Positions 1-46,221 of a stretch of DNA of 46,221 nt are shown piece after piece (the stretch's first letter is position 1; each line of letters begins with the position of its first letter). Source of the DNA: Fibrobacter sp. (GTDB lineage Bacteria; Fibrobacterota; Fibrobacteria; Fibrobacterales; Fibrobacteraceae); NCBI GenBank assembly GCA_024399065.1, contig JAKSIB010000027.1:1-46221 (forward strand), in the 5' to 3' direction. The notes beneath the pieces were generated by a model, which worked only from the letters and a program-made list of their open reading frames with translations, had not been told where the DNA came from and ran no database searches. The translations under genes and the position numbers were made by a program.

Positions 1-1
1 C

Positions 2-172
2 TGGACCTTCCAGGAAGTCGACGCAAAGCTCGATGGCATCATGACCTCCATCTACAAGGCTGCTTCCTCCGCTGCTGCAAAGTACGGCGACAAGAAGAAC
101 CTCGTCATGGGTGCAAACATTGCTGGCTTCCTCAAGGTTGCCGACGCTATGAAGTGGCAGGGTGCAGTTTAA
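2..172 (+). CDS. gdhA: NADP-type glutamate dehydrogenase, C-terminal end (partial)
   Basis: Only the last 56 codons are present; the gene enters from the left edge. The frame reads through VDAKLDGIMTSIYKAA and then GANIAGFLKVADAMKWQGAV before TAA. The GANIAGF-KVADAM-QG-V ending is characteristic of hexameric bacterial NADP-dependent glutamate dehydrogenases, which interconvert 2-oxoglutarate plus ammonium and glutamate in the cytoplasm. A clear intrinsic terminator follows about 40 bp downstream, so this is the last gene of its transcript. The cofactor and catalytic parts lie outside the window, so NADP specificity is inferred from the C-terminal type only. Confidence 0.9.
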   Translation, partial: WTFQEVDAKLDGIMTSIYKAASSAAAKYGDKKNLVMGANIAGFLKVADAMKWQGAV

Positions 173-212
173 TTTTTGCGAAGCAAAAATTAAATCAAGC
201 TTCCAAAGCTGT

Positions 213-249
213 AAAAAGATCCTCGGTGAATAACCGGGGGTCTTTTTTT
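213..249 (+). terminator. intrinsic terminator of gdhA
   Basis: GATCCTCGGT, a 5-base loop, then ACCGGGGGTC followed by seven T. The stem is GC-rich with one imperfect position, and the U-tract follows directly. Confidence 0.85.
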
Positions 250-345
250 GTTGACACAAAATTTTTTGCTGACAGTTGTTTTCGTATAGCGTTGTTTTGT
301 GTTTTCCAAGCAACTTCATAAAAAATTCAATCGTTAGGAGGAATC

Positions 346-533
346 ATGAAGCGTGTTTTGACTTTGGTTACCAGCACATGTTCTTTAAGCGTTTGGGAGC
401 CTATTTTGAAGTTGGCTCAGGTTTCTATGCCGGCGATGGTGGCTACTATTTGCACTACGATAGCAGTGTGGATAAATTGAACAATAAGGACTGGGAACTT
501 CATTCCGGTTTCGGTTTGAAGGTCTGCTTCTAA
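346..533 (+). pseudogene. outer-membrane barrel protein remnant
   Basis: A strong ribosome binding site (TAGGAGG, 335-341) precedes ATG at 346. The frame starts MKRVLTLVTS, like a signal peptide, but then turns to nonsense. A different frame over the same stretch reads a convincing barrel end: LGAYFEVGSGFYAGDGGYY and, at the terminus, HSGFGLKVCF with the C-terminal Phe typical of outer-membrane barrels. The simplest reading is an internal deletion with frameshift that joined the first codons of a barrel gene to its last 50 or so. The open frame of the barrel part extends back to about 276 but has no ribosome binding site there. Terminator-like sequence follows the stop. Confidence 0.5.
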
Positions 534-551
534 ACTACAAGAAATATTACA

Positions 552-586
552 CAAAGGGGCGACGGTTCATATCGGCGTCTCTTTTT
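552..586 (+). terminator. probable intrinsic terminator after the barrel remnant
   Basis: AAAGGGGCGACG can pair with CGGCGTCTCTTT using two G-U pairs and one mismatch, and a T-rich tract follows. It is weaker than the gdhA terminator. Confidence 0.5.
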
Positions 587-630
587 GTTTCGTGAATTAT
601 TATCTTTTTCACTGTTTTGAAGAACAGTCG

Positions 631-1465
631 ATGAGAAATTTCTTTTTCATAAATTTATGTGCCCTATTTGTTTTACTAACCGTTCAGGAGAGTTTTGCTG
701 GCTCTTTGACGGATTTACGCGATGGTAAGACTTATAAGACCGTTACCATTCTCGGGCAGGAATGGATGGCGGAGAACCTGAATCTCGAATACAATGTGGG
801 CACAGCAAAGAGCGGCTGTCTGATGGTAAAAGGTAATTTTCCTGGTTGTGATTTTTCCACTCCAGAAGGGAGTACTATGGCTCGTTGCAAGGCCGCCGTC
901 TATCCAGAGGAATGTGATAAGCATGGTCGCACCTACACATGGGCTGCTGCAGTGGACAGTGCAGGACTTTATGGTCGAGACGGTTTGGAATGCGGGTCGG
1001 GCAAATTATGTGAACGAGCAGGATATGTCCGTGGTATATGCCCCGAAGGTTGGCACTTGCCCAGAAGAGATGATTTTTACAGTTTGCTTTCGGAGTTAAA
1101 ACGCGAAATAAAGGAAAAAACAGGACCTTTATTAACCTCTTGTGTTGAAAAAAAAAACAGTGAAAAATAATGTATTGAGTGTGGGTGATGGTTGTTCGAT
1201 GGATGACTTCGATCCAGATTATTTAGATTTTAAGTGCAATCTTCTCGGTTTTGAGTATGAAAATCTAGGTCCTGACCATATGGCGTTCTTTTGGACATCG
1301 ACGAACTATTATGATGAGAAAGAACGTGAATTTTACGTTACTCAAATGTTTCTGAAAACGGGTGAATTTGGGTCTTTAAGTATTTGGCCTTCGAAAGTAA
1401 GTGTTGGCTCGTCAATTCGTTGCATTCGTGATCCTGACCAAAATAGTCCAAAAGTTTTCAAATAA
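631..1465 (+). pseudogene. secreted FISUMP-domain protein, split by a frameshift in a ten-A run
   Basis: The first frame starts at ATG 631 with a signal peptide (MRNFFFINLCALFVLLTVQE, cleavage after SFA) and enters the FISUMP domain: DLRDGKTYKTVTILGQEWMA, then a CPEGWHLP core. It stops at 1170, just after a run of ten A (1148-1157). The next frame, open from 1142 to 1465, carries the rest of the same domain (FFWTSTNYYD, then SSIRCIRDPD). Removing one A makes a single reading frame of about 277 codons. The frame is also open upstream to a GTG at 592, but the signal peptide favours 631. The shift may be a true mutation, a slippery phase-variable tract or a sequencing error. Both halves keep good domain sequence, so any break is recent. 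Confidence 0.7.
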
Positions 1466-1480
1466 AAATGTTGTTCTAAA

Positions 1481-1509
1481 GAGGCTGCGATCCGTCGCGG
1501 CCTTTTTTG
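1481..1509 (+). terminator. intrinsic terminator of the split FISUMP gene
   Basis: GGCTGCGA, loop TCCG, TCGCGGCC, then TTTTTT: a GC-rich 8-bp stem with U-tract. Confidence 0.85.
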
Positions 1510-1547
1510 TGCGTTCGTCACAGTCTTAAGTTTATTATTAATTTTTT

Positions 1548-1576
1548 CTTACATAGAGTTTTTTTCTTGTTATATT
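1548..1576 (+). promoter_or_regulatory. probable sigma-70-type promoter of the triple-FISUMP gene
   Basis: CTTACA (1548-1553), 17-bp spacer, TATATT (1571-1576). A start site near 1583 would give a leader of only about 13 bases, beginning at the ribosome binding site. The same TTTACA-17-TATATT arrangement sits in front of tRNA-Lys in this window. Confidence 0.45.
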
Positions 1577-1595
1577 GTGTTTTAGGAGGTTCCCC

Positions 1596-3740
1596 TTGTT
1601 TAAGTATTTCAAGTCCGTCGTTAGTTTGTGTGCGCTGCTTGGTGCCACGTCTTCCTTCGCCTATGTGGAAAAGATGCCCGATTTCAAGGACAAACGCGAC
1701 GGTCGTGTCTATAAGACGGTTCAGATCGGTCAGCAGCGCTGGTTTGCCGAGAACCTCCGTTTTAGCCTGAAGGGCAGTTACTGTTACGAAAAGAAAGACT
1801 ACAACTGCGAAACCTACGGCCGCCTTTACACCTGGGCCCAGGCCCGCATGCTGGTAGATTACTACAACAGCACCTCCATCAAGAAGATCAAGCAGATCAA
1901 CAAGGTTCACGACATTTGCCCTATGGGCTGGCACATTCCCTCCAATAAGGAATGGAAGACCATGAAGGCCTACGTGGGTAAGCTTGGCATTAGCGACGGT
2001 GTTGGCATTAGCCTCAAGTCCCCGGAACTGTGGGAAAAGGAACTGCGCCTTCCTGCTGGTAGCGATGAATTTGGCTTCAGTGCGCTCCCTGCCGGTGAAC
2101 GCTACTTTATGGGCGAGTACATGGACCAGGGTTCCTCCGCCCAGTTCTGGGCCTCCAACGAATACGATGCTGGCGGTGGCTATTTCTGGCGCCTTTCCTA
2201 CGATTCCAGAACCTTGGACCGCATTTACGAAAGCAAGGAAAACGCTGTTTCCATCCGCTGCATCGAAGACAAGCTTTACGAAATCAAGGAACCTCCTTCT
2301 CCTGTGCCTCATATCGAGCCCAAGGTGGTTGAAGTCCAGGGTCGCAAGCTGCAGACCGTGCATATCGGCGACCAGGTGTGGATGGCCAACAACGTAGATA
2401 CCAAGGTTCCGGGCAGTTACTGCTACGAGAACAAGGAAGAAAACTGCCAGAAGTATGGCCGTCTGTACCCGTGGACAGCCGTGGTGAAGCTTGCCGCCGA
2501 GTACACGAACAAGGTGGCCCGCGACTCCATTTCCAAGGTGAAGCCCAAGGGCATTTGCCCCAACGGCTGGCATGTACCTACCGCACGCGACTACTATCGA
2601 CTGGATTCCTACCTGAAGGATATTGACGATGCCGTGGGCGTGGGCACCAACCTGAAGTCCCGTACCGGCTGGAACGAAAGCGACGACGCCCTGCAGGGGA
2701 TCAACGGCTTCGGCTTCAACGCGGAACCTTTCGGCGTCATCAAGTACGGCGAACCCAAGATGATCTGCGAAACCATCATCAAGGACATTATCCTGCCCGA
2801 AAAGAAGGGCGCACAGCCTGACACCATTTTGACGGACTCCTGCGTGGTGGATCCTGAATGGAAACCGGCGCTGGCATTCACCGCCCACGGGAACTTTACG
2901 GGATTCTGGTCCGGCACCGAGGCGGATACTACGACCGCCGTGGTCTGGAAGCTTTCCAACGACGAAGACGACTTTATCCAGGATTCCGCCAAGAAGGAAG
3001 AAGCCTACTACCTGCGCTGCATCATGGACCCGCCGGATATCGACGAAATCTATGATAGCACTTCCATCTACGACAAGCGCGACGATAACCGCTACAAGAC
3101 TGTGGTGGTGGGCGAAGATACCTGGATGGCCGAGAACCTGCGCTTTGCGGCTCCGGGCAGCTACTGCTACGAAGACAAGGATATCCGCTGCAAGTCCTAC
3201 GGACGCTTGTATCCGTGGCATGTGGCTATGAGATTGCCTGAAAACTACATCGATGAATCCATGACCGGCATGATCCTGGAAGAACATCAGGGTATTTGCC
3301 CCGACGGCTGGCATATTCCTACGAACAACGAATGGATTGCCCTGGGCCAGAAGGCCTTGAACATGCGTAGGGGAGGAATCGGTTCCGCCCTGAAGAGCAA
3401 GGAAGGCTGGGTCCGCGGTGGCGCCCCCATTTCTGCAGTAAGCGGATTCAACGCCCTTCCGTCGGGTAGCCGTTTTGCGGAAGGCGAGTATGCGGAACTT
3501 GGAACTAGCGCCTACTTCTGGGCTGCCCAGGGCGGCGACGGAAACGGTGCTGTGTACTGGAACATCATCAATTCCAAGGACGACTTTACGCCCATGGAAG
3601 ACTTCGACAAGTTCTCCTTCTCTTTGAGATGCGTGAAGAACAAGGCCGCCGCGGAAAAACCTGTCGCGGAAAAAGCCGCCGCGGAAAAACCTGTCGCGGA
3701 AAAAGCTGCCGCGGAAAAAGCTGCCGCGGAAAAACAGTAA
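1596..3740 (+). CDS. secreted protein with three FISUMP domains
   Basis: The start is TTG at 1596, chosen because AGGAGG (1584-1589) lies 6 bases upstream and a clean signal peptide follows (LFKYFKSVVSLCALLGATSS, cleavage after SFA). The frame is open upstream but without support. The 714-residue product holds three tandem FISUMP domains, each opening with a KRDGRVYKTVQIG or RKLQTVHIG-like strand and QxW-M/F-A-N, continuing with SYCYE, YGRLYxW and CPxGWHxP, and ending in RCI/RCV. The C-terminus is a charged six-fold pentapeptide repeat (AAAEK/PVAEK). The family is abundant and secreted in Fibrobacter but has no established biochemical role; a surface or cell-envelope role is inference. It appears to be monocistronic, with a promoter before it and a terminator after it. 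Confidence 0.88.
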   Translation: MFKYFKSVVSLCALLGATSSFAYVEKMPDFKDKRDGRVYKTVQIGQQRWFAENLRFSLKGSYCYEKKDYNCETYGRLYTWAQARMLVDYYNSTSIKKIKQINKVHDICPMGWHIPSNKEWKTMKAYVGKLGISDGVGISLKSPELWEKELRLPAGSDEFGFSALPAGERYFMGEYMDQGSSAQFWASNEYDAGGGYFWRLSYDSRTLDRIYESKENAVSIRCIEDKLYEIKEPPSPVPHIEPKVVEVQGRKLQTVHIGDQVWMANNVDTKVPGSYCYENKEENCQKYGRLYPWTAVVKLAAEYTNKVARDSISKVKPKGICPNGWHVPTARDYYRLDSYLKDIDDAVGVGTNLKSRTGWNESDDALQGINGFGFNAEPFGVIKYGEPKMICETIIKDIILPEKKGAQPDTILTDSCVVDPEWKPALAFTAHGNFTGFWSGTEADTTTAVVWKLSNDEDDFIQDSAKKEEAYYLRCIMDPPDIDEIYDSTSIYDKRDDNRYKTVVVGEDTWMAENLRFAAPGSYCYEDKDIRCKSYGRLYPWHVAMRLPENYIDESMTGMILEEHQGICPDGWHIPTNNEWIALGQKALNMRRGGIGSALKSKEGWVRGGAPISAVSGFNALPSGSRFAEGEYAELGTSAYFWAAQGGDGNGAVYWNIINSKDDFTPMEDFDKFSFSLRCVKNKAAAEKPVAEKAAAEKPVAEKAAAEKAAAEKQ
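3645..3734 (+). repeat. six 15-bp in-frame repeats
   Basis: Six consecutive 15-bp units GCCGCCGCGGAAAAA / CCTGTCGCGGAAAAA encode AAAEK and PVAEK pentapeptides just before the stop codon of the triple-FISUMP gene. The order is A-P-A-P-A-A. Such a tract can change copy number by slippage without breaking the frame. Confidence 0.9.
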
Positions 3741-3780
3741 TTATACGCCTTTCGGAAGCAAATTTCGGAAAAATCGCTCA

Positions 3781-3831
3781 AATTACGGGAAAAATCACAA
3801 AAAACGAGTGGTTTTTCCCGTAATTTTTTAT
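3781..3831 (+). terminator. perfect 14-bp inverted repeat with T-tract, terminator-like
   Basis: AATTACGGGAAAAA (3781-3794) and TTTTTCCCGTAATT (3812-3825) are perfect inverted copies separated by 17 bases, and Ts follow. It lies about 40 bp after the stop of the triple-FISUMP gene and probably ends its transcript. The stem is unusually AT-rich for a terminator and shares its core with the element at 3971-4013. Confidence 0.6.
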
Positions 3832-3970
3832 ATAAAGTAACGAAAATAGGCTGGTTTTCCTGATTTTGTTCTTGTTTTTGGTGTGTTTATAAGAAAAAAG
3901 TGGCTGCGAAGCCCCCGTTTACACCATTTTTTTACAAATATCAGGCTTTTGTGTGTGGATAAACTAATGT

Positions 3971-4013
3971 TTTACGGGAAAACGACACGAAAATGCGAGG
4001 ATTTTCCCGTAAA
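3971..4013. repeat. second TTTACGGGAAAA inverted repeat
   Basis: TTTACGGGAAAA (3971-3982) and TTTTCCCGTAAA (4002-4013) are perfect 12-bp inverted copies. They share the core TTACGGGAAAA with the element at 3781, but no T-tract follows on either strand. The element lies in the 308-bp gap between the convergent triple-FISUMP and ligA genes (3741-4048). Apart from these two elements I see nothing in that gap. Confidence 0.7.
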
Positions 4014-4048
4014 AAAGGGGTGTTTTTGAAAATTATCCCCTTTGCGAT

Positions 4049-6289
<2,241 letters not shown>

Positions 6290-6311
6290 TTAGGAGGCGT
6301 GGAAAGATTCA

Positions 6312-8360
6312 ATGCAGCTGAAGAACGGTGCAAATTACTTGAAGGTTTTGGCATGGATTTTACTCCTGCTGTTGTCGGCCTGTGGCAACGACGACACGAG
6401 CCTTGTTGATTCCGTTCAAGTGGATGCTATCGAATCTTCCGCTACGAACCAAGCCTCCTCTTCCAGCAAGCGCGCGGAACGAGTCTGCGTCACCATCAAC
6501 GGCGTGCTGAACGACTGCAGCACGGGTACCCCGCTGGACACTGCCGCCAACCAGCTGGAAAGTTCCTCCAGCCTTGGCCCCGACCAGATGATGGATGAAC
6601 GCGACGGCAAAATCTACAAGATCGTGACTATCGGCCACCAGGTATGGCTTGCCGAAAACATGCGCTACTGGCGCTCCGACATCGCATCGGGAACCTATAT
6701 CGTCAGCAACCGCATGGGCTACTACTACAGCCAGGAAACCGCCAAAAAGGTTTGCCCCATCGGCTGGCACTTGCCCTCCTTATCGGAATGGCAATTCCTC
6801 CTCAATTCCTTTGCCGCCAAGAGCGTCAGCGAAGACGGAAAAAATTACGTCTATGAGTACATGGGTACCATGCTCAAATCCAAGGACCTCTGGGACCCGC
6901 CCTATACTGGAGAAGACGAACTTGGATTCAACGCCCTGCCTGCAGGCTACACGGTTTACGAAGTACTTTTTAGCGAGGGCTCCGTGGCTGTATTCTGGAC
7001 CTCCACGCAGACGAAGTTTTATGGCATGAGTGCCGTGGTTGAAATGGATTCCGATCACGACTACGCGATGATCGACGAGGAATTTGATGAGTACGCCCTC
7101 TCTGTCCGCTGTATCTACGGCAAGGCGAAAGAGGATACTACCTCCGGCGACATTTTCCCTCCGAAAGTTTCCTCCAGCAGCGCGAAGTCCTCCAGTAGTG
7201 TAAAAACCGGATCCTCTTCCTCCTTCTGGGATGAAAGGTGGGAAGCCTTCGAGGACGACATCGGCACCGTCTACCCGTCCATCGTGATTGGAAAGCAGAA
7301 GTGGATGGCCCGCAACCTGGATTACAAAACACAATACATGGACCAGTCCTCCGCCATGCAGCTTTGCCCCACGGGTTGGCATCTGCCTACCGAAAGGGAA
7401 TGGGCCTACATGCTGTCCAGTTTTGCTGACCCCCGCAGCGAAGGCAGCAGCGTGTACTATAGCCATGTGGGCAGCAAACTCAAGTCTAGCGAAACTTGGG
7501 TGGGCAAGGACATTGGCTCCAATGAACTAGGCTTCGATGCCCGTGCCATAGGCTTCGTTAATGAGGACGGTGATACCCTTGGCATTGGCCAAACTGCGAA
7601 ATTCTGGACAGCATCTGCGTATGGTGATTCCGCCATCATCGTCCGCCTGGTAAATAACGACAACTACGCCGAAGTAACCAAGGAATATCCCAAGTCTAAG
7701 CTCCCTGTTCGTTGCGTAAGCGATGAGACTCTCTTTGAACTGAGCTCCTCCAGCTTATTTACCAGCAGCAGTTCCTCCGCCGCCGAAGTCAAGCCCGACG
7801 GCACCTACGATTGCTCCCCCTACTCCTATTACGACTGCATCACGACGGAGTACCTTGACCCTAATATGACCTACATGGATGTAATGGATGCCCGCGAGAA
7901 CAAGGTGTACAAGGCCATCCAGATTGACACCCTCTATTGGCTTGCCCAGAACCTGGACTATCATCAAAGTGGATGCTATAGTGCGACCATTGGTGAATTA
8001 GAGCTTAGCAACCATAAACTCTATGGCTATATGTACCCTTGGAAACAGGCCAAGGATGCCTGCATGGCGGGATGGCGAATTCCTACCAAGGCTGAATACG
8101 AAGCCTTGTTTGAAAAAATATCTGTAGGTGATGAGCTTGGTCTGGCGATCCGACCCACAGGATATGGTGTAGAGGGCGAGGAAGGATATGTAGATGCGGG
8201 CACCAAAGCTTATTTCTGGACATCCACAGAATACGTTTACTATGCCTTTAAAGATGAGTTTGTTGCCCAGTATGATGTTTCGACAGGAAGGAGCGATGTT
8301 TCGTGGGCTTCGAAGCTCGAAAACCTCATGGCAGTACGTTGCGTTCGCGAGGTGAACTAG
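6312..8360 (+). CDS. lipoprotein with three FISUMP domains
   Basis: The start is ATG 6312; TAGGAGG (6291-6297) lies upstream at a long spacing of about 14 bases. A lipoprotein signal follows (YLKVLAWILLLLLSAC, lipobox LSAC), then a Ser-rich linker and three FISUMP domains. The domains are separated by poly-Ser linkers (KVSSSSAKSSSSVKTGSSSS and SSSSLFTSSSSSAAEV). Each domain shows the DxRDG/EDDIGTVYP start, WLAENM or WMARNL, CPxGWHLP (CMAGWRIP in the third) and an RC(I/V) end. The product is 682 residues, probably anchored to the outer membrane or surface. It converges with the next gene, the two stop codons overlapping by 4 bp. The substrate is unknown. Confidence 0.88.
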   Translation: MQLKNGANYLKVLAWILLLLLSACGNDDTSLVDSVQVDAIESSATNQASSSSKRAERVCVTINGVLNDCSTGTPLDTAANQLESSSSLGPDQMMDERDGKIYKIVTIGHQVWLAENMRYWRSDIASGTYIVSNRMGYYYSQETAKKVCPIGWHLPSLSEWQFLLNSFAAKSVSEDGKNYVYEYMGTMLKSKDLWDPPYTGEDELGFNALPAGYTVYEVLFSEGSVAVFWTSTQTKFYGMSAVVEMDSDHDYAMIDEEFDEYALSVRCIYGKAKEDTTSGDIFPPKVSSSSAKSSSSVKTGSSSSFWDERWEAFEDDIGTVYPSIVIGKQKWMARNLDYKTQYMDQSSAMQLCPTGWHLPTEREWAYMLSSFADPRSEGSSVYYSHVGSKLKSSETWVGKDIGSNELGFDARAIGFVNEDGDTLGIGQTAKFWTASAYGDSAIIVRLVNNDNYAEVTKEYPKSKLPVRCVSDETLFELSSSSLFTSSSSSAAEVKPDGTYDCSPYSYYDCITTEYLDPNMTYMDVMDARENKVYKAIQIDTLYWLAQNLDYHQSGCYSATIGELELSNHKLYGYMYPWKQAKDACMAGWRIPTKAEYEALFEKISVGDELGLAIRPTGYGVEGEEGYVDAGTKAYFWTSTEYVYYAFKDEFVAQYDVSTGRSDVSWASKLENLMAVRCVREVN

Positions 8361-9874
8361 AAGTTAAACCCGATATTCAGTGTGCAGAAGAGTCCGTTGC
8401 CAAAGGCATAGGACTCGTCTTTTTTTGTGCTTGGCTTTACGGGCTGATCGGGGTCCACTGGTAATTCCGGCTTGGGCTTGTGGTCATCCACTTCGGCAGT
8501 AAAGGGAATGAGCTGGTAGGCGTTTGCGTCGAAATGGAAGGGGCCGTAGGCCAGGCGCACACCGAGAGCCGCGATGGCTCCGATACTTGTTACATCCCAG
8601 GAGTTTTTTTCCACTTCCTTCTTGGTGATGATCAGCTGGGTGGTTTCGGAGGTGAACTCAGCGTCGGCGGAGGCCTTGGCGTAGTAGAAGTTGGCGGCGA
8701 TTCTCGGCTCGATGGCGAAGGTCCTTTCGGCGGGAACATTTTTCGCGTCGCCGGCTGAGTTGCCGAAAGTCTTGTGGTAGGCGAGGCCCGCCAAACCGAG
8801 GCCACCTTCCGCGTCGGCGTCCACGCGGTAGTTCATCTGCAAAAAGTTGAAGGACAGGGCCTGCAGTACGGATGTTTGCAGAGCTCTGTTGGGAGCCAGA
8901 GTTTCGTGGAAGCGCTTGCCGTCGTTATCCAGATGACCCTGGGCGTAAATAGCCAAGGCGTTAAAATCCAGGGAGCCGGCGGCACTTGCTGAACCGGCGG
9001 CACTTGCTGAACCGGCGGCGTCACCATTACCGGCAAACGTTCCGATTACATCATTCCACTTAACATCGGCCACATGCACGGACCCCGAGACCGGCGTGTA
9101 CATAAAGCGCTTGGTATCCCCATCCTGGGAGCGGATGCCGTACAGCGTAATGTCGCCATTGATGTACCTATAGCCTACGCTGAACTTTTCGACGCGGTCA
9201 CCAAAGCGATCGTTGCGGCCCCAGCTATACCGTCCCCTTAAATTCCAAATATTCAGGGAGTCCCTGATAAAGTACTTTTCGCTCCTGTTGAAGGGCGTAC
9301 TCTTGTAGTAATTGCCGGCCAGGTCCAAGCGGTGTCCGCGGGCCTTAAACCCCAAGGACAATCCCTTGTTCAAAATATGGCTTTCCCAGTCGGCGGAAAT
9401 ATCCGGCACCATGTCGCTCTTGTTGTAGGCCCACTTGACCCGCGCGATATCTAGATCGCCTCTGCCAAGTTCCGTTCCCACATAGAACAGGGAATCTGCC
9501 GCGTGCAGCGTCATGGTGGCGGTAACCCAGGGGCGGGTATCCACCGAAGCTCCCAAGGTCAAAAACTTGTAATCACTCTGGTAGGCGAAGCTTCCCACCA
9601 AGCTTCCGGAACCGTTGCCTTTGGAGCCATCGTTGCCCGGGAATCCGTAGGAACCAATATCCAGGTCCCAGTCGTCACCATAGGTTAAATGGTAACGTGA
9701 ATATTCCACGCTGGCGGAGAACTTGTGTTCGCCAACCTTCAGGGAATAATCGTTCAATAAAAAAAGCCCCCCGCAGGCAAAATCTGCACTGCAGGCGAGG
9801 CTTGGTAGAAACGCGGTCGCAGCAAGGGCTGCGAGACCGCATTTTCCGAAGAACTTAGTCTTCGTAGTCATCAT
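8357..9874 (-). CDS. predicted outer-membrane beta-barrel protein
   Basis: The 505 residues begin with a signal peptide (KFFGKCGLAALAATAFLPSL, cleavage near ACSA). The rest is alternating aromatic/polar strands such as KFSASVEYSRYHLTY and GYRYINGDITLYGIRS, ending NIGFNF with a terminal Phe, as expected for a barrel inserted by BAM. A short AAGSAS repeat lies mid-protein in a probable loop. The ATG at 9874 lies inside the last codons of the upstream lipoprotein gene (20-bp overlap), so the two are translationally coupled and probably act together in the outer membrane. No named family was recognised. Confidence 0.75.
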   Translation of the reverse strand: MMTTKTKFFGKCGLAALAATAFLPSLACSADFACGGLFLLNDYSLKVGEHKFSASVEYSRYHLTYGDDWDLDIGSYGFPGNDGSKGNGSGSLVGSFAYQSDYKFLTLGASVDTRPWVTATMTLHAADSLFYVGTELGRGDLDIARVKWAYNKSDMVPDISADWESHILNKGLSLGFKARGHRLDLAGNYYKSTPFNRSEKYFIRDSLNIWNLRGRYSWGRNDRFGDRVEKFSVGYRYINGDITLYGIRSQDGDTKRFMYTPVSGSVHVADVKWNDVIGTFAGNGDAAGSASAAGSASAAGSLDFNALAIYAQGHLDNDGKRFHETLAPNRALQTSVLQALSFNFLQMNYRVDADAEGGLGLAGLAYHKTFGNSAGDAKNVPAERTFAIEPRIAANFYYAKASADAEFTSETTQLIITKKEVEKNSWDVTSIGAIAALGVRLAYGPFHFDANAYQLIPFTAEVDDHKPKPELPVDPDQPVKPSTKKDESYAFGNGLFCTLNIGFNF

Positions 9875-11702
9875 TTTCTTCGTAATCGTCGCCGATGATG
9901 TAAGTGTCGAAGAAGTTCCAGAACTTGGATTCGGTCATTTCGGGGAACATGCCGCCGAAGGTGTAGTCCGGGAAGATCACTACAGACTTTGCATCTTCAG
10001 GAGAAACGATACCCTGGACGAAGTCGGTGAACTTTGCGGTAACCTTGCCGCTCTTGTCGGTGAAGTTGACGACGTTGGGGAAGATTTCGCCTTCGCTGCG
10101 AGCAAATACGGATCCGTCGGTGGTTTCCTTACAGAATTCGTTGCCCAGGTCGAGGTCGTTAATGGTAACTACCGGCGGAACATCGTCTTCGTCATCATAG
10201 CTGTAGTAGTTGTAGCTATCGCCATCGAGAGTGAACTTTGCAACGCAATCCACAACTTCCACGTTGAAGGTACCGTAGGCATAGCCACCTTCGTAGTCAA
10301 TGTTGAAGGAAATGGTAGTGCCGTCTTCACCTTCTTCGTAGTAGGCGGAAGCATAGGTTGCACCTTCGCTTTCGGCCAGGTCGTTCTGGATCTGACGTTC
10401 GCTCATGTAGGCTGCATAGGAACCGTAGAGTTCGGAATCCCACTGGGTGTCGCCATCGATGGAGAACCAGTCCTTGGGATCCACGACCTTGTAGTAAGGA
10501 GCGTAGCCCTTGATATCGGAGGTGAGTTCGAAGAACTTGCCTAGGTTCACCTTGTAGACCTGCTTGTCGAAGGTAATGTCGATGGCTTCGCTGAGGCCCT
10601 TCTTGTAGTATTCCAGGGAGTCGATGATCTTTTCCACCTGAGCGATACTCATGTCGGCATCTTCGCCCTTGCCCACAACGTACATGTCGTTGCTCTGGTC
10701 AATCTTGTTTTCTGCTTCGTACAGCTTGTATTCGAAACCGTACTTCACGTAGTCAATGGCGTTTTCCAGGTCGTTCGGAATGTTCTTGTAGCGGGTGAGC
10801 CAATCTTTCTTGACGGTGCCGAAGGGATGGTCGCGGTCCAGGAGTTCCACCACGTACTTGGCGCCAACGTTGGTCTTGTAGTTGGATTCGTTGAGGTTGA
10901 TGAGGGAATCGATCCAGTCGTACTTGCCGTCCTTGGAAACATCGATGTCGAAGCTTGCCACAGCGGTCATGATGGCGCGTGCAACGTAGAGGGCAGCAAC
11001 TGCGGGGCCGAATTCGCCGTTATCCAAGGTAACGGTGTGGTTGTCGAAGGAATACTTGATGCTGAAGGTTTCGGCATCCATCACGTTCTTGAAGTAGGTG
11101 ATGGCGGTATCCACTGCCGGGAGCCATTCGTTGGCGATTGCGTCCTGGATGCGGTCGGTAATGACCTTCTGGGAAGATTCCTTGGCCAGGGCTGCGGTCT
11201 TCACCACGATGTTTGCGGCGTCGCCAGCGTTAATCTTGTAGAGGGAAGCGCGAACGTCTACATCGCCAAGATCCATGTCGGATTCGGAGTCGTCGGAACC
11301 GATGAGGGTCTGGATGGTGTCTACGACGTCGTTAAAAGTCTTGTTGTTGAGAAGGTCTGCCACGGTAGCGAGGGCATAGCCCACCTGTGCTTCGCAGTTA
11401 CCCGGATGAGCGTCGAGAGCCTTGGAATATGCGCTCTTGATGGTGGCGCTCAGCTTCTGGGATTCCTTGAGGTCGCCTTCTGCGAAAGCTTCCATAAAGT
11501 CGTAGATATCCTGCTGGGCGGCGTTCATTTCCTTGATGGCGGATTCGTCGGTGAGTTCTTCACAGGCGGAAAGCTCGACCTTGACTTCTTCGCTGGGTTT
11601 TTCTTCGTTGCCGGAACCGACAGGATCTTCTGTAGTGGAACATGCAGCCATCATTGCTGCGACACTTGCGGCAGCGAGGGCTGTGGATTTCTTGAATTTC
11701 AT
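9855..11702 (-). CDS. lipoprotein, probable helical-repeat outer-membrane partner
   Basis: I place the start at ATG 11702 because AAAGGAGG lies just upstream and the next residues form a lipoprotein signal (MKFKKSTALAAASVAAMMAA, lipobox MAAC). The frame is open for 25 more codons upstream without support. The 615-residue product has a helical first half with a TPR-like portion (YSKALDAHPGNCEAQVGYAL) and an acidic, Tyr-rich second half ending in an EENDDYED tail. It is the first gene of a two-gene operon with the overlapping barrel gene. I do not recognise a named family. A role as a soluble partner of the downstream barrel is inference from the overlap. Confidence 0.75.
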   Translation of the reverse strand: MKFKKSTALAAASVAAMMAACSTTEDPVGSGNEEKPSEEVKVELSACEELTDESAIKEMNAAQQDIYDFMEAFAEGDLKESQKLSATIKSAYSKALDAHPGNCEAQVGYALATVADLLNNKTFNDVVDTIQTLIGSDDSESDMDLGDVDVRASLYKINAGDAANIVVKTAALAKESSQKVITDRIQDAIANEWLPAVDTAITYFKNVMDAETFSIKYSFDNHTVTLDNGEFGPAVAALYVARAIMTAVASFDIDVSKDGKYDWIDSLINLNESNYKTNVGAKYVVELLDRDHPFGTVKKDWLTRYKNIPNDLENAIDYVKYGFEYKLYEAENKIDQSNDMYVVGKGEDADMSIAQVEKIIDSLEYYKKGLSEAIDITFDKQVYKVNLGKFFELTSDIKGYAPYYKVVDPKDWFSIDGDTQWDSELYGSYAAYMSERQIQNDLAESEGATYASAYYEEGEDGTTISFNIDYEGGYAYGTFNVEVVDCVAKFTLDGDSYNYYSYDDEDDVPPVVTINDLDLGNEFCKETTDGSVFARSEGEIFPNVVNFTDKSGKVTAKFTDFVQGIVSPEDAKSVVIFPDYTFGGMFPEMTESKFWNFFDTYIIGDDYEENDDYED

Positions 11703-11855
11703 TACATGCCTCCTTTTACATACATGTTTTGGTTTTGAATAATTTACAAAAAACTTACGGGAAAAAGCCGTTTTCAAGGAAAAAACTCGAAAAAAGTGAT
11801 TTTGGTTAAATTCAAAAGAATTATATTTCGCAAAAATCTATAGGATGGAGAATTT

Positions 11856-12680
11856 ATGGTAAAGCTCAATATTGCCCTGGGTGTACTGGGATTTGGTCTG
11901 CTGGCAGCTTCCTGCAGCGATAATATCACCAACAACTACTACGAATCCGAAGCTAGGGTAGATACCCTGGTGGTGCTGGATACCATACACCAGATCGATA
12001 CCATCCATTCTATCGACACCCTGTACATCAGCGAGCACGATACCATCCACTCCATCGACACCCTGGTGGGTCTCAACGGACTTTCCGCCTACGAAATCGC
12101 CGTGAAGAACGGCTACGAAGGCTCCGAGGAAGAATGGGTGAAGAACACCATCTTCAGTTTCGTGAAGGACGACCGCGACGAGCAGGCCTACAAGACCGTG
12201 CGTATCGGTAACCAGGTGTGGATGGCCGAAGATATTGCCTACCGAATCCCCGAAGGCGGCGATGGAGCTTACTCCTGGTCCGAGGCCAAGGAAGACGCCT
12301 GCTTCGACGGCTGGCACCTGCCTAGCGAAGGCGACTGGGAAGACCTTTTCGACTACATTGGCGGTAGCGAGGTTGCCGGTGTTCTTCTGAGATCCACCGA
12401 CGCATGGCGCACCATCGAGAACAAGACCGATTCCTACACGACCGACTTCAAGGGCGTGGACGCCTACGGCTTTAACGTAAAGCCCATCGACGAACGCAAT
12501 ACCAACAATTCCACCATGGCAGTGACCCTGAAGTCCACCAAGTACTGGACCTCCACCAAGGCCAAGGAAGGTGGTGACGGCAAGGTGGTGGTATTCAGCG
12601 GTGACCGCGACGCCGTTACGGTTACTGCAGGCGACTCCGACGACACTTACGCCGTTCGCTGCCTGAAAGACTCCGAATAA
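11856..12680 (+). CDS. FISUMP-domain lipoprotein with DTIHxIDT repeats
   Basis: The 274 residues start at ATG 11856 after a TAGGATGGAG motif. The lipoprotein signal has lipobox LAASC. A spacer follows with near-repeats DTIHQIDTIHSIDTL and DTIHSIDTLVGL, then the linker motif LSAYEIAVKNGYEGSEEEW. A single FISUMP domain closes the protein: DRDEQAYKTVRIGNQVWMAE, CFDGWHLP, YWTSTKAKE and final YAVRCLKD. A repetitive stalk with a terminal domain suggests surface presentation away from the membrane. The TTACGGGAAAAA motif seen near other genes in this window occurs upstream at about 11755. It is followed at 6 bp by the acyltransferase gene and may be cotranscribed with it. Confidence 0.85.
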   Translation: MVKLNIALGVLGFGLLAASCSDNITNNYYESEARVDTLVVLDTIHQIDTIHSIDTLYISEHDTIHSIDTLVGLNGLSAYEIAVKNGYEGSEEEWVKNTIFSFVKDDRDEQAYKTVRIGNQVWMAEDIAYRIPEGGDGAYSWSEAKEDACFDGWHLPSEGDWEDLFDYIGGSEVAGVLLRSTDAWRTIENKTDSYTTDFKGVDAYGFNVKPIDERNTNNSTMAVTLKSTKYWTSTKAKEGGDGKVVVFSGDRDAVTVTAGDSDDTYAVRCLKDSE

Positions 12681-12686
12681 TCATTT

Positions 12687-13826
12687 ATGGAAAAGAACAT
12701 AACGCCGGATACCTTCCTCTCGAAAGATGACACCAAGGTCATGAAGGCCTTTGCCATCTGCCTTATGCTCATGCACCACTTGTGGTGCTTCCCGAACCGC
12801 CTGGCAGGGGAACCCCTCATCAACCTCTCCACGGTTTTCGGTGTCTCCTCCCCGGTATTCTTCGGCTTCTTCGGAAAGATCTGCGTTTCCATGTTCTTTT
12901 TCCTGGGCGGCTATGGCGTATACAAGAGCTATTTCGGCCGCAAGTTCGACCTTGTGGGCAAGCTGAAGGGCCTCTACTTTGCCTACTGGAAGGTGTTCCT
13001 GATCTTTATCCCAATTGGATTCATTTTCTTCTCTGACCAGGGGAACTATTGCCTGGATCCTTTCATTTGCACCAGGTTCTCCACCTTCTCCACCCGTGAG
13101 CTTATCTCCAACTTTTTGGGATTCACCTCCACCTACAATAGGGAATGGTGGTTCCTGAGCAGCTATGCCTTTGCCCTGGTGACCTTCCCGTTCATCCGTG
13201 GCGTTATCGACAGGCATACCGCCCGCATGAACCTCTTCTTGATGCTCATCGTGAGCCTGCTGATGGTGAACGTTTTCCCGGGCCTGGCCCAGAACCAGAC
13301 CATCGGCGTGCTGGCCAATAACCGTATCTACCTGAAGTTCTTCTGCCAGATCGCGCCCTACGCCACCAGCTTCTGGATGGGTGCCATTGTTGCAAGGAGC
13401 GGCCTGCTGGATCGCCTACACGAAGGCCTCAGGGCTCACAACCTGCTGAACCCGGCCTTTGATATCCTGGTATGGGTGGCTGTGATTTTCCTGAGGCAGC
13501 TTGAGCTTGGCGAAGTGTTCGATATCTTCTTTATCCCTGTGCTTACCGTGGTGACCATTGACCTGGTGAACCGAATCAAGCTGGTGCGCAAGGGTTGCAT
13601 TCTCGTTGGCAAGCAGAGCACAAACATGTGGCTTACCCACACGTTCTTCTGCTATTATATCGGCGCCCTTTCTGCGGTGGTGACCGCTCCCAGGTACGCC
13701 ATCTTGTCGCTTCCGGTGCTGATCGCCCTTACCTTTGTGTGCTCATATGCCATCAACTACTTCTGGAAAGGAGTGGGCATGGGCTACGGCAAGGTGAAGG
13801 AACTTATTTGTGGAAAGGTACAGTAA
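12687..13826 (+). CDS. acyltransferase-3 family integral membrane protein
   Basis: The 379 residues carry about ten hydrophobic segments. The N-terminal DTKVMKAFAICLMLMHHLW contains the His of the acyltransferase-3 (OafA/NodX-like) family, followed by FFFLGGYGVYKSYF and EWWFLSSYAFALVTFPFI. Family members transfer acetyl or other acyl groups from a cytoplasmic donor to sugars or lipids of the envelope. The acceptor cannot be read from sequence. It starts 6 bp after the FISUMP lipoprotein stop with no clear ribosome binding site of its own, suggesting coupling. Its 3' end overlaps the convergent lipoprotein gene by 23 bp. Confidence 0.8.
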   Translation: MEKNITPDTFLSKDDTKVMKAFAICLMLMHHLWCFPNRLAGEPLINLSTVFGVSSPVFFGFFGKICVSMFFFLGGYGVYKSYFGRKFDLVGKLKGLYFAYWKVFLIFIPIGFIFFSDQGNYCLDPFICTRFSTFSTRELISNFLGFTSTYNREWWFLSSYAFALVTFPFIRGVIDRHTARMNLFLMLIVSLLMVNVFPGLAQNQTIGVLANNRIYLKFFCQIAPYATSFWMGAIVARSGLLDRLHEGLRAHNLLNPAFDILVWVAVIFLRQLELGEVFDIFFIPVLTVVTIDLVNRIKLVRKGCILVGKQSTNMWLTHTFFCYYIGALSAVVTAPRYAILSLPVLIALTFVCSYAINYFWKGVGMGYGKVKELICGKVQ

Positions 13827-14964
13827 CCAGGCAACCGCCGTTGTAAGGTCCAACGGACATAATATGGAATCGGCCTCTGGTGCCGTTTGCACCCTGGATC
13901 TTGAAGGTGACTGTTCCGATCTGCTTGGCGGCTTCTTCGCCAGTTAGAGTTGCGGAACCTGTCGGAACCAATTCGCTCCAGGCAACATTCTCGACTCGGC
14001 CTGTGGTATCGGCGGGCAGAACCTTAGATACCCCGGAGCTCAGTTCAAGAATTATGGGGTCGTCGGAGTAATAGGATACGCAGAGCCCGCCCCAGGAAGA
14101 AGCATCAACAACAAAGGGCTTGCCGTTATCATCTTCACCGCCGATGTTGAAGTTCAGGGACACGTAGGGGTCCTTGTCTAAGGAATGTTTTTCCAATTGG
14201 TAGGAGCCGCATATGCCGAGGCATTCTTCGATAATGGGGTCAAGGGATCCAATGAAGCCTAGATCTGTCGTGATAGGCCAGATGGTGAGGGAGGCGCCAC
14301 CTTCCTTACTGTCGTGTCCACTGATCCAGTAGCCAGATGTTTCGTTGCCCTCGTCGCAGTGGGTATTCATCTGGTACAGGCACATGTCGCCAAACCAGGT
14401 ATCCATAATGCCACAAGGGCTGCCGGGAGTATGGGGCTTCTGCGTCCAAACCAGCGAACCATTCCAGCCTCTTTCGCAAAAGTACTCGATGGAGGGGTTG
14501 ACCTTGCCGTGGGTGGTTGCCCCTTCTACGCATTCTATGCCGTAGGTGTCAATCTGGCTTTGGAGAGCTGCCTCCCAGTTGGGCTTGGAATACTTGGTGC
14601 ATTCATAGTAGCGGTCTTCGTGGAGCGCCATTGTTCCAAATTTTTCCTCGGTGCATTCGCCAAGGGCCTTCGTGACATTCTCGTAGTAGTAGGGGCCAAA
14701 ATCCCAAGATGAGGAGGAGAACGGGGGCTTGACAGATGAACTTGAAATTTCTGCGACAGGTGCGCTGGAGGAGCTCGGGGGCTCAACAGATGAACTTGAA
14801 ATTTCTGCGACAGGTGCGCTGGAGGAACTCGGGGGCTCGACAGATGAACTTGAAATTTCTGCGACAGGTGCGCTGGAGGAACTCGGGTTGTCGGAACAGC
14901 CTGCAAGCATGGAACCTGCCAGTGCTGCAACAAAAGCCGTGGTCAAGAAACGATTTGTTCTCAT
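13804..14964 (-). CDS. lipoprotein with tandem Ser/Pro linker repeats
   Basis: The start at ATG 14964 is supported by GGGAG about 7 bases upstream. The lipoprotein signal (TTAFVAALAGSMLAGC, lipobox LAGC) is followed by three 18-residue repeats of the type SSSSAPVAEISSSSVEPP, then a globular region of about 300 residues containing several Cys (ECVEGATTHGK, YFCERGWNGSLVW, DTWFGDMCLYQ). A late strand region (LNFNIGGEDDNGKPFVVDAS) looks like a carbohydrate-binding-type beta-sandwich, but I cannot name a family. Ser-rich linkers between modules are common in Fibrobacter surface proteins. It is monocistronic and convergent with the acyltransferase gene. Confidence 0.75.
   Translation of the reverse strand: MRTNRFLTTAFVAALAGSMLAGCSDNPSSSSAPVAEISSSSVEPPSSSSAPVAEISSSSVEPPSSSSAPVAEISSSSVKPPFSSSSWDFGPYYYENVTKALGECTEEKFGTMALHEDRYYECTKYSKPNWEAALQSQIDTYGIECVEGATTHGKVNPSIEYFCERGWNGSLVWTQKPHTPGSPCGIMDTWFGDMCLYQMNTHCDEGNETSGYWISGHDSKEGGASLTIWPITTDLGFIGSLDPIIEECLGICGSYQLEKHSLDKDPYVSLNFNIGGEDDNGKPFVVDASSWGGLCVSYYSDDPIILELSSGVSKVLPADTTGRVENVAWSELVPTGSATLTGEEAAKQIGTVTFKIQGANGTRGRFHIMSVGPYNGGCLVTVPFHK
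14732..14887. repeat. three 54-bp in-frame tandem repeats
   Basis: Three near-identical 54-bp units (starts 14732, 14786, 14840; the third slightly short) encode the 18-residue Ser/Pro linker of the lipoprotein on the minus strand. Differences are single bases only, suggesting recent expansion. Confidence 0.9.
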
Positions 14965-15002
14965 ATAAACTCCCAAAAAGTTTTACAATCCTTGAAAATA
15001 TA

Positions 15003-15038
15003 TATAAAAAACATCCCGACATCGCTTAGATGCCGGGA
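15003..15038 (-). terminator. intrinsic terminator of the DUF6261-like gene
   Basis: On the minus strand: TCCCGGCATC, loop TAAGC, GATGTCGGGA, then TGTTTTTTAT. One mismatch in a 10-bp stem. Confidence 0.8.
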
Positions 15039-15077
15039 CTTTTGTCTCCTTCTAACGTTTTATATGTATTGTGTAGA

Positions 15078-15899
15078 TCATGCTGCATTTTCTACACCCA
15101 CCGTGGAATCATTGTCCGTGGTGGGGGCGGCATTGTTCGCCGCTTCATTGTTCGCCGCAGTTTCTGTGGCTTCGGTAGTCGCAGCGTTTTCTGCTTTTTC
15201 CTTCTTTTTAGGTTTCTGGCGCATCTTGAGCTGCACCTTCTTTGCGATTACAATCTTGTCCATGCATTCGAGGAAGTTGCTGCAACTTTCGCTTCCTTCG
15301 GCAGCCTTGAAGAATGCCGCACCTACCAAGATGTTGTATGCCTTGATGCAGGCGGCGCGCAAAATCTTGCAGTTCTCGATTTCCTTCTGGCAGCGCTTGG
15401 AGAATCTGGCGAGATCGGCTTCCATGAACTGGCGGTTTGCTGTTTCGAGTCGTTCTGCCCATTCCTTGAATCCGCAGGCGGCGAGCTTTTCTTCGTCAAA
15501 TACCTTGAGCCCCTGGATGATACTGTCGAAGATACCTGTAGATTTCGCCTGGTTCGCCTTGATGGGGGAGGGGGTGGAATCGAACAGCTTGCTGATCTGT
15601 TCGCCGATTTCAGCGACGCTTGCATCGGGAATCTTGGTGGCGGCCATAGCCACCTTGCGGCTCGCCACGTAAATATCGTTTCGTTCGATGTCAAGATCAT
15701 GAGCCTTCTTTTCCACGGAGTCGGTGAAGCTTGCCTTCAGGAATTCGGAAAGAGCGTTCACGGAACTTTCGTATTCTGCGACAGCCTTTTGAACATCCTT
15801 GTCTGTGATTGCCTTGGCGAGATTCACGCCTTCGGAATGGAGGCCCTTGAATTCGTCGTTGTGGAGGAGGGAGAAGGTGATAGAAGTAATCATTTTCAT
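15078..15899 (-). CDS. DUF6261-like helical protein
   Basis: The 273 residues begin MKMITSITFSLLHNDEF, which resembles the start of DUF6261 proteins found in Bacteroidota and Fibrobacterota (I..I.F.LLHN). The body is almost entirely helical, and the C-terminus changes to a basic stretch (QLKMRQKPKKKEKAEN) followed by an Ala/Thr/Asn-rich low-complexity tail. No signal peptide or membrane segment is visible, so a cytoplasmic location is likely. The gene is monocistronic with its own terminator. Function unknown; some DUF6261 genes lie near mobile elements, and here an Rpn nuclease locus is adjacent, but a link is only inference. Confidence 0.6.
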   Translation of the reverse strand: MKMITSITFSLLHNDEFKGLHSEGVNLAKAITDKDVQKAVAEYESSVNALSEFLKASFTDSVEKKAHDLDIERNDIYVASRKVAMAATKIPDASVAEIGEQISKLFDSTPSPIKANQAKSTGIFDSIIQGLKVFDEEKLAACGFKEWAERLETANRQFMEADLARFSKRCQKEIENCKILRAACIKAYNILVGAAFFKAAEGSESCSNFLECMDKIVIAKKVQLKMRQKPKKKEKAENAATTEATETAANNEAANNAAPTTDNDSTVGVENAA

Positions 15900-16121
15900 A
15901 TTAGAAACCTCGTTTTGAGAGTTTGTTTATGTTTCAGCTTTCGTGTTCACCGTTTGGGTGTTCCGCGTCGGCCTTGAGAATAAACTACGAAGTTCGAATG
16001 TCTCAGATGGTCACGATTGTGTAAAAGTTTATGTTAGTTTTGTCACGTTTGTGTCACGTTTTGACCATTGTATGACAATGTATTTTTGTTGTCATTCATT
16101 TTTTTTGAGGAGCATCGTTTT

Positions 16122-16664
16122 GAATTTGATATGGTGCTCCGACTTTTTGCATAGTTATGATTTAGAAATGAACTGGCGCTCCGACTTTTGGAAAAGTTCC
16201 GTTTTGGAATTGAAATGGTGTTCCAACTTTTGGAAAAGTTCCATTTTAGAAATGAACTGGCGCTCCGACTTTTGGAAAAGTTCCGTTTTGGAATTGAACT
16301 GGTGTTCCAACTTTTGGAAAAGTTGCGTTTTAGAAATGAACTGACGCTCCGACTTATGGAAAAGTTCCATTTTAGAATTGAAATGGCGCTCCGACTTTTA
16401 GAAAAGTTCCATTTTGGAATTGAACTGGCGCTCCGACTTTTGGAAAAGTTCCATTTTAGAATTGAACTGGTGTTCCAACTTTTGGAAAAGTTCCGTTTTA
16501 AAATTGAACTGACGCTCCGACTTATGGAAAAGTTCCGTTTTGAAATTGAAAAGACTCTCCGACTTATGGAAAAGTTCCATTTTAGAATTGAAATGACGCT
16601 CCGACTTATGGAAAAGTTCCATTTTAAAACTGAAATGATGCTCCGATTTTTTATGAAGAACGAG
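16122..16664. repeat. 42-bp tandem repeat array, about 12-13 units
   Basis: Eleven full 42-bp units start at 16165, 16207, 16249 and so on to 16585, with degenerate units at both ends (16122 and 16627). The shared core is CTTTTGGAAAAGTTCC followed by RTTTTR and GAAWTGAAMTG. Two unit types alternate: GCGCTCCGAC (most) and GTGTTCCAAC (units 2, 4 and 8), which differ at three linked positions. The core is nearly self-complementary. The unit length is 14 codons, so several frames on both strands stay open and give 14-residue repeats (for example LLEKFHFRNELALR on plus, KTELFQKLEHQFNS on minus). None has a convincing ribosome binding site. Confidence 0.92.
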
Positions 16665-16707
16665 ATTTTTTTGTGCTGAACAATAATTTTTTTTGACAAC
16701 TACGAAA

Positions 16708-16757
16708 TTTTTTACAAAAATATCGTGCCGATTCAGACATTTCCTGCGTGTATATAT
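16708..16757 (+). promoter_or_regulatory. upstream block shared by the two Rpn genes, copy 1
   Basis: TTTTTTACAAAAA, about 16 variable bases, then CAGACATTTCCTGCGTGT (16734-16751) and TATATA. The same arrangement, with the 18-bp part identical, occurs at 18478-18529 in front of the second Rpn gene, though the coding sequences that follow are unrelated at the start. A shared promoter or protein site is likely; I cannot assign -35 and -10 boxes with confidence. Confidence 0.5.
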
Positions 16758-16847
16758 GCGGATAGGATGTTCATCCTTTTCCGCCGTGCATGTGCCCGGC
16801 GCAGGGCCGCCAGCGAAATCGGCAGGTAGCCAGGAACAAAGAAGATA

Positions 16848-17768
16848 ATGACAAAGAATTTGGATCACGATAAATTCTTCAAGACGGCGCTGGGCAAACC
16901 CGAACGTGCCGCCCAGCTGCTCCGCCTTGCAGCAAAGCATAACGAGGGACTGCAGGATTTCCTTGCGGCAGTGAATCTTGATACCTTGCAGCCCATGCCC
17001 GGCGAGGCAACCCGCGAGGGACTCTCGGGTGCATCCGACCTTACGTTCCGTGTGAACTTGAGGGGCTCCGAACAGATGGCGAATCTTCACGTGGGCGTGC
17101 TTCTGGAGCACAAGTCCTACGAGGATCACGATGTTCTGCAGCAACTGATGAAGTATTATTTCGAGGTTATCCTGCAGAAGGCTGGGAACATTCCGACTGT
17201 TGCAATCATCGTTTACAACGGCAGTGACGACTGGAACCCGATTACGGACCCCAGCTACGCAACTCCCTACCCAGAATATCCTGCTTACTTTAACAAGGTG
17301 GGATACCCGTTCATCTGCGAGTTCATTGACGTGGGCGATGAAATCGATACGGTGGACTTTGCGAATGCGGACCCTCAGCTTGCTTTGGCTCTCGTTGCCA
17401 TGCGTTACGCATTTGAACCTAGCGAACGCGAACGTTTCCTCGCTGCGCTGAAGGCCTTCAAGGCTTTGGGTCGCGAAGGTGCCCTTGACTTCCTCAAGGA
17501 GGTATATGTATATTTGCGCAAGGTAATTCCCGTAAAGGATAAGGAGCTGTTCATGGATACCGAAGAAGTCTTGCGCAATAAGGGCTACAAGTCTATTTCC
17601 GACGCCGACATCGAACTCGGTGAACAGAGGGGTATTGAAAAGACCAAACTTGAGGACGCCGAGGCGTTCCTCCGTGACGGAGACCCTGTCGATCGTGTTG
17701 CTCGAGTCCTTAAGCTCCCTCTCGAAACGGTGCAGGCCATCGCCGACAGGATTGCGAAACCGGCTTGA
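16848..17768 (+). CDS. Rpn family PD-(D/E)XK nuclease, Transposase_31 (PF04754) type
   Basis: The 306-residue product matches the YhgA/RpnA-like layout: an N-terminal HDKFFKTALGKPERAAQLL segment, then the nuclease core with Asp in SDLTFRV and the E-x-K pair in HVGVLLEHKSYEDHD, then VAIIVYNGSDDWNP. Rpn proteins are DNA endonucleases that promote RecA-independent recombination. The last 40 residues (from KLEDAEAFLRDGDPVDRVAR on) match the end of the second Rpn gene at 18576 almost exactly, though the rest of the two proteins differs. A hairpin terminator and a small gene follow, also duplicated downstream. ATG 16848 has only a weak AAGAAG site. Confidence 0.85.
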   Translation: MTKNLDHDKFFKTALGKPERAAQLLRLAAKHNEGLQDFLAAVNLDTLQPMPGEATREGLSGASDLTFRVNLRGSEQMANLHVGVLLEHKSYEDHDVLQQLMKYYFEVILQKAGNIPTVAIIVYNGSDDWNPITDPSYATPYPEYPAYFNKVGYPFICEFIDVGDEIDTVDFANADPQLALALVAMRYAFEPSERERFLAALKAFKALGREGALDFLKEVYVYLRKVIPVKDKELFMDTEEVLRNKGYKSISDADIELGEQRGIEKTKLEDAEAFLRDGDPVDRVARVLKLPLETVQAIADRIAKPA

Positions 17769-17788
17769 AACCGTCGCTAGCATTTGTT

Positions 17789-17823
17789 GAAATCCCCGGG
17801 GCGTATACCCTGGGGTTTCTTTA
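17789..17823 (+). terminator. terminator between Rpn gene 1 and its companion
   Basis: GAAATCCCCGGG, short loop, CCCTGGGGTTTC, then TTTATT. An identical copy is at 19526-19560. Confidence 0.7.
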
Positions 17824-17896
17824 TTGTCGCCTGCTGAGCGACAAAAAATGCACCTCGGGAAGTTACATTAGTGGAAATTTTAGAAACGAGGTGATT

Positions 17897-18418
17897 ATGA
17901 CAGCCCAGGTCCACGAAAAACTGATTCTCAACGGCAAAAGAACATCCATGGCGTTCTGCCCGCCGATTCCCGATTCACCCGAAATCCTTACAAGGCTCAC
18001 CGATGAGGAGGTTCGCGAGAAAATGGCCGCCGGTAAAATCGACGGCATCATCTATTCCACGGCATGCTGGAGAGGCTATATCGGCACCTGGGAAATCAAG
18101 GACGACAAGTTCTACCTAAAGAAAATTGATGGGGCGGTTCGCCTTGCCAAAAAGGAACCTATTCAGGCCACCTGGTTTACGGGGGTGCTCAGGATTCCCC
18201 AGGGCAAGGAACTGCACTATGTGCACATGGGCTTCGGCTCCATCTACGAAAGGGATCTGCTGATTAAAATCCAGGAAGGCGTGGTGGTGGATCAGAAAGT
18301 CATCGACAACACCGATAAGGCCAAAAAGGCTGAAAACCAGAGCATCGAGGAACAGTTCCTTGAAAGCTTCAGGAACATGCCCGGCAACGAAAACCACTTT
18401 GACGGTGATGATATGTAA
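17897..18418 (+). CDS. Rpn-cassette companion protein, copy 1 (unknown function)
   Basis: The start at ATG 17897 follows ACGAGGTG, 6 bases upstream. The frame is open further back through a terminator, so earlier starts are unlikely. The product has 173 residues with no signal peptide or membrane segment. It contains the stretches TSMAFCPPIPDSPEILTRL and CWRGYIGTWEIKDDKFYLKK, and an acidic C-terminus (NENHFDGDDM). No named family was recognised. The GYIGTWEI-x-KFYL strand pair suggests a small beta domain. It is encoded in an exact second copy at 19634-20155. In both places it follows an Rpn-family nuclease gene after a terminator and ends in another terminator, so it appears to be an independently expressed partner. 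Confidence 0.7.
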   Translation: MTAQVHEKLILNGKRTSMAFCPPIPDSPEILTRLTDEEVREKMAAGKIDGIIYSTACWRGYIGTWEIKDDKFYLKKIDGAVRLAKKEPIQATWFTGVLRIPQGKELHYVHMGFGSIYERDLLIKIQEGVVVDQKVIDNTDKAKKAENQSIEEQFLESFRNMPGNENHFDGDDM

Positions 18419-18435
18419 CGAATTTTGTGTTGTGT

Positions 18436-18470
18436 CGGGAACCCCGGGGCGAGAGCTTCGGGGTTCTTTT
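18436..18470 (+). terminator. terminator of companion gene copy 1
   Basis: GAACCCCGGGGCGAGAGCTTCGGGGTTC: GAACCCCG pairs with CGGGGTTC around an 11-12 base loop, then TTTTTT. Confidence 0.8.
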
Positions 18471-18477
18471 TTGCACT

Positions 18478-18529
18478 TTTTTTACAAAAAACATGGGGTC
18501 GTTCCAGACATTTCCTGCGTGTTATAGAA
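18478..18529 (+). promoter_or_regulatory. upstream block shared by the two Rpn genes, copy 2
   Basis: TTTTTACAAAAAA, a variable stretch, then CAGACATTTCCTGCGTGT (18505-18522) and TTATAG. It is the counterpart of 16708-16757 and lies about 50 bp before the strong ribosome binding site of the second Rpn gene. Confidence 0.5.
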
Positions 18530-18575
18530 GGCGGGTCACAAGCCTGCAAAAATTCTATAACCGATAGGAGGTGAA

Positions 18576-19505
18576 ATGAACAAAATTCAGTTTAGGGCCA
18601 TGGCCCTAGATTTGAAGGCCAATCCGCAGAAACTTGCGGAATACCGTAAGCAGTACAAGTATGTTTATCCGTTTAGTGACGGAATTTTCAAGATTCTTAT
18701 GGCCAACGAGGCGAAACCTGAACGTACCATCAAGTTTTTGAATGCAATGCTTGATCTTTCCGGTCCAAACGCAATCAGGTCTTTTACCCTGGGAGTCCAG
18801 GAGCAGCCCGGAATTCTTGACCAGAAAACCGCAATTTTTGATATCTATGGCACCACGGAGGGTGGGGCCCCCGTTCTCATTGAAGTTCAGCAGAATTTCA
18901 ATACTTTGTTTGTCGATCGTCTGGTTTATTACACTGCCCGCGTTATCAGTAATCAGGTGAAAAAGTCCCAGAGTTACGATTTGCCGCATATTTACGTGCT
19001 TTCGCTGCTGTGCGAAAACCAGTTCCCTCGGGAAAAGGATGCCTATCTGCACCATTGCCTGATCTTGCGGAACCGCATGTATCCTTTCAAGAAGATTGAC
19101 GTGCTGCTTGTGGAAATGAATAAGTTCTTTGCCATCGATGACCGAACCCCGCCCGAAAAGCGCGAGACTAACGACAGGGCGGAAATGCTGCGCATGTTCC
19201 GCGACGTTTTGGAGGATAAGACCATTGACGAAGAAAAAGCAGCAAGGCTCCTTGACAGCGACTTCGTAAAAGATGTAAATTTTGAAGGGTTTACCGATGA
19301 ACTTTTACTCTTGGAGGTTGATGGAATGACTGATTTGCTTTACGAAAAGCAGGGCTCCTACCTGCAGGGCAAGGAGGAAGGTAAGCTTGAGGATGCCGAG
19401 GCGCTCCTCCGTGACGGAGACCCTGTCGATCGTGTTGCTCGAGTCCTTAAGCTCCCTCTCGAAACGGTGCAGGCCATCGCCGACAGGATTGCGAAACCGG
19501 CTTGA
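18576..19505 (+). CDS. Rpn family PD-(D/E)XK nuclease, PDDEXK_2 (PF12784) type
   Basis: The ATG at 18576 has an excellent site (ATAGGAGGTG). The 309 residues fit the PDDEXK_2 transposase-like family: YPFSDGIFKILMANEAKPER, TIKFLNAMLD, catalytic Asp in AIFDIYG, E-x-Q in VLIEVQQNFN, then DRLVYYTARVISNQVKKSQSY and HIYVLSLL. It belongs to a different subfamily from the neighbour at 16848. Yet its last 40 residues (KLEDAEALLRDGDPVDRVAR and onward) are almost identical to that protein, and the DNA downstream is an exact copy. The C-terminal module may be a shared targeting or oligomerisation piece; such short helical tails are common in this family. Confidence 0.87.
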   Translation: MNKIQFRAMALDLKANPQKLAEYRKQYKYVYPFSDGIFKILMANEAKPERTIKFLNAMLDLSGPNAIRSFTLGVQEQPGILDQKTAIFDIYGTTEGGAPVLIEVQQNFNTLFVDRLVYYTARVISNQVKKSQSYDLPHIYVLSLLCENQFPREKDAYLHHCLILRNRMYPFKKIDVLLVEMNKFFAIDDRTPPEKRETNDRAEMLRMFRDVLEDKTIDEEKAARLLDSDFVKDVNFEGFTDELLLLEVDGMTDLLYEKQGSYLQGKEEGKLEDAEALLRDGDPVDRVARVLKLPLETVQAIADRIAKPA

Positions 19506-19525
19506 AACCGTCGCTAGCATTTGTT

Positions 19526-19560
19526 GAAATCCCCGGGGCGTATACCCTGGGGTTTCTTTA
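19526..19560 (+). terminator. terminator between Rpn gene 2 and its companion
   Basis: Exact copy of the hairpin at 17789-17823. Confidence 0.7.
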
Positions 19561-19633
19561 TTGTCGCCTGCTGAGCGACAAAAAATGCACCTCGGGAAGT
19601 TACATTAGTGGAAATTTTAGAAACGAGGTGATT

Positions 19634-20155
19634 ATGACAGCCCAGGTCCACGAAAAACTGATTCTCAACGGCAAAAGAACATCCATGGCGTTCTGCCCGC
19701 CGATTCCCGATTCACCCGAAATCCTTACAAGGCTCACCGATGAGGAGGTTCGCGAGAAAATGGCCGCCGGTAAAATCGACGGCATCATCTATTCCACGGC
19801 ATGCTGGAGAGGCTATATCGGCACCTGGGAAATCAAGGACGACAAGTTCTACCTAAAGAAAATTGATGGGGCGGTTCGCCTTGCCAAAAAGGAACCTATT
19901 CAGGCCACCTGGTTTACGGGGGTGCTCAGGATTCCCCAGGGCAAGGAACTGCACTATGTGCACATGGGCTTCGGCTCCATCTACGAAAGGGATCTGCTGA
20001 TTAAAATCCAGGAAGGCGTGGTGGTGGATCAGAAAGTCATCGACAACACCGATAAGGCCAAAAAGGCTGAAAACCAGAGCATCGAGGAACAGTTCCTTGA
20101 AAGCTTCAGGAACATGCCCGGCAACGAAAACCACTTTGACGGTGATGATATGTAA
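19634..20155 (+). CDS. Rpn-cassette companion protein, copy 2
   Basis: It encodes the same 173-residue protein as 17897-18418 with no amino acid change, using the same ACGAGGTG ribosome binding site. Perfect identity means either very recent duplication or continuing gene conversion. No family was recognised; no signal peptide, membrane segment or clear catalytic motif is visible. A terminator of the same design as in copy 1 follows directly. Confidence 0.7.
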   Translation: MTAQVHEKLILNGKRTSMAFCPPIPDSPEILTRLTDEEVREKMAAGKIDGIIYSTACWRGYIGTWEIKDDKFYLKKIDGAVRLAKKEPIQATWFTGVLRIPQGKELHYVHMGFGSIYERDLLIKIQEGVVVDQKVIDNTDKAKKAENQSIEEQFLESFRNMPGNENHFDGDDM

Positions 20156-20173
20156 CGAATTTTGTGTTGTGTC

Positions 20174-20208
20174 GGGGAACCCCGGGGCGAGAGCTTCGGG
20201 GTTTCTTT
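20174..20208 (+). terminator. terminator of companion gene copy 2
   Basis: GAACCCCG, loop, CGGGGTTTC, then TTTTG. It differs from copy 1 by one extra G before and one extra T after the stem. Confidence 0.75.
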
Positions 20209-20509
20209 TGTGTCGTTTATTGTAAAAATTAGATGGTTTCTGACACGGCACTTTGTGCAGAAAGAATTTTTACTCTAGAGCAATAAAGAAAAAGGCTGCC
20301 GCAGCCGGCATTCCGTACCAAACATATGTAAATGTTTTGCTGGAATATCGATGAAAATGGTTGCGAGTTCTTGTAGGCCCGCGAACTGCAAGGTGCGCTG
20401 GAATATAAGGATAGGGGAATTGGCCGACTACCAAAACCCATTATTCCATTTATTATGTCGAAGCCGTCAAATTTGTTGGATTTGGTTTTTTCCGTTTTAA
20501 GGGGAAGCA
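20209..20509. other. non-coding gap after the Rpn cassette
   Basis: No gene is visible in these 301 bases. A minus-strand hairpin GGCTGCGGCAGCC followed by TTTTTC lies at 20289-20306 and could terminate transcripts coming from the minus-strand genes to the right. Confidence 0.5.
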
Positions 20510-20623
20510 ATGGGAAATCAATTGTTTATCGAATCTCGCTTATCAGAAGCAAAGAACCTTTGCTGCAAGATATGTGATAGCTTTGATGTTTTGAACAGTC
20601 TTGATGAAGATGGTGTAAAATGA
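20510..20623 (+). CDS. small 37-residue ORF, possibly the front of a broken gene pair
   Basis: ATG 20510 follows AAGGGGAAGC, a good ribosome binding site. The product (MGNQLFIESRLSEAKNLCCK and onward to LNSLDEDGVK) has a CCKIC cluster. Its TGA overlaps the ATG at 20620 (ATGA), where a second frame begins MIDEEDNAKILSGK and then runs antisense through the end of the next minus-strand gene. The ATGA coupling is typical of real operons, so the second gene may once have been longer and been cut off at about 20645. Function unknown. Confidence 0.4.
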   Translation: MGNQLFIESRLSEAKNLCCKICDSFDVLNSLDEDGVK

Positions 20624-20649
20624 TTGATGAAGAAGATAATGCTAAAATT

Positions 20650-20979
20650 CTATCCGGCAAGCTGGTCGATCAGGTACTTGACCTGCTTGACCATGGCCTC
20701 GGCGGTTTTCTTGTAGTCTTTGTTCACCTTGGCCAGGTAGGCGTCGGTTTTGATCTTGAAGTTCTCGTTATGCTCGCCCTGGAGCACGGTGGGGTAGGCC
20801 CCGATCTTCAGGGATTCCGCAAACAGCTCCTTCAGCACCCTCAGCTTCTTCTTGGGCGGATAGGCCATCTGCATGTAGTAGGCCACGCTTATTTTCGCAA
20901 GGTGCTGCATCACGTAGCTCAGGTCGAGTTCGTTGGGAGCGACCACGTAGTTCCTTAGTGAAGATATAAGTGCCTGCAT
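20650..20979 (-). CDS. hypothetical helical protein, possibly a C-terminal fragment
   Basis: The frame is open back to a TTG at 21063, but the region before ATG 20979 reads like non-coding sequence, and neither start has a clear ribosome binding site. From 20979 the product has 109 residues, mostly helical: PNELDLSYVMQHLAKISVAY, then PPKKKLRVLKELF, then AEAMVKQVKYLIDQLAG. No family was recognised. Its helix pattern and missing start suggest the tail of a larger protein, or a small four-helix-bundle-like protein. It sits between two sequence joins in an AT-rich patchwork. Confidence 0.4.
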   Translation of the reverse strand: MQALISSLRNYVVAPNELDLSYVMQHLAKISVAYYMQMAYPPKKKLRVLKELFAESLKIGAYPTVLQGEHNENFKIKTDAYLAKVNKDYKKTAEAMVKQVKYLIDQLAG

Positions 20980-21074
20980 AATGGGTGCAAAGATAGCTAA
21001 TGCGGGATCACCCGAGCCTTTTTTATTTTTGAGATTTCTCTTACCGGCTTTCCTGAATAGCAATTTCTCTTTTC

Positions 21075-22181
21075 CTATGTATTTTCTTTCCTAAAAAGAA
21101 GCATTCTATTTAGGTATTTTTCCAAAACTTCCATATAGTTTTCGTTAGATGAAATTTCTCTTAGTGTTACTTTTCCATTTTCATCTTTGTTAATCTCGTT
21201 GACGTCAACATTCCATATTGGATGTGCTAGAATTTCCTTTGCTATGGTAACATCGTATCTTTGAGTATAGAAACGAATTTTCGCATTTAGTTTTTCATCA
21301 AAGATTATTTCTAAATGTGGCAACCTAGGAGAGTTTGGATTTTGTTTTCCATGTTCTATGGGGTTTAAATAAAAATCGCATGATTTCTCGCTATAGCTCT
21401 GGCCAAATCCCATTCTTCTTTTTTTTATTGTATTATGGATGTCTTGCACAATTTTATGTGCCGGATGACGCCTTGCCAAGGTTTCTAGTTTTGGATAAAC
21501 ACTTTTCAGTTCCTTCCATCTACAACATTCTTTATATGAATCCCATCCATTATTTCTAAAAGCTGAAGGATGCGTTATAGGATAAAAGACTGTATTTGGA
21601 TATTTTTGGTATTTAAAACATCCTAAATCCAGCAAGATATTATTCTCTATAATTCCATCAGGTTTTGGAAGATGATTTCTTAACCGTTTTCCCCATACGA
21701 TAACAATATCTGGATTAATTTGGGGCAAAATGATTTCAAAAAGATCGTTCTTCTCCTCGGTACAATTCTTGTCTTGTGGTAATTTGAATTCGTCAAATCT
21801 TTTTCCAACAAATTTCGTGAAATAATTGTAAAAACACAAATTATCCCAAATATAGTCGGCCTTTTTAGGGATTTCGCCAGAAATCATAGATGCAACTTTT
21901 CTGTAGCAATTGCAGAATCTTGCAACGCCAATATCTTTTGCTCGTTCTGAAAAAGAAGCTACTTTTTTTTCGTTATGACATTGATATGAATTTAAAAAGA
22001 CATCAATTGTGTTACTACAATCTATTGCTGCATTTTTTCCATAGTGAGATTCTCCTAAAGAAAGAACTTTTATTGGTACTTGGTTATAATTATCTCCAAT
22101 ATAGGGGAGAATATGTGGCTGGTTGTCACCAAAAAGATTTATTGCTCGATTGATAAATTTATTCCAATATTCAAGTTCCAT
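21075..22181 (-). CDS. probable uracil-DNA-glycosylase-fold protein
   Basis: The 368 residues are AT-rich in codon use and unlike the flanking genes. The N-terminal half reads like the UDG superfamily: VLSLGESHYGKNAA in the position of motif I, WDNLCFYNYF, then a strand INPDIVIVWGKRLRNHLP and the motif II-like ITHPSAFRNNGW. The second half (from about residue 240) is unrelated and ends in a charged tail. UDG-fold proteins of this divergent type include uncharacterised members in accessory regions, where a base-excision or nucleotide-sensing role is possible. The catalytic Asp/His arrangement cannot be confirmed by eye. It is next to a DUF262 fragment and a WYL regulator, so a defence context is plausible. 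Confidence 0.5.
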   Translation of the reverse strand: MELEYWNKFINRAINLFGDNQPHILPYIGDNYNQVPIKVLSLGESHYGKNAAIDCSNTIDVFLNSYQCHNEKKVASFSERAKDIGVARFCNCYRKVASMISGEIPKKADYIWDNLCFYNYFTKFVGKRFDEFKLPQDKNCTEEKNDLFEIILPQINPDIVIVWGKRLRNHLPKPDGIIENNILLDLGCFKYQKYPNTVFYPITHPSAFRNNGWDSYKECCRWKELKSVYPKLETLARRHPAHKIVQDIHNTIKKRRMGFGQSYSEKSCDFYLNPIEHGKQNPNSPRLPHLEIIFDEKLNAKIRFYTQRYDVTIAKEILAHPIWNVDVNEINKDENGKVTLREISSNENYMEVLEKYLNRMLLFRKENT

Positions 22182-22339
22182 CTTTAAACCTCAACAAACG
22201 ATTCCTACAAAAAAAACTCTAGTTTGTAATTTAACATTATTTTATTGAAAAATCAGTTTTGCATGAAACCGTTTTTTTTCTACACGACTGAATTTGTCGC
22301 ATAGCCGTTTTACTTTTGGTATCAAAGAAATCAAGGTAA

Positions 22340-22957
22340 ATGAGGCTTGCGATGATAAAATCCCTCTTTAGCAAACATATAGAGGAATGGCGGTTGATGG
22401 AGTATTCCCTCAACGATGATACCCTCTGGTATTTCCTTTCTAATGAATCGGTGGAACCGGAGAGTAGAATGTCCTTGATTATGGATATTGTATCCCGGAA
22501 ACCGTTGTGCTGCACCGACGACGAATTCTCTTTCAAATACTTTCAAAAGGAAATAGGGGAGGGATGCCATCCGGATTATCTGTGGAGAAAAATTCAGCAT
22601 GTGTACCGAACCTTATGGAATTGGAGCCTGAATCCTGAGATATACCACAAGGTGGGCTACATGATTTGTGCCAACTATCCTCAGAGTGTTCTGCCTACGT
22701 TAACGCTGCTGTATCATGGCACGCGTGGCTTAGAACATGAGGCTTTGAACGAATTCTTGGATAAATTGATTGCCGAAAGTCAGAGTTCAAATTTTTCCGA
22801 ATTCCTGGAACGGTATCGTCACCAGATAAATATTTCATTTTACCGCGCGCAAACCATGGGCATGGGGACTTTCCCTTTTGACAGGTACAAGACTATCTGG
22901 AGGGATGGCGGTATTTCTCCACCAGTTCTTGACCAAGTGAAAGAAGTTTCTCCTTGA
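22340..22957 (+). pseudogene. fragment of a DUF262/DUF1524 (GmrSD-type) protein
   Basis: The frame opens at ATG 22340 and reads EEWRLMEYSLNDDTLWYFLS, SRMSLIMDIVSRKP, FKYFQKE and LWRKIQHVYRTLWNWSLNPE followed by IYHKVGYMI. This succession (W-x-x-IE-x-x-L-x-DD-x-x-W-x-FL, R-x-x-L-x-x-D, LW-x-KI, L-x-x-W, LYH-x-IG-x-L) is the central part of DUF262 proteins, the GmrS/GmrD-like type IV modification-dependent restriction enzymes. The ParB-like nuclease domain expected before it and the HNH DUF1524 domain after it are both missing. The end of the frame runs antisense into the WYL gene (65-bp overlap), so the real coding part probably stops near 22890. Confidence 0.6.
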
Positions 22958-23912
22958 GGTAGGCTGGTTCGACAACAGTGATGTAGTTCGGTGTGTGGAA
23001 CAACAGCCACTGTACCAGTTGGGGAGTCACCTTCACGTTCATTGTAATCTGAAGGTGGCTCTTTTTTTCCTTAATCTTCAAGGATGGATGGAAGGGGCGC
23101 TCCTCGATGTAGGGGCGGTACTCCTTAGGGATGGTCAGGACCACTTTTTCCGCTCCCTGGCCATTGTCTAGCAAAGACAGGTCCCGAACTCTTGTGCGAA
23201 CTGCGTTCAGGGAGACGCTATTTTCCACAAAAGTCTTTGGGCTGATTTCTACGGACTTGATTCGGTTCAGTTTTATGACGTAGACAGCCTCGGGATTCCC
23301 ATGGCGTGCGCAGGCAACGTAGATTTCGTTCTGGAACAGAACTATCATCAAAGGGATCCTGTCGGATTCCTTTTCTTCGTCCCAGGTCGGGTTGTAGAGT
23401 GTGTGTATTTCGTGCCGGGTACGGATTGCCTTCAGAATGATATTCAGTTTCTGGTTGGCCGTTTCGTCAAGGTCGGGCTGCGTACCCATGAAAAGGACCT
23501 TGGAATTGATAGCGTCATAGACTTCCTTCAGCTTGTCCTTTTGCTCCATGGTTATACTTTGAAGGATTCTTTCGATAAGATCCTCGATGAGGGCGGCAGT
23601 ACCGGGGTATATGTAGGTGATGCGCTTCAGGAAAACCAGCTGCTGCATGGTATCTTCGAAGTTGGGTAGTTCAAGGTTGTGCATGGCCTTGATGCCGGAC
23701 TTGTAGACCTTATGGGGACCGTTTCCCTGGCATTCCACAAGATGCCCGGGTAAACTCAGGAGGCTGTTGATGTCTCGCTGGATGTTCCTTCGGTCCGCCT
23801 CGGGGTAGGAAAGCGCCTGCATAATTTGCGTCAGTGAAAAGCTCTGCTTTGGTTTGTTCAGCAGGTGGACAAGAATCTGGATTTGCCTTTCGCTCTTCGT
23901 GTATTCAGCCAT
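22893..23912 (-). CDS. WYL-domain transcriptional regulator
   Basis: The 339 residues begin with a winged-helix region (SERQIQILVHLLNKPKQSFS, then PEADRRNIQRDINSLLS), followed by a middle helical part and the WYL domain (IHTLYNPTWDEEKESDRIPL, then MIVLFQNEIYVACARH, VIKLNRIKSVEI) and a WCX-type C-terminus. WYL regulators bind nucleic acid or nucleotide ligands and often control defence or DNA-damage genes. Its start faces the divergent FtsZ-like gene (116-bp gap), which makes that gene the most likely regulatory target apart from itself. Confidence 0.88.
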   Translation of the reverse strand: MAEYTKSERQIQILVHLLNKPKQSFSLTQIMQALSYPEADRRNIQRDINSLLSLPGHLVECQGNGPHKVYKSGIKAMHNLELPNFEDTMQQLVFLKRITYIYPGTAALIEDLIERILQSITMEQKDKLKEVYDAINSKVLFMGTQPDLDETANQKLNIILKAIRTRHEIHTLYNPTWDEEKESDRIPLMIVLFQNEIYVACARHGNPEAVYVIKLNRIKSVEISPKTFVENSVSLNAVRTRVRDLSLLDNGQGAEKVVLTIPKEYRPYIEERPFHPSLKIKEKKSHLQITMNVKVTPQLVQWLLFHTPNYITVVEPAYLKEKLLSLGQELVEKYRHPSR

Positions 23913-24027
23913 GCGGGTATCTCTCGGTTGGTTTGCCTTGAATTCTATGCGACAATGGTTGTCGTATCGTTAATCTACGTTTTAATTGTTAAAATGGCAC
24001 GTTGGGCCGCAACAAAAGGAAAATATT

Positions 24028-24759
24028 ATGGGAACTTATGTAAGAGTTGTGGGTTTTGAAGATGATGGGGCCAAGATTGTGGAAAGAGCCCAGAGTGCGT
24101 TGGACGAGGCTGCTTTTCCCCAGCTGGATTTCATGGTTTTTGGCTGCAGCGAATATCGTGGGCATATTGCGGAGTGCTTCAAGTTGGATGATTTCTCGAC
24201 GAGGGTGGACCACAAGTTGCTTTTGCTCGTCACTAGAGTGGAAGGCCCAGCAGTCGGCTCCATTATCCCTGTGTTCTACAAGTGCGCAAAGAATTCCGGT
24301 TGGGACATGGGGGTGATTATGCTTCGTTCCGAAAATCGCCCGGACAACGGTTTGCCCAAATGGACCGACTTGCCTAAAGGCCATTGCGACTTCTTTACGG
24401 TGTTGTCAATGGACGCAAGTGCTTCGCGCAAGTATTATGTCATTGCCAGCTTGGTTTACCTGCTGAAGGATCCAGGTGTATCCCGTACGTCCTACGAAGA
24501 TTTCATGGAAATCTTTGGTGATGGGGAAGAGCTGAAGTTTGAACGCATGTTTGCGGCTAACTGGATTGACATGGCCAAGGATGAAATAGAGGCCTGTGTC
24601 TTGCAGGTGGAACATGACTCCGAATTCACCATGGACCGAATGCAACGGCTTATAAATGCTATTCCGGAGGGGATCAATTCCATTGTCGCCAACTTCAATG
24701 ACATGGAGGAAGACGGCTGCCCCGCCATTGTTCACCTGTGGTATAAGGTGAATTTATGA
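24028..24759 (+). CDS. divergent FtsZ/tubulin-fold protein with degenerate GTP-binding loops
   Basis: ATG 24028 follows AAAGGA at good spacing. The 243 residues line up with FtsZ along their length: VRVVGFEDDGAKIVERA for the first strand and loop, FMVFGCSE for strand 2, HKLLLLVTRVEGPAVGSIIP plus VFYKCAKNSGWDMGVIML for the T4 region, VYLLKDPGVSRTSYEDFMEI for the T7 helix/loop, and a C-terminal part matching the FtsZ activation domain (MDRMQRLINAI, NSIVANFNDMEEDGCPAIVH). The GGGTGTG signature is replaced by VEGPAVGS, the first Gly-rich loop is EDDGA, and NxDxxD is RTSYED. It is therefore unlikely to hydrolyse GTP. The length lacks the FtsZ tail. The divergent WYL gene may regulate it. Confidence 0.65.
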   Translation: MGTYVRVVGFEDDGAKIVERAQSALDEAAFPQLDFMVFGCSEYRGHIAECFKLDDFSTRVDHKLLLLVTRVEGPAVGSIIPVFYKCAKNSGWDMGVIMLRSENRPDNGLPKWTDLPKGHCDFFTVLSMDASASRKYYVIASLVYLLKDPGVSRTSYEDFMEIFGDGEELKFERMFAANWIDMAKDEIEACVLQVEHDSEFTMDRMQRLINAIPEGINSIVANFNDMEEDGCPAIVHLWYKVNL

Positions 24760-24835
24760 TGAATATTTAAACACAAGCCATATTTTTTTGGGGAATTTGT
24801 ATATATTTAGTCTGTAAATAATAGGGAGATTGAAT

Positions 24836-25303
24836 ATGTTAATAGAAATTATGTCGGCAGAAGTTTATAACATGCATGCTTGTTTTGTTCCAGTAACTTT
24901 GAATTTAGATCATATAATATTTTTTTACCTTAGGAAAGCGAGATCTTCGGGCGGATTAAATCCAGATGCTTTTCCTGCGATTATATATCAAGATATTCAA
25001 GGCTCTGAATATAAGGAATTGTTTGAAAATGATGAACTAGCGTTCAATCGATATAGAGAAATACAGGACGCGTATGAATGCGCGAATCCAATTCTACTTA
25101 TGGATGAATCCCATAAGAAGGAATCTTTCCGAACTTATTTAGAACTTTTTGGTGGTACGATATTTGATCAGCTCGGTGCTGTGATTGATGTTTACAATCA
25201 ACGTCTTCTGAGTCAAGGAGACGAAGATTCAACTCCTGTAAATGTGCAACTAGAAAACTTTTTGGAAATCAGGCGAAAAGCAAAAGAAACCAAAGCGCTT
25301 TAG
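24836..25303 (+). CDS. hypothetical cytoplasmic protein
   Basis: ATG 24836 follows AGGGAG (24823-24828) at 7 bases. The 155 residues have no signal peptide. The N-terminal half contains strands (CFVPVTLNLDHIIFFYL) and the second half is helical and charged (YLELFGGTIFDQLGAVIDVY), ending in a basic helix. AT-rich codon use sets it apart from the downstream barrel and cytochrome genes. A strong terminator follows. The layout of short exported-toxin neighbours resembles an immunity-type protein, but nothing specific supports this. Family not recognised. Confidence 0.6.
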   Translation: MLIEIMSAEVYNMHACFVPVTLNLDHIIFFYLRKARSSGGLNPDAFPAIIYQDIQGSEYKELFENDELAFNRYREIQDAYECANPILLMDESHKKESFRTYLELFGGTIFDQLGAVIDVYNQRLLSQGDEDSTPVNVQLENFLEIRRKAKETKAL

Positions 25304-25309
25304 AATGAA

Positions 25310-25336
25310 GACCCCTTACAATAGGGGCCTTTTTTG
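25310..25336 (+). terminator. intrinsic terminator
   Basis: ACCCCT, loop TACAAT, AGGGGCC, then TTTTTT, 7 bp after the stop of the 24836 gene. Confidence 0.85.
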
Positions 25337-25420
25337 TATGACAATGCTCACGGTGTTGTCATTTTTTTTACCCTTATGAAATTTTGGTTATATTTTTATT
25401 TGTAATAATTTGTTTGGAAA

Positions 25421-27787
25421 ATGCCGTTTATGAAAACAAGTATTACAAGATTTCCTTTGCAGACGATATTGTTTGCCCTTCTTTGCTTTGCTGGAACCAG
25501 TGAAGCCGCCTACACCTGGAAGAAAACGAGTGAAAATATCTATGTGTGGGTGAATCAGGATTCTTTAGACTACGATTACTCCTGGAAGGGGAAAGCTATA
25601 GAAAAGGTAGCCCATGGTCCAGGAACCATGACTATTTCTAAAAATGGGAAAACATTGGCTAAACGTGAGGCTAATGCTTTTTATGGATCATTTTCCCCGA
25701 AATCCTATGGAGTGACTTCCAAAAACGACACGATTATCGGTAACCTGGATTCCTATAGAAAGGTTAATGGTTTTGCTGTTGTTGTTAAGGACTCTGGAAA
25801 AGTCTATATAGGTAGTTATTCCGATGGCTTGGCTAATGGAGCTGTAAGCATTGTGGAAAACGGGACTGTGGTTTACCGCGGGAACGTTGTCAATAATTTG
25901 CGTGATGGCTGGGGCGATGAATGTGATGCCAAGGGTGTATGTAAGAATACTTTGTGGAAGAATAACCAGCGCGTTTCTCGTAAGGATTCTTTGGAAACGG
26001 TGAATGGCAAATATGTCGGGGAAGTTACGTTTAAAGGAAACCGTCCAATTGCCAATGGAAAAGGCCGGTTGATAACCGATAGATATTCCCTTGAAGGAAA
26101 TTGGACGAACGATACTATTACAGGCTATGCTGAATATATTAGTGATAGTTCTCAGTATAGCGGAGACTTTAAAGCCGGCCGTTTTTATGGTTATGGTGAG
26201 CTTACCACCGATACTTTGATGTATCATGGCATGTTTGTAGATGGAAAACCCTCTGGTTATGGTGAATTGTATACCAATACGGACTACTATGCAGGTGAAT
26301 GGAAAAATGGTACCCAGAATGGTCATGGTAGGGTGAAAACTGATCGGTATGTTTATGAGGGCTCGTGGGAAGAAGGTTTGATTCATGGGAATGGAACAAT
26401 AAGATATTCCAATGGAGATTTATATACTGGTACATTTTTGGCTGGGCAGCGCTATGGTCTGGGCCATTACGAGTTTGAAAATGGAAATGTGTATGAGGGT
26501 GAGTTTGTTGAAAATCTTCCCAACGGTTTAGGTCATTACTCTTATAAGGATGGCAGTTATTATGATGGCGAATTCACCAACGGAAAATTTGACGGTGATG
26601 GAACCTTGGTTCTTGTGTTAGACAATGATACCGTGTCAATTACAGCCAATTGGTCTAGTAATGAAAATAAATTGCCTTCTTATGCGAGTATCCTCTTTTC
26701 CAACGGTGATGTTTACGATGGTCCGCTAGTCAATGGTGCTCCGACAGATGAAGGTGTGTGGTCTACACAAAAACAGCGTGAAACAAAGGATTTTGCTCAT
26801 ACTGTAAATGATTTCTATAAGGCTCATAAGGCTCAATGGGAGAAATTTGTTGATTACTCTAGTATTGTCTTAGGTGTAGCATCGGTTTTCGTCCCTGAAG
26901 TTGCGCCCCTATATTTTGCTGTAAACGGCATTAATCTTGCTGTTGTTGCGTTTTCCGGTTCAGTGGATTTATATGATTCCGTACAGGCAGGAGGTTCTGT
27001 TGGGTCTGCAGTGGGTGATTTAGCTTTAAATATTGGTGCTAATTCTATTTCAATTGTTGCTCCGAAACTGTTATCGTCTTCTTTTGCAAAAGGGATTGTA
27101 TCCTCTTTGAGTAAAACTGCAGTAAAGAAAGCCCCTGCTCTTGTTAATATTGCGAAAAATGGGAAAAAGGTTTTTGCAAAAACGATCCAGGTTGTTAAAG
27201 ATGAAGCCGGCAATTTGGCCAAGAAACTTGTTCCGGCAAAGGCAAGGCAATTTGCGTACAAGCTTGTTTCAAAAGCTTCGGATCAGTATTTGAAAAAGAA
27301 GGAATATAAAGTTTGCCGTAATAAGGATAAGCTAAGCTTGGGACTAGCAGGTGATGGTGGCATTTTGAGAAAAAATATGTGCCAGTGTATGGATTGCCGT
27401 TTGGATGAGGCTGAAGGAGATTTTCTTGGAAAGCGTAGGGCGCAAGCACACCACGTGGTGCCCAAGGGTGGAAAAAATTCGGCAAGATTTAATGAAATTC
27501 TAGGGAACTGCGGGATTGATATTAATGATCCTCGTAATGGAATTTTGCTCCCTATTGATCCGTCTAGCATTTTTAAAGGAAGTATTCATAGCAATCATAA
27601 GGCAAACTATGAAACTTATGTCTTGGAACGTCTTGAAACTGTATACAGAAAGAAGAAAGGCGGTAAGTGTCCGGTGGATGCTATTGAGAAAGTTCTAGAC
27701 GACATAAAGGATGAACTTTATGCAGGTACGCTTTCTTTGAATAGTAAAAAGCCTTTTTCGATTTTTTCTCCTTTGATAGGTAAGTGA
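25421..27787 (+). CDS. exported MORN-repeat protein with C-terminal AHH nuclease (polymorphic toxin)
   Basis: The 788 residues start MPFMKTS with a second ATG at codon 4, then a signal peptide (LQTILFALLCFAGTSEA). From about 128 to 400 there are MORN repeats (YTGTFLAGQRYGLGHYEFEN, then VYEGEFVENLPNGLGHY, YYDGEFTNGKFDGDG). Residues about 475-560 are hydrophobic and Gly/Ala-rich, like a pre-toxin linker. The C-terminal 120 residues hold LRKNMCQCMDC and the AHH motif (RRAQAHHVVPKGG near residue 676) followed by GIDINDPRNGILLP and SIHSNHKANYETYV, the full pattern of the AHH HNH/Endonuclease VII-fold nuclease family of bacterial toxins. The next gene overlaps by one base and encodes a likely immunity protein. 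Confidence 0.85.
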   Translation: MPFMKTSITRFPLQTILFALLCFAGTSEAAYTWKKTSENIYVWVNQDSLDYDYSWKGKAIEKVAHGPGTMTISKNGKTLAKREANAFYGSFSPKSYGVTSKNDTIIGNLDSYRKVNGFAVVVKDSGKVYIGSYSDGLANGAVSIVENGTVVYRGNVVNNLRDGWGDECDAKGVCKNTLWKNNQRVSRKDSLETVNGKYVGEVTFKGNRPIANGKGRLITDRYSLEGNWTNDTITGYAEYISDSSQYSGDFKAGRFYGYGELTTDTLMYHGMFVDGKPSGYGELYTNTDYYAGEWKNGTQNGHGRVKTDRYVYEGSWEEGLIHGNGTIRYSNGDLYTGTFLAGQRYGLGHYEFENGNVYEGEFVENLPNGLGHYSYKDGSYYDGEFTNGKFDGDGTLVLVLDNDTVSITANWSSNENKLPSYASILFSNGDVYDGPLVNGAPTDEGVWSTQKQRETKDFAHTVNDFYKAHKAQWEKFVDYSSIVLGVASVFVPEVAPLYFAVNGINLAVVAFSGSVDLYDSVQAGGSVGSAVGDLALNIGANSISIVAPKLLSSSFAKGIVSSLSKTAVKKAPALVNIAKNGKKVFAKTIQVVKDEAGNLAKKLVPAKARQFAYKLVSKASDQYLKKKEYKVCRNKDKLSLGLAGDGGILRKNMCQCMDCRLDEAEGDFLGKRRAQAHHVVPKGGKNSARFNEILGNCGIDINDPRNGILLPIDPSSIFKGSIHSNHKANYETYVLERLETVYRKKKGGKCPVDAIEKVLDDIKDELYAGTLSLNSKKPFSIFSPLIGK

Positions 27788-28614
27788 TGAACGCTGTAAA
27801 TATTTGGATGATTGCTTCGAAACAGGAAGGATTTCTTTTTCCGAAGCTAGACGACAAGGTGGAATCTTGGTTATTCGATAACTGGGGTAGCCCTTTGGCT
27901 GAGCAGTGGTCTTGCGCAAATCTTAAGTTTTTAAGTGACGATGGCAGAGAAATTCCTGATTTCTATTTCATCGGAGGTTTCATCCCTGTGGTGTCTGAAT
28001 CTGCATTATCTGCAATCGATTTGGACCATGCCGATGTGGAACTTTTACCTGCACAGGATGATTGCGGAAAAAAATTCTATATCCTAAATCCACTCTCTTG
28101 TGAGGATTCTGCCTTGAATTTGAAAAAATCCAAAGTTCAGTACACAAGCGACGGAACAATTTCTTGGATTAGCGATTTTGTATTCAGCTATTGTCCACAA
28201 AAGCGAATGTTTAGGCTTTCTGAAATGCCTACCAAAATGTTTGTAGATGACAAGTTTGTCCAATTAATCAGGGAGAAGAATATGACTGGTATCGATTTTA
28301 TACCATGCAAAGTTACGGGCCCATCCCTGTTTGAAAGGCTTTTTCATCTAAGCTGCTTGTTGTTTGTGCCTTTTGTTGCAATTGCACTTTCTGGCTGTAC
28401 AAGCAAGCCTCCAGTTATTCCTGAAAACGTAGCCCCAATAGAAAGTGTCGAACCTGTAGATGGTAAAGTCGGTATTCAGGGAGTTGAGCGTGCCGAAGAT
28501 TTTAATTATAGATCTGAGAACAGCGCTATGCAGGAGCCGATGGCTGATGAAAACGCTCAGATTGGAGAGGCCTTGAAAAAAGCCTACTCAAAACAGGATT
28601 CATTAAAACAGTGA
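27787..28614 (+). CDS. DUF1629/Imm43-like immunity protein fused to a membrane/lipobox segment
   Basis: ATG 27787 shares a base with the toxin stop (TGATG); a GTG one codon earlier is possible. Residues 1-180 follow the DUF1629-type immunity pattern: SDDGREIPDFYFIGGFIPVV, DVELLPA, KKFYILNPL, RMFRLSEMPTKMFVDDKFVQ and MTGIDFIPC. Then comes a hydrophobic segment (LSCLLFVPFVAIALSGC) whose end is a perfect lipobox with Cys at about residue 204. A 70-residue polar tail rich in Glu and Pro follows. The protein is either a cytoplasmic immunity domain tethered to the inner membrane or a fusion with a small lipoprotein. The toxin has a Sec-type signal, so protection at the membrane would be sensible. 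It should neutralise the AHH nuclease. Confidence 0.65.
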   Translation: MNAVNIWMIASKQEGFLFPKLDDKVESWLFDNWGSPLAEQWSCANLKFLSDDGREIPDFYFIGGFIPVVSESALSAIDLDHADVELLPAQDDCGKKFYILNPLSCEDSALNLKKSKVQYTSDGTISWISDFVFSYCPQKRMFRLSEMPTKMFVDDKFVQLIREKNMTGIDFIPCKVTGPSLFERLFHLSCLLFVPFVAIALSGCTSKPPVIPENVAPIESVEPVDGKVGIQGVERAEDFNYRSENSAMQEPMADENAQIGEALKKAYSKQDSLKQ

Positions 28615-29289
28615 GAACTTGCCTTCGTACCACTTGACTCTGTAGCCCAGGTAGAATGAGGCGTACTGATCCTGCACAAAGGCGGGCTTGGTGGTGAGGG
28701 GGCCGAGGGCGCCGAAGTAGATGGTCTGCTTTTTCCAGATGTTGATGCCGATTTCAAAGCCTGGGACAACCCTGTTTCCCTCAACTTTACCCTTATACAG
28801 GTAGCCGGAAGTGACTTCGCTGTACAGGCCCAGGGAGACGATGGGGCGGAAGTAGACTCCGATGATGCTGTTTTTGATGCCGACGGCGGCGGAAAGGTCC
28901 AGGCGGAGCAAGGTCATGGAGATGTCGTCGTCGTAAGAGTCGGTGTAGTAGTTGAAGGCGTACACCATGAGGGAGGGGGCGACACCTGCCCAAAAGAAAC
29001 TAGTGACGTTGGAGGTGACTGCGAGGCCTGCGCCAAAGGCGGGGCTGAGGCTTCCGTAATCGAGGGCGAAGCCGTCCTTGGTTTTGTAAGTGAAGTTGTT
29101 CTGCAGAACACCGAGCTGGGTGAAGGGGATGATTTTGTAGTCCTTGAGGAAGTACTCATCCTTCAGGTACGAATCGCTGGAATAGGTATGGCGGGCACTC
29201 TCTTCGTAGGGGTTGTAGTTGCCTTCGGCGTGGGCGCTTGCCGCGACCAGTGCCAGTGCTGCGATTACGATACTGAAATGCTTGGACAT
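28603..29289 (-). CDS. small outer-membrane beta-barrel protein
   Basis: I place the start at ATG 29289, preceded by GGAGG; the frame is open for seven more codons including that site. A signal peptide follows (SKHFSIVIAALALVAASAHA). The 228 residues have alternating strand sequence (SFFWAGVAPSLMVYAFNYYT, then GIKNSIIGVYFRPIVSLGLY, QYASFYLGYRVKWYEGKFSLF-type ending) with a C-terminal Phe. It is GC-richer than the toxin genes it meets end-on (12-bp overlap at the 3' ends) and probably belongs to the native chromosome. No named family; a generic barrel. Confidence 0.75.
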   Translation of the reverse strand: MSKHFSIVIAALALVAASAHAEGNYNPYEESARHTYSSDSYLKDEYFLKDYKIIPFTQLGVLQNNFTYKTKDGFALDYGSLSPAFGAGLAVTSNVTSFFWAGVAPSLMVYAFNYYTDSYDDDISMTLLRLDLSAAVGIKNSIIGVYFRPIVSLGLYSEVTSGYLYKGKVEGNRVVPGFEIGINIWKKQTIYFGALGPLTTKPAFVQDQYASFYLGYRVKWYEGKFSLF

Positions 29290-29357
29290 GTTCCAAAATC
29301 CTCCGTGCAACCAAAGATATAAAACCTTCGTGGGGCTTTTTTAGTTATCTTTGGGAT

Positions 29358-29558
29358 ATGGACGAGAATTTGAAAGAAAACAACGCTGCAGCTCCTGCCG
29401 CAGAGAACAATGCACAGCCGGCAAACAAGCCTTCTTCCGACCGTGTCAAGAGAATGCGCGGCTGGCTCGGCATTAACAGCTCCTCCCATTCCGGTGGATT
29501 CTCCAGGGACGGCGAAGCCCCCGTGTACGGCGACGCCCCCAACGGCTGGAACCGCTAA
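29358..29558 (+). CDS. small hydrophilic protein of unknown function
   Basis: The 66 residues are rich in Asn, Ala, Ser and Gly (MDENLKENNAAAPAAENN, then RMRGWLGINSSSHSGGFSRD). No signal peptide or membrane segment is visible. The ATG follows a weak GGGAT, and an intrinsic terminator lies 20 bp after the stop, which supports it being a real transcription unit. It is the last gene before the three-gene HNH/YkgJ operon, and its terminator is duplicated at the far end of that operon. Family not recognised. Confidence 0.55.
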   Translation: MDENLKENNAAAPAAENNAQPANKPSSDRVKRMRGWLGINSSSHSGGFSRDGEAPVYGDAPNGWNR

Positions 29559-29577
29559 CGCACATAGATTTTAAAAC

Positions 29578-29612
29578 AGAAGGACCCCGGCTTTCGCCGA
29601 GGCCCTTTTTTG
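29578..29612 (+). terminator. intrinsic terminator, copy 1 of an identical pair
   Basis: GGCCTCGGCG-type stem: CCCCGGC, loop TTTC, GCCGAGG, then CCCTTTTTTG. All 35 bases from AGAAGGACCC to the T-tract are identical to 32581-32615. Confidence 0.9.
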
Positions 29613-29695
29613 TGGGAAAAATCACAAAAAGAGAATTTCTTTGATGATAAGGTAAAATTTTAGTATACATTGATTGGGAAATAAGAGGGAGTTTT

Positions 29696-31285
29696 ATGGC
29701 GGCTTGTGCAGCGCAGATTTCGGGTACAAAGGATTCTCTTTTCGCTCAGTACGAAAAGGTTATTATCAATAGCATCATTACATCGTTTGGCCTGGATATG
29801 TTCATCAAGGACCGTCATGGTGGCGATGTGGATACTATCCATAATGTTCGACAAATCGGTAAAGATCCGAACATGGGATACAAAAGCGCCAAGAACGCTA
29901 AGAATTGGAGCGCTAACCCTGAATACTCCCAGGATATTCATAATGAAATTCATAGGAACGGCCAGAATTTCCGATCCATGAAGCATGAGGCCAGAGAGGC
30001 TTTCCAGGCAACTGGTAAAACCATCCGAGATGAGTACACTGGCGGTGATATTGGTTTTTATGGTCATACAAAAGCGATTTCTCCAGATAAGAAAGCTGAA
30101 CTGGACCATATTATTTCTTCCAAGGAAATTCATAATGACCGAGGTAGGGTATTGGCTGGCTTGGATGCCACGGAACTTGCTGACGACAAGTCTAATCTCG
30201 CCTTTACCAATAAGAGCTTGAACGCATCTCTTGGTGACAAGAAAAAATCCGACTATGTAAATGAACATCCGGAACTTAGTGAAAAGACTAAGTCCGAAAT
30301 GTTGAAAAAAGACAAGGATGCTCGTGCTGAGTATGAAAAAAAGCTAAATGAGGCTTACTATTCCAGTGCTTCATTCAAGAAAGATCTTATGGTTGCTGCG
30401 GGAACGGCAGGCATCAAGATGGGTACACGTCAGATGCTGGGCTTTGTGTTCTCCGAAATGTGGTTTGCAGTAAAGGAAGAACTGGATCGTTTTAATTCGA
30501 TTATGAATGCCGACATGGGGGAAGTTTTCCGTGCCATTGGAAATGGTGTCAAGAAGGGTCTTGAAAATTGCAAGAAGAATTACAAGGCTCTCTTGGACTC
30601 CTTCAAGGACGGTGCTATTGCAGGTTTCTTGTCTAGCGTTACAACGACCTTGTGCAATATCTTTTTTACTACAGCTAAAAATGTAGTGAGAATCATTAGA
30701 CAGACTTGGGTTTCCATTGTGGAAGCTGTAAAGATTCTGTTCATCAATCCGGACCATCTCCTGTTTGGCGATAGAATGCTGGCTGCATCCAAGGTGATTG
30801 CCACGGGAGCCAGTGTTGTCGTGGGTTCCCTGGTGAGTGAGGCTATTTCAAAAACAGCTATTGGTGCTTTCCCTGTGGTGGGAGAAATTGTCCAGGCATT
30901 CTGTGGAGCATTTGTTTCTGGCATCATGAGCTGCACGTTGCTTTATGTGTTGGACAATAGCACTTTGGTCAAGAAAATTGTCGCTGTCTTGAACACGTTC
31001 AAAACGAGTCTTACGGCATATTCCGAAAGACTGGATGATATGCTTGCAATTTTGGAAGAGTATGCAGCAAAGGTCATGGATCTAGACGTTGAAAAGTTCA
31101 AACAGGAAACCGAAGTGTTCAATGGGTTTGCCAACCAGATCTCGGATGCCGCAGACGATGCTGCTCTCAATAAGGTCTTGAAGGATATGTTCAAAAAAAT
31201 GGGTTGGAAGCCGGTCTATGATCAATACGAAAGCTTTGACGCCTATATGAAGGATAAGAATGCACCTCCGCTGGAGTTCTGCTAA
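29696..31285 (+). CDS. HNH-like, membrane-associated protein; first gene of a three-gene operon
   Basis: ATG 29696 follows AGAGGGAG. The 529 residues have a mixed N-terminal part, then an HNH-type core around 131-180: KKAELDHIISSKEIHNDRGR with the DH pair at 137-138, LAGLDATELADDKSNLAFTN and the Asn-containing SLNASLG. The rest is long helices with a hydrophobic stretch at about 361-420 (GASVVVGSLVSEAIS, AFCGAFVSGIMSCTLLYVL) and a helical C-terminus. No Sec signal is visible. The combination suggests a DNase tied to the inner membrane. The stop TAA overlaps the next ATG (TAATG), so translation is coupled. I do not know a named system with this arrangement. Confidence 0.65.
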   Translation: MAACAAQISGTKDSLFAQYEKVIINSIITSFGLDMFIKDRHGGDVDTIHNVRQIGKDPNMGYKSAKNAKNWSANPEYSQDIHNEIHRNGQNFRSMKHEAREAFQATGKTIRDEYTGGDIGFYGHTKAISPDKKAELDHIISSKEIHNDRGRVLAGLDATELADDKSNLAFTNKSLNASLGDKKKSDYVNEHPELSEKTKSEMLKKDKDARAEYEKKLNEAYYSSASFKKDLMVAAGTAGIKMGTRQMLGFVFSEMWFAVKEELDRFNSIMNADMGEVFRAIGNGVKKGLENCKKNYKALLDSFKDGAIAGFLSSVTTTLCNIFFTTAKNVVRIIRQTWVSIVEAVKILFINPDHLLFGDRMLAASKVIATGASVVVGSLVSEAISKTAIGAFPVVGEIVQAFCGAFVSGIMSCTLLYVLDNSTLVKKIVAVLNTFKTSLTAYSERLDDMLAILEEYAAKVMDLDVEKFKQETEVFNGFANQISDAADDAALNKVLKDMFKKMGWKPVYDQYESFDAYMKDKNAPPLEFC

Positions 31286-31527
31286 TGTTCCCGTGTACCC
31301 AATGTGGCAAATGTTGCAGGAATTTAAATCGATCCCCCATTTATGCCGACTTGCATAACGGGGATGGAGTGTGTAAGTATCTGAAGGGTAACTTGTGCTC
31401 CATATACAGGGATCGCCCAATCATATGCCGTGTAGATGATGCGTATGAAGCGTTCTTCAAGGATCACATGACTCTAGAAGAATACTATGAACTGAACAAA
31501 AAAGCTTGTGAACAATTGAATAAATAA
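31285..31527 (+). CDS. YkgJ-family cysteine-cluster protein
   Basis: The 80 residues begin MFPCTQCGKCCRNL and continue with C-KYLKGNLCSIYRDRPIICRV, the CxxCxxCC plus downstream Cys pattern of the YkgJ/PF03692 family, which is thought to bind Zn or an Fe-S cluster. The family is usually 90-250 residues, so this is a minimal version. It overlaps the HNH-like gene by one base and is followed by the third gene after 14 bp. A metal- or redox-sensing switch between its two membrane-linked partners is inference from that arrangement. Confidence 0.85.
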   Translation: MFPCTQCGKCCRNLNRSPIYADLHNGDGVCKYLKGNLCSIYRDRPIICRVDDAYEAFFKDHMTLEEYYELNKKACEQLNK

Positions 31528-31541
31528 AAAAGGAGAAAATT

Positions 31542-32561
31542 ATGCCTATTCCGTTTATTGTGGGTGCCGCTGCTGCCCTCGCTGCCGCTGCTGGTGTTGG
31601 TGCCGGAGTCAAAGGTGCTGTTAAGATGAAGGATGCCAATGATACCATCAAGAGCGCGCAAAGTCGAAATGAACGAAACGTTGCAAAGTACAATAACGCT
31701 GAAAAGAATATGAAGGAATCGATGGATGGTCTTGGCAAGTTGGAACTTGAAGTCATGAAAAGCTTTAAGGATTTTGCTGACTTGTATGCACAAATCAAGA
31801 ACAGACCGAAATTTAAAGACATTGATATAGGTAATGTGAAATTTTCCTTTAATCCGGAAGCGATGAAGGATGCATCTGTTGGTGCCTCTGTTTTGTTGGG
31901 TGGTCTTGGTGGCGCTGCTGCAGGTACTGCCGGCGGAATTGCTGCTGGTGGTGCGGTAACGGCTGCGGTGGCGGCTTTTGGTACAACGTCTGCAGGAACC
32001 TTGATTGGATCCCTTTCCGGTGCCGCGGCAACTAATGCCACATTGGCTTTCCTTGGTGGTGGAAGCCTTGCTGCTGGTGGCGGCGGCATGGCTCTTGGTT
32101 CCGCTGTTCTGGGTGGAGCAACTTTAGGCGTGGGACTTCTTGCAGCCGGAATTATCTTCAATATTACGGGGTCTAAGCTTGAAGAAAAGGCGGACGAAAT
32201 TGAGCGCAAGGTAGATAAGGCTGAAAAGCAAATCAACAAGCTGTGCGCCCATTTTGAAAAACTCAGTGCTGTTGCCGGAAGATATACCCGTTCTATCCAA
32301 TGTGTATTTGAAAAGTACACAAGCTACTTGTGTAGAATTGAAAACATTGTTGAAGGGCAGGAACGTTCTGACTGGAATGAATTTACGGATGATGAAAAAC
32401 TTGCGGTACAAAATCTTGTTCGTCTTGCAACCGTTCTGTATAACATGTGTAAGGTTAAACTGGTGAACAAGTCCGAAAAGGAGGGCGAACCGGGTTCAGT
32501 CAATACTTCTGAATGTGAAACAGAGATGAGCCATGCTGATAGCTTATTGAATGAGATGTAA
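31542..32561 (+). CDS. glycine-zipper and coiled-coil membrane protein; third gene of the operon
   Basis: ATG 31542 follows AAGGAG. The 339 residues contain an N-terminal hydrophobic helix (PFIVGAAAALAAAAGVGAGV), a coiled-coil stretch at about 30-75 (SRNERNVAKYNNAEKNMKES), a long Gly/Ala-rich membrane region at 111-210 (LLGGLGGAAAGTAGGIAAGG and LGGGSLAAGGGGMALGSAVL), a second coiled coil (EEKADEIERKVDKAEKQINK) and a polar Cys-containing C-terminus. Gly-zipper membrane regions flanked by coiled coils are typical of pore- or channel-like effectors. A terminator closes the operon 20 bp after the stop. Function unknown. Confidence 0.65.
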   Translation: MPIPFIVGAAAALAAAAGVGAGVKGAVKMKDANDTIKSAQSRNERNVAKYNNAEKNMKESMDGLGKLELEVMKSFKDFADLYAQIKNRPKFKDIDIGNVKFSFNPEAMKDASVGASVLLGGLGGAAAGTAGGIAAGGAVTAAVAAFGTTSAGTLIGSLSGAAATNATLAFLGGGSLAAGGGGMALGSAVLGGATLGVGLLAAGIIFNITGSKLEEKADEIERKVDKAEKQINKLCAHFEKLSAVAGRYTRSIQCVFEKYTSYLCRIENIVEGQERSDWNEFTDDEKLAVQNLVRLATVLYNMCKVKLVNKSEKEGEPGSVNTSECETEMSHADSLLNEM

Positions 32562-32580
32562 CATCCGTTGAACAATTTAA

Positions 32581-32615
32581 AGAAGGACCCCGGCTTTCGC
32601 CGAGGCCCTTTTTTG
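32581..32615 (+). terminator. intrinsic terminator, copy 2 of an identical pair
   Basis: Identical over 35 bases to 29578-29612; here it ends the HNH/YkgJ/Gly-zipper operon. Confidence 0.9.
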
Positions 32616-32646
32616 ATTGAGAGGTTAGCTCAATGAGGATCTTTTG

Positions 32647-33570
32647 TTACCACCAGTCTTCGTCATCGTCGTCTACGGGGGTGGATGACGGGGGAGGGGC
32701 AACGGAAACTTTGGCGGGCTCTGCGGCCTGGGCGGCTTCTGCTTTCTTGCGGGCGGCCCTGCGTTTTTTGGCGGCTTGTGCTGCGGCCTTTGCCCTGGCC
32801 TTGGCGGCCTGCTTTTGCAGAAGGGCTTCGTTCTCGGCCATGTTCACCGGGTCGATCACGGCGTTGATGGGGGCGGAGACTTGTGCCGGGGTTTCTGCGA
32901 CGGGTGCGGTGTTTAGTTTAGTGGCGATGGCCGCGATGCAGAACATTATGAAAAATGTGGCGCAGGCGTAGAATATAAAGCTTTGACGGTGCTTGACCTG
33001 GTTTGCCTTGCGGTTCTTTTTAGGAGTGAATACGTTCATGAATTCCAGCGCCACGTCCAGGAGCAGGCTCTGGTGATTTGCGTTCATTTCGCGGCAGCGT
33101 TTGTTCCAAACGAAACTGTCCAGGAAAAGGGAGGCGGAAACAGCCATGGGAATGATGAGCGTCGCGTTGGAGTACTTGAAGAACATGGTGCAGAAAATGA
33201 CTGCCATGGCGATCTTGATGCAGTTCAGGAAACAGACGCAGTTCCTGTAGAAATCGGGCATGGAGGTTGCCTTGGCCTGTGCAGACAATGTTTCGGATTC
33301 CCTGCGGATGCCCCATTCCATGGTGATGAGGGTGACGCTCAGAAAACCTAGGGCTGCGATGACCAACAGGGCCACCATGTAAAGGATTTCCATGGAGAAA
33401 CAGTAGCCAACGTTGTTCACGTTGCAGATGGCTTCTGTTTTCTGGAACAGCATTTTGCCAGTGGTATCGACGGTGTGTACCAGCACGTAGCCGAATACGA
33501 TGAAGATGCCAAAGAGTATGGCAAACAGTTTTAACAAAAGGGTGGAACCCTTTTCCTCCTTAATAAACAC
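32647..33570 (-). CDS. integral membrane protein with Ala/Lys-rich and acidic tail
   Basis: The start is GTG 33570, with GGAGG 8 bases upstream. The 307 residues have five or so hydrophobic segments (LLKLFAILFGIFIVFGYVLV, ILYMVALLVIAALGFLSVTL, IKIAMAVIFCTMFF, LIIPMAVSASLFL, FIFYACATFFIMFCIAAIAT). A charged Ala/Lys/Arg helix follows (QKQAAKARAKAAAQAAKKRR), then a Pro-rich stretch and the terminal DDDDEDWW. The tail probably lies on one side of the membrane as an extended coil. No named family. It converges with the operon terminator at 32615. Confidence 0.7.
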   Translation of the reverse strand: MFIKEEKGSTLLLKLFAILFGIFIVFGYVLVHTVDTTGKMLFQKTEAICNVNNVGYCFSMEILYMVALLVIAALGFLSVTLITMEWGIRRESETLSAQAKATSMPDFYRNCVCFLNCIKIAMAVIFCTMFFKYSNATLIIPMAVSASLFLDSFVWNKRCREMNANHQSLLLDVALEFMNVFTPKKNRKANQVKHRQSFIFYACATFFIMFCIAAIATKLNTAPVAETPAQVSAPINAVIDPVNMAENEALLQKQAAKARAKAAAQAAKKRRAARKKAEAAQAAEPAKVSVAPPPSSTPVDDDDEDWW

Positions 33571-33687
33571 TCCGCAATCCTCCTAAAGAAAGCGGCCTAA
33601 GTATAGGTTATTTTCGGGGATATGGGGGCCCAAATGTAAGATGTAATAAAAAAAACGGAAAACTCGTATGACGATGTATTACGTTGT

Positions 33688-34251
33688 CTAGAAGAACATC
33701 TTCACGCCGATGCCGATGAGGATGATGCCGGCGACAATTTCGGGGATTTTTGTCTTGAACTGCTTGGCGGCGCGGCGGCCGATTTCGTAACCCAGCACAC
33801 CCATCACGAAGCTTGCGATGGCGATGGCGGAGGTGGCGGTAATCATGTCGGCGTTGATGAATGCGAAGGAGATTCCCACTGCAAAGGCGTCGATGCTTGT
33901 GGCCACGGACATGAGCAGGATGTTTGCGATAGTCAGGTTCTTGGCGCTGGTTTCGGCGGCTTCATCGTCGCCTCCACGGACTGCGCCCCAGATCATGCGG
34001 CCGCCCAGAATGCACAGGATGGCACAGGCGATGGGGGTGCCTATGGAATTGAACCATTTTTCCGCAAAGTTGCCCAGGAAGTAGCCCAGAAGGGTCATGC
34101 CACCCTGGAAAACACCGAAGCTTACGGCCTGGATCATGGCGCGGCTATATTTGATGCCGGACTTGCTTAAACCTGTGGCGATGGAGACTGCGAAACAGTC
34201 CATGGCTTCTACAATTGCGATAACGATGATTTCAATGATTCCCATGGGCAT
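33688..34251 (-). CDS. mntP: manganese efflux pump MntP
   Basis: The product (about 187 residues; start at ATG 34251 or two codons later at 34245) has six hydrophobic helices. It shows the family hallmarks VEAMDCFAVSIATGL and, in the second half, MSVATSIDAFAVGISFAFI, each with the membrane Asp of the MntP (PF02659) repeat, and ends GIILIGIGVKMFF. MntP exports Mn2+ to relieve manganese stress. A longer upstream frame exists, but it reads antisense to the cytochrome gene. No Mn riboswitch is recognisable in the 34-bp gap to the divergent cytochrome gene, which leaves little room for a leader. Confidence 0.9.
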   Translation of the reverse strand: MPMGIIEIIVIAIVEAMDCFAVSIATGLSKSGIKYSRAMIQAVSFGVFQGGMTLLGYFLGNFAEKWFNSIGTPIACAILCILGGRMIWGAVRGGDDEAAETSAKNLTIANILLMSVATSIDAFAVGISFAFINADMITATSAIAIASFVMGVLGYEIGRRAAKQFKTKIPEIVAGIILIGIGVKMFF

Positions 34252-34285
34252 GAATATAGAAAAAAGAGGTATATTTCTTTTTACG

Positions 34286-34654
34286 ATGGGAGCTCGTTTT
34301 AAGTTTATCATAGGTGTGTTCGTGCTGGTGTCGGGGCTTTTCGCCCTGGATTTTGCCTTGCCCGAAGTTACCCCGGAACTGAAGAGCAATGCCCAGGAAT
34401 TTTTTGCCTACGAATGTAAGGCTTGCCACCGTTGGGCACGCAAGTTTGCGGCCCCGCCCATGAAGGATAATGTGGCACAGTATGCGGAACATCCCGAAGA
34501 AATGGTGCAGTACCTGATGAAGCCTACGCCGAAGCATCCGGACCAGTGGCCCGCCATGGATATTACGCCTCTTTCGGAGACCCAGGCCAAGATGATGACG
34601 GCCTGGCTGCTGTATATTCTCAAGAATCCCGATGACCCTGGGAGGCCTAAGTGA
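34286..34654 (+). CDS. monohaem cytochrome c, first gene of an Act/Qrc-like operon
   Basis: I choose ATG 34286; the longer open frame upstream is antisense to mntP. The 122 residues begin with a signal or membrane anchor (FKFIIGVFVLVSGLFALDFA), then the haem motif ECKACHRW and Met candidates in PPMKDNV and WPAMDIT for the sixth ligand. A C-terminal helix (AKMMTAWLLYILKNPDDP) completes a class I cytochrome c fold. It overlaps the next gene (GTGA). The position matches the small monohaem subunit of alternative complex III. Confidence 0.8.
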   Translation: MGARFKFIIGVFVLVSGLFALDFALPEVTPELKSNAQEFFAYECKACHRWARKFAAPPMKDNVAQYAEHPEEMVQYLMKPTPKHPDQWPAMDITPLSETQAKMMTAWLLYILKNPDDPGRPK

Positions 34655-35223
34655 AGGTTCTCGTAGCGGTTCTTTGCCTGTTCTGTGCTTTCTTGACTGC
34701 GGATTTTATCTGGAGCCAGGGGGAGACTTCTGTGCAAGTCGCTGAAGCTGGAACGCGCGTCGGTATGGAAAGTCGCGGATTAGAAAGTCGCGGATTAGAA
34801 AGTCGCGGAGTGCCGTTTGATCACGCCCTTCACGGGGATTCCATTGGTTTGGATTGTGCCGCCTGCCATACGGGGGCGAAGAGTGGTGCAAGGGCCTTTA
34901 TGCCTGCCAAGAGCGACTGCATGGATTGCCATCGTTTGCCTTTGACCGAAAATCCGGGAATTGAGAAATTGGATTCAGCCTTGGCCGATGCTCCTGAACA
35001 TCCCTGGAAGGCAGTATCCCAGTTGCCGGACCATGTGGTGTTCCATCATGGGGTTCACGCTGCGGCTGGGGTGACCTGCGCCGACTGCCACGGAGGCAAT
35101 AAGGGTGTGGGTGGAAGTTTGAAGATTGATATGAAGACTTGCCTGCAGTGCCATAAGGGCGAAACTTTCAAGGAACGTAACTTTAAGCCCGCGGCTACTT
35201 ACTGCGCCGCTTGCCATAGGTAG
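34651..35223 (+). CDS. pentahaem cytochrome c, ActA/QrcA-like
   Basis: The start is GTG 34651, overlapping the previous stop. The 190 residues have an N-terminal signal or anchor (VLVAVLCLFCAFLTADFIW) and five CxxCH haem sites (CAACH, CMDCH, CADCH, CLQCH, CAACH), plus His ligands in FDHALH and FHHGVH. Five haems in a membrane-anchored c-type cytochrome fit the ActA subunit of alternative complex III or QrcA of the Desulfovibrio quinone reductase complex. Between the anchor and first haem lies a 6-residue repeat (GMESRG-LESRG-LESRG, 34766-34812). It probably receives electrons from the Fe-S/NrfD subunits encoded next. Confidence 0.85.
   Translation: MKVLVAVLCLFCAFLTADFIWSQGETSVQVAEAGTRVGMESRGLESRGLESRGVPFDHALHGDSIGLDCAACHTGAKSGARAFMPAKSDCMDCHRLPLTENPGIEKLDSALADAPEHPWKAVSQLPDHVVFHHGVHAAAGVTCADCHGGNKGVGGSLKIDMKTCLQCHKGETFKERNFKPAATYCAACHR
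34766..34812 (+). repeat. 18-bp in-frame repeat in the pentahaem cytochrome gene
   Basis: GAAAGTCGCGGATTA occurs twice and GAAAGTCGCGGAGTG once, with an 18-bp period (encoding ESRGL). It lies between the signal anchor and the first haem. It resembles the microrepeat insertion in ligA in position (a linker) and in being in frame. Confidence 0.8.
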
Positions 35224-35229
35224 GGGAGT

Positions 35230-36177
35230 ATGGATCGTCGAGATTTTATAAAGTCCTGTTCCCTGATGGCTCTGGTGGGCTTGTTGCAAGGTTGCAAGAA
35301 GGGTGTTCTTGGTGACGGTGCCAATGGTGCCGGCGGGGAACGTTTGTCGACCTTCATGAAGCGTTGTGAAGACGAGGTGCGTTTGGCGGTGTCTCAAGCC
35401 AAGGGTCGCATGGACCTGGTGAAGATTCCGACGCCGAAAGAAATGAAGGGTTCCGCAGGCTTTGCTGCGGGGACTATCGTAGGTTCTGCGGTTGGAGCTG
35501 TTCGCGGGTCTAGCTTGAATCGTTTTGGCATGGCTATCGATTTGGACTTGTGCAACGGATGCGGCAAGTGCATTCTGGCTTGCAATACGGAAAACAACGT
35601 GGCCCTGGTGACCGATGAAGAGGCTGCCCGAGGCCGCTTTATGCACTGGATCGAGATGCGCGGTGGTGCGCCATTCATGTGCGCACATTGTGGTGACGCG
35701 CCCTGCGAAAAGGTTTGCCCCACGGGAGCGGCCAATCATACGCCTGATGGCATAAGCGCCATGATGTACAAGCGTTGTACCGGGTCTCGTTTCTGCGGGG
35801 CCAATTGCCCGGCGAAGGCCCGCAAATTTAATTTCAACGATGCGCAGGAATTGGGACTGGTGCGTAAGCTGAATTACGACGTTCCTTTGCGCGAGAAAGG
35901 CGTTATGGAGAAGTGCAGCCTGTGTCTGCACCGTCTGCAGAACGACCGCATGCGTTTCAAGACAGAGGCTGCCATTGCGGGTAGCAGTGCGGAATGGCGC
36001 GGCCGTGGCGTAAAGACGGCCTGTGCCGAGGCCTGCCCCCGTAACGCCATTGTGTTCGGGAACTGGCTCGACAAGGAGTCGCCCCTGGTGAAGGCCGCGC
36101 AAGGCAGGCAACTGTATGCGCCTCGTGAACTTGCGGACCATGATCCTGCCGTTGTATTCATGATGGGGAAGCGCTGA
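35230..36177 (+). CDS. 4Fe-4S ferredoxin-type subunit, ActB/QrcC/NrfC-like
   Basis: ATG 35230 follows TAGGGGAG. The 315 residues open with a Tat-like MDRRDFIKSCSLMALVGLLQGC that also ends in a lipobox. Cys clusters of a four-cluster Fe-S protein follow: CNGCGKCILAC, CAHCGDAPCEKVC, CTGSRFCGANC, CSLCLHRL and CAEACP. This is the DmsB/NrfC-type electron carrier found in alternative complex III (as part of ActB) and Qrc. The molybdopterin-like half of ActB is absent here and not encoded nearby. The next gene begins in its stop codon (TGATG). Confidence 0.88.
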   Translation: MDRRDFIKSCSLMALVGLLQGCKKGVLGDGANGAGGERLSTFMKRCEDEVRLAVSQAKGRMDLVKIPTPKEMKGSAGFAAGTIVGSAVGAVRGSSLNRFGMAIDLDLCNGCGKCILACNTENNVALVTDEEAARGRFMHWIEMRGGAPFMCAHCGDAPCEKVCPTGAANHTPDGISAMMYKRCTGSRFCGANCPAKARKFNFNDAQELGLVRKLNYDVPLREKGVMEKCSLCLHRLQNDRMRFKTEAAIAGSSAEWRGRGVKTACAEACPRNAIVFGNWLDKESPLVKAAQGRQLYAPRELADHDPAVVFMMGKR

Positions 36178-37925
36178 TGTTCAATTTGCTAAGGAACATC
36201 GGTGTGCTTTTGCTGCTGCCGGGGCTTGTGGCTCTGGGCTACTCGGTGTACCAAGGCCCGGCTGCCTGGGCGGTAGACTCCGGAACCTTCTGGGGAACGC
36301 CTATCAGTCTCTTTGTCTTCTGGATCGGTCTTGCCCATGCGGGAACTTTGCTTTCGGCAATCTTCCTTGCTCTGGATATCAAGATGGACAAGCGAACCGC
36401 CATGATGGCTGAACTTTCCACGTTGTGCAGCTTGGCCATTGCGGTCATATATCCGCTGATGCACTTGGGTGTGTTGGACCGCTTCTATATGGTGCTGCCT
36501 CTTGCCGACGCCCGCGCCAACTTTGCCAACGTCAGGTCCCCTCTGGTGTGGGACTTCTGCTGCATTGGTGTGTACGGCATCCTTTCGCTGTTGTTCTTCG
36601 GGACCCATCTGGGAGCCAAGGCTTTTAACGGTCTTAAGAAAATCCGCAAGCCCTTGGCCTGGCTGCTGTTCCCGCTGGTGCTGTGGGTGCATACGGTGGT
36701 GAGCCTGGACTTTGCCGCCTCCTTCGTGCCGGAATGGGCGGGCGCGTTCTTCCCGGTCTACTTTATCGTTGGCGCTGTCTACTCCGGTATTGCGCTGGTG
36801 TGCTTCATCCTTTGGTTCGAAGGTTACCGCATGCGCCTGCTGGAAAAGCTCCTGATGATCAGCTCCTGGATCCTCTGCGCCATCTGGCTTTGGAACTTTG
36901 CGACCCAGCGAACCTTCTGCGCTTCCGCCTTTATTTTCGCAGGCCTTCTCCCGCAGCTCTACTGGGTTGAAAGTATCCGTGAAACCCGTGTGGGCCGTTT
37001 CTGCATTTTCTCCTCGGTCCTTCTGGGACTTTTCCTGGAACGTTTGTTCCTGGTTTCTCCAAGTCTTGGAACCAGTGCCGGTGCTGAATTCGGCTGGGTG
37101 GACCTGGGCTTGGTTGCCTTTGGATCTGGCGCTTTTATTCTTGCCTTTACTTCAATCCGTGGCGGACTTGGTGCAGCCATGGAAGGGGAGAACACCTTCT
37201 TTGGTGAAGTGGACGGCAGCGACATGACAGCCGATTCCGACCCGTCCAATGAAGACTATGTGGAACCTTGGGCTTCCCACGAAACGAGAACTTTGCGTTT
37301 CCCCTTGTTTGTGGGTTTCTCTGTTGCCACGTTGTTCTGCGTTTGGTGTTCCGCTCAATTGACCTTTGATGATATTGGACTTTCCCTGGCGAACATTGTG
37401 CCTCTGGTTTATCCCATTGCCGCCTTGGTGGCCGCATTCATTGTCTGCGGAAAGGCCTACATCCAGGAGGTACGCCCCAACTTGGGAAGTGTTGAAATTA
37501 AGCACCGCAAGTTGTTGCATGTGGTGGCTGTTGCCTTGATTCTTGCTTTCGGTGGCTTGCTTGGTGCGTTCTACGCCGGCGGAAAATCTACGCCCAGTCA
37601 GCAGGACGTTTCGGCTCAGCCCTATAACTTTGAAAAGGCGGACCTCCCGGAAATTTCTGTTCCGCAAGCCGCCCTCATCTGGAATTCCCGCTGCGCCACT
37701 TGCCATGGAACCGATGGTAAGTTCAACGAGAAGTTTGTTCGCGAATATTATCCGGTGCCCCAGAAACTGGACTCTGCCAGAATCGATTCCATCGGTGTAG
37801 ATTCCCTGGTGAACGTCATTCTTAACGGGCGAGTCAATATGAACGCCTATGGAAATCGCTTGTCTAACGCAGAAGCCCGCGGCCTAGTCCGTTACATGCA
37901 GCAGCTGGCAAAGGAGGCAAAATGA
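36177..37925 (+). CDS. NrfD/ActC-type membrane quinol subunit fused to cytochrome c
   Basis: The 582 residues start with a long NrfD/PsrC-type membrane domain: SLFVFWIGLAHAGTLLSAIF near the start, HTVVSLDFAASFVPEWAGAF and PVYFIVGAVYSGIALVCFIL as in ActC. Further helices follow, with a charged insertion near residues 340-370, then a second small membrane part. The C-terminal 60 residues are a c-type cytochrome (SRCATCHGTDGKF, with NMNAYGNRLS supplying a Met). In known complexes the NrfD protein and the cytochrome c are usually separate, so the fusion is unusual. It should oxidise or reduce quinone at the membrane. It overlaps the next gene by 4 bp (ATGA). Confidence 0.85.
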   Translation: MFNLLRNIGVLLLLPGLVALGYSVYQGPAAWAVDSGTFWGTPISLFVFWIGLAHAGTLLSAIFLALDIKMDKRTAMMAELSTLCSLAIAVIYPLMHLGVLDRFYMVLPLADARANFANVRSPLVWDFCCIGVYGILSLLFFGTHLGAKAFNGLKKIRKPLAWLLFPLVLWVHTVVSLDFAASFVPEWAGAFFPVYFIVGAVYSGIALVCFILWFEGYRMRLLEKLLMISSWILCAIWLWNFATQRTFCASAFIFAGLLPQLYWVESIRETRVGRFCIFSSVLLGLFLERLFLVSPSLGTSAGAEFGWVDLGLVAFGSGAFILAFTSIRGGLGAAMEGENTFFGEVDGSDMTADSDPSNEDYVEPWASHETRTLRFPLFVGFSVATLFCVWCSAQLTFDDIGLSLANIVPLVYPIAALVAAFIVCGKAYIQEVRPNLGSVEIKHRKLLHVVAVALILAFGGLLGAFYAGGKSTPSQQDVSAQPYNFEKADLPEISVPQAALIWNSRCATCHGTDGKFNEKFVREYYPVPQKLDSARIDSIGVDSLVNVILNGRVNMNAYGNRLSNAEARGLVRYMQQLAKEAK

Positions 37926-38380
37926 CTCCCTTTGTGAACGCCCTCGCTTGTTTGCTTTGTCTTGCTTCCGCCATGTTCCTTTGGCGTTACAAGTCGTCGT
38001 TCTACCGCAACAGTTTGCTGCTGGTGCTCTTCATGATTGTCTTCGGGGTGTTCACCTTCTTTGGTGGCGAAATGTTCGAGGCGGGCAGTATGCCTGTGCT
38101 GGAACATTATCCCTTCAAGATGCTCGCGTTGAGCCTTTGCTTTTCAACCACGTCCCTTTCGGTGCGTCGCCGCCGTTACATGGTTCTTGCCCAGGTGTTC
38201 TGGCTGTGGATTGAACTCTTTGGCGGAATATCCTTGTTCTATCGAGGTTTCGATATTTCCTGGACCCGCATTGTTGCCATCGCAGGCATTGCCTTCTTCA
38301 GCTCGCTGTTGTCCAAGATTTCCAAGGAAATGGAATTCTGCCTGATGGTGTTCTGGATCGCCGTCTGGATCTTCTTCTAA
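37922..38380 (+). CDS. small membrane protein ending the Act/Qrc-like operon
   Basis: The 152 residues have four to five hydrophobic segments (FVNALACLLCLASAMFLW, LLLVLFMIVFGVFTFFGG, MVLAQVFWLWIELFGGISLF, RIVAIAGIAFFSSLL, FCLMVFWIAVWIFF) and no soluble domain. ATGA coupling to the NrfD-cytochrome gene indicates that it belongs to the complex. It could correspond to ActF or ActD by position, but no sequence motif shows this. It ends 5 bp from the convergent glycosyltransferase-like gene. Confidence 0.7.
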   Translation: MTPFVNALACLLCLASAMFLWRYKSSFYRNSLLLVLFMIVFGVFTFFGGEMFEAGSMPVLEHYPFKMLALSLCFSTTSLSVRRRRYMVLAQVFWLWIELFGGISLFYRGFDISWTRIVAIAGIAFFSSLLSKISKEMEFCLMVFWIAVWIFF

Positions 38381-38385
38381 GGATT

Positions 38386-39150
38386 TTATCCCTTTCGTTC
38401 CGCCTTGGAGACGGTGATTTCCTTCAGGAATTTTTCTGTGAGCTTGGAAAGGTCTGTGGCCTTGGTGCGCTTGACCTGCAGGACTTTCTTGTTCTGGAAC
38501 CACTTGCTCAAAACGGATGGGTGGTGGAGAGTCAAGGAAATCAGGTAGGTGGGCGGGAGGCACATGTAGAAAATGTCCCAGATGGACTTTTCCACCTTTT
38601 TAAGCTTGTAGTTGAATGTAGGCTCCTGTGCATCGGGCTTGTTGGCGGATTCGTGTTCTGCCACCAGGTAGGGAACGCTGAACATCTTGCCGCCTGCGTG
38701 GAACATACGGGCCGCGTAGTCTGCAAGCTGGAGTTCCAAGGGAAGTTCTGTATCGAACAGGCCGGTGCGCTGGATGATTCTGCGGGAGAACACGGCGATC
38801 AACGGGTTGGGCGCTGCCACAAAACGCATCTTGGAATTTTCGGAAATTTGCCAGTAGCCGTTGTTTCCGTCGAAAAGGTAACCACCTTCGAACTTATTGC
38901 CAATCTTGACGCGGGGAGCGAAAGCATCTGCCATGGGGAAACCTTCGGTCACCTGTGCAAGTTCGTTCAGAAAGTCACGATCCACCTTGATGGATCGGTG
39001 TGCGAAAACAATCCATTCCGCTTCAAGTTCGTCCAGTTTCGAATTCAGGTTCTTGGTATGGAACCAGCCCAAGGCAGGGTCTTCGAAAAGGGGAGTCCAG
39101 CTGTCGAAATCGGGAGTGTCGTCAAAGACGAAAACGTCGAACTGTCGCAT
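38386..39150 (-). CDS. glycosyltransferase family 2-like protein (GT-A fold), tentative
   Basis: The 254 residues begin MRQFDVFVFDDTPDFDSW. They continue with a pattern resembling GT2 enzymes: LEAEWIVFAHRSIKVDRDFL (the strand usually holding DxD, here AHRS), then DAFAPRVKIGNKF, PNPLIAVFSRRIIQRTGLFD and DYAARMFHAGGKMFSVPY. The DxD metal motif is not clear, so activity is uncertain. The C-terminal 70 residues are helical and basic with a hydrophobic YMCLPPTYLISLTLHH segment. It starts 17 bp after the PorV/PorQ-like gene, so the two are probably cotranscribed. A role in envelope glycan synthesis is inference. Confidence 0.6.
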   Translation of the reverse strand: MRQFDVFVFDDTPDFDSWTPLFEDPALGWFHTKNLNSKLDELEAEWIVFAHRSIKVDRDFLNELAQVTEGFPMADAFAPRVKIGNKFEGGYLFDGNNGYWQISENSKMRFVAAPNPLIAVFSRRIIQRTGLFDTELPLELQLADYAARMFHAGGKMFSVPYLVAEHESANKPDAQEPTFNYKLKKVEKSIWDIFYMCLPPTYLISLTLHHPSVLSKWFQNKKVLQVKRTKATDLSKLTEKFLKEITVSKAERKG

Positions 39151-39167
39151 TTGAAATTGCCGAGGGG

Positions 39168-40178
39168 CTAGAAATTAACTCTGAGGCCCAGGCGATGTTC
39201 AAAACCGAGGCCTTGTGCCAGGTAGGAAATGCCGTAGTCCAGGGAGAACATGTCAGAGTTGTAGCCGAGACCTGCGCTAAGCATGTGGGCGCGGTTGGTT
39301 TCGTTGGGGCGCTTCTTGGAAGCCATCAGCTCCAGGGCGTCGCGGTAAAGGTCCAGCCATGTTCTGCTGAAGCCGACGCGTGCTGCGAAGAAATCACCCA
39401 GGAAGTATTCGCCACCAAGACTCAGGAAAGCTTCCTGGTAACGGGGGAAATCGCTATTTGCAAACAAGGTCAGGCGGCGGATGGAACCGGGCTTGAAGTA
39501 TGCAGAAATAGAGAATGTCTGGGACATGGGGTAATAGTCGTCGTCGAGATCGTCGGTATAGTCGCGCCAAAGACTACCGAAGTCTCGGGCTGCCAGGGCA
39601 AGTCCAACTTGCTTGGTACTGGACTGCCAGGAAATACCCCAGTCAAATGCGCCGCCAAAAGCAGTCTGGTCGCCCTTTTCCTCGGCAAGCTTGTCGGATG
39701 CGAACTTGATGGTTGCACCGAACTGGAAATGCTTCATGGGGAAGGACACCGACATGGTGGCGAGCTGGCTAAAGGGCTGGTATTCAACGCCTGTAGCGTT
39801 GTTGTTTTCGTCGTAACCGTCGATGGTGCCGTAGTCGATCCAGTTGTAAGTGACCTGGAGGATGTACTTGTCGATGTGGGTGGTATAGTCGATGCTACCC
39901 TGGTTAGAGGCGAAATCACCAGTCTGCCAATGAATAGATGCTACGCGGTCCTTTCCTTCGGGCAGGCGGACTGCTGCCGGGTTCAATTGAACGATGGTCG
40001 GGTCGGTAGACGGAAGCGCGCCGGCAGACTTTTCAAGAGCTGCGTTACGGGGGCTATCAAAGGTGTTGATGAAGGAAAACACTTCCTGACCGGCGTCGCC
40101 CTGGGTAAAATAGGCGTGGCTTGCCACGGGGAGTGCGAGCCATGCGAGGGCGAGGGGCATAAAGCGTTTCAAAATCAT
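39168..40178 (-). CDS. PorV/PorQ-like outer-membrane barrel protein
   Basis: The 336 residues have a signal peptide (ILKRFMPLALAWLALPVASH) followed by GQEVFSFINTFDSPRNAAL and DPTIVQLNPAAVRL. This is the N-terminal signature of PorV/PorQ-type (UPF0164-like) proteins: F..-SAR.AAL.G, then NPA.L. Regular barrel strands follow and the protein ends GFEHRLGLRVNF. Relatives take part in type IX secretion or in outer-membrane lipid and protein export, but simple members without the rest of that machinery are common in Fibrobacterota. The GT-like gene follows after 17 bp. Confidence 0.75.
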   Translation of the reverse strand: MILKRFMPLALAWLALPVASHAYFTQGDAGQEVFSFINTFDSPRNAALEKSAGALPSTDPTIVQLNPAAVRLPEGKDRVASIHWQTGDFASNQGSIDYTTHIDKYILQVTYNWIDYGTIDGYDENNNATGVEYQPFSQLATMSVSFPMKHFQFGATIKFASDKLAEEKGDQTAFGGAFDWGISWQSSTKQVGLALAARDFGSLWRDYTDDLDDDYYPMSQTFSISAYFKPGSIRRLTLFANSDFPRYQEAFLSLGGEYFLGDFFAARVGFSRTWLDLYRDALELMASKKRPNETNRAHMLSAGLGYNSDMFSLDYGISYLAQGLGFEHRLGLRVNF

Positions 40179-40264
40179 GACCTAAATCTAAAAAATAATG
40201 TTTTGATAAATGTAATTTTTACGTTTATTTTTGTTCAAATTGGGCTAAAAAGCCCGCCGTTGCC

Positions 40265-40293
40265 TTTACAAACAGCGGAACCTTTAATATATT
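40265..40293 (+). promoter_or_regulatory. promoter of the tRNA-Lys/tRNA-Pro unit
   Basis: TTTACA (40265-40270), 17-bp spacer, TATATT (40288-40293), about 11 bases before the first tRNA base. Confidence 0.6.
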
Positions 40294-40304
40294 TGGACTC
40301 ACTC

Positions 40305-40377
40305 GGGCTATTAGCTCAGTTGGTAGAGCAACGCCCTTTTAAGGCGTGGGTCGAAGGTTCGAGTCCTTCATAGCTCA
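40305..40377 (+). tRNA. tRNA-Lys (anticodon TTT)
   Basis: The 73 bases fold as a cloverleaf: acceptor GGGCTAT with ATAGCTC plus discriminator A, D arm GCTC-AGTTGGTA-GAGC, anticodon stem ACGCC / GGCGT around loop CTTTTAA, and T arm GAAGG-TTCGAGT-CCTTC. CCA is not encoded. Confidence 0.95.
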
Positions 40378-40440
40378 GGAAAGGCCGGTTCCGAGTAATC
40401 GGAATCGGTCTTTTCTTTTTCTTAAGTCCGAGTAAAAAAT

Positions 40441-40514
40441 CGGGGTGTAGCTCAGCCTGGTAGAGCGTCTGCTTTGGGAGCAGAATGTCGTCAGTTCGAA
40501 TCTGGCTACCCCGA
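40441..40514 (+). tRNA. tRNA-Pro (anticodon TGG)
   Basis: The 74 bases: acceptor CGGGGTG with TACCCCG (one G-U pair) plus discriminator A, D arm GCTC-AGCCTGGTA-GAGC, anticodon stem TCTGC / GCAGA with loop TTTGGGA, and T arm CCAGA-type 3' side AATCTGG. It lies 63 bp after tRNA-Lys and is probably cotranscribed. CCA is not encoded. Its 3' end is repeated several times downstream. Confidence 0.95.
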
Positions 40515-40849
40515 TACGAGAAAGGCACCCCTTGTGGGTGCCTTTTCTCGTATCTTAGGGTAGCCAGATAGCGCCGACTATGTCGGCGCCCGTAGGGTTC
40601 GAGGAGCTCGTCGAAGACGAGTAGCGACGAGAACAATCTGGCTACCCCGAGCACGAAAGTGCGATAGAGGGTTGCCCGTAGGGCAAGCCGGGGAGTTGAG
40701 CGAAGCGAAACCGGAGCCGGCGCAGCAATCTGGCTATAATCCCGATACATCTTATTTGCTTCTAGCCAGAGAGGCTGAGAGCTCGTCGAAGACGAGTAGC
40801 GACGAGAACAATCTGGCTACCCCGATACGAGAAAGGCACCCCTTGTGGG
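40499..40849. repeat. mosaic of direct and inverted repeats built on the tRNA-Pro 3' end
   Basis: A perfect 40-bp direct repeat occurs at 40499-40538 (the tRNA 3' end plus its terminator arm) and 40810-40849. A perfect 47-bp direct repeat occurs at 40604-40650 and 40779-40825, ending in the same AATCTGGCTACCCCGA. A further partial copy (AATCTGGCTA) is at about 40730. An inverted repeat joins 40501-40530 with 40536-40568. Small palindromes lie between: GCGCCGAC/GTCGGCGC near 40571, CTCGTC/GACGAG near 40607 and TTGCCC/GGGCAA near 40672. No gene is visible; apparent open frames here are shadows. Confidence 0.9.
40511..40556 (+). terminator. large hairpin after tRNA-Pro
   Basis: ATACGAGAAAGGCACCC, loop CTTGT, GGGTGCCTTTTCTCGTAT: a 17-bp stem with one bulged T. 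It is probably the transcription terminator of the tRNA unit, although the T-run is inside the stem. Confidence 0.6.
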
Positions 40850-41214
40850 GCTCGCTGGCTCGTCGTTTCTGAAATGGCTTTTTTTCAAAAATGTGTCACC
40901 AAACATTGCAAATATGAACATTAGTGACAAAATTTTTGAATAAATTAATGGAATTTAGCCTTCAAAGCGTTGGCCATCGGGTGTTTTCTTGAATTCTATT
41001 AATAAAACCATCTAAAAATGAATGACTTTTGCTTATTATCCTACAAACAAACTAAAAATTATGCCACTAAATGAGAAAGTATATGAATATAGTGACAAAA
41101 AAACAAATTTTACCTGTTTCTACGTTCTTCGGTATCCTCTTTATATATTTTTACTTAGTATTGAATCGCCTTGTGGGCTGATATAATCCCCCCTTGGTGA
41201 AAGGAATCGAAAAG
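40850..41214. other. AT-rich non-coding stretch with repeated GTGACAAAA
   Basis: No gene is visible in these 365 bases. ATGAACATTAGTGACAAAA (from 40914) and ATGAATATAGTGACAAAA (from 41083) are near-copies, and TGTCAC at 40903 is inverted relative to the first. This could hold regulator sites for the Cys-rich gene at 41215. Confidence 0.5.
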
Positions 41215-41529
41215 ATGCATTCTTTAATTAGCAAGATTTTTGCCGGTCTTACCGCATTTCTGTGGGCCGACAAGAAAAGACTTTTCTTGGGCTTGTTTGC
41301 CAGTTTTTGGGCAATCCAGCAGACTGCCTGCACCTATGGCTGCAGCGGCCAATGCCCCGAAGAAACGTGCGACCCTGCGCTTAGATGCAGTCCCGTGTAC
41401 GATAGTTCAAATTCAGGTAGCGAACCCACGTCCTATATGTGCAAAAATGGCGAAACGGTTTCTGTTGAAGAAGGTAAGCGCCGCAACAAAGAATGCATCG
41501 ACAGTGTTTACGAGTTTGAACAGTATTAA
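41215..41529 (+). CDS. small exported cysteine-rich protein
   Basis: ATG 41215 with AAAGGA upstream gives 104 residues; the frame is open to 41194 without support. A basic stretch (LWADKKRLF) precedes a hydrophobic helix (LGLFASFWAIQQTAC), then a region with eight Cys: TACTYGCSGQCPEETCDP, LRCSP, YMCKNG and KECIDS. This looks like an exported or membrane-anchored domain held together by disulfides or a metal. The C at the helix end is a possible but poor lipobox (QTAC). A terminator follows. Family not recognised. Confidence 0.65.
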   Translation: MHSLISKIFAGLTAFLWADKKRLFLGLFASFWAIQQTACTYGCSGQCPEETCDPALRCSPVYDSSNSGSEPTSYMCKNGETVSVEEGKRRNKECIDSVYEFEQY

Positions 41530-41539
41530 CTTGTACGAG

Positions 41540-41562
41540 AGCTCCCGTATGGGGGCTTTTTT
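41540..41562 (+). terminator. intrinsic terminator of the Cys-rich gene
   Basis: AGCTCCC, loop GTAT, GGGGGCT, then TTTTT. Confidence 0.8.
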
Positions 41563-41585
41563 CATATATTGTGGCTGAGGTAATT

Positions 41586-42653
41586 ATGAATTATTCAGAA
41601 GTTCTTGAAAACGCAAAGAAGAACATTGGCCCCAACTGCAAGGTTTGCCCCGTCTGTAACGGCCTTGCCTGTGGCAATACTATGCCGGGCCCCGGTTCCA
41701 AGGCTCCGGGCAACGGTGCCAATGATAACTACAAGGCTTGGCGAAACATCAAGCTGAATGTGGATACTTTCGTTCCCAACACTCCCATTGATACCAGCAC
41801 CGATCTGCTGGGCCTCAAGTTGAGTTTGCCGCTGATTACCGCTCCCATCGGGTCTATCGCCATGCAGTTTAACCCCACCGACGACGTGGCGGATTTCAAC
41901 GAAAAGTGCATGGCCGCCTGCGAAACCCGCGGAATTTTCCATGCCTACGGCAATGGCCGCGACCAGCGAGTCTGGGACCGCGCTATTGAATCGGGAAAGG
42001 CTCACGGCAACTGCGGCATTCCCGTTTTCAATCCCGGCACCAACGAAGGTATCGAGAAGCTGATGGACTTGTACAAGGATTGCCTCCCGCAGGCTATGTG
42101 CGTTGTCGTAGATAGCGCAGGCCTTCCGCACTTAAAGACCTTCAATGGCAAGGGCGGCGGTACCAAGACCGTCGAAGACCTGCGCGAACTGAAGGCTTAC
42201 GCAAAAGTGCCCTTCATCGTCAAAGGCATCATGAGCGCCCGCACCGCCCTCAAGGCTGTTGAAGCCGGTGCCGACGCCATCATTGTTTCCAATCACGGTG
42301 GCCGCGTCCTGGCGGACACTCCCGCTACTGCAGAAGTCCTGCCGGAAATCGTTGCTGCCGTCAAGGGCGCCAACGTCGCAAGTCGCGCAGCGGGTGCAGT
42401 TTCCGGCGCAGCTCACCAGACCAAGATCCTCGTGGATGGCGGCATCCGCTCCGGCCTGGATGTGTTCAAGGCTCTGGCCATGGGCGCTGACGCCTGCCTC
42501 ATTTGCCGCCCCGTGCTGATTTCCTACTACGGCGGCGGTCAAGAAGGCATCGAATGCTACCTGGATAAAATCAAGGCGGAACTTGAAGACACCATGTACA
42601 TGTGTGGTGCCCGAAAAATTGCAGACATTAATCGTTCGATGATTCGTTTTTAG
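41586..42653 (+). CDS. FMN-dependent alpha-hydroxy-acid dehydrogenase/oxidase family protein
   Basis: ATG 41586 has GAGGT 6 bases upstream. The 355 residues form a TIM barrel of the lactate/glycolate oxidase family: LPLITAPIGSIAMQF near the start, VPFIVKGIMSARTALKAVEA with the conserved Lys, DAIIVSNHGGRVLADTPATA with the catalytic His-Gly-Gly-Arg, and phosphate-binding ILVDGGIRSGLDVFKALAMG. The N-terminus has the Cys cluster CKVCPVCNGLACGNTMPG, found in the anaerobe branch of this family. It oxidises a 2-hydroxy acid, with FMN as cofactor; the substrate cannot be told. It stands alone between two terminators. Confidence 0.9.
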   Translation: MNYSEVLENAKKNIGPNCKVCPVCNGLACGNTMPGPGSKAPGNGANDNYKAWRNIKLNVDTFVPNTPIDTSTDLLGLKLSLPLITAPIGSIAMQFNPTDDVADFNEKCMAACETRGIFHAYGNGRDQRVWDRAIESGKAHGNCGIPVFNPGTNEGIEKLMDLYKDCLPQAMCVVVDSAGLPHLKTFNGKGGGTKTVEDLRELKAYAKVPFIVKGIMSARTALKAVEAGADAIIVSNHGGRVLADTPATAEVLPEIVAAVKGANVASRAAGAVSGAAHQTKILVDGGIRSGLDVFKALAMGADACLICRPVLISYYGGGQEGIECYLDKIKAELEDTMYMCGARKIADINRSMIRF

Positions 42654-42701
42654 TTGTTATCACGGATTTTTCTTTTCTGGTGGACCGCAAATCCGATAGG
42701 A

Positions 42702-42796
42702 TCGTGCAAACAGTTGTTTCAAGAACAACTCAGCACTCGGTCATGCCAGCTCAAGCAAGCTTGGCTGTCGCGACTCTCGTGCAAACGGTTGTTTGC
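42702..42796. repeat. two copies of TCGTGCAAAC-GTTGTTT with small hairpins
   Basis: TCGTGCAAACAGTTGTTT (42702) and TCGTGCAAACGGTTGTTT (42777) differ at one base. Each sits in a small inverted repeat: AGTTGTT/AACAACT at 42712-42730 and GCAAAC/GTTTGC at 42781-42796. They lie just upstream of the antitoxin-like gene and could be operator-like. Confidence 0.6.
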
Positions 42797-42848
42797 AAAA
42801 TGTTTGGTGTACTTGCATTTTTATTGGGCTATTAGTAGATTTATTGGT

Positions 42849-43076
42849 ATGTCAGAAACCGCATTTGCTGAATATACAGAGAATGTTTTGTCGCTTACAG
42901 CAGAACAGCAGGCTGAGTTGCTTGCTGTTTTACTTGATGCAATGAGCGCAAAAGAAAATTCTACAATGAAAGGCAATATTGCCCTGTTCAAGAAATTTTC
43001 CGGATGCATCGATGCGGAATCTTTAAATATTCGTGAATCAATGAATGAATATCTTGATGCCCGGTATGGCGTATGA
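42849..43076 (+). CDS. orphan antitoxin-like protein (VapB/addiction-module type)
   Basis: I choose ATG 42849; an upstream open frame includes non-coding repeats. The 75 residues (SETAFAEYTENVLSLTAEQQ, then ELLAVLLDAMSAKENS, then IRESMNEYLDARYGV) have the helical, acidic make-up of small antitoxins from PIN-toxin pairs. The TGA overlaps an ATG (ATGA) that starts MRIFVDT, the usual beginning of a VapC-type PIN toxin, but that frame ends after 12 codons. The antitoxin may remain as a relic or act against toxins elsewhere. The ribosome binding site is poor. Confidence 0.55.
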   Translation: MSETAFAEYTENVLSLTAEQQAELLAVLLDAMSAKENSTMKGNIALFKKFSGCIDAESLNIRESMNEYLDARYGV

Positions 43077-43111
43077 GAATCTTTGTTGATACTTTACGCT
43101 TATTGAATTAA
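43073..43111 (+). pseudogene. 12-codon stub of a PIN-domain toxin
   Basis: The frame reads MRIFVDTLRLLN and stops. MRI-F-VDT is the typical N-terminus of VapC-like PIN RNases, whose first catalytic Asp would be the D here. It overlaps the antitoxin stop by 4 bp as in intact operons; the remainder of the toxin gene is missing and a terminator follows at once. Confidence 0.45.
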
Positions 43112-43140
43112 AAAAGCTCCCCTCGAGGGAGCCTTTTTTA
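43112..43140. terminator. bidirectional terminator
   Basis: AAAAGCTCCC, CTCGAGGGAGC and TTTTTT: stem GCTCCC/GGGAGC with A-run before and T-run after, so it works for the antitoxin-like gene (+) and the barrel gene (-). Confidence 0.8.
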
Positions 43141-43671
43141 TAAGCTGAATTTTACGCCGGCAGAAAATGATCCGACTTGTCCAGCACCAAGTTCAAAGAA
43201 GAATGATGTGTCTAATCCGAATTCGAAGCCGATTAAAGAGATGTGGAATACAGCTTCAACATCAAATGTGTCACTGTCAAAAATTGTGGCGACCCCGAAT
43301 GCCAACTGGGAGTAACAACGAAAATCTGTCTTGTTGACCCAATTGAACTTTGCCTTGGGCATGAGCGAAATGGTATGCATATTGATATCATTTGCGGCGT
43401 ATGCGTAAGTCAGGAAACCACCGGTTTCAAGAAGTTTTCCGACTTCAAATCCGTAGGCAATGTTGAATGAACTTGCCGTTATAAAGTCTACTTCTTCATC
43501 TTCGAAATCTTTATCGAAAGCATGTGATATTATGTTGCCAGACACAATAGTCATAGCATTGAGATTGAAATAACCATAGCTTATGCTGATATTCTGTTCA
43601 TGGTCCGAACTAGCGAACGCCGATGCGTACGAAAGCAGTAAACCAAGTACGAAGATGATGGCTTTATTCAA
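43138..43671 (-). CDS. small outer-membrane beta-barrel protein
   Basis: The start is TTG 43671, only 5 bp after the trmFO stop; the AAGG upstream is weak. The 177 residues have a signal peptide (NKAIIFVLGLLLSYASAFAS), alternating strands (NISISYGYFNLNAM, GGFLTYAYAAND, FDVEAVFHISLIGFEFGLDT) and end GQVGSFSAGVKFSL. The size is that of an eight-strand barrel of the OmpX/OmpW class. It is downstream of trmFO on the same strand and may share its transcript, though the base composition is more AT-rich. No named family. Confidence 0.7.
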   Translation of the reverse strand: MNKAIIFVLGLLLSYASAFASSDHEQNISISYGYFNLNAMTIVSGNIISHAFDKDFEDEEVDFITASSFNIAYGFEVGKLLETGGFLTYAYAANDINMHTISLMPKAKFNWVNKTDFRCYSQLAFGVATIFDSDTFDVEAVFHISLIGFEFGLDTSFFFELGAGQVGSFSAGVKFSL

Positions 43672-43676
43672 AAGAA

Positions 43677-45053
43677 TTAACCTTCGCAGTTTTCGTCAGC
43701 TTGGGGGTTGATGAATCTCGCATTTCCGATGGTGCGTTCTGCGATCCATTTCTGAACGCTTACGCGGGCGGCTTCACCAAGAATTTCCTTTTTGTTCTTC
43801 TTCTTCAGACCTTCGTGATGGGGGAGGAGGCCGAAGTTGAAGTTCATGGGCTGGAAGTCTTCGTTTTCTTCCACCAGGCGGTTCATCAGGGCACCGATGC
43901 AACTTTCGTCGGGCAGCGGGTCGGCATGACCGTGCAATAGCGTCTGGGCCATGTTCCATGCGGAATACCAGCCGGTGGCCACCGCTTCGGTGTAGCCTTC
44001 GGAACCGGTAATCTGACCGGCGAACCAGATGGGCGGCAAGTCCTTGGCGCATTCCAGATCCGGGCGCAGGCGCAAGGTCTTGTCCAGGAACTTGGGGGAA
44101 TCGATGAAGGTGTTGCGGTGCATGCAGCCCAGGCGCGCAAAGTTTGCGTTCTTCAGGGCCGGCACCATGGTGAAGATTTCCTTCTGGGTTCCCCACTTGA
44201 GGCGTGTCTGGAAACCCACCATGTTGTACAAAGTCTTCTGCTTGTTTTCGGCGCGAAGCTGGATCACGGCGTACCAAAGCTTGCCGTTATTGCCAAGGCC
44301 CAGACCGATGGGACGCATAGGGCCGTGGCGCAAAGTTTCGTAACCGCGGCGGGCCAGTTCTTCTACGGGCAGGCAGCCTTCGAACAGCTCGTGCTTTTCG
44401 TAGGGGCGGGGCTCCACAGATTCTGCGTCCACCAGGGCGGCCACGAACTTCTCGTAGGTTTCGCGGTCCAGGGGGCAGTTGATGAAGTCTGCGGTTTCGC
44501 CCTTTTCCCAGCGGTTCATATAGAAGGCGTGGTCAAAGTCGATGGAGTCCTTTTCCACCACAGGAGCGATGGCGTCGTAAAAATGCAGGCGGTCGCTGCC
44601 CAGTCGCTTGAAGATGTCGTCGGCCAAGGTGTCGCTAGCCAAAGGACCTGCGGCAACCAGCGTGGGGCAATCGCCTTCCAAAGAAGTCACTTCTTCGCGA
44701 TGCAAGGTGATGTTCGGACATTCCGTAATTTTCTTTTCTACCAGGTCGCTGAAAATGTCGCGATTCACGGTGAGGGAGTCGCCTGCGGGCACGGCGGCCT
44801 CGGCGGCACATTCCATGAGGAAACTGCCCAGCATTCTCAGTTCCTGCTTCAAAAGTCCGTGTGCGCTTGTAACCCCAAGAGCCTTGAAACTGTTGGAGCA
44901 AACCAGCTGGGCCAAGTGACCGTCACGATGGGCGGGGGTAGGCTTTACGGGGCGCATTTCATAAAGATGAACGTCAAAGCCGCGGCTTGCCAACTGCAAT
45001 GCGGCTTCACATCCGGCGAGACCACCACCAATCACACGAACTTTCTGAGCCAT
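43677..45053 (-). CDS. trmFO: tRNA:m5U54 methyltransferase TrmFO (folate-dependent)
   Basis: TrmFO uses FAD and 5,10-methylene-tetrahydrofolate to make m5U54 in the T loop of tRNAs. The 458 residues begin VRVIGGGLAGCEAALQLASR (FAD-binding GxGxxG-type loop). They continue with the family's LVCSNSFKAL (folate site/catalytic Cys), PAGDSLTVNRDIFS, FYDAIAPVV, GLGLGNNGKLWYAVIQLRAE and PIWFAGQITGSEGYTEAVAT. Length matches the family. The ATG at 45053 overlaps the stop of the upstream hypothetical gene (TAATG), so these two are coupled. Confidence 0.97.
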   Translation of the reverse strand: MAQKVRVIGGGLAGCEAALQLASRGFDVHLYEMRPVKPTPAHRDGHLAQLVCSNSFKALGVTSAHGLLKQELRMLGSFLMECAAEAAVPAGDSLTVNRDIFSDLVEKKITECPNITLHREEVTSLEGDCPTLVAAGPLASDTLADDIFKRLGSDRLHFYDAIAPVVEKDSIDFDHAFYMNRWEKGETADFINCPLDRETYEKFVAALVDAESVEPRPYEKHELFEGCLPVEELARRGYETLRHGPMRPIGLGLGNNGKLWYAVIQLRAENKQKTLYNMVGFQTRLKWGTQKEIFTMVPALKNANFARLGCMHRNTFIDSPKFLDKTLRLRPDLECAKDLPPIWFAGQITGSEGYTEAVATGWYSAWNMAQTLLHGHADPLPDESCIGALMNRLVEENEDFQPMNFNFGLLPHHEGLKKKNKKEILGEAARVSVQKWIAERTIGNARFINPQADENCEG

Positions 45054-45508
45054 TAGTTCATCACCATTTTCTTGTAGGTCTTGGCGTTGCCAATCCAGAG
45101 CTTTACAAGAAGTTCTTCAAGAGAAGCTGTAGTTACGCAATCCGGATCTGCGTCCTGGATTTCATCGGAAATCATGTTGGCCTGGGTTAGGTTCAGCATG
45201 CCGTAGTACAGAGCTTCAATTAATTGAGAAAGGAATGCCGGTGAAACGCGTGCAACGCATTCCATGTCGTTCAGCGGCGGCAGCATGGTGTTGTCGGGCT
45301 GGAACTGGTCAAGGTTATCCATAGTCCACATATCGGCGGCGCGTCCCATATCGGGGGAGAGGGCAATGCCCTTAAGCTCGGAACGGTATTCCTTCCATTC
45401 CTTGTCGGTAGTTTTGCCGGCCTTGCGGATCTTCTTCAAAAAAGAAAGTACGGCGTAGTACAGTTCTTTTTCTTTCTGATTGATTTCCTTTTGGGAAGCT
45501 TGAATCAT
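45053..45508 (-). CDS. hypothetical helical protein coupled to trmFO
   Basis: The 151 residues are largely helical (EINQKEKELYYAVLSFLKKI, then SPAFLSQLIEALYYGMLNL, SLEELLVKLWIGNAKTYKKM) with no signal peptide. ATG 45508 follows an AGGT motif. Its stop overlaps the trmFO start, so coexpression with trmFO is likely. No family was recognised and no catalytic motif is visible. Confidence 0.7.
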   Translation of the reverse strand: MIQASQKEINQKEKELYYAVLSFLKKIRKAGKTTDKEWKEYRSELKGIALSPDMGRAADMWTMDNLDQFQPDNTMLPPLNDMECVARVSPAFLSQLIEALYYGMLNLTQANMISDEIQDADPDCVTTASLEELLVKLWIGNAKTYKKMVMN

Positions 45509-45525
45509 GGATACCTAAAATGCTT

Positions 45526-45559
45526 AGATTGCCACGTCGCTTCGCTCCTCGCAATGACA
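45526..45559. repeat. REP-like palindromic element
   Basis: ATTGCCACGTCGCTTCGCTC followed by CTCGCAATGACA. The ends ATTGC/GCAAT and the inner GCGAAGCGA-type palindrome form a hairpin. This wording (TCATTGCGAG-GAGCGAAGCGA on the other strand) recurs in intergenic repeats of several bacterial groups. Confidence 0.65.
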
Positions 45560-45627
45560 CGTTTGGTGCCTGCGAGGAACGAGCGTAATTTCGCGGCTGT
45601 TATTGGTGTCGCTAAGCGACGTTTTTC

Positions 45628-46221
45628 TTAGTGGCGGAAGTGGCGCATGCCGGTGAAGACCATTGCCACGCCAAGCTTGTTGCAAGCTTCGATGGAAAGG
45701 TCATCCTTCTTGGAGCCACCCGGCTGGACGATGTACTGGACACCGGCTGCAGCTGCGGCTTCAACGTTATCCGGGAACGGGAAGAATGCGTCGGAACCCA
45801 TAACGACTTCGCTGAACACCTTAGCTTCCAGAGCTTTGAGACCTGCCTTATCGATGCACTTGCCCTTTTCGTTGAAGAACTTCTGGGCAGCCTTCATGCG
45901 AGCAACGTTGTCGCGAACGCGGGGCTGGCAGAGGCGGAGGTTGGAGTCGATGCGGTTGGGCTGGCCGGGGCCGAGACCGAGAACCTGGAAGTAGCCACGA
46001 GCGTATTCGTAACCCATGACGATGGCGTTGGACTTGGTGTGCTTGGTGACGATCCAAGTGAAGCGGGCGAGGGCTTCCTTGTTCTTTGCGAACTTCTTCT
46101 TGGTGACGCATTCGAACTTTTCGTAAACGTCAACGTCGCGGTCCTGAACCAGCATACCGCCGATCACGTGCTTGTAGACCTTCATCTTGGTGGCCTTCTT
46201 GATTTCGCCAACTTCCAAGAG
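45628..46221 (-). CDS. purH: bifunctional AICAR transformylase/IMP cyclohydrolase PurH, C-terminal part (partial)
   Basis: The gene runs off the right edge; 197 codons remain. The sequence covers the AICAR formyltransferase domain: WIVTKHTKSNAIVMGYEYAR with the conserved KHTKSNAI, VLGLGPGQPNRIDS, then FSEVVMGSDAFFPFPDNVEA, AGVQYIVQPGGSKKDDLSIE and the terminal GVAMVFTGMRHFRH. The enzyme performs the last two steps of de novo purine synthesis (AICAR to FAICAR to IMP). The lineage-specific SNAI-V and PFPDN elements are intact. A REP-like element lies just downstream. Confidence 0.96.
   Translation of the reverse strand, partial: LLEVGEIKKATKMKVYKHVIGGMLVQDRDVDVYEKFECVTKKKFAKNKEALARFTWIVTKHTKSNAIVMGYEYARGYFQVLGLGPGQPNRIDSNLRLCQPRVRDNVARMKAAQKFFNEKGKCIDKAGLKALEAKVFSEVVMGSDAFFPFPDNVEAAAAAGVQYIVQPGGSKKDDLSIEACNKLGVAMVFTGMRHFRH

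Follow-up and report, generated by a model that had tools for sequence, protein, structure and literature searches.

Two Rpn-type nuclease genes with identical ends in Fibrobacter: a probable recent event in a recombining set of putative toxin-antitoxin genes

Introduction

Rpn genes are gene-within-gene toxin-antitoxins, and tandem duplication gives rise to their arrays (PMC10327210). In E. coli, an internal start allows separate production of the variable C-terminal domain of the Rpn nuclease, and this short product, RpnS, blocks the full-length nuclease (PMC10327210). The YhgA-like Transposase_31 proteins RpnA-RpnE combine a conserved core with a variable C-terminal tail (PMC5350276). According to the same paper, rpnC was apparently acquired twice at one syntenic site, and overproduction promotes RecA-independent recombination; we found no description there of tail exchange between subfamilies.

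Among open-licence papers, we found no report of Rpn genes in Fibrobacter or of tail exchange between Rpn genes. Here we analyze a stretch of 46,221 nucleotides from Fibrobacter sp., hereafter the window, which is the whole contig C27 of genome G000 (3.82 Mb, 118 contigs), in a search set where the genus is represented by 80 genomes. The genes resemble RpnL/RpnS (PMC10327210; RpnA structure 7TH0) in having a putative PD-(D/E)XK nuclease, a variable C-terminal domain, and a predicted internal start with a ribosome site, and also in the solo RpnS genes found downstream in some strains and the arrays formed by tandem duplication. However, RpnL/RpnS variation consists chiefly of four-residue repeats, and the downstream RpnS copies group with their own gene (PMC10327210), whereas in Fibrobacter whole tails are exchanged, also between Pfam subfamilies, and an orphan tail can differ from that of the preceding gene. 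Our preferred reading, which we consider probable, is that these are members of a recombining set of Rpn toxin-antitoxin genes that reassort tails and cores, and that the window holds one very fresh event.

Results and discussion

Two distant Rpn nucleases

The two nuclease genes carry cores from the Transposase_31 and PDDEXK_2 families (Table 1), as a preliminary description made from the sequence alone had recognized, and both matches exceed the Pfam cutoffs. The same description called the nucleases unrelated, which is overstated. Although the cores give no BLASTP match to each other at E up to 10, the Rpn model TIGR01784 matches both below its cutoff, and nucleases 1 and 2 are distant members of the Rpn group. 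Residues of the PD-(D/E)XK catalytic type (SDLTF..LLEHK and IFDIYG..IEVQ) were recognized by eye only.

Table 1. Positions of the features of the two Rpn units in the window.
Feature	Position	Strand	Remarks
Upstream segment of unit 1	16708-16751	+	80% identical to 18479-18522
RpnL-type nuclease 1, Transposase_31 core, 306 aa	16848-17768	+	PF04754 E=2.2e-13; weak TIGR01784 match
Predicted internal antitoxin RpnS of nuclease 1, 71 aa	17553-17768	+	ATG codon 236, TAAGGAG 6 nt upstream
Shared 40-residue tail, copy 1	17646-17765	+	98% identical to copy 2
772-bp exact repeat, copy 1	17668-18439	+	Base-by-base comparison
Terminator-like hairpin, nuclease 1 to companion 1	17793-17822	+	-23.2 kcal/mol in its stretch, z -2.0
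Companion gene, copy 1, 173 aa	17897-18418	+	Relatives in six bacterial lineages
Terminator-like hairpin after companion 1	18437-18475	+	z -3.8; exact repeat stops in its 5' arm
Upstream segment of unit 2	18479-18522	+	80% identical to 16708-16751; kept in G025:C4
RpnL-type nuclease 2, PDDEXK_2 core, 309 aa	18576-19505	+	PF12784 E=9.4e-24; weak TIGR01784 match
Predicted internal antitoxin RpnS of nuclease 2, 59 aa	19326-19505	+	ATG codon 251, GGAGGT 7 nt upstream
Shared 40-residue tail, copy 2	19383-19502	+	98% identical to copy 1
772-bp exact repeat, copy 2	19405-20176	+	Base-by-base comparison
Terminator-like hairpin, nuclease 2 to companion 2	19530-19559	+	Same as 17793-17822
Companion gene, copy 2, 173 aa	19634-20155	+	Identical to copy 1
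Terminator-like hairpin after companion 2	20174-20212	+	z -4.1; one pair longer

Part of the similarity between the upstream segments of the two units may reflect promoter consensus, since TTTCCTGCGTGT stretches of a related kind also stand before other Rpn genes. A single leader for all Rpn genes of the genus was considered and dropped, as only some of them have it. Directly upstream of unit 1 lies an array of 42-bp tandem repeats (window 16034-16705), and a similar array is found at the same place in contig C4 of the sister genome G025. Elsewhere in the window, a 35-nt segment occurs six times (737-771, 1714-1748, 2353-2387, 3097-3131, 6619-6653 and 12193-12227), and at least one copy encodes a TVRIGNQVWMA-like motif in an apparent lipoprotein. 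Contigs C3 and C4 of the window's genome (L012-L017) hold tandem arrays of Rpn-like genes of another subfamily, some of them truncated.

An exact repeat of 772 bp

The preliminary description had noted an apparently exact match of 772 bp, and the two copies indeed show 0 mismatches at an offset of 1737. Chance is excluded as the origin of this identity. On the left, homology begins at the codons KLEDAEA (17646/19383) and passes 3 mismatches before the exact block, and the last 40 residues are as nearly identical as had been described. On the right, one inserted base closes the exact block within a hairpin, which gives copy 2 one additional base pair, and homology continues through this terminator-like hairpin to about 18468/20206. 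Both copies contain the last nuclease codons, a terminator-like hairpin, the entire 173-aa companion ORF and the start of the second hairpin, in line with the terminator and complete companion gene of the preliminary description. Rfam gave no match at gathering thresholds in window 15500-21500. A reading as insertion sequence or transposon was dropped, as the window contains no inverted repeats of at least 30 nt; shorter ones are possible.

Exact repeats are a classic source of assembly error, and the assembly here has 118 contigs, of which the window is one in full. One tail-companion copy could have been used twice, or two differing copies merged, and the contigs of G025 break inside the same gene. 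Nevertheless, each copy is bordered by different sequence on every side, the two differ by one compensated base in the hairpin, and G025 has the hairpin and nuclease 2 at the same place. The order unique-repeat-unique-repeat-unique would also be the sole linear path through such a repeat. We therefore regard an artefact as the least probable of the explanations considered, with only a slight chance of being right.

Internal starts and predicted antitoxins

Both nuclease genes contain an internal ATG preceded by a ribosome site, from which an RpnS antitoxin would be made, and the shared tail is predicted to fall within this RpnS part in both. We scored the zone from 46 to 95 codons before the gene end. 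An ATG with a ribosome site was present in all 32 PDDEXK_2 relatives, against 15.2 expected from synonymous codon shuffling, and in 29 of 33 Transposase_31 relatives, against 11.4 expected. About one third to one half of the shuffled genes have such a site because the amino acids favour it. Across all Rpn families examined, a ribosome site precedes 78 of 147 ATGs inside the zone versus 22 of 487 in the remainder of the genes. In the L010-like and L030-like families, which have a related tail, no ATG with such a ribosome site was seen. The known RpnS fold is a three-helix bundle dimer; a sequence search of the PDB gave no Rpn match, and the 7TH0 antitoxin structure was not retrieved.

At two further loci, G036:C4:184878-185212 (L199) and G006:C26:1576 (L196), the PDDEXK_2 core is broken or missing while the RpnS part and its ribosome site are open, and we read these as predicted antitoxins retained after loss of the toxin.

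Tails are exchanged between cores across the genus

The 32 PDDEXK_2 genes have a constant core as far as YEKQGSYLQGK, after which the tail is replaced wholesale. The median pairwise identity is 76% for the core versus 31% for the tail, and one core type carries 10 tail groups at 50% identity; in some pairs, the cores are 97% identical while the tails share 26-29% identity. Of 61 genomes of the genus, 12 carry tails related to those in the window, and these tails are attached to several core types. Two Rpn genes of the window's genome (C55 and C35) have weakly related cores and tail DNA that is 82% identical, and the genes at C39 and in G025 have unlike cores and 79% identical tail DNA. The relatives of gene 1 in G007 and G021, with cores 75% identical, end in a tail of quite different sequence with four-residue EGRA repeats, and no clear repeats of this kind are seen in the window genes. 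As far as these gene comparisons reach, tail exchange is general in the genus. The earlier proposal of cores exchanged before a constant tail, with breakpoints close to KLEDAEA, is supported by the tail replacement among the PDDEXK_2 relatives (n = 32), by the similar tails on several core types and by the C17 locus described below.

A plain tandem duplication of one Rpn-companion unit, in which the first core was later replaced or diverged very far, would involve no special modularity. Tandem duplication is the known origin of Rpn arrays (PMC10327210), and the two units are alike in their upstream segments as well as in their identical ends. However, divergence alone cannot give two Pfam families beside 772 identical bases, core replacement is itself a modular event, and tail/core mosaics occur across the genus. 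Tandem duplication on its own is thus an unlikely explanation, if the strongest of the rivals, and the route of the block would be compatible also with duplication followed by core replacement.

Orphan tails behind a copied internal start

In at least two loci, an additional tail that differs from that of the core is retained as an orphan antitoxin gene, preceded by a copied internal-start segment. At G006:C31, a stop codon closes the core with tail A; next comes a duplicate of GAGGTTGACGGAATGACGGACATG...CTGCAGGGAAA, which has a ribosome site of its own, and after this copied internal-start segment, tail B stands as a 62-aa gene. The internal-start segment before the orphan is an exact copy, and tail B is the core's own tail in G034 and its relatives. 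We infer that tail A displaced tail B in G006, although an extra solo tail may instead have been gained. The arrangement in G019 is similar, and G034:C16 may also carry a second tail in this way. Additionally, contig C48 of the window's genome contains solo RpnS-like genes.

The locus in a sister genome

Contig C4 of G025 matches window 12358-16709 at about 89% and then resumes at 18425-18687 with 94%. It lacks gene 1 and the first companion but has the hairpin and the beginning of gene 2. The repeat shows 0 differences in 772 bp, compared with 6-11% divergence from G025 in the same region; therefore, copying or homogenisation of the block took place long after the two genomes had separated. 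This supports the earlier suggestion of recent duplication or gene conversion. Gene 2 is tentatively favoured as the donor of the block because its relative in G025:C16 has a similar tail and the relatives of gene 1 do not.

Another locus points to exchange of cores at one site. The first 37 residues and the tail of a gene 2 relative are found at one end of G025:C2 and at the beginning of C16; the two contigs would join here, with the middle of the gene missing from the G025 assembly. Their flanks are 93-98% identical to G000:C17, where a different Rpn gene stands. Directly after that gene lies a scar, consisting of a 25-nt exact match to the gene 1 linker and a 30-nt exact match to the end of the G025 tail, with shuffled sequence reaching at most 12. 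This is most simply read as the trace of a Transposase_31 gene with a G025-type tail that formerly stood at the C17 site, and at least three Rpn types would therefore have occupied it.

The companion is a patchy passenger

The companion gave no match in Pfam, NCBIfam or PADLOC, and its best PHROG match has E=0.3. Its predicted structure is a fair model (pLDDT 80) whose best Foldseek match has E=0.1 and whose VIA Z is at most 3.1; we claim neither a function by fold nor a new fold. A phage origin was dropped, as there was no match in phage records and one distant relative in viral contigs. The gene is not confined to this pair. Within the genomes searched, its relatives in the genus are found only in G002, G028 and G011, and outside it they occur in five other lineages: Syntrophobacteraceae, Anaerolineales, Calditrichia, Sabulitectum and Neomarinimicrobiota. 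The Neomarinimicrobiota regions contain HNH, AAA-type and DUF2779 genes along with others that read as nuclease-like and have no Pfam match, and more distant relatives on plasmids adjoin DarT1-NADAR and a TOTE system. A distant relative on a small Klebsiella plasmid (L158:3535-5320) is followed immediately by a DarT1 toxin with its NADAR antitoxin. One Neomarinimicrobiota locus carries two companion copies (L041:1770-2069 and 5999-6298), 91% alike over 300 nt, each following a different nuclease-like gene and with a repeated 74-nt piece of the upstream DUF2779 gene; this arrangement resembles that of the window.

The companion follows both window nucleases and lies near conflict genes elsewhere (DarT1-NADAR and TOTE on plasmids, HNH and AAA-type in Neomarinimicrobiota), as expected if nuclease, tail and companion were an obligate three-part conflict module that moves together, with the companion as regulator or second antitoxin. 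Yet it is not beside an Rpn gene in G002, G028 or G011 (one relative in G011 is at a distance of about 5.4 kb), the tail often occurs in its absence, and a terminator-like hairpin separates it from the nuclease. We consider such a module very unlikely, and the constant partner of the preliminary description is not supported. Rather, we take the companion to be a conflict-associated passenger and not an obligate partner of the tail.

How tails and cores might be reassorted

In the recombining set of genes that we favour, each unit would be an Rpn toxin-antitoxin gene, with a PD-(D/E)XK nuclease toxin, RpnL, and its C-terminal part made alone from the internal start as RpnS. Recombination in the short segment at the internal start and just beyond it would join a core to a different tail, recombination around the ORF would set different cores before the same tail, and replaced tails may remain as solo RpnS genes. 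In the window, the tail, the downstream hairpin and the passenger companion would have been copied behind a second core, very recently, by homologous recombination or gene conversion between Rpn units. The full-length proteins would be toxic and their tails protective, possibly in defence against phages, and identical tails would let the two antitoxins cross-talk. A stronger version is doubtful: a diversification system in which cores and RpnS tails are reassorted via the duplicated internal-start segment, stimulated by the nucleases, with orphan antitoxins persisting and the companion as a further conflict component.

CDI and Rhs polymorphic toxins have a constant junction segment, exchangeable ends and displaced modules that are kept downstream, and the Fibrobacter genes resemble them in all of these. 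However, CDI/Rhs systems exchange the toxin end of a secreted protein together with an immunity gene, whereas in Fibrobacter it is an intracellular nuclease that exchanges its predicted antitoxin domain. The gene-within-gene organization of Rpn loci is known; what is new is the exchange of whole tails, also across subfamilies, with orphan tails retained.

Conclusion

The companion deserves attention as a conserved small protein family near several conflict systems. For the Rpn genes, our results suggest how an antitoxin encoded inside its own toxin can change, namely by swapping the whole gene end so that toxin and antitoxin change together, and the former antidote can survive as a gene of its own. 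The pair of different cores ending in one identical tail, together with near-identical cores carrying unlike tails, offers natural material for studying antitoxin specificity.
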